Source: Acidobacteriota bacterium
GTDB lineage: Bacteria > Acidobacteriota > Terriglobia > Acidiferrales > UBA7541
Length of the DNA: 45,561 nt
Direction: 5' to 3'
NCBI GenBank assembly: GCA_013286165.1
Contig: JABDGF010000013.1
Location: 1-45,561 of the forward strand
The position numbers and the translations under genes are program-made. The first letter of the stretch is position 1; each line of letters opens with the position of its first letter. This document shows, one piece after another, positions 1 to 45,561 of the stretch. Under the pieces are notes generated by a model. The model did no database searches, was not told where the DNA came from, and was given only the letters and a program-made list of their open reading frames with translations.

Positions 1-2
1 CA

Positions 3-2225
3 TGCCCGGGTAGTTCGTCGTCCTCCGCGAGCGGGAGCTCGGGCGCTGCTTCGGGAGGCAATGCGAGCGCGTCGAGCACGCCGACTACACCACCGGCGCA
101 GGGTCCGATCTCGATGGCGTCTGTGGCGGTAGTCGCGGGCACAGTGGAACAGTTTCCACCGGACCTATTGGTTTACGCCGACCCGATTCCAGGCGACGAC
201 GCGCTCGTCAAAGAACGCAACCGGGTAATCGCGCAGCTGGATCTTCCAAGGCCGGAGATGATCCTGACGGCTTGGGTCACGCAGGATTCGTCGCGGAGTC
301 CTGAAACCGTTGGCGCGTTTAACAACATGATTAAGAACATAGTTGCTGACTACGATTTGCAGTTCGGTGAGGTGGTGCGCCGGGGATGGGAGAGCGTCAA
401 GGATCAGATGCTCGCCTGCAGATATTTTGACGAAGCATTCCGGAGTTACATCGAAGATGAATTTATTACCGACGGCGGGATGGCAGCGGCGGGCGGGACG
501 ACGACACAAGCGTTGTCTCAATCATTTCTGGACTCCAGCCAAGCCAACCCACACTGGCCCTTACAGAGACCCGATCTCGGAATTTGCGGACCTAACCGAT
601 ACTGCCTCGGTTACAACCAGCTGTTCCATCCACTGAAGCCGGCATTGACAGACTTAATTCTGACGATTGTCGCCGCGAAGAATCCGCCCGACGTGGCTCA
701 AAAGGCGGTAACAGCGGTTCAGGGCGATGCGCCGCCTGCCTTGTTCGAGTCGCAGTGCGATGGCCTGGAAGACGTTCAAAGAAAGCGTTGCCGAGCGATT
801 TGGGAAAACATGGAGGCAGGGACGCAGTCACGTCTTTCTACTTTCCCCGACTGCGCGAGGCGTGATTTTGAGGGAATTATGGGATCGTTTCTCTTATCCA
901 ACGATGCCCGGGTGCATCTGGAATGTTTCCTCGATCAGGCGGAACTACTGGATCCGAACAAGACTCGACCCACCTTGATTGGACTGACTCGCGCCGCCAT
1001 TGCGAATTTCCTTTTTAACTACAAAATCAGCCAACAGTACCCGCACGAGTTTGAGCCGTTTGACCTGAGTAACAGCGCCGACGCCCTGAACAATGCCCTA
1101 AGCCCATTGATCGACTCCTTCAATCGCGATCTGTGGACCTATCAACTATTTATTCGGGCCGACATGCAGTATCGCGTGGAGCAGTTGAACTCCGACACTG
1201 ACGGCCGATGCTGCGTGAAGAAGGTTTTCGGACTCGATAAGCCGTCGTTTTTCAACGACGGGTTGGTCACGGTGCGGACGATTTCGGGGCAGTCGACAAC
1301 GGTGAATACCACGTCGCAGAGTTATCTGAATGCAAGCTCGGCGCCTCAATTGTCCGCGATTCTCAATTCACTTGCCGGACTTGCAGGAGGAGGTGCTGGC
1401 GGTGGCGGAGGTGGCGGCGGTTCGACAGGGACGAGTGGCACAACGACAACGACCACTACAACGACTAGTGCAGGAGGTGGCGCGGCGCCTTCGCCTTCGA
1501 CCCCGAAACCGGTCGGGAACTACGCGCAGATCGCCGGCGCGCTCGCAAACTACCAGACGACCTATGCACAGATTGGGCGACAACTGAACTTCACGGCCAC
1601 GCCGAGGAGCCTGAACACGGCTTCGTCCGCGGAGATTACGGTAACGCTTAACGCTGACGAGTCGGCCAGCGGCCCTCTGTACACTGGAGGAGGCTCGAGT
1701 GATCCGGCGACCAATACCTCGCGCGTGGCGAGCCACGACACGACGACGCGGGTGCGAGTCGATTCAATCAAGCTATTCGAAATTTCGTCGTTCTCCGCGA
1801 TTGTCGAGCGGTCGCACTCCCGGTTCCCACTTCTACCTCCGTTTGTCGAAATTCCTTACATCGGCACGTTAGCGGGAATACCTCTCGGGAGTGCGAAGGA
1901 ATTCCATACGAGCAGCGCGATCATCAGCGCCTACGTGATTCCCACGGCGACGGATATCGCGAACGGATTACCGGAGGCGCAGGATCTGATTGTTGACGGG
2001 CTGAATGCCGGGGATTGTAGCGTCATTGTCGAATACCGAAGACCCACCGCCGATAAAGCGTGTGTGTTCCGTCCGATGCTGTCACTACGTGACGCGGGTC
2101 AAGTCACCATTTCTCAGTTCAACAAAACGTTCGTTGGATGCCTTGCCAATGAATCATTGAAGATAAACGCGATCCCGTGCTCCAACTTGACCTTCAGGGA
2201 CGCGCTTCACGTGCTGTCCAACTAA
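3..2225 (+). CDS. Putative secretin-like lipoprotein, 5' end outside window
   Basis: The reading frame is open from base 3 to the TAA at 2223-2225, so the gene starts upstream and the first in-window ATG (114) is probably internal. The first readable codon is Cys, followed by a Ser/Gly/Ala/Thr/Pro-rich tract. This is what follows the lipidated Cys of an exported lipoprotein, but the signal peptide lies outside the window. After the linker, the stretch around LDLPRPEMILTAWV (about 43-56 residues after the ATG at 114) resembles the 'D-x-P-x-P-Q-V' strand of secretin N domains. A Gly9/Thr9 low-complexity linker (bases about 1384-1480) splits the protein. The C-terminal part has FVEIPYIGTLAGIPL followed by AIISAYVIPT, resembling the secretin ending 'DIPxLGxLF ... 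ITP'. These are visual resemblances only; no family is assigned. The next gene starts 47 bases downstream on the same strand, so the two may be co-transcribed. Confidence 0.7.
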   Translation, partial: CPGSSSSSASGSSGAASGGNASASSTPTTPPAQGPISMASVAVVAGTVEQFPPDLLVYADPIPGDDALVKERNRVIAQLDLPRPEMILTAWVTQDSSRSPETVGAFNNMIKNIVADYDLQFGEVVRRGWESVKDQMLACRYFDEAFRSYIEDEFITDGGMAAAGGTTTQALSQSFLDSSQANPHWPLQRPDLGICGPNRYCLGYNQLFHPLKPALTDLILTIVAAKNPPDVAQKAVTAVQGDAPPALFESQCDGLEDVQRKRCRAIWENMEAGTQSRLSTFPDCARRDFEGIMGSFLLSNDARVHLECFLDQAELLDPNKTRPTLIGLTRAAIANFLFNYKISQQYPHEFEPFDLSNSADALNNALSPLIDSFNRDLWTYQLFIRADMQYRVEQLNSDTDGRCCVKKVFGLDKPSFFNDGLVTVRTISGQSTTVNTTSQSYLNASSAPQLSAILNSLAGLAGGGAGGGGGGGGSTGTSGTTTTTTTTTSAGGGAAPSPSTPKPVGNYAQIAGALANYQTTYAQIGRQLNFTATPRSLNTASSAEITVTLNADESASGPLYTGGGSSDPATNTSRVASHDTTTRVRVDSIKLFEISSFSAIVERSHSRFPLLPPFVEIPYIGTLAGIPLGSAKEFHTSSAIISAYVIPTATDIANGLPEAQDLIVDGLNAGDCSVIVEYRRPTADKACVFRPMLSLRDAGQVTISQFNKTFVGCLANESLKINAIPCSNLTFRDALHVLSN

Positions 2226-2272
2226 ACCATCTCGTCGAAGACATCTCGCGAGACGCGGGGAGGTGAGGTTTC

Positions 2273-5176
2273 ATGGGTTCCGGGCCTCTCGCTGCATCTC
2301 GATCGACAGAAACAACGCCTCCGCAACGCGTGGCGATCATCGGCGTGCATGGCGTAGGTGATCATGCGCCCGGCGCGACCGCCAACGCCATCGCCGACCT
2401 GCTGCTTTCGCTGCCGTCGTATGAGCCTGGCGCGCCGACGCCCAGTGCGCACAAACAGTTTTCGCCGTTTGACTCGACGTCGCTGCGAATCCCGGCCGAG
2501 CCAGTCCTCCTGACTAAAGCGCAACGCGAGAAGGCCGACAGCCGGGATATCGAGCGCTCGTGGTGGGACGCATGGGACGAATCAAGCACGGATTTCGGCA
2601 ATTGGCTCAGCAGAAGGAGTCGAGCCGATGAGTTTACGGAGAGAACGGAAGCCGGAGTTCAGTGGAGCATCAACCTGCTTTGGCATTATCAAGGCGGCGG
2701 CGAAGGGAATCAGTATGTAACGAACCGGCTTGAAGGGAAACGCGAGCAAACACACGGCGCGCCGGAACAGTCTATCCACATTTACGAGGTGCTGTGGGCG
2801 GACATCGTGCGGCCAGCGAGTTCGATTCTTGGGTTTCTGCTCGCTCTGTTTCAACTCGTTCTTCACGTGCCGAGTTTGAGTCGGCTCGCACTGGATTCCA
2901 AGCGATGCCAGGAACCCGAATGGAGGCTACTCCGGAAGTTTCACACGTACGCGTGCCGCGTTCTGCAGGTGTTTTTGCCTACGGTTCAGGTGATGCTGCT
3001 GATCGAGCTGCTCGCTGCTGCGCCCACGATCGCAAATCTGGAAGGCGCAGCCAAGCTCATCGCGGCGGGCATCGGGTTCTTGGTGACGATTGGGTGGGCG
3101 TGGCTGCTCAGCGAGCTGAATTGGTTTCCGTCGTCTCCGTCCACGCGGCTTCGCTGGGTGATTACGGTGCTTACGCCGGGCGTTTTGGCGAGTTGCCTGG
3201 TTCTTTTGGCGGGCGATTCAGGACCGCAGCTCGGACTCACGCTGTGCGTGTGGATCTTTGGAGCGATCGTCCTGAATTTTGTGATCGATGCCTACCAGAG
3301 CACGAGAAGCGGAATTGCACGAGCGGGCTGGAGCGCGTACGCCGCGACAATCGCCGCGTTCCTGCTTCTCAGTTGCGTGAATTATTGTGCGGGGGATGCA
3401 CCCGTCCAGATGGCACATTTCTGGCTCGCGCAGTGGCTGATCGCTATTTTGCGTTGGCTTTGGATCGGCATGGCCATCTGTGCGTTCGGCGCGGCTATCC
3501 TCGGCGAGCATCTTTCGAGATCGGGATCGGAGGCGGAGAAGGCCGAGGCCTGCGCGGCGGTGCGAACGAGCCGGCTGGGGCTGGCACTGCCGCTATTTCT
3601 GTTTGTGGTGTGCACGGGTGTGATTTGGGCGGGACTTTTTTCGGTGGCAGATCGAATCGCGGCGACGAAGAAAGCGGATTCGGCTTCCGCGGCGCAGAAG
3701 TGCTGCGAAGAGGACGCTGCCAAGCCCGGCCATATCGCTGCCGCAAGCGAGTGCGCGGACGATGTGTCGCCGGCCGAAGCGCCTGCGTCCGGAAATGAAG
3801 CGGCGGAAACGGAGACGGAAGGTTCCAGCCCCTGCCCGCCTGCGGCGAAATGCTGCGAAAGCAAAAAATCGAAGCCCTACATCAGCGCGGAGGTCAGTCT
3901 CGCGGGTAAAGATGCACCCGGCTCTGAATTCATTCCGTGGCGCGGCCATGTTGATTTGTTCCCATACGCCGGCGCCGTTTTCGGCGGCGGCGACGGCTGC
4001 GGCGGGAAATGCGGCGAAGCGGACTATCTCCGGGCGTCTTTGTCCTGGGGGATGGGTTACGGCACTCCGATCATGGTGATCGTGGTGATGCTCGGGTTGC
4101 ACATCCTTATCTTGTGGGCGCTTCCCTCGGCGCTAACCGAGAAATTCCCGCCGCGCATTCCAACAGCGAGATTGAAGCGTTTGCAGGTCAATGAGCCGCC
4201 GCGCCGCTCGACCGATGAAGGATCGGTGTGGCTGGGCAATTGGGTATCGCGCGGGCTGGACTCGACGGCGTTCATCACGTTTCTGATTTGGGGCGCGGTG
4301 TTTGTGATTCCGATCGGGTTCCTGTTTCACTTTGATTCGCGCGTCTCGCTCGAAACTGTGACGCAAAAAATAGTTTGCGCGGCGATTTTGGTGACGGCGT
4401 CGGCGGGCGGACTCGCCGCTGTCGCTCGTTACGCGAGCCCGGTGATGCGTTGCATTTTAGACGTCGATACCTACATGCGCACCGGACCCGAGGAAGGTAA
4501 TCCTCGGTCGCTGATTTTCGAGAGGTACGTGTCGCTGTTGCGGTATGTGGCGAATTTCAAGGACGCCGATGGCCAAGGTTACGACAGGATCGTGATCGTG
4601 GCGCACAGTTTGGGAGCCGTGATTTCGGCGGACCTGCTGTGCTTGTTGAAAAATTTGAAGTCCGACGAAGAATTGGCCGCGCTCGGATATTGCGGCGGAG
4701 CGGGGAAGACGCGGATTCCCGTCAGTCTTTTCACAGTCGGGAATCCCCTGCGGCAGCTCTTGAACCGCTTTTTTCCGTACTTGTATCAATGGGTCAGTGA
4801 ATACCCAGAGAATGGAGGCAAGCCGCTGCCGCCGGTTGCTTCCACTCCGCCCGAACACATCGCCGTCGCCGCATTGCCCGATCCTGATGACCTCGGTATC
4901 GCCCAGTGGAGCAATGCATATCGCAGCGGCGATTATGTGGGCCGGTCGTTGTGGCTCGACGGGTGGTACCAGCGAAAGCAACACAAAGAAGACTCCGATG
5001 AAAAATCATCGGAACAGAGCAAGCGGCCTGACTTGCTGGGTGAGCCAACGAAAGTCCAAGACAGTGCTGTGGCGCCGAGGAGAATTGAGTTTTGTATCGG
5101 TGGCGGGGCGCACACGCACTACCTGGACGATACGGCTCCGGACATCGCGCGGCATCTTGCATATTTATTGGAGTAG
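2273..5176 (+). CDS. Polytopic membrane protein with split alpha/beta-hydrolase motifs
   Basis: A 967-residue protein starting at an ATG with a strong ribosome site (GGGGAGGTGAGG) just upstream. The N-terminus carries IIGVHGVGDHAPG (His26), which matches the oxyanion-strand motif of lipase-like hydrolases. The nucleophile elbow VAHSLGAV (Ser779) appears only about 750 residues later, and a candidate catalytic His is at GGAHTHYLDD (His947/His949) near the C-terminus. Between them lie about ten hydrophobic segments in two blocks (about residues 185-460 and 600-740). They are separated by a soluble Cys-rich loop with CysCys pairs at 477-478 and 527-528 and Cys576/Cys580. I infer a membrane-anchored serine hydrolase whose domain is interrupted by a transmembrane insertion. 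The substrate is unknown. The alternative is a degenerate, non-catalytic hydrolase fold. Confidence 0.8.
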   Translation: MGSGPLAASRSTETTPPQRVAIIGVHGVGDHAPGATANAIADLLLSLPSYEPGAPTPSAHKQFSPFDSTSLRIPAEPVLLTKAQREKADSRDIERSWWDAWDESSTDFGNWLSRRSRADEFTERTEAGVQWSINLLWHYQGGGEGNQYVTNRLEGKREQTHGAPEQSIHIYEVLWADIVRPASSILGFLLALFQLVLHVPSLSRLALDSKRCQEPEWRLLRKFHTYACRVLQVFLPTVQVMLLIELLAAAPTIANLEGAAKLIAAGIGFLVTIGWAWLLSELNWFPSSPSTRLRWVITVLTPGVLASCLVLLAGDSGPQLGLTLCVWIFGAIVLNFVIDAYQSTRSGIARAGWSAYAATIAAFLLLSCVNYCAGDAPVQMAHFWLAQWLIAILRWLWIGMAICAFGAAILGEHLSRSGSEAEKAEACAAVRTSRLGLALPLFLFVVCTGVIWAGLFSVADRIAATKKADSASAAQKCCEEDAAKPGHIAAASECADDVSPAEAPASGNEAAETETEGSSPCPPAAKCCESKKSKPYISAEVSLAGKDAPGSEFIPWRGHVDLFPYAGAVFGGGDGCGGKCGEADYLRASLSWGMGYGTPIMVIVVMLGLHILILWALPSALTEKFPPRIPTARLKRLQVNEPPRRSTDEGSVWLGNWVSRGLDSTAFITFLIWGAVFVIPIGFLFHFDSRVSLETVTQKIVCAAILVTASAGGLAAVARYASPVMRCILDVDTYMRTGPEEGNPRSLIFERYVSLLRYVANFKDADGQGYDRIVIVAHSLGAVISADLLCLLKNLKSDEELAALGYCGGAGKTRIPVSLFTVGNPLRQLLNRFFPYLYQWVSEYPENGGKPLPPVASTPPEHIAVAALPDPDDLGIAQWSNAYRSGDYVGRSLWLDGWYQRKQHKEDSDEKSSEQSKRPDLLGEPTKVQDSAVAPRRIEFCIGGGAHTHYLDDTAPDIARHLAYLLE

Positions 5177-5530
5177 AACGGTTCCTTCGGTTTGACCTCG
5201 TGTGCGCGGCGACTTCGGCGCTAGTCAGAGCGTGTGTCAGACAAGAAGTAAGTGCTCGCACATTTCGAAAAATGCAGATGCCGCTGTCAACTTGCCCATC
5301 GGGCTGACCGTCGCGCTTCGGTGCAGCTCACGGAAAGGCACAATCGAAGGCACACAGAAAATATTTCTATGCCACACAGGACACTCTAACTGGTGGGTGG
5401 TGGCGGTGAGAAGTTTTGTAGATGCAAATCGATGGCTCAACCTGCGACCAACTAAGAGTTGGTCGCGCTCAGACTCGAAAGTCTAAGCTACATCCCGCTT
5501 CGCGGGACTAAGGCGCACGGCGCGCGCAAA
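5177..5530. other. Intergenic stretch, no supported gene
   Basis: About 350 bases between the membrane hydrolase and the OmpA-like gene. The short open frames here have no recognisable motif or ribosome site. The notable content is the hairpin cluster at 5444-5507 and, next to it, the terminator at 5531-5563. Confidence 0.5.
5444..5507. repeat. Cluster of three consecutive hairpins
   Basis: Three perfect inverted repeats lie end to end. GCGACCAACT (5444-5453) pairs with AGTTGGTCGC (5457-5466) across AAG. AGACT (5471-5475) pairs with AGTCT (5480-5484) across CGAA. TCCCGC (5493-5498) pairs with GCGGGA (5502-5507) across TTC. No poly-T run follows, so this is not an obvious intrinsic terminator on the plus strand. 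The form suits a structured intergenic palindromic unit. Confidence 0.6.
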
Positions 5531-5563
5531 GAAAAACGCGCCGGAAACGTCTCCGGCGCGTTT
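5531..5563 (-). terminator. Rho-independent terminator of the OmpA-like gene
   Basis: A 12-bp perfect stem, AAACGCGCCGGA (5534-5545) and TCCGGCGCGTTT (5552-5563), with a 6-base loop. Read on the minus strand it ends in a T-rich tail (TTTTTCTTT) and lies about 40 bases past the stop codon of the OmpA-like gene. Confidence 0.8.
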
Positions 5564-5600
5564 GTGATTGCCGCGTTGGCGCGGCTGATTTTTGTGGAGC

Positions 5601-7319
5601 TTACTGAGCGGCTTCGACCTTCTTGAGAGCCGGCTTCGGGATCTGCCAAATCAGGCCGGAGTCATCCGCGTTGTTCGGGAAGAACATCGCCGACTTCTGG
5701 CCCGAGGGCAGAAGCACGATGTCCGCGCGGCGGTTGTAAGCGTACCAGTTGCCCGTCAGGTTCTTGGCGCGAGCCTTGGGGGCCGCGTTCGGGTTGGTGT
5801 CTTCCAGGTCCTTCACTTCTTTTTTATCGAGCAAGCGATCCTTACCGTATGCAGCGGTCTGGATCTTGTCGGCGGAGATGCCCTGGTCAACCAAGAACTG
5901 CTTGATGCGTTCGACGCGGCGTTCGCTGAGGTCCTGGTTGAATTCCTTGCCACCACGGACGTCGGCGTGCGCTTCGACCGAAAGCTTCGCATCCGGATCG
6001 TATTCGAGATACTTCTTGAAGCCGTCGGCCAGCGTGGCGAGTTCGAGCTGTTGGCTCTTCACCAAGCCGACTTGCGGGTTCTTCTTATCCGGGTAGTCCG
6101 TCGGGTAGAACACGGACTGAAGCACGACGGTCGGGATCGGTTCGATCGAACCGGTCACATGAACCGCGGCAGTCTGATCGTTCGAGCCGCCGCAAACGTT
6201 CGTCGCGTGCAGAACGTAGTTGCGGTTCTCGTCCACGGGACCGATGTCGGTCTTCGAGGGATCAGCCTTGATGGCTTGCGAACCGTTGAGGTCCACCTTG
6301 CCGATCGGATCGAGCGTGGTGCTGTCCGCGTTGCTGGTGGTCCAGGTGAGCGTGCCGTTGTCGTCGGTGATGACCTTGTCGCCGATCTTGCGGTAGTGCA
6401 GCTCGGTCGGGTTCGCGGTGAGCGTGGCGTCAACCTTCGTGTTGACGTTCAACGTGGTCGAGGCCGTTGCCTTGCCGCCAGGGCCGGTGCCGGTCAGGTT
6501 GTAAGTGGTGGTGGCGCGCGGCGAAACAGTCTGCGAGCCGCTCGGGCCGCCGGCAGTGACGCCGTTGTCAATCGTGGTGTCCACGACGTCGGCGGTCTGC
6601 CAGGCGAGCTGCGAAGGCTGGCTGCAATTGATCTGCGCCGGCGTAGCGGTGAAGCTGCCGATTTTCGGCGGAGCTACGACGACTTGAGCCGAGGCGATAC
6701 CCGCTTCGAAGCGCGGAAGCGGAGCCTTGGAGTTGACGTGATCGGCGTGCGGCCAGGTCTTGGTTTCCACTTGGCCGTTCTTGGTGACGTGGATGATGGT
6801 CTTCTTATTGGCTTCCACGGTCACGGTGCCGGTGTAGAGTTCCTTGTCGTCACGCATGATGGTGACGGCGTGCTGGCCCGGGGGAAGGAGCAATTCCTGG
6901 TGCCAGTCCCAGTCGTGGTTGAATTCGTCCACGTTTCCGACGAAGTAATCCACTTTCTTGCCGTTCAAAAGGACGGCGGCCTTGCCCTGGGGCTTAAATT
7001 CGATCATCAGGTACCCGTACGGTCCGGGAACCTTGTCACCGTAGGCCTCGAGGTTCACGACGAGGTCGGTGGACTTGCCGGCGGTGATGGTGACGTTCTG
7101 CGAAAAGATCTTGTAGCCGTAATTCACGACAACCACGGTGTGATTGCCGGCGGGGAGGGAATAGGAATGGCTGCCTTCTTTGATAGCCTTGCCATCCACA
7201 AAAAGGTAGCCCTGTGGCGGGGTGACCTTTAGTTTAAGTTTCCCGTCCTGCGCGAAACTCGCGTGTGCGCACAGCGCGAAAGCGGTCGCGAGACCGAGAA
7301 TCTTTGCGATTCGTAGCAT
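5601..7319 (-). CDS. PEGA/Ig-like/OmpA-domain envelope protein
   Basis: A 572-residue exported protein. I choose the ATG at 7319 over an upstream in-frame start because it begins a classic signal peptide (MLRIAKILGLATAFALCAHASFAQ, cleavage after AFAQ-like site) and has AGGAG about 8 bases upstream. The mature protein has two PEGA-like beta modules (about residues 25-90 and 97-180). Two Ig-like segments follow (about 215-290 and 295-390), the first ending in the GPGGKATAS type of strand. A C-terminal OmpA-like peptidoglycan-binding domain (about 420-545) shows VEAHADVRGGKEFNQDLSERR and NRRADIVL. It probably tethers the outer membrane to peptidoglycan. The extended N-terminal modules make it longer than simple OmpA/Pal proteins. 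The large plus-strand open frame on the opposite strand is a composition shadow. Confidence 0.92.
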   Translation of the reverse strand: MLRIAKILGLATAFALCAHASFAQDGKLKLKVTPPQGYLFVDGKAIKEGSHSYSLPAGNHTVVVVNYGYKIFSQNVTITAGKSTDLVVNLEAYGDKVPGPYGYLMIEFKPQGKAAVLLNGKKVDYFVGNVDEFNHDWDWHQELLLPPGQHAVTIMRDDKELYTGTVTVEANKKTIIHVTKNGQVETKTWPHADHVNSKAPLPRFEAGIASAQVVVAPPKIGSFTATPAQINCSQPSQLAWQTADVVDTTIDNGVTAGGPSGSQTVSPRATTTYNLTGTGPGGKATASTTLNVNTKVDATLTANPTELHYRKIGDKVITDDNGTLTWTTSNADSTTLDPIGKVDLNGSQAIKADPSKTDIGPVDENRNYVLHATNVCGGSNDQTAAVHVTGSIEPIPTVVLQSVFYPTDYPDKKNPQVGLVKSQQLELATLADGFKKYLEYDPDAKLSVEAHADVRGGKEFNQDLSERRVERIKQFLVDQGISADKIQTAAYGKDRLLDKKEVKDLEDTNPNAAPKARAKNLTGNWYAYNRRADIVLLPSGQKSAMFFPNNADDSGLIWQIPKPALKKVEAAQ

Positions 7320-7795
7320 CTTTCTATCTCCTGATACTGCTGTAGGCGTATTAGTTGTTTGCGCTCCCCGTGCCCGTCGGGGATGCATAGGCTTGGACGG
7401 CATACGTTACTTTCGTAAGCCTACTTCTGTCAACGCTTTTCAGAGAAAAAGCAATAGATGCTGCAACACGATTCTAAGACAGGACGCACCGTCGGGTCCC
7501 AGTTTGGGCAACGCGGGCGAGACGAACAATCGGGTAAAAACCTGATACGGCGATTGTGATGCGCGGGCGCTCAGGCAAACAGGTAGCGAAGATTTTGGCG
7601 GCGGTTACGGTTCGCGGTGCGATGCTGCGGGGCGCGGCGAGGCGGGAGAAAAGTTTACTTGGTGGGACGAACTGCGGCACGCGATTTGTGATTTAATCGG
7701 GCGCGCGTTCGCGTCGGTTGAGTGGCGATTTTCAAATTGGGAAAGCGGGAGGCGCGAAGGCCCGGGGCGACGATTCAGAACGATTTAGGAAAACG
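7320..7795. other. Divergent intergenic region
   Basis: About 475 bases between the start codons of the divergent OmpA-like and dehydrogenase genes. No gene is supported. A candidate minus-strand promoter lies at 7404-7433. The remainder is GC-rich with no clear repeat. Confidence 0.5.
7404..7433 (-). promoter_or_regulatory. Candidate sigma-70 promoter for the OmpA-like gene
   Basis: On the minus strand a perfect TTGACA (7433-7428) is followed after 18 bases by TAACGT (7409-7404), a weak -10. It would give a leader of about 80 bases before the ATG at 7319. Based on sequence pattern only. Confidence 0.35.
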
Positions 7796-8827
7796 ATGAA
7801 AGCGATCCTCTACAACGAGCACGGCGGACCGGAAGTTTTAAAGTACACGGACGCCCCGAAACCGGCGATTGGCGCGAAAGAAGTTCTAGTACGCGTGCGG
7901 GCGTGCGCGCTGAATCATCTCGATCTCTGGATTCGGAAGGGCATTCCCGGGCAGAAGACTCCGATGCCGCACATTCCGGGCAGCGACATCGCGGGAGAAG
8001 TGGTGGAGATCGGCGCGGGCGTTACGAATGTGGCGGTGGGCGACCACGTGATGCTGCAGCCGGGAATTTCGTGCGGCATGTGCGACAAGTGCCTGGCGGG
8101 CGCGGACAATTTCTGCCGGACGTACACCTTGTTTGGGCAGGGCGAGGATGGCGGGTGCGCGGAGTTTGTGAAGTCGCCGGCGGTGAACTGCGTGCCGATT
8201 TCGAAGGAGATTCCGTTTGAGGAGGCTGCGGCGTTTCCGCTGGTGTCGATTACGGCGTGGCACATGTTGATGACGCGAGCGCAGCTTCGCGCGGCGGAAA
8301 CGGTGCTGGTGCTTGGAGCGGGCAGCGGTGTGGGAACGGCGGCGATTCAAATTGCGAAGGCCGCGGGCGCGCGAGTGATTGCGACGGCGGGCAACGATGC
8401 GAAGCTTGCGAAGGCGCGGGAACTGGGTGCGGATGAGGTGATCAATCACTCGACGCAGAAAATCGCGGACGAAGTGAAAAAGTTTACGGCGCGGCGCGGA
8501 GCACAGGTGGTGTTTGAGCATACGGGCGAGGCGACTTGGGACGACAGTATTCGTTCGCTGGAGCCGGGCGGCAGGCTCGTGACGTGCGGCGCGACGACGG
8601 GATTTAACGGCGCGCTCGATATTCGGTATCTGTTTACGCGGCAACTTTCGGTGCTGGGGTCGTTCATGGGCAGCAAGGCGGAACTTTTTCCGGCGCTGGA
8701 GTTGTATAAGCGTGGCAAGTTGAAGCCGGTGATCGACATTGTGCTGCCGCTGGAAAAGTGTCGCGAGGCGCATGAGCGGCTGGAGCATCGCGAGCAGTTC
8801 GGAAAAGTGGTGCTGCGTGTGGCGTGA
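7796..8827 (+). CDS. Zinc-binding alcohol dehydrogenase / quinone oxidoreductase family
   Basis: 343 residues of the medium-chain dehydrogenase/reductase superfamily, predicted to be a cytoplasmic NAD(P)H-dependent oxidoreductase. The ATG at 7796 is preferred because MKAILYNEHGGPEVLKY is the usual family N-terminus and TAGGA lies upstream. The structural zinc cluster is intact (CGMCDKCLAGADNFC). The Rossmann motif is VLGAGSGVGTAAIQIA. The usual catalytic-zinc GHE is replaced by GSD in PHIPGSDIAGEV, while CALNHLD keeps a Cys and His in the first ligand region. It therefore sits between zinc-ADH and Qor-type enzymes and its substrate cannot be stated. Length is typical. It begins a plus-strand run of exported and membrane proteins without obvious metabolic connection. 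Confidence 0.9.
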   Translation: MKAILYNEHGGPEVLKYTDAPKPAIGAKEVLVRVRACALNHLDLWIRKGIPGQKTPMPHIPGSDIAGEVVEIGAGVTNVAVGDHVMLQPGISCGMCDKCLAGADNFCRTYTLFGQGEDGGCAEFVKSPAVNCVPISKEIPFEEAAAFPLVSITAWHMLMTRAQLRAAETVLVLGAGSGVGTAAIQIAKAAGARVIATAGNDAKLAKARELGADEVINHSTQKIADEVKKFTARRGAQVVFEHTGEATWDDSIRSLEPGGRLVTCGATTGFNGALDIRYLFTRQLSVLGSFMGSKAELFPALELYKRGKLKPVIDIVLPLEKCREAHERLEHREQFGKVVLRVA

Positions 8828-8889
8828 TGCATGTACACATTCACAGAGGGGGATGAGAACGGCATGAGGTCCACAGAGGAGAAGCGAGG

Positions 8890-9378
8890 ATGTTGACGAA
8901 CCCGCCGCCGTCGAAGGGCACGATGCCTGCCGATCCTGTGGCTGATCCGAAGCGAGCGGCGAAGCGGCGGTGGTCGATTTTTGGAATTGTGGTGCTGATT
9001 CTCGCGGGTTACATCTTTTTTGTTTTTTGGACGCGGCGGCAAGACAACGCGCTGATCCAGCGCGAGCACGCGGAGAAAGTGGCGGCGGAGCAGCGCGAGG
9101 TGGACCAGAAATCGATCGACGCGCTGGGCGGATCGGATTTCAAGATTTTGGCGTTCTACGCGTCACCGGGATATGTGGCCAAGGGCGACACGGTCGATTT
9201 GTGTTACGGCGTTTCGAATGCGAAGAGCGTGACGATCGATCCGCCGGTCGGCAATATCTGGGTTTCGACGAATCACTGCGTGCAGATTCATCCGACGAAG
9301 ACGACGAAGTATGTGTTTACCGCGGACGATGGCAAGGGCAACAAGCAGACCGCGGATCTGACGCTGACCGTAAAGTAA
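8890..9378 (+). CDS. Single-pass membrane protein with small Ig-like domain
   Basis: 162 residues. The ATG at 8890 follows GAGGAGAAGCGAGG. A basic stretch (KRAAKRRW) precedes one transmembrane helix (about residues 29-47, IFGIVVLILAGYIFFVFW). Next come a charged, probably coiled segment (about 50-75) and a beta-rich extracytoplasmic domain (about 82-162) whose ending, KQTADLTLTVK, resembles Ig-like modules. Two Cys (in DLCYG and NHCVQ) could form a disulfide. It is 22 bases upstream of the amidase gene, so co-transcription is likely. Function unknown. Confidence 0.8.
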   Translation: MLTNPPPSKGTMPADPVADPKRAAKRRWSIFGIVVLILAGYIFFVFWTRRQDNALIQREHAEKVAAEQREVDQKSIDALGGSDFKILAFYASPGYVAKGDTVDLCYGVSNAKSVTIDPPVGNIWVSTNHCVQIHPTKTTKYVFTADDGKGNKQTADLTLTVK

Positions 9379-9400
9379 GAACGAAAAATCGAGGCGAGCG

Positions 9401-11056
9401 ATGGCGGACGAGAAAAGGTCGAACGGGCGGCGTGACTTTATTAAACGCGGCGCGGTGGGAGCGCTGGTGGCCGCGACGGGTGGAGCACGTCTCGGTGCTT
9501 CGGTAGCGTCGCGCGCTGCGGGAGCGGTTCCCGCTCCGGTGAGTGCGTTTGAACTCGACGAGATTACGTTTGGCGAGTTGCAGGACGGGATGAAGTCGGG
9601 GAAGTGGACGGCGCGATCGATCACGGAGAAATACCTCGCGCGGATTACAGAGATCGATGCGAGCGGGCCGACGCTGAGGGCCGTAATCGAGACGAATCCA
9701 GACGCTGTGGTGATCGCCGACGCGATGGATAAAGAACGCGCTGCGAAGGGAGCGCGCGGACCATTGCACGGTATTCCGATTCTGATCAAGGACAACATCG
9801 ACACCGCGGACAAGATGATGACGACCGCCGGGTCGCTGGCGCTGGTGGGTGCGAAACCGCCGAAGGATTCTTTTGTTGCGCAGAAGTTGCGCGCGGCTGG
9901 CGCGGTGATTCTTGGGAAGACGAATCCGAGCGAGTGGGCGAATATCCGGTCGAGCCATGCGACGAGCGGATGGAGCGGCCGCGGCGGGCTAACGAAGAAC
10001 CCGTACGCGTTGGACCGCAATCCTTGTGGGTCGAGTTCTGGTTCAGGCGCGGCGGCGTCCGCGAATCTTGCGGCTGGGACGATTGGCACGGAGACGGATG
10101 GGTCGATCGTGTGCCCTTCGTCTTCAAATGGAATTGTGGGCATCAAGCCTACCGTCGGACTGATCAGCCGCGCGGGCATCATTCCGATTTCGCATTCGCA
10201 GGATAGCGCCGGGCCGATGTGCCGCACCGTCACCGATGCGGCGACTCTGCTTGGCGCACTGACCGGCGTCGATGCAGACGATCAAGCCACGGCGGCGAGC
10301 GCCGGGAAGTCGCTGACGGATTACACGAAGTTTCTCGATCCGAACGGTCTGAAGGGCGCGCGCATCGGCGTGTGCCGGAAATTTTTTGGGTTCAGCGATC
10401 TCGTCGATGCGCTGATGGAGACTGCGCTCGACGCATTGCGCCGCGCGGGCGCGGTTCTCGTCGATCCGGCGGACGTGAACCTTGCGCCGAACGCGGGCGC
10501 GCTGGAATTCACGGTGCTGCTCTATGAACTGAAGGCCGATTTGAATGCGTACCTCGCGCGGCTCGGGCCGGGCGCGCCGGTGAAATCGCTTGCGGATGTG
10601 ATTGCGTTCAACGACGCGCACAAAGAGCAGGAGATGCCGTACTTCGGGCAGGACACTTTTCTGAAGGCGCAGGCGAAGGGCTCGCTCGCGACGCAGGAGT
10701 ATCTGGACGCGGTGAAGGATTTGCTCAAAGCCGGCCGCGACGAAGGCATCGACAAAACGATGGATGCGAACAAGCTCGACGCGTTGGTTGCGCCGACGGG
10801 CGGCCCGGCCTGGGTGACCGACCTTATTAACGGCGACAACGGCGCGGGCCAGACGTCTTCTGCGGCGGCGATTGCGCGGTACCCGAGCATCAGCGTGCCG
10901 GCGGGCACGGTGTTTGGACTGCCCGTGGGCATTTCGTTCTTCGGGCGTGCGTGGAGCGAGCCCACACTGATCAAGCTGGCCTACAGCTTCGAGCAGCTCA
11001 CCAAGGTCCGCAAACCGCCCCAATTCCTGCCGACCGCCGACCTGACCGTGAAATAG
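9401..11056 (+). CDS. Tat-exported amidase-signature hydrolase
   Basis: 551 residues of the amidase signature family (GatA-like fold), which hydrolyse amides with a Ser-cisSer-Lys triad. The candidate Lys is Lys130 (ILIKDNID), the cis-Ser region is GSSSGSGAA (around Ser211), and the nucleophile is Ser235 in GTETDGSIVCP. The N-terminus has twin arginines (RRDFIKRG, Arg10-Arg11) followed by an Ala/Gly-rich hydrophobic segment, so export by Tat is likely. This fits a periplasmic catabolic amidase rather than the tRNA amidotransferase, and no gatB or gatC is adjacent. Length is normal for exported amidases. The natural substrate is unknown. Confidence 0.92.
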   Translation: MADEKRSNGRRDFIKRGAVGALVAATGGARLGASVASRAAGAVPAPVSAFELDEITFGELQDGMKSGKWTARSITEKYLARITEIDASGPTLRAVIETNPDAVVIADAMDKERAAKGARGPLHGIPILIKDNIDTADKMMTTAGSLALVGAKPPKDSFVAQKLRAAGAVILGKTNPSEWANIRSSHATSGWSGRGGLTKNPYALDRNPCGSSSGSGAAASANLAAGTIGTETDGSIVCPSSSNGIVGIKPTVGLISRAGIIPISHSQDSAGPMCRTVTDAATLLGALTGVDADDQATAASAGKSLTDYTKFLDPNGLKGARIGVCRKFFGFSDLVDALMETALDALRRAGAVLVDPADVNLAPNAGALEFTVLLYELKADLNAYLARLGPGAPVKSLADVIAFNDAHKEQEMPYFGQDTFLKAQAKGSLATQEYLDAVKDLLKAGRDEGIDKTMDANKLDALVAPTGGPAWVTDLINGDNGAGQTSSAAAIARYPSISVPAGTVFGLPVGISFFGRAWSEPTLIKLAYSFEQLTKVRKPPQFLPTADLTVK

Positions 11057-11196
11057 CCTGCGCAGAGGGTTTTGCGGCGCGGCCATGCGTGTACTGTTCG
11101 GCACCATTAGTTGAATTTTCTCCGATTACTTAGTATCTATAGTAGTGATTTGGCGGTTAACCGCGTCGAATTTATCCGAAGTCAGTGGAGCCCTCC

Positions 11197-12339
11197 ATGC
11201 GACCGACGGTACTTGCACTCATTTTCGTAAGCCTCACCGTCTTCTTGGCGGCCAGCTGTGGCAGCAACAACACCACGACCAATCCACCACCGCCACAGTG
11301 CACACCGGCTTCACCGCCGGCATTCGCCTACGCGCTCACGGGCAATTCGTCGAACATTGTCGCGAGCTTTACGCAGGACTCTTGCACGGGCGCGCTGGAC
11401 GTTACGTCCCCGGCTTCGGTGATGACGGGTTTCAATTCGGAAGAAATGGTTGCGGACCCGAAGGGACGCTTCCTGTACGTCGCGAATATCGTCTCCAACG
11501 CGTCGGATCAGGCGACGATCTCGATGTACACGATTGACTCGACCACTGGCGCTCTGACGCCGACCAGTCCGCCGACCGTGCCCACGGGCTTCCTGCCGCA
11601 GGGAATCGGCATCGACCCGACGGGGCATTTCGTCTATACCGCGAACAGCGACGGCAACAATGTGTCCATGTTCACTGTCGATCAGACGACCGGCGTTTTG
11701 ACGCCGACCTCGCCTCCGACGGTGGCGGCCGGCTCGAGCCCCGGTACTCTCGTCGTGCATCCCTCGGGCAAATACGTTTACGTCACGAATCAGGACGATG
11801 GCACGATCTCCATGTACAACGTCAACCCATTAACCGGCGTTCTGACGCCGATGAATCCGCCAACGGTGTACGGCGGATCGGGCTTTCAAATGACGATCGA
11901 TCCGGCGGGGAAGAACTTGTACGCGCCGAACACCTACTCCAACAACACCGTCTCCCAGTTCACGATCGACCCAAACACTGGCGCGCTTTCGACCGATCCG
12001 GTCTCATCTGTTGCGACGGGCCAGCAGCCGGTCTGGATCGCGTTCACACCGTCCGGGAATTACGCCTACGTGGTGAATCGCGCGGACGCCACCGTTTCGA
12101 TGTACAGCGTAAATTCCAGCACAGGCGACTTGGTTCCACTCTCGGCCGCTCCGATTGCGGCGGGCGGCCTACCCTGGCCGATTGCCATCGATTCACTAGG
12201 GAAGTTCGCGTATGTGGGTGACGAAGCTGGGTCGCAGGTTGTGATCTACACGATTAATGCGGACGGCACGCTGACAGGCGCAGGCGCTGCGAGTCCCGGT
12301 GCGGGAACGAATGATGTGGTGACCGTCGCGCCTCAGTGA
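11197..12339 (+). CDS. Beta-propeller lipoprotein (lactonase/YncE-like repeats)
   Basis: 380 residues. I choose the ATG at 11197 over a GTG 12 bases upstream because GTGGAG lies 6 bases before it and the protein then begins with a compact lipoprotein signal (FLAASC, lipid Cys21). After a Pro/Thr linker come about seven repeats of 45-50 residues, each containing D-P-x-G-K/H-x-(V/L)-Y-(V/T)-x-N followed by S-M-(F/Y)-x-V-D and T-G-x-L-T-P. These are blades of the 6-phosphogluconolactonase/YncE propeller class. Such acidobacterial lipoproteins are usually surface-exposed and of unknown ligand. No catalytic residues can be assigned. Confidence 0.88.
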   Translation: MRPTVLALIFVSLTVFLAASCGSNNTTTNPPPPQCTPASPPAFAYALTGNSSNIVASFTQDSCTGALDVTSPASVMTGFNSEEMVADPKGRFLYVANIVSNASDQATISMYTIDSTTGALTPTSPPTVPTGFLPQGIGIDPTGHFVYTANSDGNNVSMFTVDQTTGVLTPTSPPTVAAGSSPGTLVVHPSGKYVYVTNQDDGTISMYNVNPLTGVLTPMNPPTVYGGSGFQMTIDPAGKNLYAPNTYSNNTVSQFTIDPNTGALSTDPVSSVATGQQPVWIAFTPSGNYAYVVNRADATVSMYSVNSSTGDLVPLSAAPIAAGGLPWPIAIDSLGKFAYVGDEAGSQVVIYTINADGTLTGAGAASPGAGTNDVVTVAPQ

Positions 12340-12459
12340 CATCGCCTGTTGCGCAGACTTTCCAGTTACCACGAGAGCGCAGCTCCCCATATTTCACTCT
12401 GGTTACAGCGCAGTGCACGGCACTTTGCGAAATGCGCGTGGCAATGCGAGACTATTTTC

Positions 12460-13368
12460 ATGACCAAATCGACCAAACACATTGCATTAGCGGTTCTTGT
12501 TGGATGTTTTGCAACGGTAGGGACGCTGCGCGCGCAGGATTCGTCGGCTACGACGCCGGCTCCGAGTTCATCATCGAGCAGCGGTCCGGCTAGCACCACG
12601 GCGAAAAAGCAGTCCACGCAGACTGGCGCTGCTTCATCGACTGGCGCAGGCGCAAAAACGGGAACTGGGACGGCCGCACACAAAACCGGCACGGCCGCGG
12701 CGCCGCTGGTGCTGAAGACGGATAAACAGAAGCAGAGCTACGCGATCGGGCAGAGCATGGCGAAGAATCTGCAACGCGGCGGACTGACCACCGACGACGT
12801 GGATACGGCTGTGCTCGCACGCGGCATTCGCGACGCGCTTTCGAATGCGAAGCCTGCGATGACGGAAGACGAACAGCACGCCGCGTTGACGGCACTATCA
12901 ACGACTGCACGCACAAAAGCGGAGGCGAAGAAGACAGTTATGGGCGCAGAAAACAAGAGGGCCGGCGACGCATTTCTCGCGGCGAACAAAGGCAAGGACG
13001 GCGTGGTGACGCTGCCGAGCGGCTTGCAGTACAAGATCATCACGGCGGGCACTGGCCCGAAGCCGGCGGCCACCGACACGGTCGTGTGCAACTATCGCGG
13101 CGTTTTGATCGACGGGAAAGAATTTGACGCGTCTGCCAAGCACGGCGGGCCGGCGTCGTTTCCGGTGAATGGCGTTATCAAAGGTTGGACGGAAGCGCTG
13201 CAGCTGATGCCTGTCGGCTCGAAGTGGCAGCTCTTCATTCCGCCGGACTTGGCGTACGGCGCGCAGGGTGCGGGCTCGGACATCGGACCCAACGCGACGC
13301 TGGTTTTCGACGTCGAGCTCGTCTCGATCAAGGGCAAGGACGCGAAACCGGCCGGCGGCACGAACTAG
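12460..13368 (+). CDS. Exported FKBP-type peptidyl-prolyl isomerase (FkpA/Mip-like)
   Basis: 302 residues from the ATG at 12460, which begins a signal peptide ending at TLRAQ. An in-frame upstream extension has no signal features and is unlikely. A low-complexity Ala/Ser/Thr/Gly linker (about 25-80) leads to an FKBP N-terminal dimerisation domain (about 88-165; [13 protein letters not shown] is typical). The FKBP catalytic domain (about 185-295) has [29 protein letters not shown] and PPDLAYG. It should assist folding of exported proteins in the periplasm. The ribosome site is weak. Located 100 bases upstream of nuoB, but no functional connection is apparent. Confidence 0.92.
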
Positions 13369-13468
13369 TCGCTCAGAGGCTGACGTTTCACGGTTTGCAC
13401 GCCCGCACACGCCGATTGCTTTCCGCGCGGCGGGCGTGCAAAATGTTGCTAGGAGCACACCAGAGGCC

Positions 13469-14017
13469 ATGTCCGTCGAACTCGCAAAGGGCGTAACGCT
13501 CGAACAGCCGGGACAGGACGCAAATTTCCTGAAAGATGAAGGAATTCTGTTTGCGTCGCTCGACAAAGTGGTGAACTGGGCGCGCCGCAGCTCGATCTGG
13601 CCGATGTCGTTTGGCTTGGCGTGCTGCGCGATTGAAATGATGTCGATGGCGTCTTCGCGGTACGACATCGCGCGGTTCGGCGCCGAAGTGTTCCGCGGTT
13701 CGCCGCGCCAGTCAGATTTGATGATTATTGCCGGTCGCGTGTCTGTGAAGATGGCGCCGGTGATCAAGCAGCTGTACGCGCAAATGCCCGAGCCGAAGTG
13801 GGCGATTTCGATGGGCGCATGCGCCACGTCCGGCGGCGTTTTCAACAATTACGCCGTGGTGCAGGGCGTGAATCAGGTGATTCCGATCGATGTGTATGTG
13901 CCCGGCTGCCCGCCGCGGCCTGAAGCGCTGCTCTTCGCGATCTTCCAGCTGCAGAAGAAGATCGACCGCGACCGCGGCAGCTTCCTGCGTTCCCTCAACA
14001 TCAGCAGCAACAGCTGA
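13469..14017 (+). CDS. nuoB: NADH-quinone oxidoreductase subunit B, solitary
   Basis: 182 residues starting at an ATG preceded by AGAGG. NuoB carries the N2 [4Fe-4S] cluster of complex I at the junction of the peripheral and membrane arms. All four ligands are visible: Cys52 and Cys53 ([10 protein letters not shown]), Cys118 (MGACATSGG) and Cys147 ([11 protein letters not shown]). The sequence is intact and of normal length. No nuoA, nuoC or nuoD is adjacent, which is unusual because nuoB normally sits inside an A-B-C-D block. It may serve a complex I whose remaining genes lie elsewhere, or be a second copy. Directly downstream is a copy of the dispersed repeat (14023-14084). Confidence 0.96.
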
Positions 14018-14022
14018 CGTCG

Positions 14023-14084
14023 CACAAAGTCAAAAGCAAAACATTTCACAGAGAAAACCGAGAACTGCGGAGGGCACGGAGACG
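14023..14084 (+). repeat. Dispersed CACAGAGAA-family repeat, single arm
   Basis: A copy of the intergenic repeat family also seen at 23619-23746, 26833-26899 and 27973-28130. It shares CAAAGTCAAAAGC, then ATTTCACAGAGAAAACCGAG and GGAGGGCACGGAGACG with the copy at 27973. It lies in the gap between nuoB and the convergent ygfZ-like gene, starting 5 bases after the nuoB stop. Confidence 0.8.
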
Positions 14085-14115
14085 TGTTCTTCGGATAAAC
14101 GCGCTTGTGAGCGTG

Positions 14116-15183
14116 CTACTCGATGATTTCGGCAGTGGAACCGTCGTCGACTTCGAGGACGGTGCCGGGGGCGTCGTGTTCGCGGCGGGAGTAGCCCATG
14201 CCGATGGCGGTCTTGTCGCGCGGGGAATAGGCGGCGCTGGTGACGACACCGACTTCGCGGCCATCGGCGCGGAGGCGGGTGCCGTATGCGGGAGGCTCGG
14301 CGCTGGAAAACTTCAGGCGCACGCGAATGCGATTCACCTGGCCGCGCGAGCGAACGCGTTCTACGATTTCCTGTCCCGTGTAGCAGCCCTTGTTGAAATT
14401 GATGTGCGTGTCTTCCACGCGCGCTTCGTGCGGGATTACTGTGTCGTTGAAATCGGCGGGGTAAAAGGGAATGCCGGATTCCAGGCGCAGCGCTTCGAAT
14501 GTGGTGGTGCCGATGGCGGTGCCGCCGCGCGAGGTGACGAGCTTCGACAAATTTTCCCAAAGCTCAGGAAGCAGTTTGCGCGAGGCGAGAATTTCGACGC
14601 CGGGGGATTTTTCGCGCGGGCCGAATCGCGAGCGGCGGACGATCTCGCACGGAATGCTGTCGATGTGGACGGCGCGGATCGCAAGTTCGGGCATGTCCGC
14701 GATGCCGAGATTGTAGGCGTGATCGAGGTCGCGCGCGGCTTGCGGGCCTTCGATCGCGAAGCTGCCCATTTTGTCCGTCGCGTCGTTGAGCGTGACGTCG
14801 TCCATGATGATGTATTTGTCGAGAGTCTGCACGGTGCGCTCGCGTAGCGATGCGTGCGAGAGCGTGATCAGACGGTCGCTGAGCGCGTAGATTTCGAGTT
14901 CGGCGAGGATGCGGCCTTGCGGATTGAGCAGCAGCGCGTAGCGGCCTTCGCCCTCCTTCAGATTTTTCACGTCGTTCGAGACGATAGCGTTCAAGTAGCG
15001 CAGGCGATCGGGGCCGCTAAGTTCGATGATGGCGTGCCAGTTGGTGTCGAAGATCGCGAGCGTTTCGCGCGCGGCGCGGTGCTCGGTGTCGAGATCGGAG
15101 AAATGTTCGGGCAGCGTGCAGCCGTGATAATCGGCGAAGGTGGCTTTGGCGGCGCGTTCGAGTTCGATGAGCGGGGTTTCCAT
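14116..15183 (-). CDS. ygfZ: YgfZ/GcvT-like folate-binding protein
   Basis: 355 residues from the ATG at 15183. An upstream in-frame extension is rejected because METPLIELERAAKATF looks like the family N-terminus. The signature KGCYTGQEIVERVRSRG (Cys267) is diagnostic of YgfZ, a tetrahydrofolate-binding GcvT relative that supports maintenance of Fe-S enzymes. The fold core is visible in FDTNWHAIIELSGPDR and YLNAIVSNDV. Other glycine cleavage genes (gcvH, gcvP) are absent nearby, which favours YgfZ over true aminomethyltransferase. It lies tail-to-tail with nuoB, itself an Fe-S subunit. That proximity is suggestive but they are on opposite strands. Confidence 0.88.
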   Translation of the reverse strand: METPLIELERAAKATFADYHGCTLPEHFSDLDTEHRAARETLAIFDTNWHAIIELSGPDRLRYLNAIVSNDVKNLKEGEGRYALLLNPQGRILAELEIYALSDRLITLSHASLRERTVQTLDKYIIMDDVTLNDATDKMGSFAIEGPQAARDLDHAYNLGIADMPELAIRAVHIDSIPCEIVRRSRFGPREKSPGVEILASRKLLPELWENLSKLVTSRGGTAIGTTTFEALRLESGIPFYPADFNDTVIPHEARVEDTHINFNKGCYTGQEIVERVRSRGQVNRIRVRLKFSSAEPPAYGTRLRADGREVGVVTSAAYSPRDKTAIGMGYSRREHDAPGTVLEVDDGSTAEIIE

Positions 15184-15265
15184 TTTGACGTCTATCTTAA
15201 CAGACCGACAAAATCTCCGCCGTGAGTGCGGCGGGCGCAAAAGCGGTGCCGGCCGTTGACTTTGC

Positions 15266-15448
15266 GGGTGCCGCAGCCTTTTCTTCTCAAAAGGGTGCGT
15301 ACCGTGAAGTCAGAGACGGAGGCGTCTCAATCGGGCATCGGGATTCCCGTTGCATGCGTGCGGAGCAGCGCGAGGCGACGCCAGAACGGGTAGAGATGGC
15401 GTGAAGTTTCCTCGCGCACCCTTTTGAAACGAAAAGGGTGCGGCACCC
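15266..15448. repeat. 183-bp inverted-repeat element (REPIN/MITE-like)
   Basis: Two 34-base arms in opposite orientation, 15266-15299 and 15415-15448, match at 31 of 34 positions. The core is AAAAGGGTGCG. The right arm is itself a hairpin: GCACCCTTTT (15416-15425) and AAAAGGGTGC (15432-15441). The central 115 bases hold no gene but include smaller dyads. This is the architecture of paired REP sequences. No transposase is present in the window. Confidence 0.75.
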
Positions 15449-15508
15449 GGAAAACCCGCGGTGAGGCGCGTTGCACGGCGACGTGCGCGTGGGTAGTATC
15501 TGGTAGCT

Positions 15509-16225
15509 ATGAACTTGATTCCGCACATTGTAGTGCTCGCGCTGATTTTTGTAATGCCGGTCTGGGATTACTTTGAGGCGCAGCGCCTGAAAACGAGTCC
15601 CGACCCGCAACGGCGCGTGAAGTGGTACGCGAAGCTGCTCGTGATGGGAGCAGTGCTCGCTGGCGCGGTAAGTTGGGCTTACGGATTCCACGAAGTGGCG
15701 ACGATTGGCGTGAGCGCCTCGTGGATGCCGGCACGCGAAGCGATTCGCGATGCGATCGTTGGACTGATTGCGGGGCTGATCTTGCTGCAAGTGGTGGTGA
15801 TGCTGCAGATTCGCAATAAGCCCCAGGCACGCTCGAAAATCGAGAAGCAGTTGCAGACGCTGGCGTTCATGCTGCCGGTGACGCGTGTGGAGCGCGTCTG
15901 GTTTTTCGTGGTGAGCGTGTTCGTTGGCGGAATTTGCGAGGAAATCGTCTATCGCGGATTTCTAATCCACTATTTGATGCGCAGCCCGCTCGATCTGAAC
16001 GTGACCGCCGCAATCGTGGTTTCGAGCCTGATTTTTGGAATCGCGCACATATACCAGGGCATCGGGGGCGTGATCGGCAGCGCAATTCTCGGCGTGGTGT
16101 TTGCGGTGCTGTTTGTGATGACTGGCAATCTCGCGCTGCCGATTTTTCTTCACGCGCTGATCGACGCGCGCGTGCTACTACTCATCAGCGAAGGCGAGAA
16201 CTTCGCGTCGGCCGCAAAAACGTAA
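15509..16225 (+). CDS. CPBP-family intramembrane glutamic protease
   Basis: 238 residues, strongly hydrophobic, with about six transmembrane segments. The conserved CPBP (CAAX protease/Abi) motifs are intact: EEIVYRGF with Glu144, Glu145 and Arg149; FGIAHIYQG with His180; and FLHALIDA with His215. Bacterial members are membrane proteases, some linked to bacteriocin self-immunity or protein maturation. No bacteriocin gene is visible here, so the substrate is unknown. The start is near the right arm of the inverted-repeat element (60 bases upstream), and the ribosome site is weak. Confidence 0.9.
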   Translation: MNLIPHIVVLALIFVMPVWDYFEAQRLKTSPDPQRRVKWYAKLLVMGAVLAGAVSWAYGFHEVATIGVSASWMPAREAIRDAIVGLIAGLILLQVVVMLQIRNKPQARSKIEKQLQTLAFMLPVTRVERVWFFVVSVFVGGICEEIVYRGFLIHYLMRSPLDLNVTAAIVVSSLIFGIAHIYQGIGGVIGSAILGVVFAVLFVMTGNLALPIFLHALIDARVLLLISEGENFASAAKT

Positions 16226-16277
16226 AGCGAACGTGGCGCGTTTCGCGCTGCCGCGCATTTCGTGTTCCACTAATCCC

Positions 16278-17015
16278 ATGGCGACGACAGAACTGATTCA
16301 CGAAATTATTCCCGTCGGAATGTTGCAGTGTAATTGTTCGATTCTCGGCGACCCGGTTACGCGCGAGGCGCTGGTGGTGGACCCGGGCGACGACGTGGAT
16401 CGCATTCTGGCGATATTGCGGAAACACAATCTCACGGTGCGCGCGATTATCAGCACGCATACGCATATCGATCACGTGGGTGGGCTCGCGCAATTGCACG
16501 CAGTGACGGGCGCTCCGGTACTGATTCACGAAGCAGATATGCCGCTGTACGAAAATCTTGAGGAGCAGGCGCGGTTTTTGGGCGGGCCCACGCCGCCATC
16601 GACGAGGATCGACGAATACGTGAAGGATGGTGACACGCTGCGATGGGGGCGTTATACCGCGCGAGTGATACATACGCCGGGGCATACCCCGGGCAGCATC
16701 ACGCTTTTTTCGGATGCGGCGCGCGCGACGGAGCGTTCGGAGCGCGAGAGTGGCGGGCCACTCACGCGGGCGCATGCTGCGAAGAGCGATGTGATTGTGG
16801 AGGCTGCGTCGCCGCTGCTGATTGCGGGCGACACACTGTTTCAGGGGAGCATTGGTCGCACGGATTTGTGGGGCGGCTCGATGAAGGAAATCTTGCGCTC
16901 AATCCACGAGAAGTTGCTCGTGCTACCGGAAGCCACGCGCGTGATCGCCGGCCACGGAGACGAAACCACCATCGGCGCTGAGCGCGAAGAGAATCCCTTT
17001 CTGAATCGCCGGTAA
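16278..17015 (+). CDS. Glyoxalase II-like metallo-beta-lactamase-fold hydrolase
   Basis: 245 residues from the ATG at 16278. A GTG 45 bases upstream is possible, but MATTELIHEIIPVGMLQCNC fits the family N-terminus. The dinuclear metal site is intact: THTHIDHVGG (His61, His63, Asp65, His66), then HTPGHTPGS, AGDTLFQG and AGHGDET. The likely reaction is hydrolysis of a thioester such as S-lactoylglutathione or a related substrate. An insertion of about 30 polar residues (ATERSERESGGPLTRAHA region, about 155-185) between HTPGH and AGDTLF is unusual for the short glyoxalase II group. No Shine-Dalgarno sequence is evident. Confidence 0.9.
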   Translation: MATTELIHEIIPVGMLQCNCSILGDPVTREALVVDPGDDVDRILAILRKHNLTVRAIISTHTHIDHVGGLAQLHAVTGAPVLIHEADMPLYENLEEQARFLGGPTPPSTRIDEYVKDGDTLRWGRYTARVIHTPGHTPGSITLFSDAARATERSERESGGPLTRAHAAKSDVIVEAASPLLIAGDTLFQGSIGRTDLWGGSMKEILRSIHEKLLVLPEATRVIAGHGDETTIGAEREENPFLNRR

Positions 17016-17167
17016 CGTCAGGCGCGATTACCTGTAGAGGCCGGTTTCGAATCGCGAAGCGAGACGGAAGCGGGCGCTTTGGTTTGCGAGTCGGTGCCGT
17101 GCCAACGACAAATGCGCCGGCTGCCGTGGCAACCCGCCGCTACAGCTGCCTGAATCTGGCTGCGAGT
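17016..17167. other. Short intergenic gap, no gene
   Basis: About 150 bases between convergent genes. Contains imperfect GC-rich dyads but no T-run terminator on either strand that I can support. Confidence 0.3.
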
Positions 17168-19036
17168 TTAGGCGTGCACGTCTTTGACGTGCGTGGCCAG
17201 GGACCAAAGGTTGCCGTAGGGGTCGAGGACCGTGGCGGTGCGGTCGCCGTAGGGCGCGTCTTCCAGGCCGCGGACGCTGGTGGCGCCTGCCGCCAGCGCG
17301 TTTGCATACACTTCGTCCACGTTGGGAATGTACACGTGCATCAGGAAGGGAATGAGCTTGCGTTCGTGCGGGCCGCCGGAGATTAGTTCCCCGCCACCGA
17401 GCTGCGAGTCTCCGATGCGGATGCGGCTGTGCTGCACGACGCCGTCGGGCGATCTGTGCGTGAAAATTTCCTCGGCGCCAAATGCACGCTTCAAGAACTC
17501 AATGTAGCCCGGCGCATCTTTCACCGTGAAGCCCGGCACCAGCGAAGGAGTGTTCGCGGTGATGTGTTCACCCTTGCCGCGATTGCTCAGGCACCAGATC
17601 ACGCCACCCGGGCTGACGACTACGCCGTCGCGATCGCCCCACGGCTTGGTGCTCACCCGGTACATGCTGGTGCCGCCACCCGCTAGTGCGCGCGCGTACG
17701 CAGCGTCGGGATCGGGGACATACAGAATATTCATCATGCCGCGAGCGGGAAATTCCGCACTCGCGTCCGAAAGCTCGACGACGGCGTCGCCAACCTGCAT
17801 CTGCGCGTGCATGATGCGGTCGCCCATCGGCACGCGGAATTTTTCCGTCGCGCCGAGGCCGCTCTTCATGAATTCGATTTCTTTGTCGGCGCCGTTCACG
17901 AGCAGGTAGGGCGTGAGCGTGCGGAAGCCGGGGCGAATGTAGCTGACTTTTGATTCGGAACTTGAAGCGGAAGCGCTAGGCGCCTGCTTCTGCGTGGTGA
18001 TCGCGGGGCGATGCGCGCGTGTGGGAGAGGCCATGTACCAGCGGTTGCCGAAGGGATCGGCGACGCTTCCCACGTAATCTCCGTAGGGCATCGCGGCCGG
18101 CGCGGCAACGGAGGTTGCTCCTGCGCCGACCGCCCGGTCGTACGCCGCGTCCACGTCGTTCACATAAGTGTAGAGCATCGCTGGCAGCGGAGCCTGCCCT
18201 GCGTGGAGATCGCTCATCTCAATCACAGAATCGCCCACGCGCATTTTCGCGTGATGCACACTGCCGCCAGCTTCGAAGCGAATGATTTCCTCGGCACCTA
18301 GCGCTTGCTTCGCGAAAGCCAACATCTCTGCGGCGCTATTCGGGAGCAAATAGACCGTCACGTCGGACATTTCGGGCAGCCAGTGCGTCTTGCCCTTCTC
18401 GGGCGTGGCGATGTACCAATTGTTGCCGCTCGCGTCGATGACGGCGGCGGCACGCTCGCCATAATTCATGTCCTGTGGTGCGTGAAGGGACTTCGCTCCA
18501 GCCGCAAGCGCGCGCTCGTACACTTCGTCGGAATTATCGACGCGGACGTGGAGCGCGGCGGGGAACCACGGCCCTTCCGGCGAGCTGCCCATCATCAATT
18601 GCGCGTTGCCGATGCGCACTTCGGCATGGAGGCGGCCGCCCGGACCTTTCACTTCTTCGGTGACGTTGGCGTGGAAGGTCTGCTTCACAAATTCCAGGAG
18701 CGATGCCGCATCCTTCACCGTGAGGTACGGAGTGACGGTGCGGTAGCCTTCGGGGCGCGAGAACGATTCACGCGCGGGCTGCTTCGTCTCAAAGGTCGAT
18801 GCTTGCGTCGAAGTCGCAGTCGATGTGCTGGCCATTTTCGCTGTCCTCTCCAGATCGGCTTTCAATCGAAGCTTGAAATCATTTGTAGGCAAGCCGCGCA
18901 ACTGATCCGCGATGGGAATCAGCGGCGCGACCTCCGCGTCCGGCGCTGCACCGTCGCCGCGCAGCATGAGCGAATCCCTAGCCAGTACGGCGTCGATCGC
19001 CCGATCGAGTTGTTCGAAGAGAATGGGGTTATCCAT
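17168..19036 (-). CDS. Four-domain VOC (PhnB/glyoxalase-like) protein with anti-sigma-like N-terminus
   Basis: 622 residues. The ATG at 19036 is preferred over a GTG at 19045 because AGGTGAGG lies immediately upstream. Residues 1-70 are a helical segment (FEQLDRAIDAVLAR ... LRGLPTNDFKLRLKADLER) that I associate with cytoplasmic partner domains of ECF sigma factors. A Ser/Thr linker follows, then four VOC modules at about 100-217, 228-341, 368-485 and 492-615. Each has PYL/FTVKDA-like starts, H-A-(E/K/Q)-(V/M) strands and an end such as DPFGNRWYMAS or DPYGNLWSLAT. The gene overlaps the sigma gene upstream by 8 bases, so the pair is translationally coupled. I infer a ligand-sensing regulator of the sigma factor. 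It could instead be a multidomain enzyme or resistance protein. Four tandem VOC domains are uncommon. Confidence 0.88.
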   Translation of the reverse strand: MDNPILFEQLDRAIDAVLARDSLMLRGDGAAPDAEVAPLIPIADQLRGLPTNDFKLRLKADLERTAKMASTSTATSTQASTFETKQPARESFSRPEGYRTVTPYLTVKDAASLLEFVKQTFHANVTEEVKGPGGRLHAEVRIGNAQLMMGSSPEGPWFPAALHVRVDNSDEVYERALAAGAKSLHAPQDMNYGERAAAVIDASGNNWYIATPEKGKTHWLPEMSDVTVYLLPNSAAEMLAFAKQALGAEEIIRFEAGGSVHHAKMRVGDSVIEMSDLHAGQAPLPAMLYTYVNDVDAAYDRAVGAGATSVAAPAAMPYGDYVGSVADPFGNRWYMASPTRAHRPAITTQKQAPSASASSSESKVSYIRPGFRTLTPYLLVNGADKEIEFMKSGLGATEKFRVPMGDRIMHAQMQVGDAVVELSDASAEFPARGMMNILYVPDPDAAYARALAGGGTSMYRVSTKPWGDRDGVVVSPGGVIWCLSNRGKGEHITANTPSLVPGFTVKDAPGYIEFLKRAFGAEEIFTHRSPDGVVQHSRIRIGDSQLGGGELISGGPHERKLIPFLMHVYIPNVDEVYANALAAGATSVRGLEDAPYGDRTATVLDPYGNLWSLATHVKDVHA

Positions 19037-19589
19037 GGGCCTCACCTGATTTCCTCGGCGCCTGTTTCGACACCTCGGCCCTCAATGCAGCGAGTCCGCG
19101 AAACTGCAACTGTTTTACCGCTCCTTCCGTTTTGCCCAGCTCTTGCGCGATTTCCTTCACGCTCTTTTCGTGCGCGAAGCGGAGTTGCACCACGCGCTTC
19201 TGATCTTCCGGCAGGCAGTCCACGAGCCGGAAAAGCTGCGCGCGAACTTCGAGTTCTTCGGGATTTGGCTCGGAGCTCGTGGCTTCGGCGGACTCGGTGC
19301 CGAACTCGCGCGCCAGGCGGCGCCACCGATCAGCCAGAGCGTTCGAGGCGATGCGCATCAGCCACGCACCGAACGGAGCGCCGCGCCACTCGAACTTCGA
19401 AAGATTGGCCAGAGCGTGATGAAACACCTCGGACGTAACGTCTTCGGCAGCGGCCCGGTCGCGCACACGTCTGCAGACGTAGGCGTACACGCGCTCGAAG
19501 TGGCGCTCATAGAGCTCGCCGAAACGGCCAGGGTCCAGCTTGGCCGCGTCGATCAGCTCCCGTTCTTCGGTTTCGGTGAAAACCTTCAA
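19029..19589 (-). CDS. ECF RNA polymerase sigma factor
   Basis: About 186-190 residues. Region 2 is seen in FGELYERHFERVYAYVCRRV, AAEDVTSEVF and APFGAWLMRIASNALADRWRR. Region 4 is seen in LPEDQKRVVQLRFAHE, SVKEIAQELGKTEGAVKQLQ and FRGLAALR. There is no ATG near the start. A TTG at 19589 has GGAG six bases upstream, and a TTG at 19601 is the alternative. It directs RNA polymerase to its own regulon. The overlapping downstream gene encodes the VOC protein with an anti-sigma-like N-terminus, so the sigma factor is probably controlled by it. The promoter region is shared with the divergent metallo-beta-lactamase gene (gap about 155 bases). Confidence 0.93.
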   Translation of the reverse strand: MKVFTETEERELIDAAKLDPGRFGELYERHFERVYAYVCRRVRDRAAAEDVTSEVFHHALANLSKFEWRGAPFGAWLMRIASNALADRWRRLAREFGTESAEATSSEPNPEELEVRAQLFRLVDCLPEDQKRVVQLRFAHEKSVKEIAQELGKTEGAVKQLQFRGLAALRAEVSKQAPRKSGEAHG

Positions 19590-19756
19590 CGGGGACTCCA
19601 AAATCTGGATCTCGGTATGGTAAACCGACGAGACTGCGAAAGGTTACGCAGCGTTGACACAAAAATTGGGCGGCGCGGAATCCGGCGGGAGGGACATGCA
19701 TCCGATTCAGCCGATAAAGCGGTGGGACAAATTTGAATTTTGAGAGGCGAGAACCC

Positions 19757-20767
19757 ATGGCGGATCAGCGAGTTAGCGGCGTGTCGAGGCGGGAGATGTT
19801 GCGGCTGGGGAGCGGACTGGCGGGTGCGGCGGCGGTCGGCGCGCTTGTGCCTGGAGTTTCGGCGGCACGGGCGCTCGGTGCGGGATTGTCGCGGCAGGCT
19901 CAGCAACAGCCGTCGAACGAAGAGCGCATCACTGGCATGCGCAACATGATGGCGTCGGTGCCGCTCGAGACGAAGAAGCTGCGCGACAACGTTTATGTGA
20001 TCTACAACGGCGGCGGGAACGTGCTGGTTCTGACCGGCGTGGACGGCAAGTTGATCGTCGATACCAGCGTGGCGCCGAATGCGCCGAAACTGATGTCCGC
20101 GCTCGCTGCGATCAATTCCGACAAACTGGAAATCGCGGTGAATACGCATTGGCATTTCGATCACACCGACGGCAACGGCCCGATTCATGACGCGGGTGCA
20201 ACGCTTGTCGGACACGAGAACACTCTCAAGCGACTTTCCGAGAGGCAGGACATCGCCGGATTTGGATTGCACTTCGATCCCGTCGAGGTGAAGGCGCGGC
20301 CACAGGTGACGTTTAGCGAGCGGGAGACGCTGTACGTGAACGGTGAGAAGGTCGCGCTCGGCTACGTACCGCCGGCGCACACGGACTCGGACATCTACGT
20401 TCATCTTAAGAATGCGAATGTGCTGCATGGTGGCGATGTGCTCTTCAACAAGCGCTACCCGTTTATCGACGCCAGCACCGGTGGTTCGATCGGCGGAATG
20501 ATCGCTGGAACGAATCAGCTGCTCGCGATCGCTGGGCCGGACACAATCCTCATTCCGGGGCACGGGCCGGTGGGAGATCGAGGCACATTCACGGTGTATC
20601 GCGACATGCTGGTTTCGGTGCGCGACCGGATCAAGGCGCAGAAGGCAGCGGGGAAGTCGCTCGCGGAAGTTGTGGCGGCGAAGCCTACGGCGGATTTCGA
20701 TGCGCAGTGGACAAACCCGAACGTTCCGCCAGATTTGTTTGTGACCGTTGTGTATTCGACGCTGTAA
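19757..20767 (+). CDS. Tat-exported metallo-beta-lactamase-fold hydrolase
   Basis: 336 residues from the ATG at 19757 (GAGAGG upstream). The twin-arginine signal SRREMLRLGSGLAG (Arg11-Arg12) predicts export in folded form. The metal site THWHFDHTDGNG (His131, His133, Asp135, His136) is complete, and further ligands are likely in PPAHTDSDIYV, HGGDVLFN and IPGHGPVGD. This subgroup includes broad MBL-fold hydrolases and some carbapenemase-like enzymes. The substrate cannot be assigned and nothing shows it to be a resistance gene. It is divergent from the ECF sigma gene, which makes it a candidate member of that regulon. Confidence 0.9.
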   Translation: MADQRVSGVSRREMLRLGSGLAGAAAVGALVPGVSAARALGAGLSRQAQQQPSNEERITGMRNMMASVPLETKKLRDNVYVIYNGGGNVLVLTGVDGKLIVDTSVAPNAPKLMSALAAINSDKLEIAVNTHWHFDHTDGNGPIHDAGATLVGHENTLKRLSERQDIAGFGLHFDPVEVKARPQVTFSERETLYVNGEKVALGYVPPAHTDSDIYVHLKNANVLHGGDVLFNKRYPFIDASTGGSIGGMIAGTNQLLAIAGPDTILIPGHGPVGDRGTFTVYRDMLVSVRDRIKAQKAAGKSLAEVVAAKPTADFDAQWTNPNVPPDLFVTVVYSTL

Positions 20768-20811
20768 TCGTCCGAAGGTCTCTATTTTTTGCTCACACCG
20801 TCGAGCGACGG

Positions 20812-21087
20812 CTAGCCAGGGTTGGCGGAGGAGTCGCGTTCGGCGCGGATGCCTTCCATCACGGTTTGAATGAGCTGCTTGGCTTTGGTCAGCTCGGCGG
20901 TGATCACGCGAATGTCCATCACGGGAACGTCGGCGTCGCGATTGGTGTGGCAGTACACGCCGTGCTGGCCGACGAGCACGAGGGCGTTCGTCACCATATC
21001 GAGCGCGACGGCCAACTTGCCGCGGTGCGGCCCCATCATCGTTTCATAGTGGTCCAGTTCGTCGGCGTGTTGGTCCAGGTCGGACAT
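20812..21087 (-). CDS. Small protein of unknown function, 91 residues
   Basis: The ATG at 21087 has GAGGAG about 8 bases upstream, which decides the start. The longer in-frame extension upstream has no protein-like features. The sequence is helical and soluble, beginning SDLDQHADELDHYETMMGPH. A short hydrophobic stretch (MVTNALVLVG) and a C-terminal amphipathic helix (ITAELTKAKQLIQTVMEGI) follow. There are several His and Met residues but no known motif. It is convergent with the metallo-beta-lactamase gene. Confidence 0.65.
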   Translation of the reverse strand: MSDLDQHADELDHYETMMGPHRGKLAVALDMVTNALVLVGQHGVYCHTNRDADVPVMDIRVITAELTKAKQLIQTVMEGIRAERDSSANPG

Positions 21088-21480
21088 CGGTTGGGCTCCT
21101 CGCGTCGAGTCGCGTCGCGTCGGCCACAGCATAACGCAATTCCGGCAGCGCCGTAATTTTGATGGTTTTTGCCACGGAGCGAGGGCTTGCGGATGCGTTT
21201 TGTATATTGCGCCCTTTGGAACACAACGGTGCGTGACTTCTTTACTCCCGGAAAACGTGGCCGGATAATCGCTTTTGTTGGCTTGCGAGGCCCCGAGCAG
21301 CCTGGTTGGACTCGGAATTGGCGCGCCCGGACCACGCAGTAGCCAAGCAATTGGGACACCGCAAATTCCGTGCGTCGCTCGGGGGCAAGCCACGGATTAG
21401 CGCCACACGATCATCGGACACATTCACGAGCCGCCTTGGGAAGCGCTTGAGGCTCGCGGCATTCATGGGGTGAAGGTTTT
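21088..21480. other. Non-coding stretch of about 390 bases
   Basis: No open frame here has a ribosome site and recognisable protein. Just before the LRV gene, CGAGCC (21427-21432) and GGCTCG (21451-21456) form a loose dyad near its ribosome site. I see no tRNA or known small RNA. Confidence 0.35.
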
Positions 21481-22041
21481 ATGCGACGTTCAGACTTGGT
21501 ACGGGACGCTGCGAAAGGGAAGACCATTCGCACGAGTCAAATCGTGTTCGGCGAGCGGCAGCACCTGCTGCGCGTGCTCGATTCGGTGGAGCGCAGCGCT
21601 CTGCCGGCGCCGCGCATGGAGCAGGAACGCCGCGTGATCGAGCAACTCATACACGCGCGCACCCAGGAACTGAACCGCATCAATACCGGTTGGGACGAGA
21701 AAGTCGGCGTTGTGCTTGGCGCGGATGTGCGGCCGGAGACGCTCGAGTCGCTCTCGAAGCAGGCGCCGAAGGAAGACTTCTACTTGCTGCGCTTGATCAG
21801 CGAGCACCCGAAAGTCGCGTCGAAGACGCTGGCGCGGCTCTCGCACCATCCCTACTCGGCGATCCGCGAGAACATTGCACGTCACCCGAACAGCGACGCG
21901 GCCACGCTCGCGCGCCTCAGCAAAGATCGCACGCAGCCACTGTGGTACTTGGTCGCGTTCAATCCCAACGCTCCCGCTCCGTTGCGCAAGAAGCTGCAAG
22001 AGCGCATGCGCCGCCTCGGCGAGAAAACCGCCACGCAGTAG
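21481..22041 (+). CDS. LRV (leucine-rich repeat variant)-like protein
   Basis: 186 residues, ATG preceded by GTGAAGG. The N-terminal half (about 1-85) is helical and charged. The C-terminal half has short repeats built as 'H-P-x-x-x-x-x-T-L-A-R-L-S', e.g. SEHPKVASKTLARLSHHPY, then ARHPNSDAATLARLSKD and AFNPNAPAPLRKKL. This matches the LRV pattern of alternating alpha and 3-10 helices, usually a protein interaction scaffold. The N-terminal Fe-S Cys cluster of the Azotobacter LRV protein is absent. It is cytoplasmic, with no signal. Its partner is unknown. The stop codon is 2 bases before an inverted-repeat element. Confidence 0.75.
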   Translation: MRRSDLVRDAAKGKTIRTSQIVFGERQHLLRVLDSVERSALPAPRMEQERRVIEQLIHARTQELNRINTGWDEKVGVVLGADVRPETLESLSKQAPKEDFYLLRLISEHPKVASKTLARLSHHPYSAIRENIARHPNSDAATLARLSKDRTQPLWYLVAFNPNAPAPLRKKLQERMRRLGEKTATQ

Positions 22042-22043
22042 CA

Positions 22044-22229
22044 CGTAAGATCGCCTCCCGCGCAGGCTGTCATCTTTTCCGGTGGATCTTCTCTGCGACC
22101 AGCCGCCCGACAGGCCGAGGTTTTTCCTGTCGGCGACCTTGTTCACCAAATCTCATTACTCGGCCGGTCGTCAGCGTCAGTTGGGCTCACACTCGTCGAC
22201 GGACAGCCTGCGCGGCAGGCGATCTTACG
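22044..22229. repeat. 186-bp inverted-repeat element (REPIN/MITE-like)
   Basis: Arms at 22044-22071 and 22202-22229 are inverted copies matching at 27 of 28 positions, with core CCGCGCAGGCTGTC. The centre has further dyads such as CCGACAGG and CCTGTCGG around 22105-22137. The right arm overlaps the 3' end of the fucosidase gene and contains its TAA stop (22225-22227 on the minus strand). A single related palindrome lies at 40359-40375. Confidence 0.8.
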
Positions 22230-23556
22230 GGTGCGTTGCGAGCACGACGACTTGGTCGATCTCGCCGGCGCTGCGTGCGGGGAGCTTCAGGATCACGCCG
22301 TCGGGAGTTTGTATGAAACCCACCGCCGACGTGCCGACGAGCAGATGTGCCGACGCGATTTTCGCCTCGATGGGGCCGATGGCCAGCTGCGGTGCGTTCC
22401 AGTCGAGGATGTGGATGTAGATCTTTCCGTCTTTCTGTGTGGTGACGCCCCAGGGCGCCGGAGCGAGCGGACCGCCGCGCGTCCCATAGATCGATTCGCC
22501 GTACTTCGATGTCCAGTCGCCGACTTCGTGGAGCCGCGACACAAATTCCGGCTGCACTTCGCCATTGGGCATCGGGCCGATATTGAGAAGTAGGTTCGCG
22601 TTGTTGCCCGCCGCTTTCACCAGGTAGCGCACTAGCTCCGGCACCGATTTGTGTTTGTCGTCGGTGACGTTGAAGCCCCACGCGCCGTTCATCGTGTCGC
22701 AGGTTTCGAGCGGTAGCTGGCTGATCGTCTCGGCGTTGTTCCACTCGGCGTTCTTGCCGCCGGGAATATCGCGTTCAAACATTTGAAAATCTTCGCCGGC
22801 GAATGGCGTCTTGTGATGATTGGATCCGATCAGCGCGGCGGGCTGAAGCTGATGAATCAAATTGTAGGTCGTCGGGAGTTCCCAGTTGGCGTTGGGCTTG
22901 TCCCACATTCCATCGAACCAGATGCCGCCGACCTCGCCGTAGTTCGTGAGCAACTCGCGAAGCTGAGCGTTCATGTAGGTGAGGTACGCGTTCCAGTCGC
23001 CGGAGTCGGGCCGGCCCGTGGAATTTCCGGTGCCGCCGCGCGGGTAATAGTCGTTGCTGTGCCAGTCGAGTTGCGAATAGTAGAAGAAAATTTTTAGGCC
23101 TTGCTTGTGGCACTCGTCGGCAAGCTGCTTGATCACGTCTTTGCCGTAGGGAGTGCGCTTGACGATGCTCCAGTCGTTTTGCTTCGTGTCCCACATCGCG
23201 AAACCGTCGTGATGTTTCGTAGTGACGGTGATGTATTTCATACCGGCTGCTTTGGCGAGGCTCACGACGGCGGCAGCGTCAAATTTTTGCGGATTGAAGA
23301 AGGCAGGAAGTTTTTCGTAGTCGTGCTTGGTGATCGGGCGAAGCTGCTCAACCCACTCGCCATCGGCCAGCACGCTGTACACGCCCCAGTGGATGAACAT
23401 GCCGAACTTCGCGTCCTGAAACCATATGCGCGCGTCGAGATTGGATTGCGAGGCAACGTAGGCGGCTTGCGAGTGCGCCAACGGCGCTGGCGCGGCCGCA
23501 AATGCTAACGCCGCTGCTAAAATTCCCGCCGCCATCGCACGCACAGTCGTTCGCAT
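22225..23556 (-). CDS. Secreted GH29 alpha-L-fucosidase
   Basis: 443 residues with a signal peptide (cleavage near APLAHSQA) and GGAGG before the ATG at 23556. The GH29 core is clear: FGMFIHWGVYSVL, YITVTTKHHDGFAMWDT, FFYYSQLDWH, and GGIWFDGMWD carrying the likely nucleophile Asp215. A C-terminal beta-sandwich tail (about 365-443) follows, as in bacterial GH29 enzymes. It should release terminal L-fucose from glycans in the periplasm or outside the cell. The acid/base residue is variable in GH29 and cannot be fixed by eye. No transporter or fucose catabolic genes are adjacent. The stop codon lies inside an inverted-repeat element. Confidence 0.95.
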   Translation of the reverse strand: MRTTVRAMAAGILAAALAFAAAPAPLAHSQAAYVASQSNLDARIWFQDAKFGMFIHWGVYSVLADGEWVEQLRPITKHDYEKLPAFFNPQKFDAAAVVSLAKAAGMKYITVTTKHHDGFAMWDTKQNDWSIVKRTPYGKDVIKQLADECHKQGLKIFFYYSQLDWHSNDYYPRGGTGNSTGRPDSGDWNAYLTYMNAQLRELLTNYGEVGGIWFDGMWDKPNANWELPTTYNLIHQLQPAALIGSNHHKTPFAGEDFQMFERDIPGGKNAEWNNAETISQLPLETCDTMNGAWGFNVTDDKHKSVPELVRYLVKAAGNNANLLLNIGPMPNGEVQPEFVSRLHEVGDWTSKYGESIYGTRGGPLAPAPWGVTTQKDGKIYIHILDWNAPQLAIGPIEAKIASAHLLVGTSAVGFIQTPDGVILKLPARSAGEIDQVVVLATHP

Positions 23557-23618
23557 CGTGGAGCCTCCGCAATTGTGGCGAATTGTAGCGAAGATCGCGG
23601 CGCGAACAACGGCAATTC

Positions 23619-23746
23619 AAAACATTTCACAGAGAAAACCGAGAACTGCGGAGTGCACCGAGATGCTTTGCCCTGTGCAGAATTCTCTGTGTTTCTCATG
23701 CAGTTCTCGGTGTTCTCTGTGGAATGTTTCGCCTTTCCGTCTTTGT
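23619..23746. repeat. Dispersed CACAGAGAA-family repeat, inverted pair
   Basis: Left arm 23621-23649 and right arm 23700-23728 are inverted copies matching at 27 of 29 positions (ACAGAGAA, then CCGAGAACTGC). They form a long potential hairpin with a 50-base loop between the divergent fucosidase and MocR genes. Same family as 14023, 26833 and 27973. Confidence 0.85.
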
Positions 23747-23778
23747 CGTGGTTAGCAGACATTTTGGCTCTTTACTGG

Positions 23779-23784
23779 TACAAT
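23779..23784 (+). promoter_or_regulatory. Candidate extended -10 of the MocR/pdx operon
   Basis: TACAAT preceded by TGG gives an extended -10 (TGGTACAAT), 33 bases before the MocR-like start codon. No good -35 is visible, so an activator may be needed or the call may be wrong. Confidence 0.3.
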
Positions 23785-23817
23785 TTCTCCTGTAGATTGG
23801 CCCGTAGAGACGAACCA

Positions 23818-25356
23818 ATGCTCCCACTTCATCTCCAGCCTGAAAGCCACATTCCGCTGTATGTGCAATTGCGCGACCAGCTGCGTTCGCTGGTCCACAC
23901 CGGTGAACTCCGCACCGGCGACCGCATCCCTGCGAGCCGCGAATTGGCCGCACAGCTTGGCGTTCACCGCACGACTGTGGCGAACGCGTACGCCGAACTC
24001 GAATCCGAAGGCCTGATTCAGGGCCATGTCGGCCGAGGAACTTACATTTGTGGCTCGCCCATCCGCCAGTTTTCGCCTCCGCCGCGCACCAACGGCAACG
24101 GCGGCGCCACGCGCTGGGAATCGCTTTTTGCCGATGAGCGCGCGGAAGACGGCATTAGCCGCTTGATGCCCGATATTCCGGCCGACGCGATCGGCTTTGT
24201 CACCGCGCGTCCGCCTGAGGAATTTTTCCCTGTGGAGGAATTCCGCAAGTGCGCGAACACGGTGCTGAAAGAGTCGGCGAGAAAAGTTTTGCAGCTTGGC
24301 TCGTCGGACGGCTACGAGCCTCTCAAGCGCGTGATGATCGATTTTTTCCGCGGCGAAGGGCTTACGGTCCGCGACGACGAGCTTCTGATTACGGACGGCT
24401 GCCAGCAGGCCATCGATCTCGTGTGCAAAGCTTTTCTGCGTCCCGGGGACTCCGTTGCGCTCGAAAATCCCGCATATCCCGGCGCGCTGGCAATTTTTTC
24501 CGGCGCGCGTGTGCGCACGCTCGCCGTTGGCGTCGAAACCGATTCGAAGCGCAACGGCTACGTTGGACTCGACCTGAACGCGCTCGAATCCGTGCTGACG
24601 CAGAACCGCGTTAAATTTATCTTCGTCACGCCGGACTTTCACAATCCCACGGGCACCGCGCTGCCCGTCGCAGCGCGTCGCCGCCTGCTTGAAATTGCGG
24701 CTCACTACCAAGTCCCCATCATTGAAGACGCGATTTACAGCCGCCTGCGCCTGCGCGGTACCGCCGAGCCATCGCTAAAGTCGCTCGACCGCCACGGCAA
24801 CGTGATTCAAATCGATAGCTTCTCGAAGATCGCCTTTCCCGGCGTGCGCGTCGGCTGGTGCATCGGGCCGAAGAGCGCGATTGAGCGACTGCGCTTGATC
24901 AAGCAGTCCACCGACCTCCACACCGACCAGCTTTCGCAAGCGACGCTCGCGGAGTTTGTGAAGCGCGGCTATCTTGCGAAGCACATCGCGAAAATCAAAA
25001 AGTCGTACCGCGCGCGCCTCGAAGCGGTGGAGGAAGCGCTGCGAAAGTTCATGCCGGAAGAAACCACGTGGACGCGGCCGGACGGCGGAATGTCCGTGTG
25101 GGTCACGCTCCCGCCGGGATTCGATGCGGGCGAGTTGCTGATTCACGCGCGCGAACGCGGAGTGCTCTACGTTCCGGGGCGTCATTTTTATTTTCAGAAT
25201 CCGCAGCCGAACACGCTGCGCCTCGGATTTGCGAGCGTGGATGAAGCTCGAATCATGCGGGGTGCCGAGACTCTCGGTGAGATACTCAGAACCGAGCTGC
25301 GCAAACGCCGCCGCGGAGCGCGCTCCGAGTGGCAATCGCGCGTGGCACTGGTCTAA
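23818..25356 (+). CDS. MocR/GntR-type PLP-dependent regulator (PdxR-like by context)
   Basis: 512 residues from the ATG at 23818. Upstream in-frame codons belong to the inverted repeat and are rejected. N-terminal GntR winged helix (about 10-78) shows GDRIPASRELAAQLGVHRTT and GLIQGHVGRGTY. It is joined by a linker to a class-I aminotransferase fold (about 125-500). PLP-binding residues are visible: Asn276 (FHNPTGT), Asp304 (IIEDAIY), Tyr307 and Lys337 (DSFSKIAFPGVRVGW). MocR proteins use the aminotransferase fold as a sensor, and the PdxR group controls pdxS/pdxT. Because pdxS and pdxT lie downstream in the same direction, PdxR-like autoregulated control of PLP synthesis is the best inference. 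A true aminotransferase role is the alternative. Confidence 0.9.
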   Translation: MLPLHLQPESHIPLYVQLRDQLRSLVHTGELRTGDRIPASRELAAQLGVHRTTVANAYAELESEGLIQGHVGRGTYICGSPIRQFSPPPRTNGNGGATRWESLFADERAEDGISRLMPDIPADAIGFVTARPPEEFFPVEEFRKCANTVLKESARKVLQLGSSDGYEPLKRVMIDFFRGEGLTVRDDELLITDGCQQAIDLVCKAFLRPGDSVALENPAYPGALAIFSGARVRTLAVGVETDSKRNGYVGLDLNALESVLTQNRVKFIFVTPDFHNPTGTALPVAARRRLLEIAAHYQVPIIEDAIYSRLRLRGTAEPSLKSLDRHGNVIQIDSFSKIAFPGVRVGWCIGPKSAIERLRLIKQSTDLHTDQLSQATLAEFVKRGYLAKHIAKIKKSYRARLEAVEEALRKFMPEETTWTRPDGGMSVWVTLPPGFDAGELLIHARERGVLYVPGRHFYFQNPQPNTLRLGFASVDEARIMRGAETLGEILRTELRKRRRGARSEWQSRVALV

Positions 25357-25369
25357 CGGGAACTGACGC

Positions 25370-25846
25370 GTGCTGCTGCCTCCCAATCCGAAGAACAATT
25401 GCTTCGGCTGCGGCGATCGCAACGCGCGCGGCATGAAGTTGACTTTTGAGCAAGACGACGTGGCGCGGCACATTCGCGGCGTCTTCAGCCTCGGCGCCGA
25501 ATACGAAGGCGGGCCCGGATTTATTCACGGCGGAATTATCGCCACCGTGCTCGACGAAGCTATGGGCAAGGTCTCGCGGTTTCGCAACGTGCGCGCTGTG
25601 ACGGCAGAGCTGAACGTCGAATACCTGCGGCCGGTGCCGGTTGACCGGATGTTGCGCGTGGAAGGTTTTGAGCTGGAGATGAAGGGCCGAAGCCTTTTGA
25701 TCCAGGGCGAAATTTGGGACGCGGAAACGAGCCACCTGCTTGCGCGAGCGAAGGGCCGTTTCGTCACGCTGCTTGAATCGGATGTGCGAAATCTGGAAGC
25801 GAAAGCCAGGCGCGAGAAAGTGGCATCGGAAACGCCGCAAAGTTAG
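25370..25846 (+). CDS. Hotdog-fold PaaI-like thioesterase
   Basis: 158 residues from a GTG at 25370, 13 bases after the MocR-like gene, with ACGGGA upstream. The motif FIHGGIIATVLDEAMG is the central helix of PaaI/4HBT-type thioesterases. The N-terminal NNCFGCGDRNARGMKL, with two Cys, matches a common acidobacterial and actinobacterial subgroup. It should hydrolyse an acyl-CoA thioester, substrate unknown. Its position inside the PLP cluster suggests co-transcription but not necessarily a PLP role. Confidence 0.88.
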   Translation: MLLPPNPKNNCFGCGDRNARGMKLTFEQDDVARHIRGVFSLGAEYEGGPGFIHGGIIATVLDEAMGKVSRFRNVRAVTAELNVEYLRPVPVDRMLRVEGFELEMKGRSLLIQGEIWDAETSHLLARAKGRFVTLLESDVRNLEAKARREKVASETPQS

Positions 25847-25897
25847 ACAAAACGGGATTAGCGGTACACATCAAACTGAAATGTCGGGAGAACAGAA

Positions 25898-26788
25898 ATG
25901 GAATCGCTGAACAACAACGAGTGGCGCGTAAAAGTTGGCCTGGCGGAAATGCTGAAGGGCGGCGTGATCATGGACGTGACCAACGCCGAGCAGGCCAAGA
26001 TCGCCGAAGACGCGGGCGCCTGCGCCGTAATGGCGCTCGAGCGCGTGCCGAGCGACATTCGCAAGGAAGGCGGCGTGGCGCGCATGGCCGCTCCGAAAAT
26101 TATTCGCGACATCATGGACGTGGTTTCGATTCCCGTGATGGCCAAGGTGCGCATCGGCCATTTCGCTGAGGCGCAGGTGCTCGAGGCGCTCGAAGTGGAT
26201 TTCATCGACGAGAGCGAAGTGCTCACGCCAGCCGACGAAGAGCATCACGTGTGGAAGCACGCGTACAAGGTTCCGTTCGTTTGCGGTGCGCGTAATCTCG
26301 GTGAAGCGCTGCGACGCATTGCGGAAGGCGCGGCGATGGTTCGCACCAAGGGCGAAGCTGGCTCGGGCAACATCGTCGAAGCGGTACGCCACATGCGCAC
26401 GATCGTGAGCCAGATGAAGCGGCTCACCACGCTGGGCCAGGAAGAACTCGTGCATGAATCGAAGGAACTTGGCTCGCCTCTGGAACTCGTCAGCTGGGTG
26501 GCGAAAAACGGCAAGCTACCGGTGCCGAATTTCTCCGCGGGCGGCGTTGCAACTCCGGCCGATGCGGCGCTCGTGATGCAGCTTGGCGCAGAAGCCGTGT
26601 TCGTCGGCTCCGGCATTTTCAAATCGAGCGATCCGGCGCAGCGTGCACGCGCCATCGTGAAAGCGACCACGCACTACAAAGATCCGAAGGCCGTGCTCGA
26701 AGCGTCCGCCGAACTCGGCGAGCCGATGAAAGGCCTGGACGTCCGCCAGATGGACGAAAAAGACCTGATGCAGACCCGCGGCTGGTAA
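25898..26788 (+). CDS. pdxS: Pyridoxal 5'-phosphate synthase subunit PdxS
   Basis: 296 residues, ATG with GGGAG upstream. PdxS builds PLP from ribose 5-phosphate, glyceraldehyde 3-phosphate and ammonia supplied by PdxT (the DXP-independent pathway). The family residues are present: Asp26 (VIMDVTN), Lys83 (VMAKVRIGH) and Lys151 ([10 protein letters not shown]), plus phosphate loop residues in [14 protein letters not shown]. Length and ending (MQTRGW) are normal. It would assemble as a 12-mer with 12 PdxT. The gene is 51 bases after the thioesterase and 118 bases before pdxT. Confidence 0.98.
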
Positions 26789-26832
26789 GCCGCACCTCAA
26801 ACTCGGCGACCGGGCACGGCGGATCATTTAGT

Positions 26833-26899
26833 ACAAAATTCTCCGTGCCCTCCGCCTTTCTCGGTTCTCTCTGTGAAATGTTCCACGCTTTTGACTTTG
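26833..26899 (-). repeat. Dispersed CACAGAGAA-family repeat, single arm
   Basis: The reverse-complement form of the family: AAATTCTCCGTGCCCTCCGC, then TTTCTC, CTGTGAAATGTTCCACGC and TTTTGACTTTG. It occupies most of the gap between pdxS and pdxT and ends 7 bases before the pdxT start codon, so it supplies the pdxT translation-initiation region. Confidence 0.85.
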
Positions 26900-26906
26900 C
26901 TTTCGT

Positions 26907-27500
26907 ATGACCACCACACACACAGCAGACATCGGCATCGTCGCGATTCAAGGCGACTACGAAGCCCACGCCAAATCGCTCAAGCGTCTCGGCGAGCACC
27001 CCGTGTTCGTCCGCACACCTGCAGATCTCGAAAGTCTAAAAGGCGTAATCCTCCCCGGCGGCGAATCGACCACGCACCTGAAAGTAATGAAGGAAGAAGG
27101 CTTGTTCGACGCGCTGAAAAATTTCGCGGCTGACGGCGGCGCGCTTTTCGGCACCTGCGCCGGTGCGATCATGCTCGCGCGAGAAGTGCACGGCCCGAAG
27201 CAAGATTCACTCGGCCTGCTCGACGTGAGCGTGCTGCGCAACGGCTACGGCCGCCAGATCGCCAGCGACGTTCACTCCGGCCGCACGAAGCTGAGCGACG
27301 CGCCCATCGAAATGGTTTTCATTCGCGCGCCGATCATCGAATCGATCGGTAAGGGTGTCGAGGTGTTGGGCGAATACGAAGGCGACCCGGTTTTCGTGAA
27401 GCAGGGTAAAATTCTGGCATCGACTTTTCATCCAGAACTGACGGACGATTCGTCGATCCACAAATATTTCGTGGACATCGTCTCGGGAAAAGTGAAGTGA
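26907..27500 (+). CDS. pdxT: PLP synthase glutaminase subunit PdxT
   Basis: 197 residues. It hydrolyses glutamine and passes ammonia to PdxS. The class-I glutaminase triad is visible: Cys84 (FGTCAGAIML), His175 and Glu177 (STFHPEL). The family loop GGESTTHLKV is present. No purine-rich ribosome site precedes the ATG, because the upstream bases come from the dispersed repeat. Translation may be weak or leaderless-like. The gene ends overlapping the GTG of the phosphatase-like gene. Confidence 0.97.
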   Translation: MTTTHTADIGIVAIQGDYEAHAKSLKRLGEHPVFVRTPADLESLKGVILPGGESTTHLKVMKEEGLFDALKNFAADGGALFGTCAGAIMLAREVHGPKQDSLGLLDVSVLRNGYGRQIASDVHSGRTKLSDAPIEMVFIRAPIIESIGKGVEVLGEYEGDPVFVKQGKILASTFHPELTDDSSIHKYFVDIVSGKVK

Positions 27501-27970
27501 CCTCGCACAGCCACAAGCCGGCGCACAAGTCCGACGCCAAGGCAGCGCCCGGCGCCTCGCAGAAAAAAGTGCTGTTCGTCTGCATGGGGAATTGCGTGCG
27601 CAGCCAGATGGCCGAAGCAATCGCGCGCCACGTTGCAGGTGACATCATAATCGCCGAGAGCGCAGGGCTCAATCCGCTGGGGTTCATCGACAAAACCGTC
27701 TGCGCCGTGCTCACCCAGCGCAAAATTTCCTACGAAGGGCAGTACTCGAAAGGCCTGCACAGCCACAAACTCGGCAAGCCGGACCTGGTGATCAATATGT
27801 CCGGCGTCTCTGGACAGAAATATTTCTCCGAACACGAATTCGAGGACTGGGCCATCCGCGATCCTTTCGGTGAAGACGTTTCTTCGCACGAAGAAGTCTT
27901 CACCGACATCTTGCGCCGCATCGAAGACCTCGCCTGCCGCCTCCGCTCACCCGACATGCCGCTCGAATAA
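27497..27970 (+). CDS. Low-molecular-weight protein tyrosine phosphatase / ArsC-like protein
   Basis: 157 residues from a GTG that overlaps the pdxT stop by four bases (GTGA), indicating translational coupling. After a Lys/Ala-rich extension, the core begins KKVLFVCMGNCVRSQMAE with the C-x5-R loop (Cys29, Arg35). Asp in RDPFGED is the probable general acid. The same fold serves protein tyrosine phosphatases and thioredoxin-type arsenate reductases. The extra Cys33 does not settle it, and ArsC members need two further C-terminal Cys: here only one C-terminal Cys (DLACRL) is seen, which leans toward phosphatase. No other ars genes are adjacent. Confidence 0.82.
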   Translation: MTSHSHKPAHKSDAKAAPGASQKKVLFVCMGNCVRSQMAEAIARHVAGDIIIAESAGLNPLGFIDKTVCAVLTQRKISYEGQYSKGLHSHKLGKPDLVINMSGVSGQKYFSEHEFEDWAIRDPFGEDVSSHEEVFTDILRRIEDLACRLRSPDMPLE

Positions 27971-27972
27971 GA

Positions 27973-28130
27973 GCACAAAGTCAAAAGCGAAAGGTTCCAC
28001 AGAGAACACCGAGAACTGCTGGAGGGCACGGAGACGCAGAATCCGAGCGCACACGTTTCCGTTCGTCACAAAATTCTCCGTGCTCTCCGCCTTTCTCGGC
28101 TTTCTCCGTGAAATGTTCCACGCCTTTTTT
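27973..28130. repeat. Dispersed CACAGAGAA-family repeat, inverted pair
   Basis: Left arm about 27973-28037 and right arm about 28067-28130 are inverted family copies (CCACAGAGAACACCGAGAA and AAATTCTCCGTGCTCTCCGC). The right arm ends with CACGCCTTTTTT. The whole could fold as a long imperfect hairpin and may help end transcription of the pdx cluster. The left arm matches the copy at 14023-14084 closely, including its ACAAAGTCAAAAGC edge. Confidence 0.85.
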
Positions 28131-28219
28131 CGGCCCTCCATCCATAACTTACGTTTATCCATCCTATTGCCATTTCAGCGGTGACGCGCATATCATCAGC
28201 CGATAGACGGAGGCACACG

Positions 28220-29719
28220 ATGGCTACAGCAACCGCCGCGGTAACACCCGATTCGAAAGTCACGCAGTACGTCGCCAAGCAGCAGAAGATGCTCATCAAC
28301 GGCAAGTGGGTTGATGCGCAGTCCGGCAAAACCTTTCCGACCTACAATCCGGCCACCGGCGAAGTGCTCTCGCGCGTCGCCGAAGGCGACAAGGCCGACA
28401 TCGACCTCGCCGTAAAAGCCGCGCGCGCCGCGTTTGAAACCGGCCCTTGGTCCACGATGTCCGCGAGCGAACGAGGCAAGCTAATCTGGCGCCTCGCCGA
28501 TGCGCTCGAAAAGAACGCCGAAGAATTCGCGCAGCTCGAATCGCTCGACAACGGCAAGCCGCTGAAGGTCGCGCGCGCCGGAGACATTCCTCTCTCGATC
28601 GACAATTTCCGCTACTTCGCTGGATGGGCGACGAAAATCGAAGGCAACACGATCCCGCTCGGCCTGCGCCAGCCCGGAAAGTTTTTTGCCTACACGCTGC
28701 GCGAACCGGTCGGCGTTGTGGGACAAATCATCCCGTGGAACTTCCCGCTGCTGATGGCCGTGTGGAAACTATCTCCCGCACTCGCTGCCGGCTGCACGAT
28801 CGTGCTGAAGCCCGCGGAGCAGACGCCGCTCACCGCGCTGCGCCTCGGCGAACTCATCACCGAAGTCGGCTTCCCCGATGGTGTGGTGAATATCGTTCCC
28901 GGCTACGGCGAAACGGCCGGTGCCGCGCTTGCGGCGCATCCCGACGTTGATAAAGTTGCGTTTACGGGTTCCACCGAAGTGGGCAAGCTGATCATCAAGG
29001 CCTCGGTCGGCAACCTGAAGAAGGTTTCGCTCGAACTCGGCGGCAAATCGCCCAACGTCGTCCTCGGCGACGCCGACATCGATGCCACGATTCCCGGCGC
29101 AGCCGCGGCCATCTTCTATAACCAAGGCCAAGTCTGCTCGGCCGGCTCACGTCTCTTCATCGAAAAGAGCATTTTCGATAAGGTCGTCGATGGCGTCGCG
29201 CAAAAGGCAGAATCGATTCGCGTCCGACAGGGCTTCGATCCCGAGTCCGACATGGGCCCGCTGGTTTCCGAAGAACAGATGCACCGCGTGCTCGGCTACA
29301 TGGAAGAGGGGAAAAAGGAAGGTGCGAAATCCCTCGGCGGCGGCGAACGCATCGGCGACAAGGGCTACTTCGTGAAGCCTTCGGTGCTCGTGAATACCAA
29401 CCCGAACATGAAAGTGGTGAAGGAAGAAATTTTCGGGCCGGTGGTCACCGCAATTCCGTTCAGCGATCCCAACGAACTCGTCACGCAGGCCAACGATTCG
29501 ATGTACGGCCTCGCGGCGGGCATTTGGACGCGCGACATCAAGAAAGCCCACGCTCTCGCCGCGAAATTGCGCGCGGGCACCGTGTGGATCAACTGCTACA
29601 ACGTGTTCGACGCGGCACTTCCGTTCGGCGGCTACAAGCAATCCGGATGGGGTCGTGAGATGGGGCACGAGGCGCTCGAGCACTACACCGAAGTGAAGTC
29701 GGTGTGCGCCGCGCTATAG
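28220..29719 (+). CDS. NAD(P)-dependent aldehyde dehydrogenase
   Basis: 499 residues from the ATG at 28220, with GGAGG upstream. A start 39 bases earlier is less likely. It oxidises an aldehyde to a carboxylic acid in the cytoplasm. Catalytic Glu272 (LELGGKSPN) and Cys306 (NQGQVCSAGSR) are present, as are the cofactor motifs IIPWNFPLL, KPAEQTP and FTGSTEVGK. The C-terminal PFGGYKQSGWGREMG is typical of class 1/2 broad-range enzymes. Substrate is not predictable. A strong terminator follows. Confidence 0.96.
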   Translation: MATATAAVTPDSKVTQYVAKQQKMLINGKWVDAQSGKTFPTYNPATGEVLSRVAEGDKADIDLAVKAARAAFETGPWSTMSASERGKLIWRLADALEKNAEEFAQLESLDNGKPLKVARAGDIPLSIDNFRYFAGWATKIEGNTIPLGLRQPGKFFAYTLREPVGVVGQIIPWNFPLLMAVWKLSPALAAGCTIVLKPAEQTPLTALRLGELITEVGFPDGVVNIVPGYGETAGAALAAHPDVDKVAFTGSTEVGKLIIKASVGNLKKVSLELGGKSPNVVLGDADIDATIPGAAAAIFYNQGQVCSAGSRLFIEKSIFDKVVDGVAQKAESIRVRQGFDPESDMGPLVSEEQMHRVLGYMEEGKKEGAKSLGGGERIGDKGYFVKPSVLVNTNPNMKVVKEEIFGPVVTAIPFSDPNELVTQANDSMYGLAAGIWTRDIKKAHALAAKLRAGTVWINCYNVFDAALPFGGYKQSGWGREMGHEALEHYTEVKSVCAAL

Positions 29720-29756
29720 TTCTGTATTGAAGTTCGGATCTCCGCAGGGTGGTACG

Positions 29757-29790
29757 GGCCGGGGAGCTTCACCGCTTCCCGGCCTTTTTT
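29757..29790 (+). terminator. Rho-independent terminator after aldehyde dehydrogenase
   Basis: GGCCGGGGAGC (29757-29767) pairs with GCTTCCCGGCC (29774-29784), one G-T pair, 6-base loop, followed by TTTTTT (29785-29790). Flanking GGTAC and GTACC extend the dyad. Confidence 0.92.
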
Positions 29791-29858
29791 GTGCGTACCG
29801 CATCTATTCAAACTTTTCCCGAATCGTGGCACTATCTTTTGCTGCGAGGAGCTATTGA

Positions 29859-30578
29859 ATGCTGATTGAAGTCGCACTAAACGGAAACCGTTCACGCAAA
29901 GATCACGCCGGAGTGCCCCAGTCGCCGGCCGAACTAGCCGCTGCCGCGAGCGCCGCTGTCGCCGCCGGAGCTGGCGCCGTACATTTTCACGTTTACAACG
30001 CCGCGGGCGTCGAGAGTCTTGAATCCGCGGACGTAGCCGCCGCCGTCACGGCCGTGCGCAACGCGATCCCCAAGATCGGCTTCGGCATCAGCACCGGCGC
30101 GTGGATCGTGAAAGGCACCGACGCGCGGCTCAAGAAAGTGATGAGCTGGGCAACGCCGCCGCCATTCGTCTCGATCAATTTCGGCGAAGAGGGCGCGGTG
30201 GATTTGGCGCGTTGGTGCGTATCGCAGGGAATCCACATCGAAGCGGGCCTCGGCACCGAGCAGGCCGCGAAGAATTTCACGCGCGCCGGCGTGGCGAATA
30301 TTTGCGACCGCGCGATGTTCGAACCGGAGCACGAAAATCTGGCCGAAGCGCTGGAAGTGGTGGAGAAGATGGACGCGCTTCTGACGCGCGTGTGGATCGA
30401 GACGCCGCGCCTGCTTCACGGCCACAACGCGACCGTGTGGCCCTTGCTCCGCGAAGCAAAGAAACGCGGCTGGCAAACGCGCATCGGCCTCGAAGACACC
30501 GTGCTGCTCCCCGACGGCAAGCCGGCCAATGACAATGCCGACCTGGTCGCCGCCGCCGTGAAAATCGCGAACGAGTAA
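29859..30578 (+). CDS. BKACE family enzyme (DUF849, beta-keto acid cleavage)
   Basis: 239 residues, GGAG a few bases before the ATG. BKACE enzymes condense a beta-keto acid with acetyl-CoA and cleave it; Kce of lysine fermentation is one case. The zinc ligands are visible as His42 and His44 (VHFHVYN) and Glu212 (RIGLEDTVLLPDG). The N-terminal LNGNRSRKDH loop is the family start. It is shorter than typical BKACE proteins (about 270-310). The TIM-barrel core seems complete, and the missing length is in loops and the tail. The substrate side chain cannot be predicted. Confidence 0.88.
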   Translation: MLIEVALNGNRSRKDHAGVPQSPAELAAAASAAVAAGAGAVHFHVYNAAGVESLESADVAAAVTAVRNAIPKIGFGISTGAWIVKGTDARLKKVMSWATPPPFVSINFGEEGAVDLARWCVSQGIHIEAGLGTEQAAKNFTRAGVANICDRAMFEPEHENLAEALEVVEKMDALLTRVWIETPRLLHGHNATVWPLLREAKKRGWQTRIGLEDTVLLPDGKPANDNADLVAAAVKIANE

Positions 30579-30631
30579 TTCGATTCCACGCACGATCGAC
30601 GTTTTGTTTCACCGATAAGGAGCGTCCCAGC

Positions 30632-32182
30632 ATGTTCCGCAAATCCGTCGCGACCGCCGTCGCCATCGTCTTCACCTGCGCGCCGGTTCTGCCCGCGTTG
30701 CCGCAGGCAGCGGCGCGAAAGCAATCCACCGCGTCGGCACTCGACAGCGCGACGCTGCAATCGCTCGCCGCCGTCGCCGGGCAAGCGATGATGCAGCCAA
30801 CGGCCTACACGTACCTCGAGCAGCTCAGCGACGACATCGGCGCGCGCGTTACCGGCTCGCCCGAAGGCCAACGCGCCATCGACTGGGGCGTCGCGACGAT
30901 GAAATCGATCGGCCTCGATAACGTTCACACCGAGTCGTACCAGGTTTTTCGCGGTTGGACGCGCGGCACGGCGTCCGCGGAACTCGTCGCGCCGATTCAC
31001 CGCAGCTTGATGGTGGATGCGATGGGCTGGGTCGGGTCCACGCCTGCGGGCGGAGTGGAGGGCGCACTCGTCGGCGTCAACACGTTCGACATCGACAACG
31101 AAATCAAAAACAACGCCGCCAGCTGGCGCGGGAAAATTCTGCTCGCGTATCAGCAAGGTCAGCCGCCCACGAATCGCATGATGGGCTTTTTGAAGTTTGG
31201 CGATTTGCTGAAGGCCGCGCAGACGAACGGCGCTGTCGCGGTGATCGGCGGCCAGGGCGGCCGTCCGTCGGCGGGCATGCACCTCACGCACACAGGCGCG
31301 CTGGGCTTCAACGTCTCGTACGAAATTCCCGTCGTCAGCATGTCCGCCGAAGATCAGGCGCAGCTGCAGCGCTACGTGGAGCGCGGCGTTCCCGTGCGCA
31401 TCAAGATCAACGTGCAAAATAAATTTAGCGATGAGCCGGTGCAGTCGGCGAATGTGATCGGCGAAATCCGCGGCACCGAACATCCGGAGCAGGTGATCGT
31501 CGTCGGCGGCCACCTCGATTCGTGGGATCTCGCATCAGGCGCAACGGACAATGGCTGCGGCACGAGCACCACGCTCGGCGCGGCTTCAGCGATCATGAAG
31601 TCCGGGCTGAAGCCGAAGCGCACAATTCGCTTCGTACTTTTCACCGGCGAAGAAGAGGGGCTTCTCGGCTCGCTCGCCTATGTGAAGCAGCACAAAGACG
31701 AAATGCCGAATCACCTCGGCGCGATTATTCTCGACGCGGGGCAGGGCGCTGTCACTGGCCTTCAGCTTGGCGGGCGCGACGATTTGATACCTGCCACCGA
31801 GCCGTTCGCAAAATCCCTGCAGGCGTTTGGCAAGATGAGCGTCGATGATGAAGTGGAATTTGGCACCGACACGCTTTCGTTCACGCTTCAGGGTCTGCCG
31901 GGCATCAACCTCAATCAGGACACGACGGACTACAAGTACACGCATCACTCCGCTGTCGATACGCTTGACCACGTGTCTGCCGACGTGCTCGATCGCAACG
32001 CGGCGATTATGGCGCTCACGGCCTTCTGGATCGCGAATCGCGCCGATCGCTTCGCCGCGCCGTGGTCGCCCGAGAAAACCGCACGCATGCTGGTCGATAA
32101 GCACGACGATGAACTGCTGAAGGCGCTCGGCCTGTGGCCCTTCGGCGACCTCGGCGCGAATCCCAACGGCCCCGCCGACTAG
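30632..32182 (+). CDS. Secreted M28-family zinc aminopeptidase/carboxypeptidase
   Basis: 516 residues with a signal peptide and AAGGAG before the ATG. The M28 zinc site shows GGHLDSWDLASGATDNGCG, giving His294 and Asp306. TGEEEG (Glu340/341) supplies the catalytic base and a ligand, LDAGQG a further Asp, and YTHHSAVDTLD the last His. A PA-like insert (about 120-255) precedes the catalytic domain, as in plasma glutamate carboxypeptidase-type members. It should trim exogenous peptides outside the cytoplasm. Confidence 0.94.
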   Translation: MFRKSVATAVAIVFTCAPVLPALPQAAARKQSTASALDSATLQSLAAVAGQAMMQPTAYTYLEQLSDDIGARVTGSPEGQRAIDWGVATMKSIGLDNVHTESYQVFRGWTRGTASAELVAPIHRSLMVDAMGWVGSTPAGGVEGALVGVNTFDIDNEIKNNAASWRGKILLAYQQGQPPTNRMMGFLKFGDLLKAAQTNGAVAVIGGQGGRPSAGMHLTHTGALGFNVSYEIPVVSMSAEDQAQLQRYVERGVPVRIKINVQNKFSDEPVQSANVIGEIRGTEHPEQVIVVGGHLDSWDLASGATDNGCGTSTTLGAASAIMKSGLKPKRTIRFVLFTGEEEGLLGSLAYVKQHKDEMPNHLGAIILDAGQGAVTGLQLGGRDDLIPATEPFAKSLQAFGKMSVDDEVEFGTDTLSFTLQGLPGINLNQDTTDYKYTHHSAVDTLDHVSADVLDRNAAIMALTAFWIANRADRFAAPWSPEKTARMLVDKHDDELLKALGLWPFGDLGANPNGPAD

Positions 32183-32210
32183 TCGGACAGCCGATCCGGC
32201 GGTCCTCCGC

Positions 32211-32582
32211 TTAACCTGGAGGCTTAGCGAGCTTGTTCTGTTCGCGCAGCTGAATCTTCCAGCCAAGCACGCGCGCTTTGTTGCCCGCAGCTTCCGCCTC
32301 GGGCACCATACCTTTGCGTTGATACGCGCGCGAAATCGTCGTCCACGCCAGCACGTCTTCCGCATCGAGGGCCAGAATGCGATGCGCCGTCTCGATCGTG
32401 CGGTCAAAATCCTGTTGAGCGTGATAGGCTTGCGCCAGGCCATGCAGCGCGTCGGCAAAACGAGGATCGAGCTCCAGCGCTCTTTGATATTCCGCGACGG
32501 CCTCGGCGAATTTCCCTGCGCCGAAAAAATCGATTCCTGCGTAGTAATGTTCTTCCGCGGCGGGATTCGGTGGGGAACTCAC
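32211..32582 (-). CDS. Small TPR-repeat protein
   Basis: 123 residues made of three tetratricopeptide repeats: AEEHYYAGIDFFGAGKFAEA, ALELDPRFADALHGLAQAY and VLAWTTISRAYQRKGMVPEA. No signal peptide, so cytoplasmic. The start is a GTG at 32582 or a TTG at 32585, with no clear ribosome site. TPR units bind partner proteins; the partner is unknown. It is convergent with the M28 gene and divergent from the 72-residue gene. Confidence 0.85.
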   Translation of the reverse strand: MSSPPNPAAEEHYYAGIDFFGAGKFAEAVAEYQRALELDPRFADALHGLAQAYHAQQDFDRTIETAHRILALDAEDVLAWTTISRAYQRKGMVPEAEAAGNKARVLGWKIQLREQNKLAKPPG

Positions 32583-32623
32583 CAAACAATTCTAGCATCA
32601 GCGCCACGGCGGCCCGCCCGAGC

Positions 32624-32842
32624 ATGTTGAACGCGCTGCGCTACTACTGGATTACCTCGAAGGGCTATCGTCTGCGGCCGTGGGCGTCGCCGTATTTGCA
32701 GTGGCGCTTTGAAACTTACTTCGGCAAAGACGCCGCGCATCTCGATCGCGCCGCCTTCATCAGCCTGATGTGGCGCGAACGCGCCCGCATGCGCACGTTC
32801 CTCGAATGGGTTGCCGCCCAGCGCGCCCGCCCAAATTCCTGA
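32624..32842 (+). CDS. Small conserved-looking protein, 72 residues
   Basis: The ATG at 32624 is favoured because the downstream sequence (MLNALRYYWITSKGYRLRPW) is compact and protein-like. Upstream in-frame residues overlap the divergent TPR start. It is basic and aromatic-rich with the helical tail WRERARMRTFLEWVA. No motif is recognised. A 28-bp hairpin follows the stop by 8 bases. Confidence 0.6.
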   Translation: MLNALRYYWITSKGYRLRPWASPYLQWRFETYFGKDAAHLDRAAFISLMWRERARMRTFLEWVAAQRARPNS

Positions 32843-32850
32843 CAGCAACT

Positions 32851-32916
32851 GCACACCGGCAAGATTGCCTATGCTACTCCCCGTCGGCAGTAGCATGGGC
32901 AATCCTGCCGGTGTGC
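32851..32916. repeat. Long near-perfect hairpin, 28-bp stem
   Basis: The arm 32851-32878 pairs with 32889-32916 at 26 of 28 positions around a 10-base loop. Right arm core is GCATGGGCAATCCTGCCGG. A moderately T-rich tail (TTTTGTTTTCG) follows on the plus strand, so it may double as a terminator for the 72-residue gene. Confidence 0.85.
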
Positions 32917-32959
32917 CTTTTGTTTTCGTGTCACAGTCCTTTTGAAAAAAGGACCCGTC

Positions 32960-32987
32960 ATCCTGAGGCCCTACAGGGCCGAAGGAT
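32960..32987. repeat. 28-base palindrome
   Basis: ATCCT-GA-GGCCCT, then AC, then AGGGCC-GA-AGGAT: a symmetric dyad with one internal GA/GA loop, in the gap between convergent genes. It resembles the short GTCATCCTGAG type of intergenic repeat that I have seen as common in soil metagenome sequence, but this is recollection and not a search. Confidence 0.6.
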
Positions 32988-33012
32988 CTCTCTTCAGTTT
33001 TCCGCGGCGGCT

Positions 33013-33744
33013 CTACAACCTCGCCGACATGCGCGACAGCAGCTTCCCGTGGTCCGTCGTCACCGACACAATCAAATGATCCGTGAGCGGCACATCCTGA
33101 TTCTTGATCCGCAGCACGAAGAGCAGACGATTGTCGCCCTCTTCGAGGTTGAGTGGCACCCTCTCGATCGTGAAATCCGCGGGACGCATGTCGAGATTCC
33201 GCTTCCACTGCGCGCGAATTTTCATGCTCGCCACAAAATCCGGCGAAGCCGCCGGCGTGTAGAGGTTCGTGTCGCATTCGTGGACATTCACGTACATCTC
33301 GATCGTCAGGTAGGTGGGGAAGTGCGTCACGGGCGACGCATTCTTGCGGTAAACCGGTCCGGACGGCAGATCGAGCCGCTGCAACCCCTCGAAAAAATCG
33401 TCCGCCGAAAGATACGGCTCAAACGTGACGCAGATCTCGCCGCGACGCACCTCGCCGATTGAGAGCGGTACTTTTTCTTTGTACTCCCAGATCGGGCCGG
33501 GAGGCTCGTTCGCCTGCGCGCGCGTCGTGCGCCACGGGCACAGTACCGCAAACACCACGGCCAACGCGGCAAACAGCCGCGAACGCGCGCGCGATCCGGA
33601 GCTTGAACGAGCGATTGAGCTGAACACGGGACCAGGAACTTCGGCAGCGTTTCCGCCGTGCCACCGCACGGCCAATACGCCGCGCTGCTGCACGGCTTCT
33701 ACGAAGATATCGCGCCGCCGCACCCCTCGCAACCGCGCACTCAC
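33013..33744 (-). CDS. Exported protein of unknown function
   Basis: Up to 243 residues. The start is uncertain: a GTG at 33744 gives the longest form, and a GTG at 33624 places a basic-hydrophobic signal (RLFAALAVVFAVLCPW, cleavage near RAQA) close to the N-terminus and is more natural. The mature part is beta-rich: PIWEYKEKVPLSIGEVRRGE, then YLTIEMYVNVHECDTNLY and DNRLLFVLRIKNQDVP. It is one soluble domain without a known motif. It is divergent from the ABC transporter operon. Confidence 0.7.
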   Translation of the reverse strand: MSARLRGVRRRDIFVEAVQQRGVLAVRWHGGNAAEVPGPVFSSIARSSSGSRARSRLFAALAVVFAVLCPWRTTRAQANEPPGPIWEYKEKVPLSIGEVRRGEICVTFEPYLSADDFFEGLQRLDLPSGPVYRKNASPVTHFPTYLTIEMYVNVHECDTNLYTPAASPDFVASMKIRAQWKRNLDMRPADFTIERVPLNLEEGDNRLLFVLRIKNQDVPLTDHLIVSVTTDHGKLLSRMSARL

Positions 33745-33833
33745 GCTTCAGTTCGAACCCAGCGCCGGAGCCGCAAACTCCTAATTCGCGGTAACTCGCC
33801 GTCGCATCTAAGCGTATTACCATAGAGAGGACG

Positions 33834-34541
33834 ATGCCCGACGCCACAGGAAGCCACGCCATCCGCACCGAACACGTCATGCGGGTCTATCAGATGGGCG
33901 ATAGCCAGGTGCCCGCCGTAAATGGGGTGACGATCACCGTAGATGCAGGCGAATTCGTCGCGCTGCTCGGCAGCTCCGGCTCCGGCAAATCCACGCTGCT
34001 GAATCTGCTTGCGGGGCTCGACCGGCCCACGTCCGGCGCCATCTACGCGCACGAAAAGAATCTCGCGGAAATGTCGTCTGGCGAACTCGCGCATCACCGC
34101 AGCCACACAATCGGCATGGTGTTTCAGGCGTTCAATTTGCTGCCGCGCATGACGCTCGAAGAAAACGTCGAGTTGCCGCTGCGGCTCGCAGAGGTTGAGC
34201 GCGCTGAGCGTCCTGCGCGCGTGCGCGAAGCTGTAGAGCGCGTGCGGCTCACGGCGCGCCTCTCGCACCGGCCCACCGAACTTTCCGGCGGCGAGCAGCA
34301 GCGCGCCTCGCTCGCTCGTGCGCTCGTCAATCGCCCCACGATACTTCTTGCCGATGAACCTACCGGAAATCTCGATAGCCACACCGGCGACGCGATCATG
34401 GACCTGCTCACTGAAATTAATCGCACGCTCGGAATGACCATCGTGATGGTCACTCACGATCGGGCGCGCGCCGAACGCTACGCTGGGCGCATCATCACAA
34501 TGGGCGACGGAAAACTCATCAGCGACGGGGTGCGCGTATGA
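33834..34541 (+). CDS. ABC transporter ATP-binding protein (LolD/MacB type)
   Basis: 235 residues, ATG preceded by GAGAGG. Walker A is GSSGSGKST (residues 46-54), Q-loop VFQAFNLLPRMT, signature LSGGEQQRAS, Walker B ILLADEPTGNLD and H-loop VTHD. The GNLDS version of Walker B and overall size match the MacB/LolD/FtsE group, which works with FtsX-type permeases in extrusion or mechanotransmission across the inner membrane. It overlaps the permease start by four bases (ATGA), so the two are coupled. Confidence 0.96.
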   Translation: MPDATGSHAIRTEHVMRVYQMGDSQVPAVNGVTITVDAGEFVALLGSSGSGKSTLLNLLAGLDRPTSGAIYAHEKNLAEMSSGELAHHRSHTIGMVFQAFNLLPRMTLEENVELPLRLAEVERAERPARVREAVERVRLTARLSHRPTELSGGEQQRASLARALVNRPTILLADEPTGNLDSHTGDAIMDLLTEINRTLGMTIVMVTHDRARAERYAGRIITMGDGKLISDGVRV

Positions 34542-35935
34542 AGCTCGGCGATCTCACCGAACTCGCAGCCCGCAATCTTCGTGAAGCGATGCTCCGCAAT
34601 TCGCTCACCACACTGGGCATCGCCGTTGGCGTTGCGTCGCTCGTTGCGATGCTGTCGCTTGGCGTGGGCCTGCAGGAACTGGCCAGCTCGCGGCTCACGC
34701 ACTCTGGATTGTTTGACGCAGTGATCGTGATGTCGAAATCCACCATGCGCGGCTTCGGCGGCCCGATGCAGAATGAAGCCGCTGACGCCACGCCTCCGCG
34801 CCGCATCGACGATCCCGCGCGCAAGGAACTCAGCGAGCTACCGAACGTCGTCGAGGTTTATCCCGAAGTGCGTTTCCCCACGGAAATTGTGTTCGAAGGC
34901 AAATCGTTCAGCACCACGGCCGCGGGCATTCCAGTGTCCGCGCGGGACGATGGCGCTTACGACGGCATGAACGGGAAATTTTTCAGCGCTCCTGATGCGC
35001 CCGAAGCGATCCTGCAGATTGAATTCGCGAAGCAGCTTTCGGACAATACCGGCTCGCTGATCGGCAAGGAACTTTCGCTGCGTTACGGCGAGCGCCAAGC
35101 GCTGCCGCCGGATAACACCGCGAAGCCCGAGACGAAATCCGGTTCGAAAGGTGCTGGCGCAAGCACGGACGCCTCAGCGGACGATGATGAAGGCACGGGC
35201 TTCTCGGTTGTGACGCGCGAGAAAAAATTGAAAATCGTTGGTGTAGTGGAGACCGAGCCTGCTGCCGGGTTCGGTGGTTTCGGCCGCGGCCGCTTGCTCA
35301 TCCCGCTCGCCATCGCGCAGGCGCTGAAAATCGCGCAGCCTACGGACATGCGCGAGATGCTTCGCGGACAGAACGGCAAAGTTTCGTATGACAGCCTCAC
35401 CGTCCGCGTGAAAAACCCTGCCGCCGTGCAATCCGTGGAAGACGCGATCAAGAAAATGGGATTCGGCACGTTTTCCATTCTAGACGCGACAAAAAATCTC
35501 CGCCTCGTCTTCATCGTGTTCGACTCGCTGCTCGGCATCTTCGGCAGCCTCGCGCTCACGGTCGCGTCGCTCGGCATCATCAATACGCTCGTGATGGCGA
35601 TTCTCGAGCGCCGCCGCGAGATCGGCATCCTGAAAGCGCTCGGTGCCGCCGATCGCGACGTGCGCCGTCTCTTTTTCGCGGAAGCGGGCGCGATGGGGCT
35701 TTTTGGCGGCATCGTTGGAGTATTTCTCGGCTGGGCTATCGGACGAGCTCTGAATTTCGCGACTAACGTTTACCTGAAGAAGCAGGGCCTGCCGCCGATT
35801 GACCTGTCGTCTGTGCCGCTGTGGCTGGTCGGCTCGGCGATCGGCTTCTCGTTCTTCGTGAGCCTGATCGCGGGAATGTATCCGGCCTCACGCGCGGCGA
35901 AGCTCGATCCCGTTGAGGCGCTGCGGTATGAGTAG
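34538..35935 (+). CDS. FtsX/MacB-type ABC permease
   Basis: 465 residues. One N-terminal transmembrane helix (about 22-42, SLTTLGIAVGVASLVAMLSL) is followed by a large periplasmic MacB-like domain (about 60-310). Three C-terminal helices form the FtsX domain (about 320-460). LAALNTLVMAILERRREIG-like residues (TLVMAILERRREIGILKALG) and the ending SRAAKLDPVEALRYE are typical. The periplasmic domain has an acidic, Ser/Ala-rich insertion (about 195-220, SGSKGAGASTDASADDDEGT). It acts with the ATPase upstream; cargo unknown. The next gene overlaps its end. Confidence 0.93.
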   Translation: MKLGDLTELAARNLREAMLRNSLTTLGIAVGVASLVAMLSLGVGLQELASSRLTHSGLFDAVIVMSKSTMRGFGGPMQNEAADATPPRRIDDPARKELSELPNVVEVYPEVRFPTEIVFEGKSFSTTAAGIPVSARDDGAYDGMNGKFFSAPDAPEAILQIEFAKQLSDNTGSLIGKELSLRYGERQALPPDNTAKPETKSGSKGAGASTDASADDDEGTGFSVVTREKKLKIVGVVETEPAAGFGGFGRGRLLIPLAIAQALKIAQPTDMREMLRGQNGKVSYDSLTVRVKNPAAVQSVEDAIKKMGFGTFSILDATKNLRLVFIVFDSLLGIFGSLALTVASLGIINTLVMAILERRREIGILKALGAADRDVRRLFFAEAGAMGLFGGIVGVFLGWAIGRALNFATNVYLKKQGLPPIDLSSVPLWLVGSAIGFSFFVSLIAGMYPASRAAKLDPVEALRYE

Positions 35936-36845
35936 GGAAGTGTCGCGGAAGCTTCTAGTATTCATCGGTGTGGCGGCTTTAGCTTTGCTCACGGTCGCCC
36001 TCGCGCCTGCGGCGCACGCGCAGGTCCGCGCCGAATGTCGCTCGGTGCCCAGCAAAATCCTCGGCCATCCCGTGAAATACTGCGCGTTCCTGCCGCCGAG
36101 CTACGACGCAAACACGGCCGCCAAATTTCCCGTTCTCTACTACCTGCACGGCCTCGGCGGCAACGAGCAGCTCCTGCTCCGCGCCGGTGGCATGAATATT
36201 TTGCAGGACCTGGTCGATCAGAAAAAAATCGGCGAGTTCATCGTAATCGCGCCCGACGGTGGCCGCTCGTTTTACATCAATTCCAAAGACGGCAAAGTTC
36301 ACTACGAAGATTTCTTCATGCGTGAATTTCTCCCGGCCATGGAATCGCGCTATCGCATCAAGCCGGGCCGGGCCAACCGCGGGATCACCGGCATGTCGAT
36401 GGGCGGCTACGGCGCTCTGCGCTTCGGCTTCAAGTACGCGAACGAATTCGGCTCAGTGAGCGCGCACAGTCCAGCCCTCACCGACAAGCTGCCCGAAGTG
36501 GAAATTACCGACGAACAAGCCGAGCGCATCTCTACCGAAGTGGGCGGCACCTTTGGCGATCCCATCGATCGTGGCTTCTGGCAGCGCCAGAATCCCTTCA
36601 CGATAGTGAAGTCCATGCCACGGCCCACCGACCTTGCGATTTATTTCGACTGCGGCACCGACGACGATTTCGGCTTCTACAAAGGCGCCCAGGAATTTCA
36701 CGACCTGCTCGTCGCGAAGAAAATCCCGCACGAATTCCACCTCTACCCGGGCGGCCACGACTGGGATTATTTCTCGCGCCACTTTCCCGCTTCGCTGGCC
36801 TTCCACTCGCACGCCTTCGATCAGGCAAACGCAGCCACGAAGTAG
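35928..36845 (+). CDS. Secreted esterase (esterase D / S-formylglutathione hydrolase-like)
   Basis: 305 residues. The ATG at 35928 overlaps the permease end by 8 bases; a TTG at 35913 is less likely. Signal peptide ends near APAAHAQ. The alpha/beta-hydrolase motifs are LYYLHGLGGNEQ (oxyanion), GMSMGGYGALRFG (Ser nucleophile), a probable Asp in DCGTDDDFGFY and a His in GGHDWDYF. The family includes feruloyl/acetyl esterases and mycolyltransferase-like enzymes. Because it is translationally coupled to a MacB-like exporter, its substrate could be related to exported material; this is inference. Confidence 0.92.
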   Translation: MSREVSRKLLVFIGVAALALLTVALAPAAHAQVRAECRSVPSKILGHPVKYCAFLPPSYDANTAAKFPVLYYLHGLGGNEQLLLRAGGMNILQDLVDQKKIGEFIVIAPDGGRSFYINSKDGKVHYEDFFMREFLPAMESRYRIKPGRANRGITGMSMGGYGALRFGFKYANEFGSVSAHSPALTDKLPEVEITDEQAERISTEVGGTFGDPIDRGFWQRQNPFTIVKSMPRPTDLAIYFDCGTDDDFGFYKGAQEFHDLLVAKKIPHEFHLYPGGHDWDYFSRHFPASLAFHSHAFDQANAATK

Positions 36846-36933
36846 TGCACGCTCACGTAACGCAGCTCATAACCCACTGTACCGAACCCGCGCTACAATC
36901 CGTCTTAATCTGTAGCCGCACCCAGAGGCTGCC

Positions 36934-37599
36934 ATGTTCACACGCGTCCACTCGCGGTTCATGATTGCCGACCTATGCACGCTGATTCTCGCTTGCGTCG
37001 TCCCGGCGTTCGCGGCATACATCTATCCGCTCTCCTCCACCGACATTCGCGACGCGTATTTCATCGGCCGCCGCAATGACGGAGTGACGTCCGACTTCCT
37101 GCTCAAATACAAACGCCATTTCGATATGCCGCCGAGCGGTCCGTACATTTCTGACGTCGCGATCGAGACGCCGTTCGCACAGATCGTCGCGTACTCCTCG
37201 CAAACCGCGAATTTCGATGCCCCCACAGCCGTCCAGCAATTTCAGGACAGGCCGATGAAGTTTTTCGCCCATGTCTCCATTTTTGCCACGGACAGCTACA
37301 AGATCGAGCAAACCAACCCGACGAATTCGCTCTACCCTTCGTATCGCAGCTTTTGGCAAGATTTCAAAATCGGCTTGGTTCAGGGCAACAATCGCGTGAT
37401 TCAACCGACGTCCATAAACGGCGAGTCGCTCTATCCTCCCACTCCGGCCGACAGCGTCGGTTCGACGGCTCCAATCGGCGCCCGCGTGGACCTCGAGTAC
37501 CCCGCCAAGAAAATCGAGGCGGATTCCGTTACGATTTCTGTCGATTCGCCGGATGGCCAGCACATCGAAGCGAGTTTCGACCTCACGACATTGCGCTAG
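36934..37599 (+). CDS. Exported protein of unknown function
   Basis: 221 residues, AGAGG before the ATG. A short hydrophobic N-terminus (IADLCTLILACVVPAFAAY) serves as signal or anchor. The mature protein starts YPLSSTDIRDAYFIGRRNDG, followed by a beta-rich domain ending VTISVDSPDGQHIEASFDL. I know of similar unannotated acidobacterial proteins but cannot name a family. It is 88 bases after the esterase and may belong to the same operon. Confidence 0.8.
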   Translation: MFTRVHSRFMIADLCTLILACVVPAFAAYIYPLSSTDIRDAYFIGRRNDGVTSDFLLKYKRHFDMPPSGPYISDVAIETPFAQIVAYSSQTANFDAPTAVQQFQDRPMKFFAHVSIFATDSYKIEQTNPTNSLYPSYRSFWQDFKIGLVQGNNRVIQPTSINGESLYPPTPADSVGSTAPIGARVDLEYPAKKIEADSVTISVDSPDGQHIEASFDLTTLR

Positions 37600-37761
37600 A
37601 CCGGTTGCGCGTGTCCGCTGGCGCAAGCAAACGTCCCACGACCGGACACACTGTCTAGCCCCGCCCTCGCAAGTCACGCCCACATAAGCACTTCCACCAC
37701 GCCAGACTGGCCAGCGACGTGCCACCACATAGGCTGCCGTACTCTGCATAAAGGACGACGC

Positions 37762-40269
37762 ATGAACGCACTTCGCCTCTGGCTCGCCGCACTTAAAGAA
37801 TTCTTCACCACGTCGCCGCGCGACCAATGGGACATCGTCACGCAAGACGCGAGCTACGCCATCCGCACGCTGCGCAAATCGCCCGGCTTCGCGCTCACCG
37901 CGATTCTCACTCTCGCTCTCGGCATCGGCGCGAACACCGCGATCTACAGCGTCGTCCACGCCGTGCTGCTTAGCCCGCTTCCATACCGCGACGGCGCGAA
38001 CCTCGTCTTGCTCCGCCATCCCGCCGAAAAAATGTCCGTCCGCGACATTGGATTTTCTGTGCCCGAAATCAACGACTACCGCTCGCAGAATCAGACGTTC
38101 TCCGACATCGCCGAATACCACGGCATGTCGTTCACGCTTTTCGGCCACGGCGATCCGGATCGCGTGCGCACCGGAGTCGTATCCGCGAATTATTTCCCGA
38201 TGCTCGGCGTCTCGCCCGTCCTCGGCCGCAATTTCACTTCAGAGGACGAGCAGCACGGCGCACCCGCGGTGCTCGTTCTCAGCCACGAATATTGGCGCGA
38301 TAAATTTGGCAGCGACCCAAACATCGTTGGCAAAACTTTTGAGATGAACGACAAGGTCCACACCGTCGTCGGCGTGCTGCCGCAGCTCCCGCAATATCCC
38401 GATGAAGACGACGTTTACATGCCCACCTCCGCGTGCCCGTACCGGTCTTCCGACGACATGGCGCGAGATCGCGACATGCGCATGATGGAGCTTTTCGGAC
38501 GCATCAAACCGGGCGTCACGCATGATCAAGCGCGCGCCGACCTTGCCACCATCACCAGCCGCCTCGCCGCGGAATATCCCACATCCTACAAGCCCGAGAA
38601 TGGAATCGCCGTCACCGCCACGCCGCTGAAGTCCGAACTCACCAGCGGCGCGCGCCCGATTCTGCTCGCCCTGCTCGCCGCTGCGGGATTCGTGCTGCTG
38701 ATCGTCTGCGCCAACGTCGCGAACCTCACGCTCTCGCGCGTAGCCCGCCGCGAAAGGGAACTCGCCGTCCGCTCCGCCCTCGGCGCCGGAAAAATTCGCC
38801 TGCTGCGCCAGCTTTTCACCGAGAGCTTTATTCTTTCCGTGATCGGCGGCGGACTCGGCATCCTGCTTGCCAATTCGAGCCTCGAACTCTTCACCACCTT
38901 TGCGGCGCGCCTCACGCCTCGCGCGAGAGAGATTCACATCGATTCCGGTGTGCTGCTCTTCACCTTCGCCGCCGCGTTTCTCACCAGCATCGTGTTCGGA
39001 ACTGTGTCGGCACTTTTCTCTGGAGCCGACATTTCGAGCGGCTTGAAAGAGGGAAGTACGGGTGCGGGCCTCGGCCGTTCGCGCAATCGCATGCGCAATG
39101 CGCTGATCGTCTGCCAAGTTGCGTTTTCTTTTGTGCTGCTGGTGGGCGCGGGGCTGATGTTGCGCAGCCTGTTGAATATGGAGCGCGTCAGTCCAGGTTT
39201 CGTTCCCGAACACGTTCTCGCGATGAAGCTCACGTTTAATTGGGCGAAATACGCGGGCCAGGAAGAATACGCCGCAGCCGCAAAGAAGCTCGTCGATCGC
39301 GTGCAGGCCGAAACGGGAGTCACCGCCGCAGCCGTCGCCTCGAATTATCCTTTGCAGGCAGAACTGGTCGCCGTCGGACCGGGCGTAAATCCCTTCATGA
39401 TCGAAGGCCGCGCGCCAGATCCGGGCGCGAAACCTCCCGTGACGGCCGCTACCGCCGTCTCCTCTGACTATTTCAAGACGCTGGGAATTCCTCTGCAGAG
39501 CGGCCGCGTTTTCAACGACACCGACGACAGGAAACATCCCTACGTGGCCATCATCAACCAGGAACTCGGCCGGCTCGTGTGGCCCCACGAAGATCCGCTC
39601 GGCAAGCGCGTCTCCTTCAATCAAGGCAAGACCTGGGTCGAGATCGTAGGAGTAGTGGGCAACGTGAAAGATTTCGGACTTGACCACGCGGTGACTGCGG
39701 AGATTTACGCGCCGATGGGCCAGGAGTCGGATCCAGCGACGCTCATCGTTCGCACCGCCGCGGATCCTTCTGCGATGTCTCAACAGATTCGCAACGTGAT
39801 TCGTGAAGTCGATTCGCAAACCGCCGTGACGCACGAAATGTCGATCGAGCAGGCGCGCCGCGATTCGCTTCAGTCGCCGCGGCTCACCGCGAGTTTGCTC
39901 GGCGTGTTCGCGTTTCTCGCGCTTGTGATCGCAGCTACCGGTATCGGCGGCATCATGGCGCTTGCCGTCGGCCAGCGCATTCGCGAATTGGGCATTCGGC
40001 TCGCGCTAGGGGCGCAGCCGCGCGAAATTTTGCAGATGGTGGTTAGGGAAGGCGTCGGCATGGCGCTGATCGGTGCAGCGATCGGCGCCGCCGGCGCGCT
40101 CATGCTTACTTCGCTAGTAAGGTCGATGCTGTTCCAGGTGAGCCCGTTCGATCCGGCCACATTCGTCGCCGTAGGCGTTGTTCTCGTGCTTAGCGCGTTC
40201 GCCGCCAGCTACATTCCCGCGCGCCGCGCCGCCAACGCAAACCCGCTAGAAGCACTCCGCTCCGAGTAG
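37762..40269 (+). CDS. ADOP-type duplicated permease (two MacB-FtsX units)
   Basis: 835 residues with AAGGA before the ATG. The N-terminal tag DASYAIRTLRKSPGFALTAI and GIGANTAIYSVVHAVLL are the hallmark of acidobacterial duplicated orphan permeases. Two halves each have a MacB-like periplasmic domain and an FtsX unit. TM1 is about 46-68, then the first FtsX at about 290-410 (with RRERELAVRSALGAGK) and a second half at about 425-835 ending in RRAANANPLEALRSE. These are called orphan because no cognate ATPase is adjacent. Here an ATPase lies 3 kb upstream but is paired with another permease. Function in the group is unproven. Confidence 0.95.
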   Translation: MNALRLWLAALKEFFTTSPRDQWDIVTQDASYAIRTLRKSPGFALTAILTLALGIGANTAIYSVVHAVLLSPLPYRDGANLVLLRHPAEKMSVRDIGFSVPEINDYRSQNQTFSDIAEYHGMSFTLFGHGDPDRVRTGVVSANYFPMLGVSPVLGRNFTSEDEQHGAPAVLVLSHEYWRDKFGSDPNIVGKTFEMNDKVHTVVGVLPQLPQYPDEDDVYMPTSACPYRSSDDMARDRDMRMMELFGRIKPGVTHDQARADLATITSRLAAEYPTSYKPENGIAVTATPLKSELTSGARPILLALLAAAGFVLLIVCANVANLTLSRVARRERELAVRSALGAGKIRLLRQLFTESFILSVIGGGLGILLANSSLELFTTFAARLTPRAREIHIDSGVLLFTFAAAFLTSIVFGTVSALFSGADISSGLKEGSTGAGLGRSRNRMRNALIVCQVAFSFVLLVGAGLMLRSLLNMERVSPGFVPEHVLAMKLTFNWAKYAGQEEYAAAAKKLVDRVQAETGVTAAAVASNYPLQAELVAVGPGVNPFMIEGRAPDPGAKPPVTAATAVSSDYFKTLGIPLQSGRVFNDTDDRKHPYVAIINQELGRLVWPHEDPLGKRVSFNQGKTWVEIVGVVGNVKDFGLDHAVTAEIYAPMGQESDPATLIVRTAADPSAMSQQIRNVIREVDSQTAVTHEMSIEQARRDSLQSPRLTASLLGVFAFLALVIAATGIGGIMALAVGQRIRELGIRLALGAQPREILQMVVREGVGMALIGAAIGAAGALMLTSLVRSMLFQVSPFDPATFVAVGVVLVLSAFAASYIPARRAANANPLEALRSE

Positions 40270-40273
40270 CGTC

Positions 40274-40375
40274 GGACAGGGCCCCAGCCCTGTCCTCCTA
40301 CCCGGGACTGCGCAACGCCACCACGTGCACACTAAGCTGCGCGCGCAACCCGTGGCATAGCCTGCCGCGCAGGCT
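40274..40375. repeat. Two short palindromes downstream of ADOP gene
   Basis: GGACAGGG (40274-40281) pairs with CCCTGTCC (40288-40295), and AGCCTGC (40359-40365) pairs with GCAGGCT (40369-40375). The second has the same core as the arms of the element at 22044-22229. Neither has a T-run. Confidence 0.65.
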
Positions 40376-40407
40376 GTGCTCCTACGCTCTCACTTTCTCC
40401 CGCACGC

Positions 40408-40451
40408 ACCAGCCGCACCCGGACCACGCACCAACCGCACCCGGACCACGC
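40408..40451. repeat. Two tandem 22-base units
   Basis: Two copies of ACCAxCCGCACCCGGACCACGC, differing at one position (G or A), lie directly head to tail at 40408-40429 and 40430-40451, just before the stop of the minus-strand unknown gene. Only two units, so not a CRISPR. Confidence 0.7.
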
Positions 40452-40459
40452 ACCATCAA

Positions 40460-40768
40460 TCACCGCGCCGCCAACAATTTCTCAACAGCCTCTTCAAGAC
40501 TCAGGCCATCACCCCCAGCAAAATACTCCGCCAACTCCACATCCGGGAACCCGGCCCGCGTAGCCATCCCAATCACCGCTTCCCGAGTCACCACCGCCCC
40601 ACGCTCCACACACTCGCGAATCGCTCCAAACACCACTGAATGATCCGCGTTTCCCCATTCGTGAGTACGCACCCGCTCCACCGCATCGCGCAGCCGCCGC
40701 AAGTCGCCACAGCCACACAACGCCCGCAACACGCTAATTTCGAGAAGCGCACTTCGATCACATTTCAC
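40460..40768 (-). CDS. Hypothetical protein, 102 residues
   Basis: Start is a GTG at 40768 without a good ribosome site. The sequence is helical and soluble: ALLEISVLRALCGCGDLRRL, then GAIRECVERGAVVTREAVIG, FPDVELAEYFAGG and SLEEAVEKLLAAR. The overall look is of a small all-alpha domain, with no known motif. Coding likelihood is moderate, supported by the amphipathic helices. Confidence 0.55.
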   Translation of the reverse strand: MKCDRSALLEISVLRALCGCGDLRRLRDAVERVRTHEWGNADHSVVFGAIRECVERGAVVTREAVIGMATRAGFPDVELAEYFAGGDGLSLEEAVEKLLAAR

Positions 40769-40855
40769 AGTGTGAGTTTAAATCAGGAAGGAGTCGAGAG
40801 ACACACACCGACACCAATCACTACAGGCAGGAAGAGAAAACAGAAACGCCGCGCT

Positions 40856-41197
40856 TTACGCCGCGTGCGCCGACACCGGCCGGACAAAATCGAGCCGGTC
40901 AATCGTTGCTGCAACAGCGAACAAAGGCGAAGCTTCACCCTCAAACTGCGACATCCGCAGCGCTTTCGCCGTCGCCCGTACCAGCACCGAAGTGCCGCTA
41001 CCGCGCTCGGCCGGCAACGAGAACGTCAAATCGATTGGCGTGCCCGCGTCGATCGGAACTTGCGAATGGAAGAAGATGCCAGTGCGCGACACGTCCCTCA
41101 GCTGAGCCGTGTGAAAACTCGCCGGCCGCTTGCCCGTAAAACACACCTGCACCGGCAAGAAAACCTCATAGCGGCGAGCCTTTCGTCGTTCACCCAT
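40856..41197 (-). CDS. PilZ-domain protein
   Basis: 113 residues from the ATG at 41197 (GGGGGTG upstream). It contains both cyclic-di-GMP-binding PilZ motifs: RxxxR at Arg5-Arg9 (RKARR) and DxSxxG at Asp35-Gly40 (DVSRTG). It is a stand-alone PilZ domain, which in other bacteria responds to c-di-GMP to alter motility or surface polysaccharide. No cyclase or phosphodiesterase is nearby. A second PilZ-like gene lies 223 bases upstream on the same strand. Confidence 0.88.
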   Translation of the reverse strand: MGERRKARRYEVFLPVQVCFTGKRPASFHTAQLRDVSRTGIFFHSQVPIDAGTPIDLTFSLPAERGSGTSVLVRATAKALRMSQFEGEASPLFAVAATIDRLDFVRPVSAHAA

Positions 41198-41420
41198 AAA
41201 GCACCCCCACATCTTTGGATGCAATGCATAGGCCAGACGACGTATTGAATAGTTTATTGAAAATAGGAGGGTTAGCTCGCGTGGCAGTACGGCGTTTTTG
41301 CGACAACCCTGCAAAATCTGCCCGGTTTGGGAAATTGATGCAGGGTTCGCCTCGTTTCGCCGTTCTACTTTGCAACGGCTTTCGAGGCTCGCCGTATCGT
41401 TATTCTAGGCCAGCCAGTCG

Positions 41421-41768
41421 CTACAGAACGAACCGGACCGCGACGCCCGCGCACCCATTCGTGCGATCTTCTACGCGCACCACAGACCCGAGAAACTTCT
41501 TGTGCGCCGAGACCTTCTCGCCAAACGGAAACGTCACAAGTACGCGCATGCCTACGAAGTAGTGCGGCATGCAGCTCGTGAAAAACAGGCCATCTCTCGT
41601 GAAATCAATCACTTCGCCCACATCGCGTACGTCCGCAAACCGCGCGTCAAACGGCCGAACCTCCAGCGGCAGCGACATCTTCAGCCGCACCCGCTTTCGA
41701 GTCGTGTTCGCGCCTGTCACCGCCGGGCCTTGGCCTACCGATCCCTGGATATGACTCGACGTCGCCAT
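41421..41768 (-). CDS. PilZ-like protein with altered second motif
   Basis: 115 residues from the ATG at 41768, which has GGAG 8 bases upstream; an ATG at 41780 is an alternative. RxxxR is seen at Arg24-Arg28 (RKRVR). The second motif is DFTRDG (Asp55-Gly60), with Thr in place of Ser. The PilZ beta-barrel is suggested by MSLPLEVRPF and VLVTFPFGEKV. Binding of c-di-GMP is plausible but less certain than for its neighbour. Confidence 0.78.
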   Translation of the reverse strand: MATSSHIQGSVGQGPAVTGANTTRKRVRLKMSLPLEVRPFDARFADVRDVGEVIDFTRDGLFFTSCMPHYFVGMRVLVTFPFGEKVSAHKKFLGSVVRVEDRTNGCAGVAVRFVL

Positions 41769-41944
41769 AAATTTCTCCATGCCGAGCTGGGAGAGCTCTG
41801 GTTGATTAGAGGCTAAGGTTTGGCGAAGGCGGGCGCTATAGGACGGCAGTACCAGTGGGTACGGAGCGGAAGTTTAAGTCGTTTGCACACATTTCGGCGC
41901 AGCCGCGTTCCATTTTGGCAACGGGATTCCCGAATTGGGACGAC

Positions 41945-42028
41945 GTCCGACAGCCGACCGGGCGGTCGGGTAGTGGCTTTTATATTCTTTAATATTGGAG
42001 ACGCGGACCACCAAGTTGGCTGTCCGCC
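41945..42028. repeat. Small palindromes and AT-rich pocket before aag
   Basis: A perfect hairpin CCGACC-GGGC-GGTCGG (41954-41969) and a weak inverted pair (41945-41958 with 42015-42028, 11 of 14). The AT-rich segment TTTATATTCTTTAATAT between them stands out from the GC-rich surroundings and could hold the aag promoter. Confidence 0.45.
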
Positions 42029-42056
42029 GCGCAATGCCGTATCGTGTTTCTCGCTC

Positions 42057-42686
42057 ATGCCACTCACCGCACCGCCGCCAACTATCCACCGACTCACCCG
42101 CGCCGACCTGCCCAAAAGCACGGTCGCACTAGCGCGCTACCTGATCGGCAAAACTCTCGTGCACGACACGCGCGCCGGCCGCATCGCAGGCCGCATCGTA
42201 GAAACCGAAGCGTATCTTGTCGGCGACGCCGCGGCGCACAGTTTCCGCGGCATGACGGAACGCAACCGTCCGCTGTTTCTCGAGCGTGGCCACTCGTACG
42301 TGTACTTCATTTATGGCAATCACTTCATGCTTAATATTTCCGGGAATCGCGACGGCGTCGGGGAAGGAGTTCTGTTCCGCGCCGCTGAGCCGGTCGAAGG
42401 AATCGACTTGATGCGCCGTCATCGCGCCATGCCCGCCAGCGCGAAACTCGAAGATCTCGCGCGCGGACCAGGACGTCTCGCCGAAGCTTTCGCGATCGAC
42501 CGCAGCGTCGATGCGATCGACATGGTGGACGGGAAGTCAGCGCTCTGGCTCGGAACTGCCGTCCGCAAACGCGGCGCACTCGGCGAAAGCGTTCGTATCG
42601 GAATCACCAAAGAAGCCGAGCGCGTGCTGCGCTACTACGAGCGCAACAGCAAATTCGTCAGCGGCACCAATAAACTGAACGCGTAA
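42057..42686 (+). CDS. aag: DNA-3-methyladenine glycosylase (AAG/MPG type)
   Basis: 209 residues from the ATG at 42057; upstream in-frame codons run through the palindromic region and are rejected. It removes alkylated bases such as 3-methyladenine and hypoxanthine by flipping them out, starting base excision repair. By analogy with the human enzyme, Glu51 (RIVETEAY) is the catalytic base and Tyr53 and His61 (AAHSFRG) stack on the flipped base. YVYFIYGNHFMLNI is the conserved beta-hairpin. Length is normal for bacteria. Confidence 0.95.
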   Translation: MPLTAPPPTIHRLTRADLPKSTVALARYLIGKTLVHDTRAGRIAGRIVETEAYLVGDAAAHSFRGMTERNRPLFLERGHSYVYFIYGNHFMLNISGNRDGVGEGVLFRAAEPVEGIDLMRRHRAMPASAKLEDLARGPGRLAEAFAIDRSVDAIDMVDGKSALWLGTAVRKRGALGESVRIGITKEAERVLRYYERNSKFVSGTNKLNA

Positions 42687-42708
42687 AAACTTCAAGCTCC
42701 TGAATTAA

Positions 42709-43725
42709 TTATTCTGTAACGTCCGCTGTCATCCGCAAGCTGCCATCATAGACGTCGACAGCAAAACCGCTCGACGGCGCCGCCGTCCACGTTTTTAAAT
42801 TCAGCGTCGCGCCCGCCGCAGCTCGATATCCCGTAATCCGCCAGGCCGCGAGCGGTTTCCCCGCGACGCAAGTGATGATCGCGTGAGCATCCAGCGCGAA
42901 GATTTGTGCCGCGCCTTTACCCACGACGCGCGCGGTGCTGTCCGCTTCCACCAGCACGGCTGTCGTCTCGTCGATGCCCATAACGTGAACCTGCTTTGCC
43001 CAACCGTCCTGCACGATTCGCGCGGCGAATACGACGGACCTGCCCATCCGGTTGCGCGCACTGTAGTGGCTGTCTGTAATCACGCCGCGCAGCTGTGGGA
43101 TATCGAGAAAATCCTTTTCGAGCGTCACGTGTATGTCGTAAGGATTCGCCAGCGCTTGCTCGGTCGTGACCGTGTCGATCATCGACGCGAAAATGAATTC
43201 ACCTTCGACCGCGAGTCCCGCGCTGATTCCTGCAATCGGCACGCCCCGCGCGATCGCCGCGTTGATTTCCTTTTGCACCGAAGTGCCTTTCCAGAATTTG
43301 ATGTAGTTCGATTGGTCGCCGCCCGCGATGAAAATGGCGTGCGCCTCGTGCAGTTGCTGAATGACCCACGGCTGCTCACTCGCCTCGCGCGAGCTGAAAA
43401 CAATCGTCGTCGTCGAGTTCGCCGGGCACTTCTCGTGGAATTCCTGGTTGTAGTCGTCGTCGCCCGAAGCTCGGAGGATCACGATTTTCCCGCCGCCAGA
43501 GTGCTCGCAGAAAAATGCGGTCGCTTCATCCACATCGCCATGTCCGCCGAGCATCACCACGCCAAATCGCGGCTCGTGCGTCTGCTTCGGCGCGCTCGCC
43601 GCGAGCGAATATTCAACGTATCCAGTCCCGGTCGAAGTCGGCTTCGGCGGCGGCGCGTCCTGCGCAAAGGCAGCCGTCGCCATTACCACCACGCCAAATG
43701 CCACCATTGCGGTCCCCATTCTCAT
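42709..43725 (-). CDS. Exported cyanophycinase-like S51 family peptidase
   Basis: 338 residues from the ATG at 43725 with AGGTGG upstream; an in-frame upstream start is rejected because MRMGTAMVAFGVVVMATAAF starts a clear signal peptide. S51 features: VVMLGGHGDVDEA, FIAGGDQSNYIKFW and the nucleophile elbow GISAGLAVEG (Ser168). Cyanophycinases cleave the cyanophycin polymer to beta-Asp-Arg dipeptides; other members are dipeptidases. No cyanophycin synthetase is nearby, so the substrate may be another peptide. A C-terminal beta-rich tail (about 285-338) is extra. Confidence 0.9.
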   Translation of the reverse strand: MRMGTAMVAFGVVVMATAAFAQDAPPPKPTSTGTGYVEYSLAASAPKQTHEPRFGVVMLGGHGDVDEATAFFCEHSGGGKIVILRASGDDDYNQEFHEKCPANSTTTIVFSSREASEQPWVIQQLHEAHAIFIAGGDQSNYIKFWKGTSVQKEINAAIARGVPIAGISAGLAVEGEFIFASMIDTVTTEQALANPYDIHVTLEKDFLDIPQLRGVITDSHYSARNRMGRSVVFAARIVQDGWAKQVHVMGIDETTAVLVEADSTARVVGKGAAQIFALDAHAIITCVAGKPLAAWRITGYRAAAGATLNLKTWTAAPSSGFAVDVYDGSLRMTADVTE

Positions 43726-43863
43726 CGCCACCTGTACCCTCCGATTCGCATTTCCGCCAAACTCATGCCGCCCAGCGTAAATCCTGCTATTCTGGCCGCA
43801 TAGAGCGAATTCGCGCGCGCCGGAGCCGGCTACCGCTCGCGCGCCATCGCGCATCTAACCCAT

Positions 43864-44586
43864 ATGCCTCGCCGACCGAAATCGAAAGTTGAACCGAATC
43901 CGTCCGTGCTTGCGCGCCTACTGCAGTCCGGTTTGCGCAAAGGGCTGACGCGCGCGTATCACGGCGTGCAACTCGATCCCGCAAAGTATCTCGAAACCAT
44001 GCGCCGCGCGCACCGGCTGCCAATCAGCACGTGGAGCGACATGTTCCGCGTGGAAGAGGCTGTCGTCAAGCACCATGCGGACCGCATCATCCGTTCCGCG
44101 TCGCGCGCCGCGGCACTCGAGGGCACGGGACTCGGCCTCGGCGGCATGCTGACGATTTTGCCCGACGCTGGAATTCTCTCGGCGATCACCGTTCGCATGT
44201 TGCATCGACTTAGCTTGATCTACGGATTCGAGTACAACACTGAAGACGAAACGCAGGAGCTTTGGCTCGCAGCTGCCAGTGCCGCCGGGCTCGACATGGG
44301 CCGCGAATTCATCGGCAAGCAAGCCGCAACCCATCTTGTTCCCGCGATCATCGACCGCATGGCCGTGAAGCTCGGCGCCGAAGTGGCGGAGAAGTGGACT
44401 GGCCGCGTGATTCCGCTGATCAGCGCCGCCGCTGCGGGAACTCTCAACTATTATTTCGTGCGCAGCTGGGGACGCCGCGCGCAGAAACATTTCCACGACC
44501 GACACATGGCCGTGCGCAAGCGCAGCCTGCGCGAGCCGCGCTATCTCGCCATGGCACACGCGACACATCTCAATCGCGCGAATTAG
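43864..44586 (+). CDS. EcsC family protein
   Basis: 240 residues. The EcsC signature area is ASRAAALEGTGLGLGGMLTI, then LPDAGILSAITVRMLHRLSL and IYGFEYNTEDE. Two or three amphipathic or hydrophobic segments (about 95-120, 180-200) suggest membrane association. EcsC is the third protein of the Bacillus Ecs exporter locus, but most members stand alone and have no proven function, as here. No Shine-Dalgarno is seen before the ATG. Confidence 0.88.
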   Translation: MPRRPKSKVEPNPSVLARLLQSGLRKGLTRAYHGVQLDPAKYLETMRRAHRLPISTWSDMFRVEEAVVKHHADRIIRSASRAAALEGTGLGLGGMLTILPDAGILSAITVRMLHRLSLIYGFEYNTEDETQELWLAAASAAGLDMGREFIGKQAATHLVPAIIDRMAVKLGAEVAEKWTGRVIPLISAAAAGTLNYYFVRSWGRRAQKHFHDRHMAVRKRSLREPRYLAMAHATHLNRAN

Positions 44587-44615
44587 TTGCATATCGAGGC
44601 TAACGAGCTGACGAC

Positions 44616-45155
44616 ATGAACGCCGCTCCCATCCCGGCGCCGCCTGAACGCGAAGAACCGATGTTCTGCATGGTCCTCGCGCCCCGCCCGATGTTTGAGG
44701 TTCCGGCATCGCTGTCCGAGCCGATCGACTACGCCCGTCGCCTGGTGGCCGCGCTATTTACCGGCTCGCTGCTCAGTGATGTCCTCGATCCTGCCACGCT
44801 GCGCGTCATCATCGGCGAAGGGAACTGGATCTCCTACGAGTGCAGCTTCTGGGAATACCTCAAGTGCGATCGCCAGTCGTTGAAGTCGAGTCTGAAGCCG
44901 TCGGCCTTGCGGAAAATTGTGCGCCTCGCATACGGGCCAGATCGGCGGACCTGGTTCCGATCGCGCACGAAACCATCGCTCCACTACTTCATCTATCTGG
45001 AACAAGGCCGGCTGAAACTCAAAGGCCACGTCGATGCCGCCGCGCCACGTAAAAATCCCTACGTCCATCTCGTCGATGATTATTTGCCTGCGCACGGCAT
45101 TGGCACGCATCCCACAGCCGAACAACTTTGGGCCGCTTACAAAACGCGCCGCTAG
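44616..45155 (+). CDS. Hypothetical protein, 179 residues
   Basis: ATG 29 bases after the EcsC gene, so probably co-transcribed. Pro-rich N-terminus, then a mixed alpha/beta domain: YARRLVAALFTGSLLSDVLD, then EGNWISYECSFWEYLKCD and SLHYFIYLEQGRLKLKGHVD. It has no signal peptide or known motif. Confidence 0.75.
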   Translation: MNAAPIPAPPEREEPMFCMVLAPRPMFEVPASLSEPIDYARRLVAALFTGSLLSDVLDPATLRVIIGEGNWISYECSFWEYLKCDRQSLKSSLKPSALRKIVRLAYGPDRRTWFRSRTKPSLHYFIYLEQGRLKLKGHVDAAAPRKNPYVHLVDDYLPAHGIGTHPTAEQLWAAYKTRR

Positions 45156-45264
45156 CAGATTTACCCTTCAGCAATAGCACAACCAGTTCTCGCGAAACCC
45201 TTGCTCGCTTGCCGCGCGTCGTGCGATGCTTTCGCGTCGCTTTCCGCCCCCCGGAGGCTTTGCA

Positions 45265-45561
45265 ATGCCCGTCTGTGACGGTTGCGGGACCCGCGCGGAT
45301 GATGCACATATCCGCGGCCGCAATCAGCGGGTCGAACTCGCGCTGCGTTACCGCCCCACGCAGATTAAAGTTTTGATTCTGGATGGCTCGCCGCCGGCGC
45401 GCTTCGAAGATTCGTTCTATCAATCGACGCGCGATCGCAGCGTGCGCTCGGTCGCGTCGCGCGTTTATTTCGACGAAATCGTGAAGGCCGCAGGCGGCAC
45501 CGTGTCGCCGGCGATGCTCGAGGATTCCGCGCTGGTCGATTTCCGGAAGAAGGGATTTTTT
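45265..45561 (+). CDS. Partial CDS with N-terminal Cys-x2-Cys, runs off window
   Basis: An ATG with GGAGG 7 bases upstream opens a frame that stays open for 99 codons to the window end. It begins MPVCDGCGTRADDAHIRGR. CDGC followed by His15 suggests a small zinc-binding knuckle, but the usual second Cys pair is not seen. The part that follows (RPTQIKVLILDGSPPARFED) resembles no family I can name. The 3' end lies outside the window. Confidence 0.6.
   Translation, partial: MPVCDGCGTRADDAHIRGRNQRVELALRYRPTQIKVLILDGSPPARFEDSFYQSTRDRSVRSVASRVYFDEIVKAAGGTVSPAMLEDSALVDFRKKGFF

Follow-up and report, generated by a model that had tools for sequence, protein, structure and literature searches.

Results

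The gene pair and its sigma factor

We analyzed a 45,561-nucleotide stretch of DNA (the window) from the draft genome of a soil acidobacterium; the draft is 55% complete (2.19 Mb in 120 contigs), and its named close relatives are metagenome-assembled genomes of Acidobacteria and Candidatus Acidiferrales. The minus strand of the window carries an operon of only two genes. The first, read from TTG 19601, encodes a BldN-like ECF sigma factor of 190 amino acids (19029 to 19601), and the second (17168 to 19036, start ATG 19036) encodes a protein of 622 amino acids, the long form, in which an anti-sigma-like domain is followed by four VOC domains. The two open reading frames overlap by exactly 8 bases (19029 to 19036), and AGGTGAGG lies directly 5' of ATG 19036. 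No ribosome site precedes TTG 19601, while a second TTG at 19589 has GGAG just 5' of it and is the better start; hence, the sigma protein probably begins there and has 186 amino acids. The N-terminal domain of the long form (residues 1 to 67; 18836 to 19036) is predicted to consist of three helices and is conserved in about 95 loci. Pfam and AlphaFold2 place the VOC domains at residues 100 to 216 (18389 to 18739), 225 to 342 (18011 to 18364), 373 to 490 (17567 to 17920), and 498 to 620 (17177 to 17545). Open reading frames, Pfam, and AlphaFold2 thus bear out the preliminary description of this DNA, which had reported the 8-base overlap, the 622-residue gene, its helical N terminus, and the four VOC domains. 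The same 8-bp overlap recurs across the class and the phylum, and the pair is therefore not a product of chance.

We looked downstream across the loci for a constant third member of the operon and found none; the next gene lies on the opposite strand in 43 loci and on the same strand in 35. In the window, a gene with a glyoxalase II-like metallo-beta-lactamase fold (16278 to 17015) is convergent to the VOC gene, and it is kept at the same-genus loci L038, L039, L041, and L042.

The sigma protein has the layout of an ECF factor, with Sigma70_r2 and r4/r4_2 as its only Pfam domains within 190 amino acids. Its top NCBIfam model is TIGR02952 (BldN family), with 132 bits; this score lies under the curated equivalog cut-off of 206 bits, and by this sequence measure the protein cannot be filed as BldN proper. 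The best PDB match is 6dxo_A (E-value, 5.6e−25), which we take to be the RsbN-BldN complex.

Predicted promoter and regulon

Conserved 5' of the sigma gene is a predicted promoter, CGTAAC-N16-GGTTTA (CGTAACCTTTCGCAGTCTCGTCGGTTTA; 19621 to 19648, minus strand), which the sigma factor would itself recognize. By sequence comparison it strongly resembles the published promoter consensus of sigma-BldN, CGTAACN16CGTTGA (PMC2375139), in agreement with a BldN-like sigma factor. The family motif, CGTAAC(C/T)TTT-N11-14-GTT(T/A), was found by strict pattern at 60 of 93 loci, and many of the others have small changes.

The motif is nearly unique to this position. The window promoter is the only match in the window and the sole exact match in the part of the genome examined. 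With a pattern ending in GTTWA, all 10 exact matches in 31 genomes were located at the genome's own sigma gene (the G004 locus is split over two contigs), as were 17 of 20 in 26 further genomes. Because 27 of the 30 pooled genome-wide exact matches are the operon's own promoter, the system seems to control mainly its own operon, with the VOC protein as the output; the matching was strict, and targets with looser sites would be missed. One-mismatch matches in the genus were no commoner than those of a reversed control, except in G015 and G003. Both genomes have a second CGTAAC-type site with one mismatch about 1.1 kb upstream (L044, 6122 to 7274, in G015; C284, 1796 to 2949, in G003), a possible extension of the regulon. 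At L044 this site lies 25 bp before a methyltransferase gene, and a small YjbR-like gene is located between the methyltransferase and sigma genes.

A divergent metallo-beta-lactamase gene had been suggested as a target of the sigma factor. We rejected it as a regulon member: a homologue lies beside only one other copy of the pair, in one other genome, and the promoter motif is not directed at the metallo-beta-lactamase gene but only at the sigma gene.

The N-terminal domain and its pairing with the sigma gene

Residues 1 to 92 of the VOC protein match no Pfam family, and profile searches with the N terminus against Pfam, NCBIfam, and PDB assigned no family. AlphaFold2 modeled helices at residues 4 to 18, 37 to 47, and 52 to 66 with low confidence. 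A fold search with this model returned weak helical matches only, and RsbN was recovered neither by sequence nor by fold. The domain has a signature of approximately LxEQLDxA(I/V)xALL...LAPLxxIAxxLRxLPRxxFKxRLKxxL, with the core LP..F+..L...L. The N termini of near relatives differ at codon positions 1, 2, and 3 in 99, 59, and 244 cases, respectively, over 761 codons, a bias that indicates a translated segment under purifying selection.

A profile of the domain matched 79 places in 74 of the 399 genomes of the class and gave matches in 9 of 396 phylum-wide genomes, the majority of the additional matches lying beyond the class. These searches and named records yielded about 95 nonredundant loci; the scan of the named close-relative genomes found nothing with a single protein as the query and worked with an alignment. 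In Acidobacteriota, a close relative of the sigma gene lies directly upstream of the domain in all but two of these loci, mostly with the identical 8-bp overlap. One exception, L039, is at a contig end. The other, L153 (2166 to 3641, in G089), encodes a three-VOC protein with a degenerate half N-terminal domain, has no sigma gene that we could find, and is probably a decaying copy. About 70 VOC loci that lack the N-terminal domain have no sigma match nearby.

The reverse search, with the sigma factor as the query, hit 77 places among 398 genomes. These coincide with the loci of the N-terminal domain save for G019, at a contig edge, and three loci with a reduced N terminus (L300, L301, and L302). 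The latter encode two-VOC proteins whose N terminus is cut to the last helix, and they have kept the sigma pairing as well as the internal ribosome site described below. The continued pairing at these loci hints that helix 3 by itself may be enough for contact with the sigma factor. Sigma genes kept beside a VOC gene without any N-terminal segment, which by the preliminary description would speak against the proposed switch, were sought in the 398 genomes and not found, the three reduced loci all retaining the last helix. In a Candidatus Binataceae record (L172, 3330 to 5497), a sigma gene is paired with the N terminus and three VOC domains; its branch is long and the internal start codon is missing, and the record may reflect transfer outside Acidobacteriota or a binning error.

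The VOC part

Pfam recognizes four Glyoxalase (PF00903) stretches in the VOC protein and AlphaFold2 predicts four VOC folds, which places the protein in the VOC superfamily. The nearest folds of the domains include plant glyoxalase I, Rv0577, and TioX. The tandem VOC protein Rv0577 (3oxh) and the single-VOC TioX (3itw) are alike in fold and repeat arrangement, and to our knowledge neither has an anti-sigma domain or a known sigma partner. The domains of the window protein are PhnB-like, with W-x-[IL]-A-T in place of I-E-L at the last Glu metal ligand as judged by motif alignment only.

VOC domains number two in 55 loci, three in 27, and four in 4. Four arose twice independently, in the lineage of the window and in L148 to L150. 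Two or three are usual, and the four repeats noted in the preliminary description are not essential. Since the number changes many times on the sigma tree, we regard the sigma factor and the N terminus, at the level of sequence, as the constant unit and the VOC part as a variable module. An extra single-VOC gene stands right behind a two-VOC fusion gene at L159 (2516 to 3025), L164 (5003 to 5596), and L170 (2433 to 2936), a possible step towards three-VOC fusions.

A predicted internal start codon in the VOC gene

A conserved ribosome site and start codon lie inside the reading frame of the long form. In the window, a Shine-Dalgarno-like sequence, GGAGAGGA (18844 to 18851, minus strand), occupies the position homologous to the AAGGAG of relatives and precedes ATG at residue 68 (18833 to 18835), from which a VOC-only product of 555 amino acids is predicted. 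The junction DNA of most relatives reads GAA AGG AGA NNN NNN ATG, which gives AAGGAG-N7-ATG/GTG with ideal spacing. The start codon is conserved in the 70 loci tested, as ATG in 65 and GTG in 5.

In every one of the 70 loci, the internal site is predicted to pair more strongly with 16S rRNA than synonymous recodings do on average (median, −8.7 versus −3.7 kcal/mol; Wilcoxon P = 3.6e−13, a pooled value inflated by the kinship of the sequences). A site as strong precedes 73 of 1,444 other in-frame ATG/GTG codons. With −6.4 kcal/mol against the family median of −8.7, the site of the window is not significant alone (P = 0.07). The site is retained where the encoded peptide differs or the position has shifted (L050 to L053, L106, L128, L133, L147, and L160); it is absent in the TonB variant described below and lacking in a few other members (L140, L158, and L172). 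Given the conservation of both ribosome site and start codon at the junction, a VOC-only protein is probably a second product of the gene. The internal site is stronger than the long-form site in 48 of 69 loci, and the VOC-only protein may therefore be the main product.

At L139 (2473 to 3526), about 40 bp of the junction are duplicated exactly and in tandem, which leaves an N-terminal open reading frame and a separate two-VOC open reading frame that starts at the internal start codon. This split could be natural or an assembly artifact. If it is no artifact, the putative anti-sigma domain exists there apart from the VOC domains, an arrangement not expected from a simple sensor-fusion model.

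Discussion

We favor, with moderate confidence, the view that the locus encodes a self-contained, autoregulated ECF sigma module whose second gene has two starts and specifies an anti-sigma long form and a VOC-only short form. We hypothesize that the BldN-like sigma factor recognizes the CGTAAC-N16-GTT promoter and thereby directs transcription of its own operon of two genes. Translation from the first start, which overlaps the end of the sigma gene, would produce the long form, in which a three-helix anti-sigma domain, possibly similar to that of RsbN (class III), is fused to the VOC domains. The long form would keep the sigma factor from acting as long as no small cytoplasmic compound is bound to the VOC part. 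From the second start, behind the conserved internal ribosome site, the VOC part would be made alone, and it would bind, sequester, or convert the same compound. More compound would free more sigma factor and hence lead to more VOC protein, together with more of the brake, and one gene would in this way provide both sensor and response. We are more hesitant about the general form of this proposal, in which a widespread ECF module uses two conserved starts in one gene to make a ligand-sensing anti-sigma factor and a ligand-handling effector and the sigma factor has essentially no target but its own operon; this we offer as a tentative generalization, somewhat more open to doubt than to acceptance.

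Is the internal site used for translation, or is it a relic? The N-terminal domain could derive from a once separate anti-sigma gene that became joined, in frame, to a VOC gene, and the long protein alone could matter today. Free-standing tandem VOC relatives begin at the equivalent Met and have their own ribosome site there, which makes a fusion origin likely. However, the site has been kept over long divergence, through changes of residue and position, replacement of ATG by GTG, and erosion of the N terminus, while its surroundings change, and we consider it unlikely that the site is only a remnant.

We see a similarly small chance that the VOC part is a metabolite enzyme and that the anti-sigma domain couples the abundance of this enzyme to sigma activity without any sensing of a ligand. 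The number and sequence of the VOC domains vary freely while the N terminus and the sigma factor stay, and the operon is its own main target, both of which are consistent with an enzyme. The PhnB-like domains, however, have no obvious glyoxalase-type last metal ligand, as far as the motif can tell, and we prefer a VOC part that senses the compound.

The N terminus is encoded directly beside the sigma gene, and its role as an anti-sigma domain is supported by inference from the comparison of loci. In one sigma subclade (support, 98/94), the N-terminal domain is followed not by VOC domains but by a membrane helix, a Gly-rich stretch, and the C-terminal domain of TonB (L138, L142, L143, L146, L151, and L152). 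This is the usual layout of a membrane anti-sigma factor and supports the same assignment for the N terminus of the VOC proteins. Membrane-anchored or soluble inhibitors are also the commonest partners encoded beside ECF genes (PMC8103513). Both points argue against a co-activator, or a tether by which the VOC protein would be recruited to the sigma factor or to RNA polymerase, a role for which the evidence is the association with the sigma gene and which we judge to be quite improbable. The soluble one-component switch of the preliminary description therefore survives in part: strict pairing, the TonB variant, and purifying selection favor its anti-sigma N terminus, and its soluble VOC sensor is retained in our model, while the metallo-beta-lactamase target is given up.

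It is very improbable that the internal site merely follows from a conserved peptide, LERRxxM, for example in a sigma-binding helix, because, frequent as LERR and LQRR are at the end of helix 3, AGG or AGA accounts for 29 of the 39 Arg codons at the junction versus 62 of 572 elsewhere in the same genes, every site exceeds its synonymous mean, and versions with LEAK, LEWE, KGEH, LGGK, or FGGR retain a site. Both chance and the peptide were rejected as sources of the site by the synonymous shuffles.

The proposed anti-sigma module shares several features with the sigma-BldN/RsbN pair of Streptomyces, namely the closest sigma family, a similar predicted promoter (CGTAAC-N16-.GTT), and a partner with a short N terminus of three predicted helices. 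RsbN is membrane bound (PMC8103513), whereas the partner described here is soluble and carries VOC domains, its N terminus has no detectable sequence match to RsbN, and the regulon is apparently the operon itself. The control genomes contained no BldN/RsbN pair above the cut-off with which profiles could be compared directly. By analogy, the module may operate as a soluble counterpart of the BldN/RsbN pair; in view of the missing match to RsbN, we do not assign its putative anti-sigma part to class III. The SnoaL-like extensions fused to ECF41- and ECF56-type factors are small alpha+beta domains with a possible role in sensing compounds (PMC8999054), and these factors resemble our system in the coupling of an ECF factor to such a possible sensor. 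In those factors the domain is fused to the sigma factor itself, whereas the putative sensor described here stands alone as a protein, brings its own anti-sigma-like domain, and has an internal start in its gene. A gene with two starts is known from AerR of Rhodobacter capsulatus, which is made as long and short isoforms via an internal start (PMC6199135). In both cases one regulatory gene specifies two proteins with different N termini, the short one being a prediction here. AerR belongs to another protein family, and the internal start described here is conserved across many families and removes a whole putative sigma-binding domain. In our literature search, no anti-sigma factor of an ECF type was described as carrying VOC/glyoxalase domains or a conserved internal start, although the main ECF catalogue may list one.

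If our model is correct, the VOC protein is a testable anti-sigma factor with a modular VOC ligand sensor and may be a soluble counterpart of RsbN and its membrane-bound kind; the conserved internal start then allows one gene to supply both the brake and the effector. An annotation that chooses either start would miss one of the products. The near-uniqueness of the promoter suggests that the regulon of some ECF factors is about one operon; a whole circuit of this size would be easy to rebuild in Escherichia coli and could be used there to find the ligand. The TonB variant, finally, might connect an ECF factor with the energy transduction of TonB in a single anti-sigma protein.
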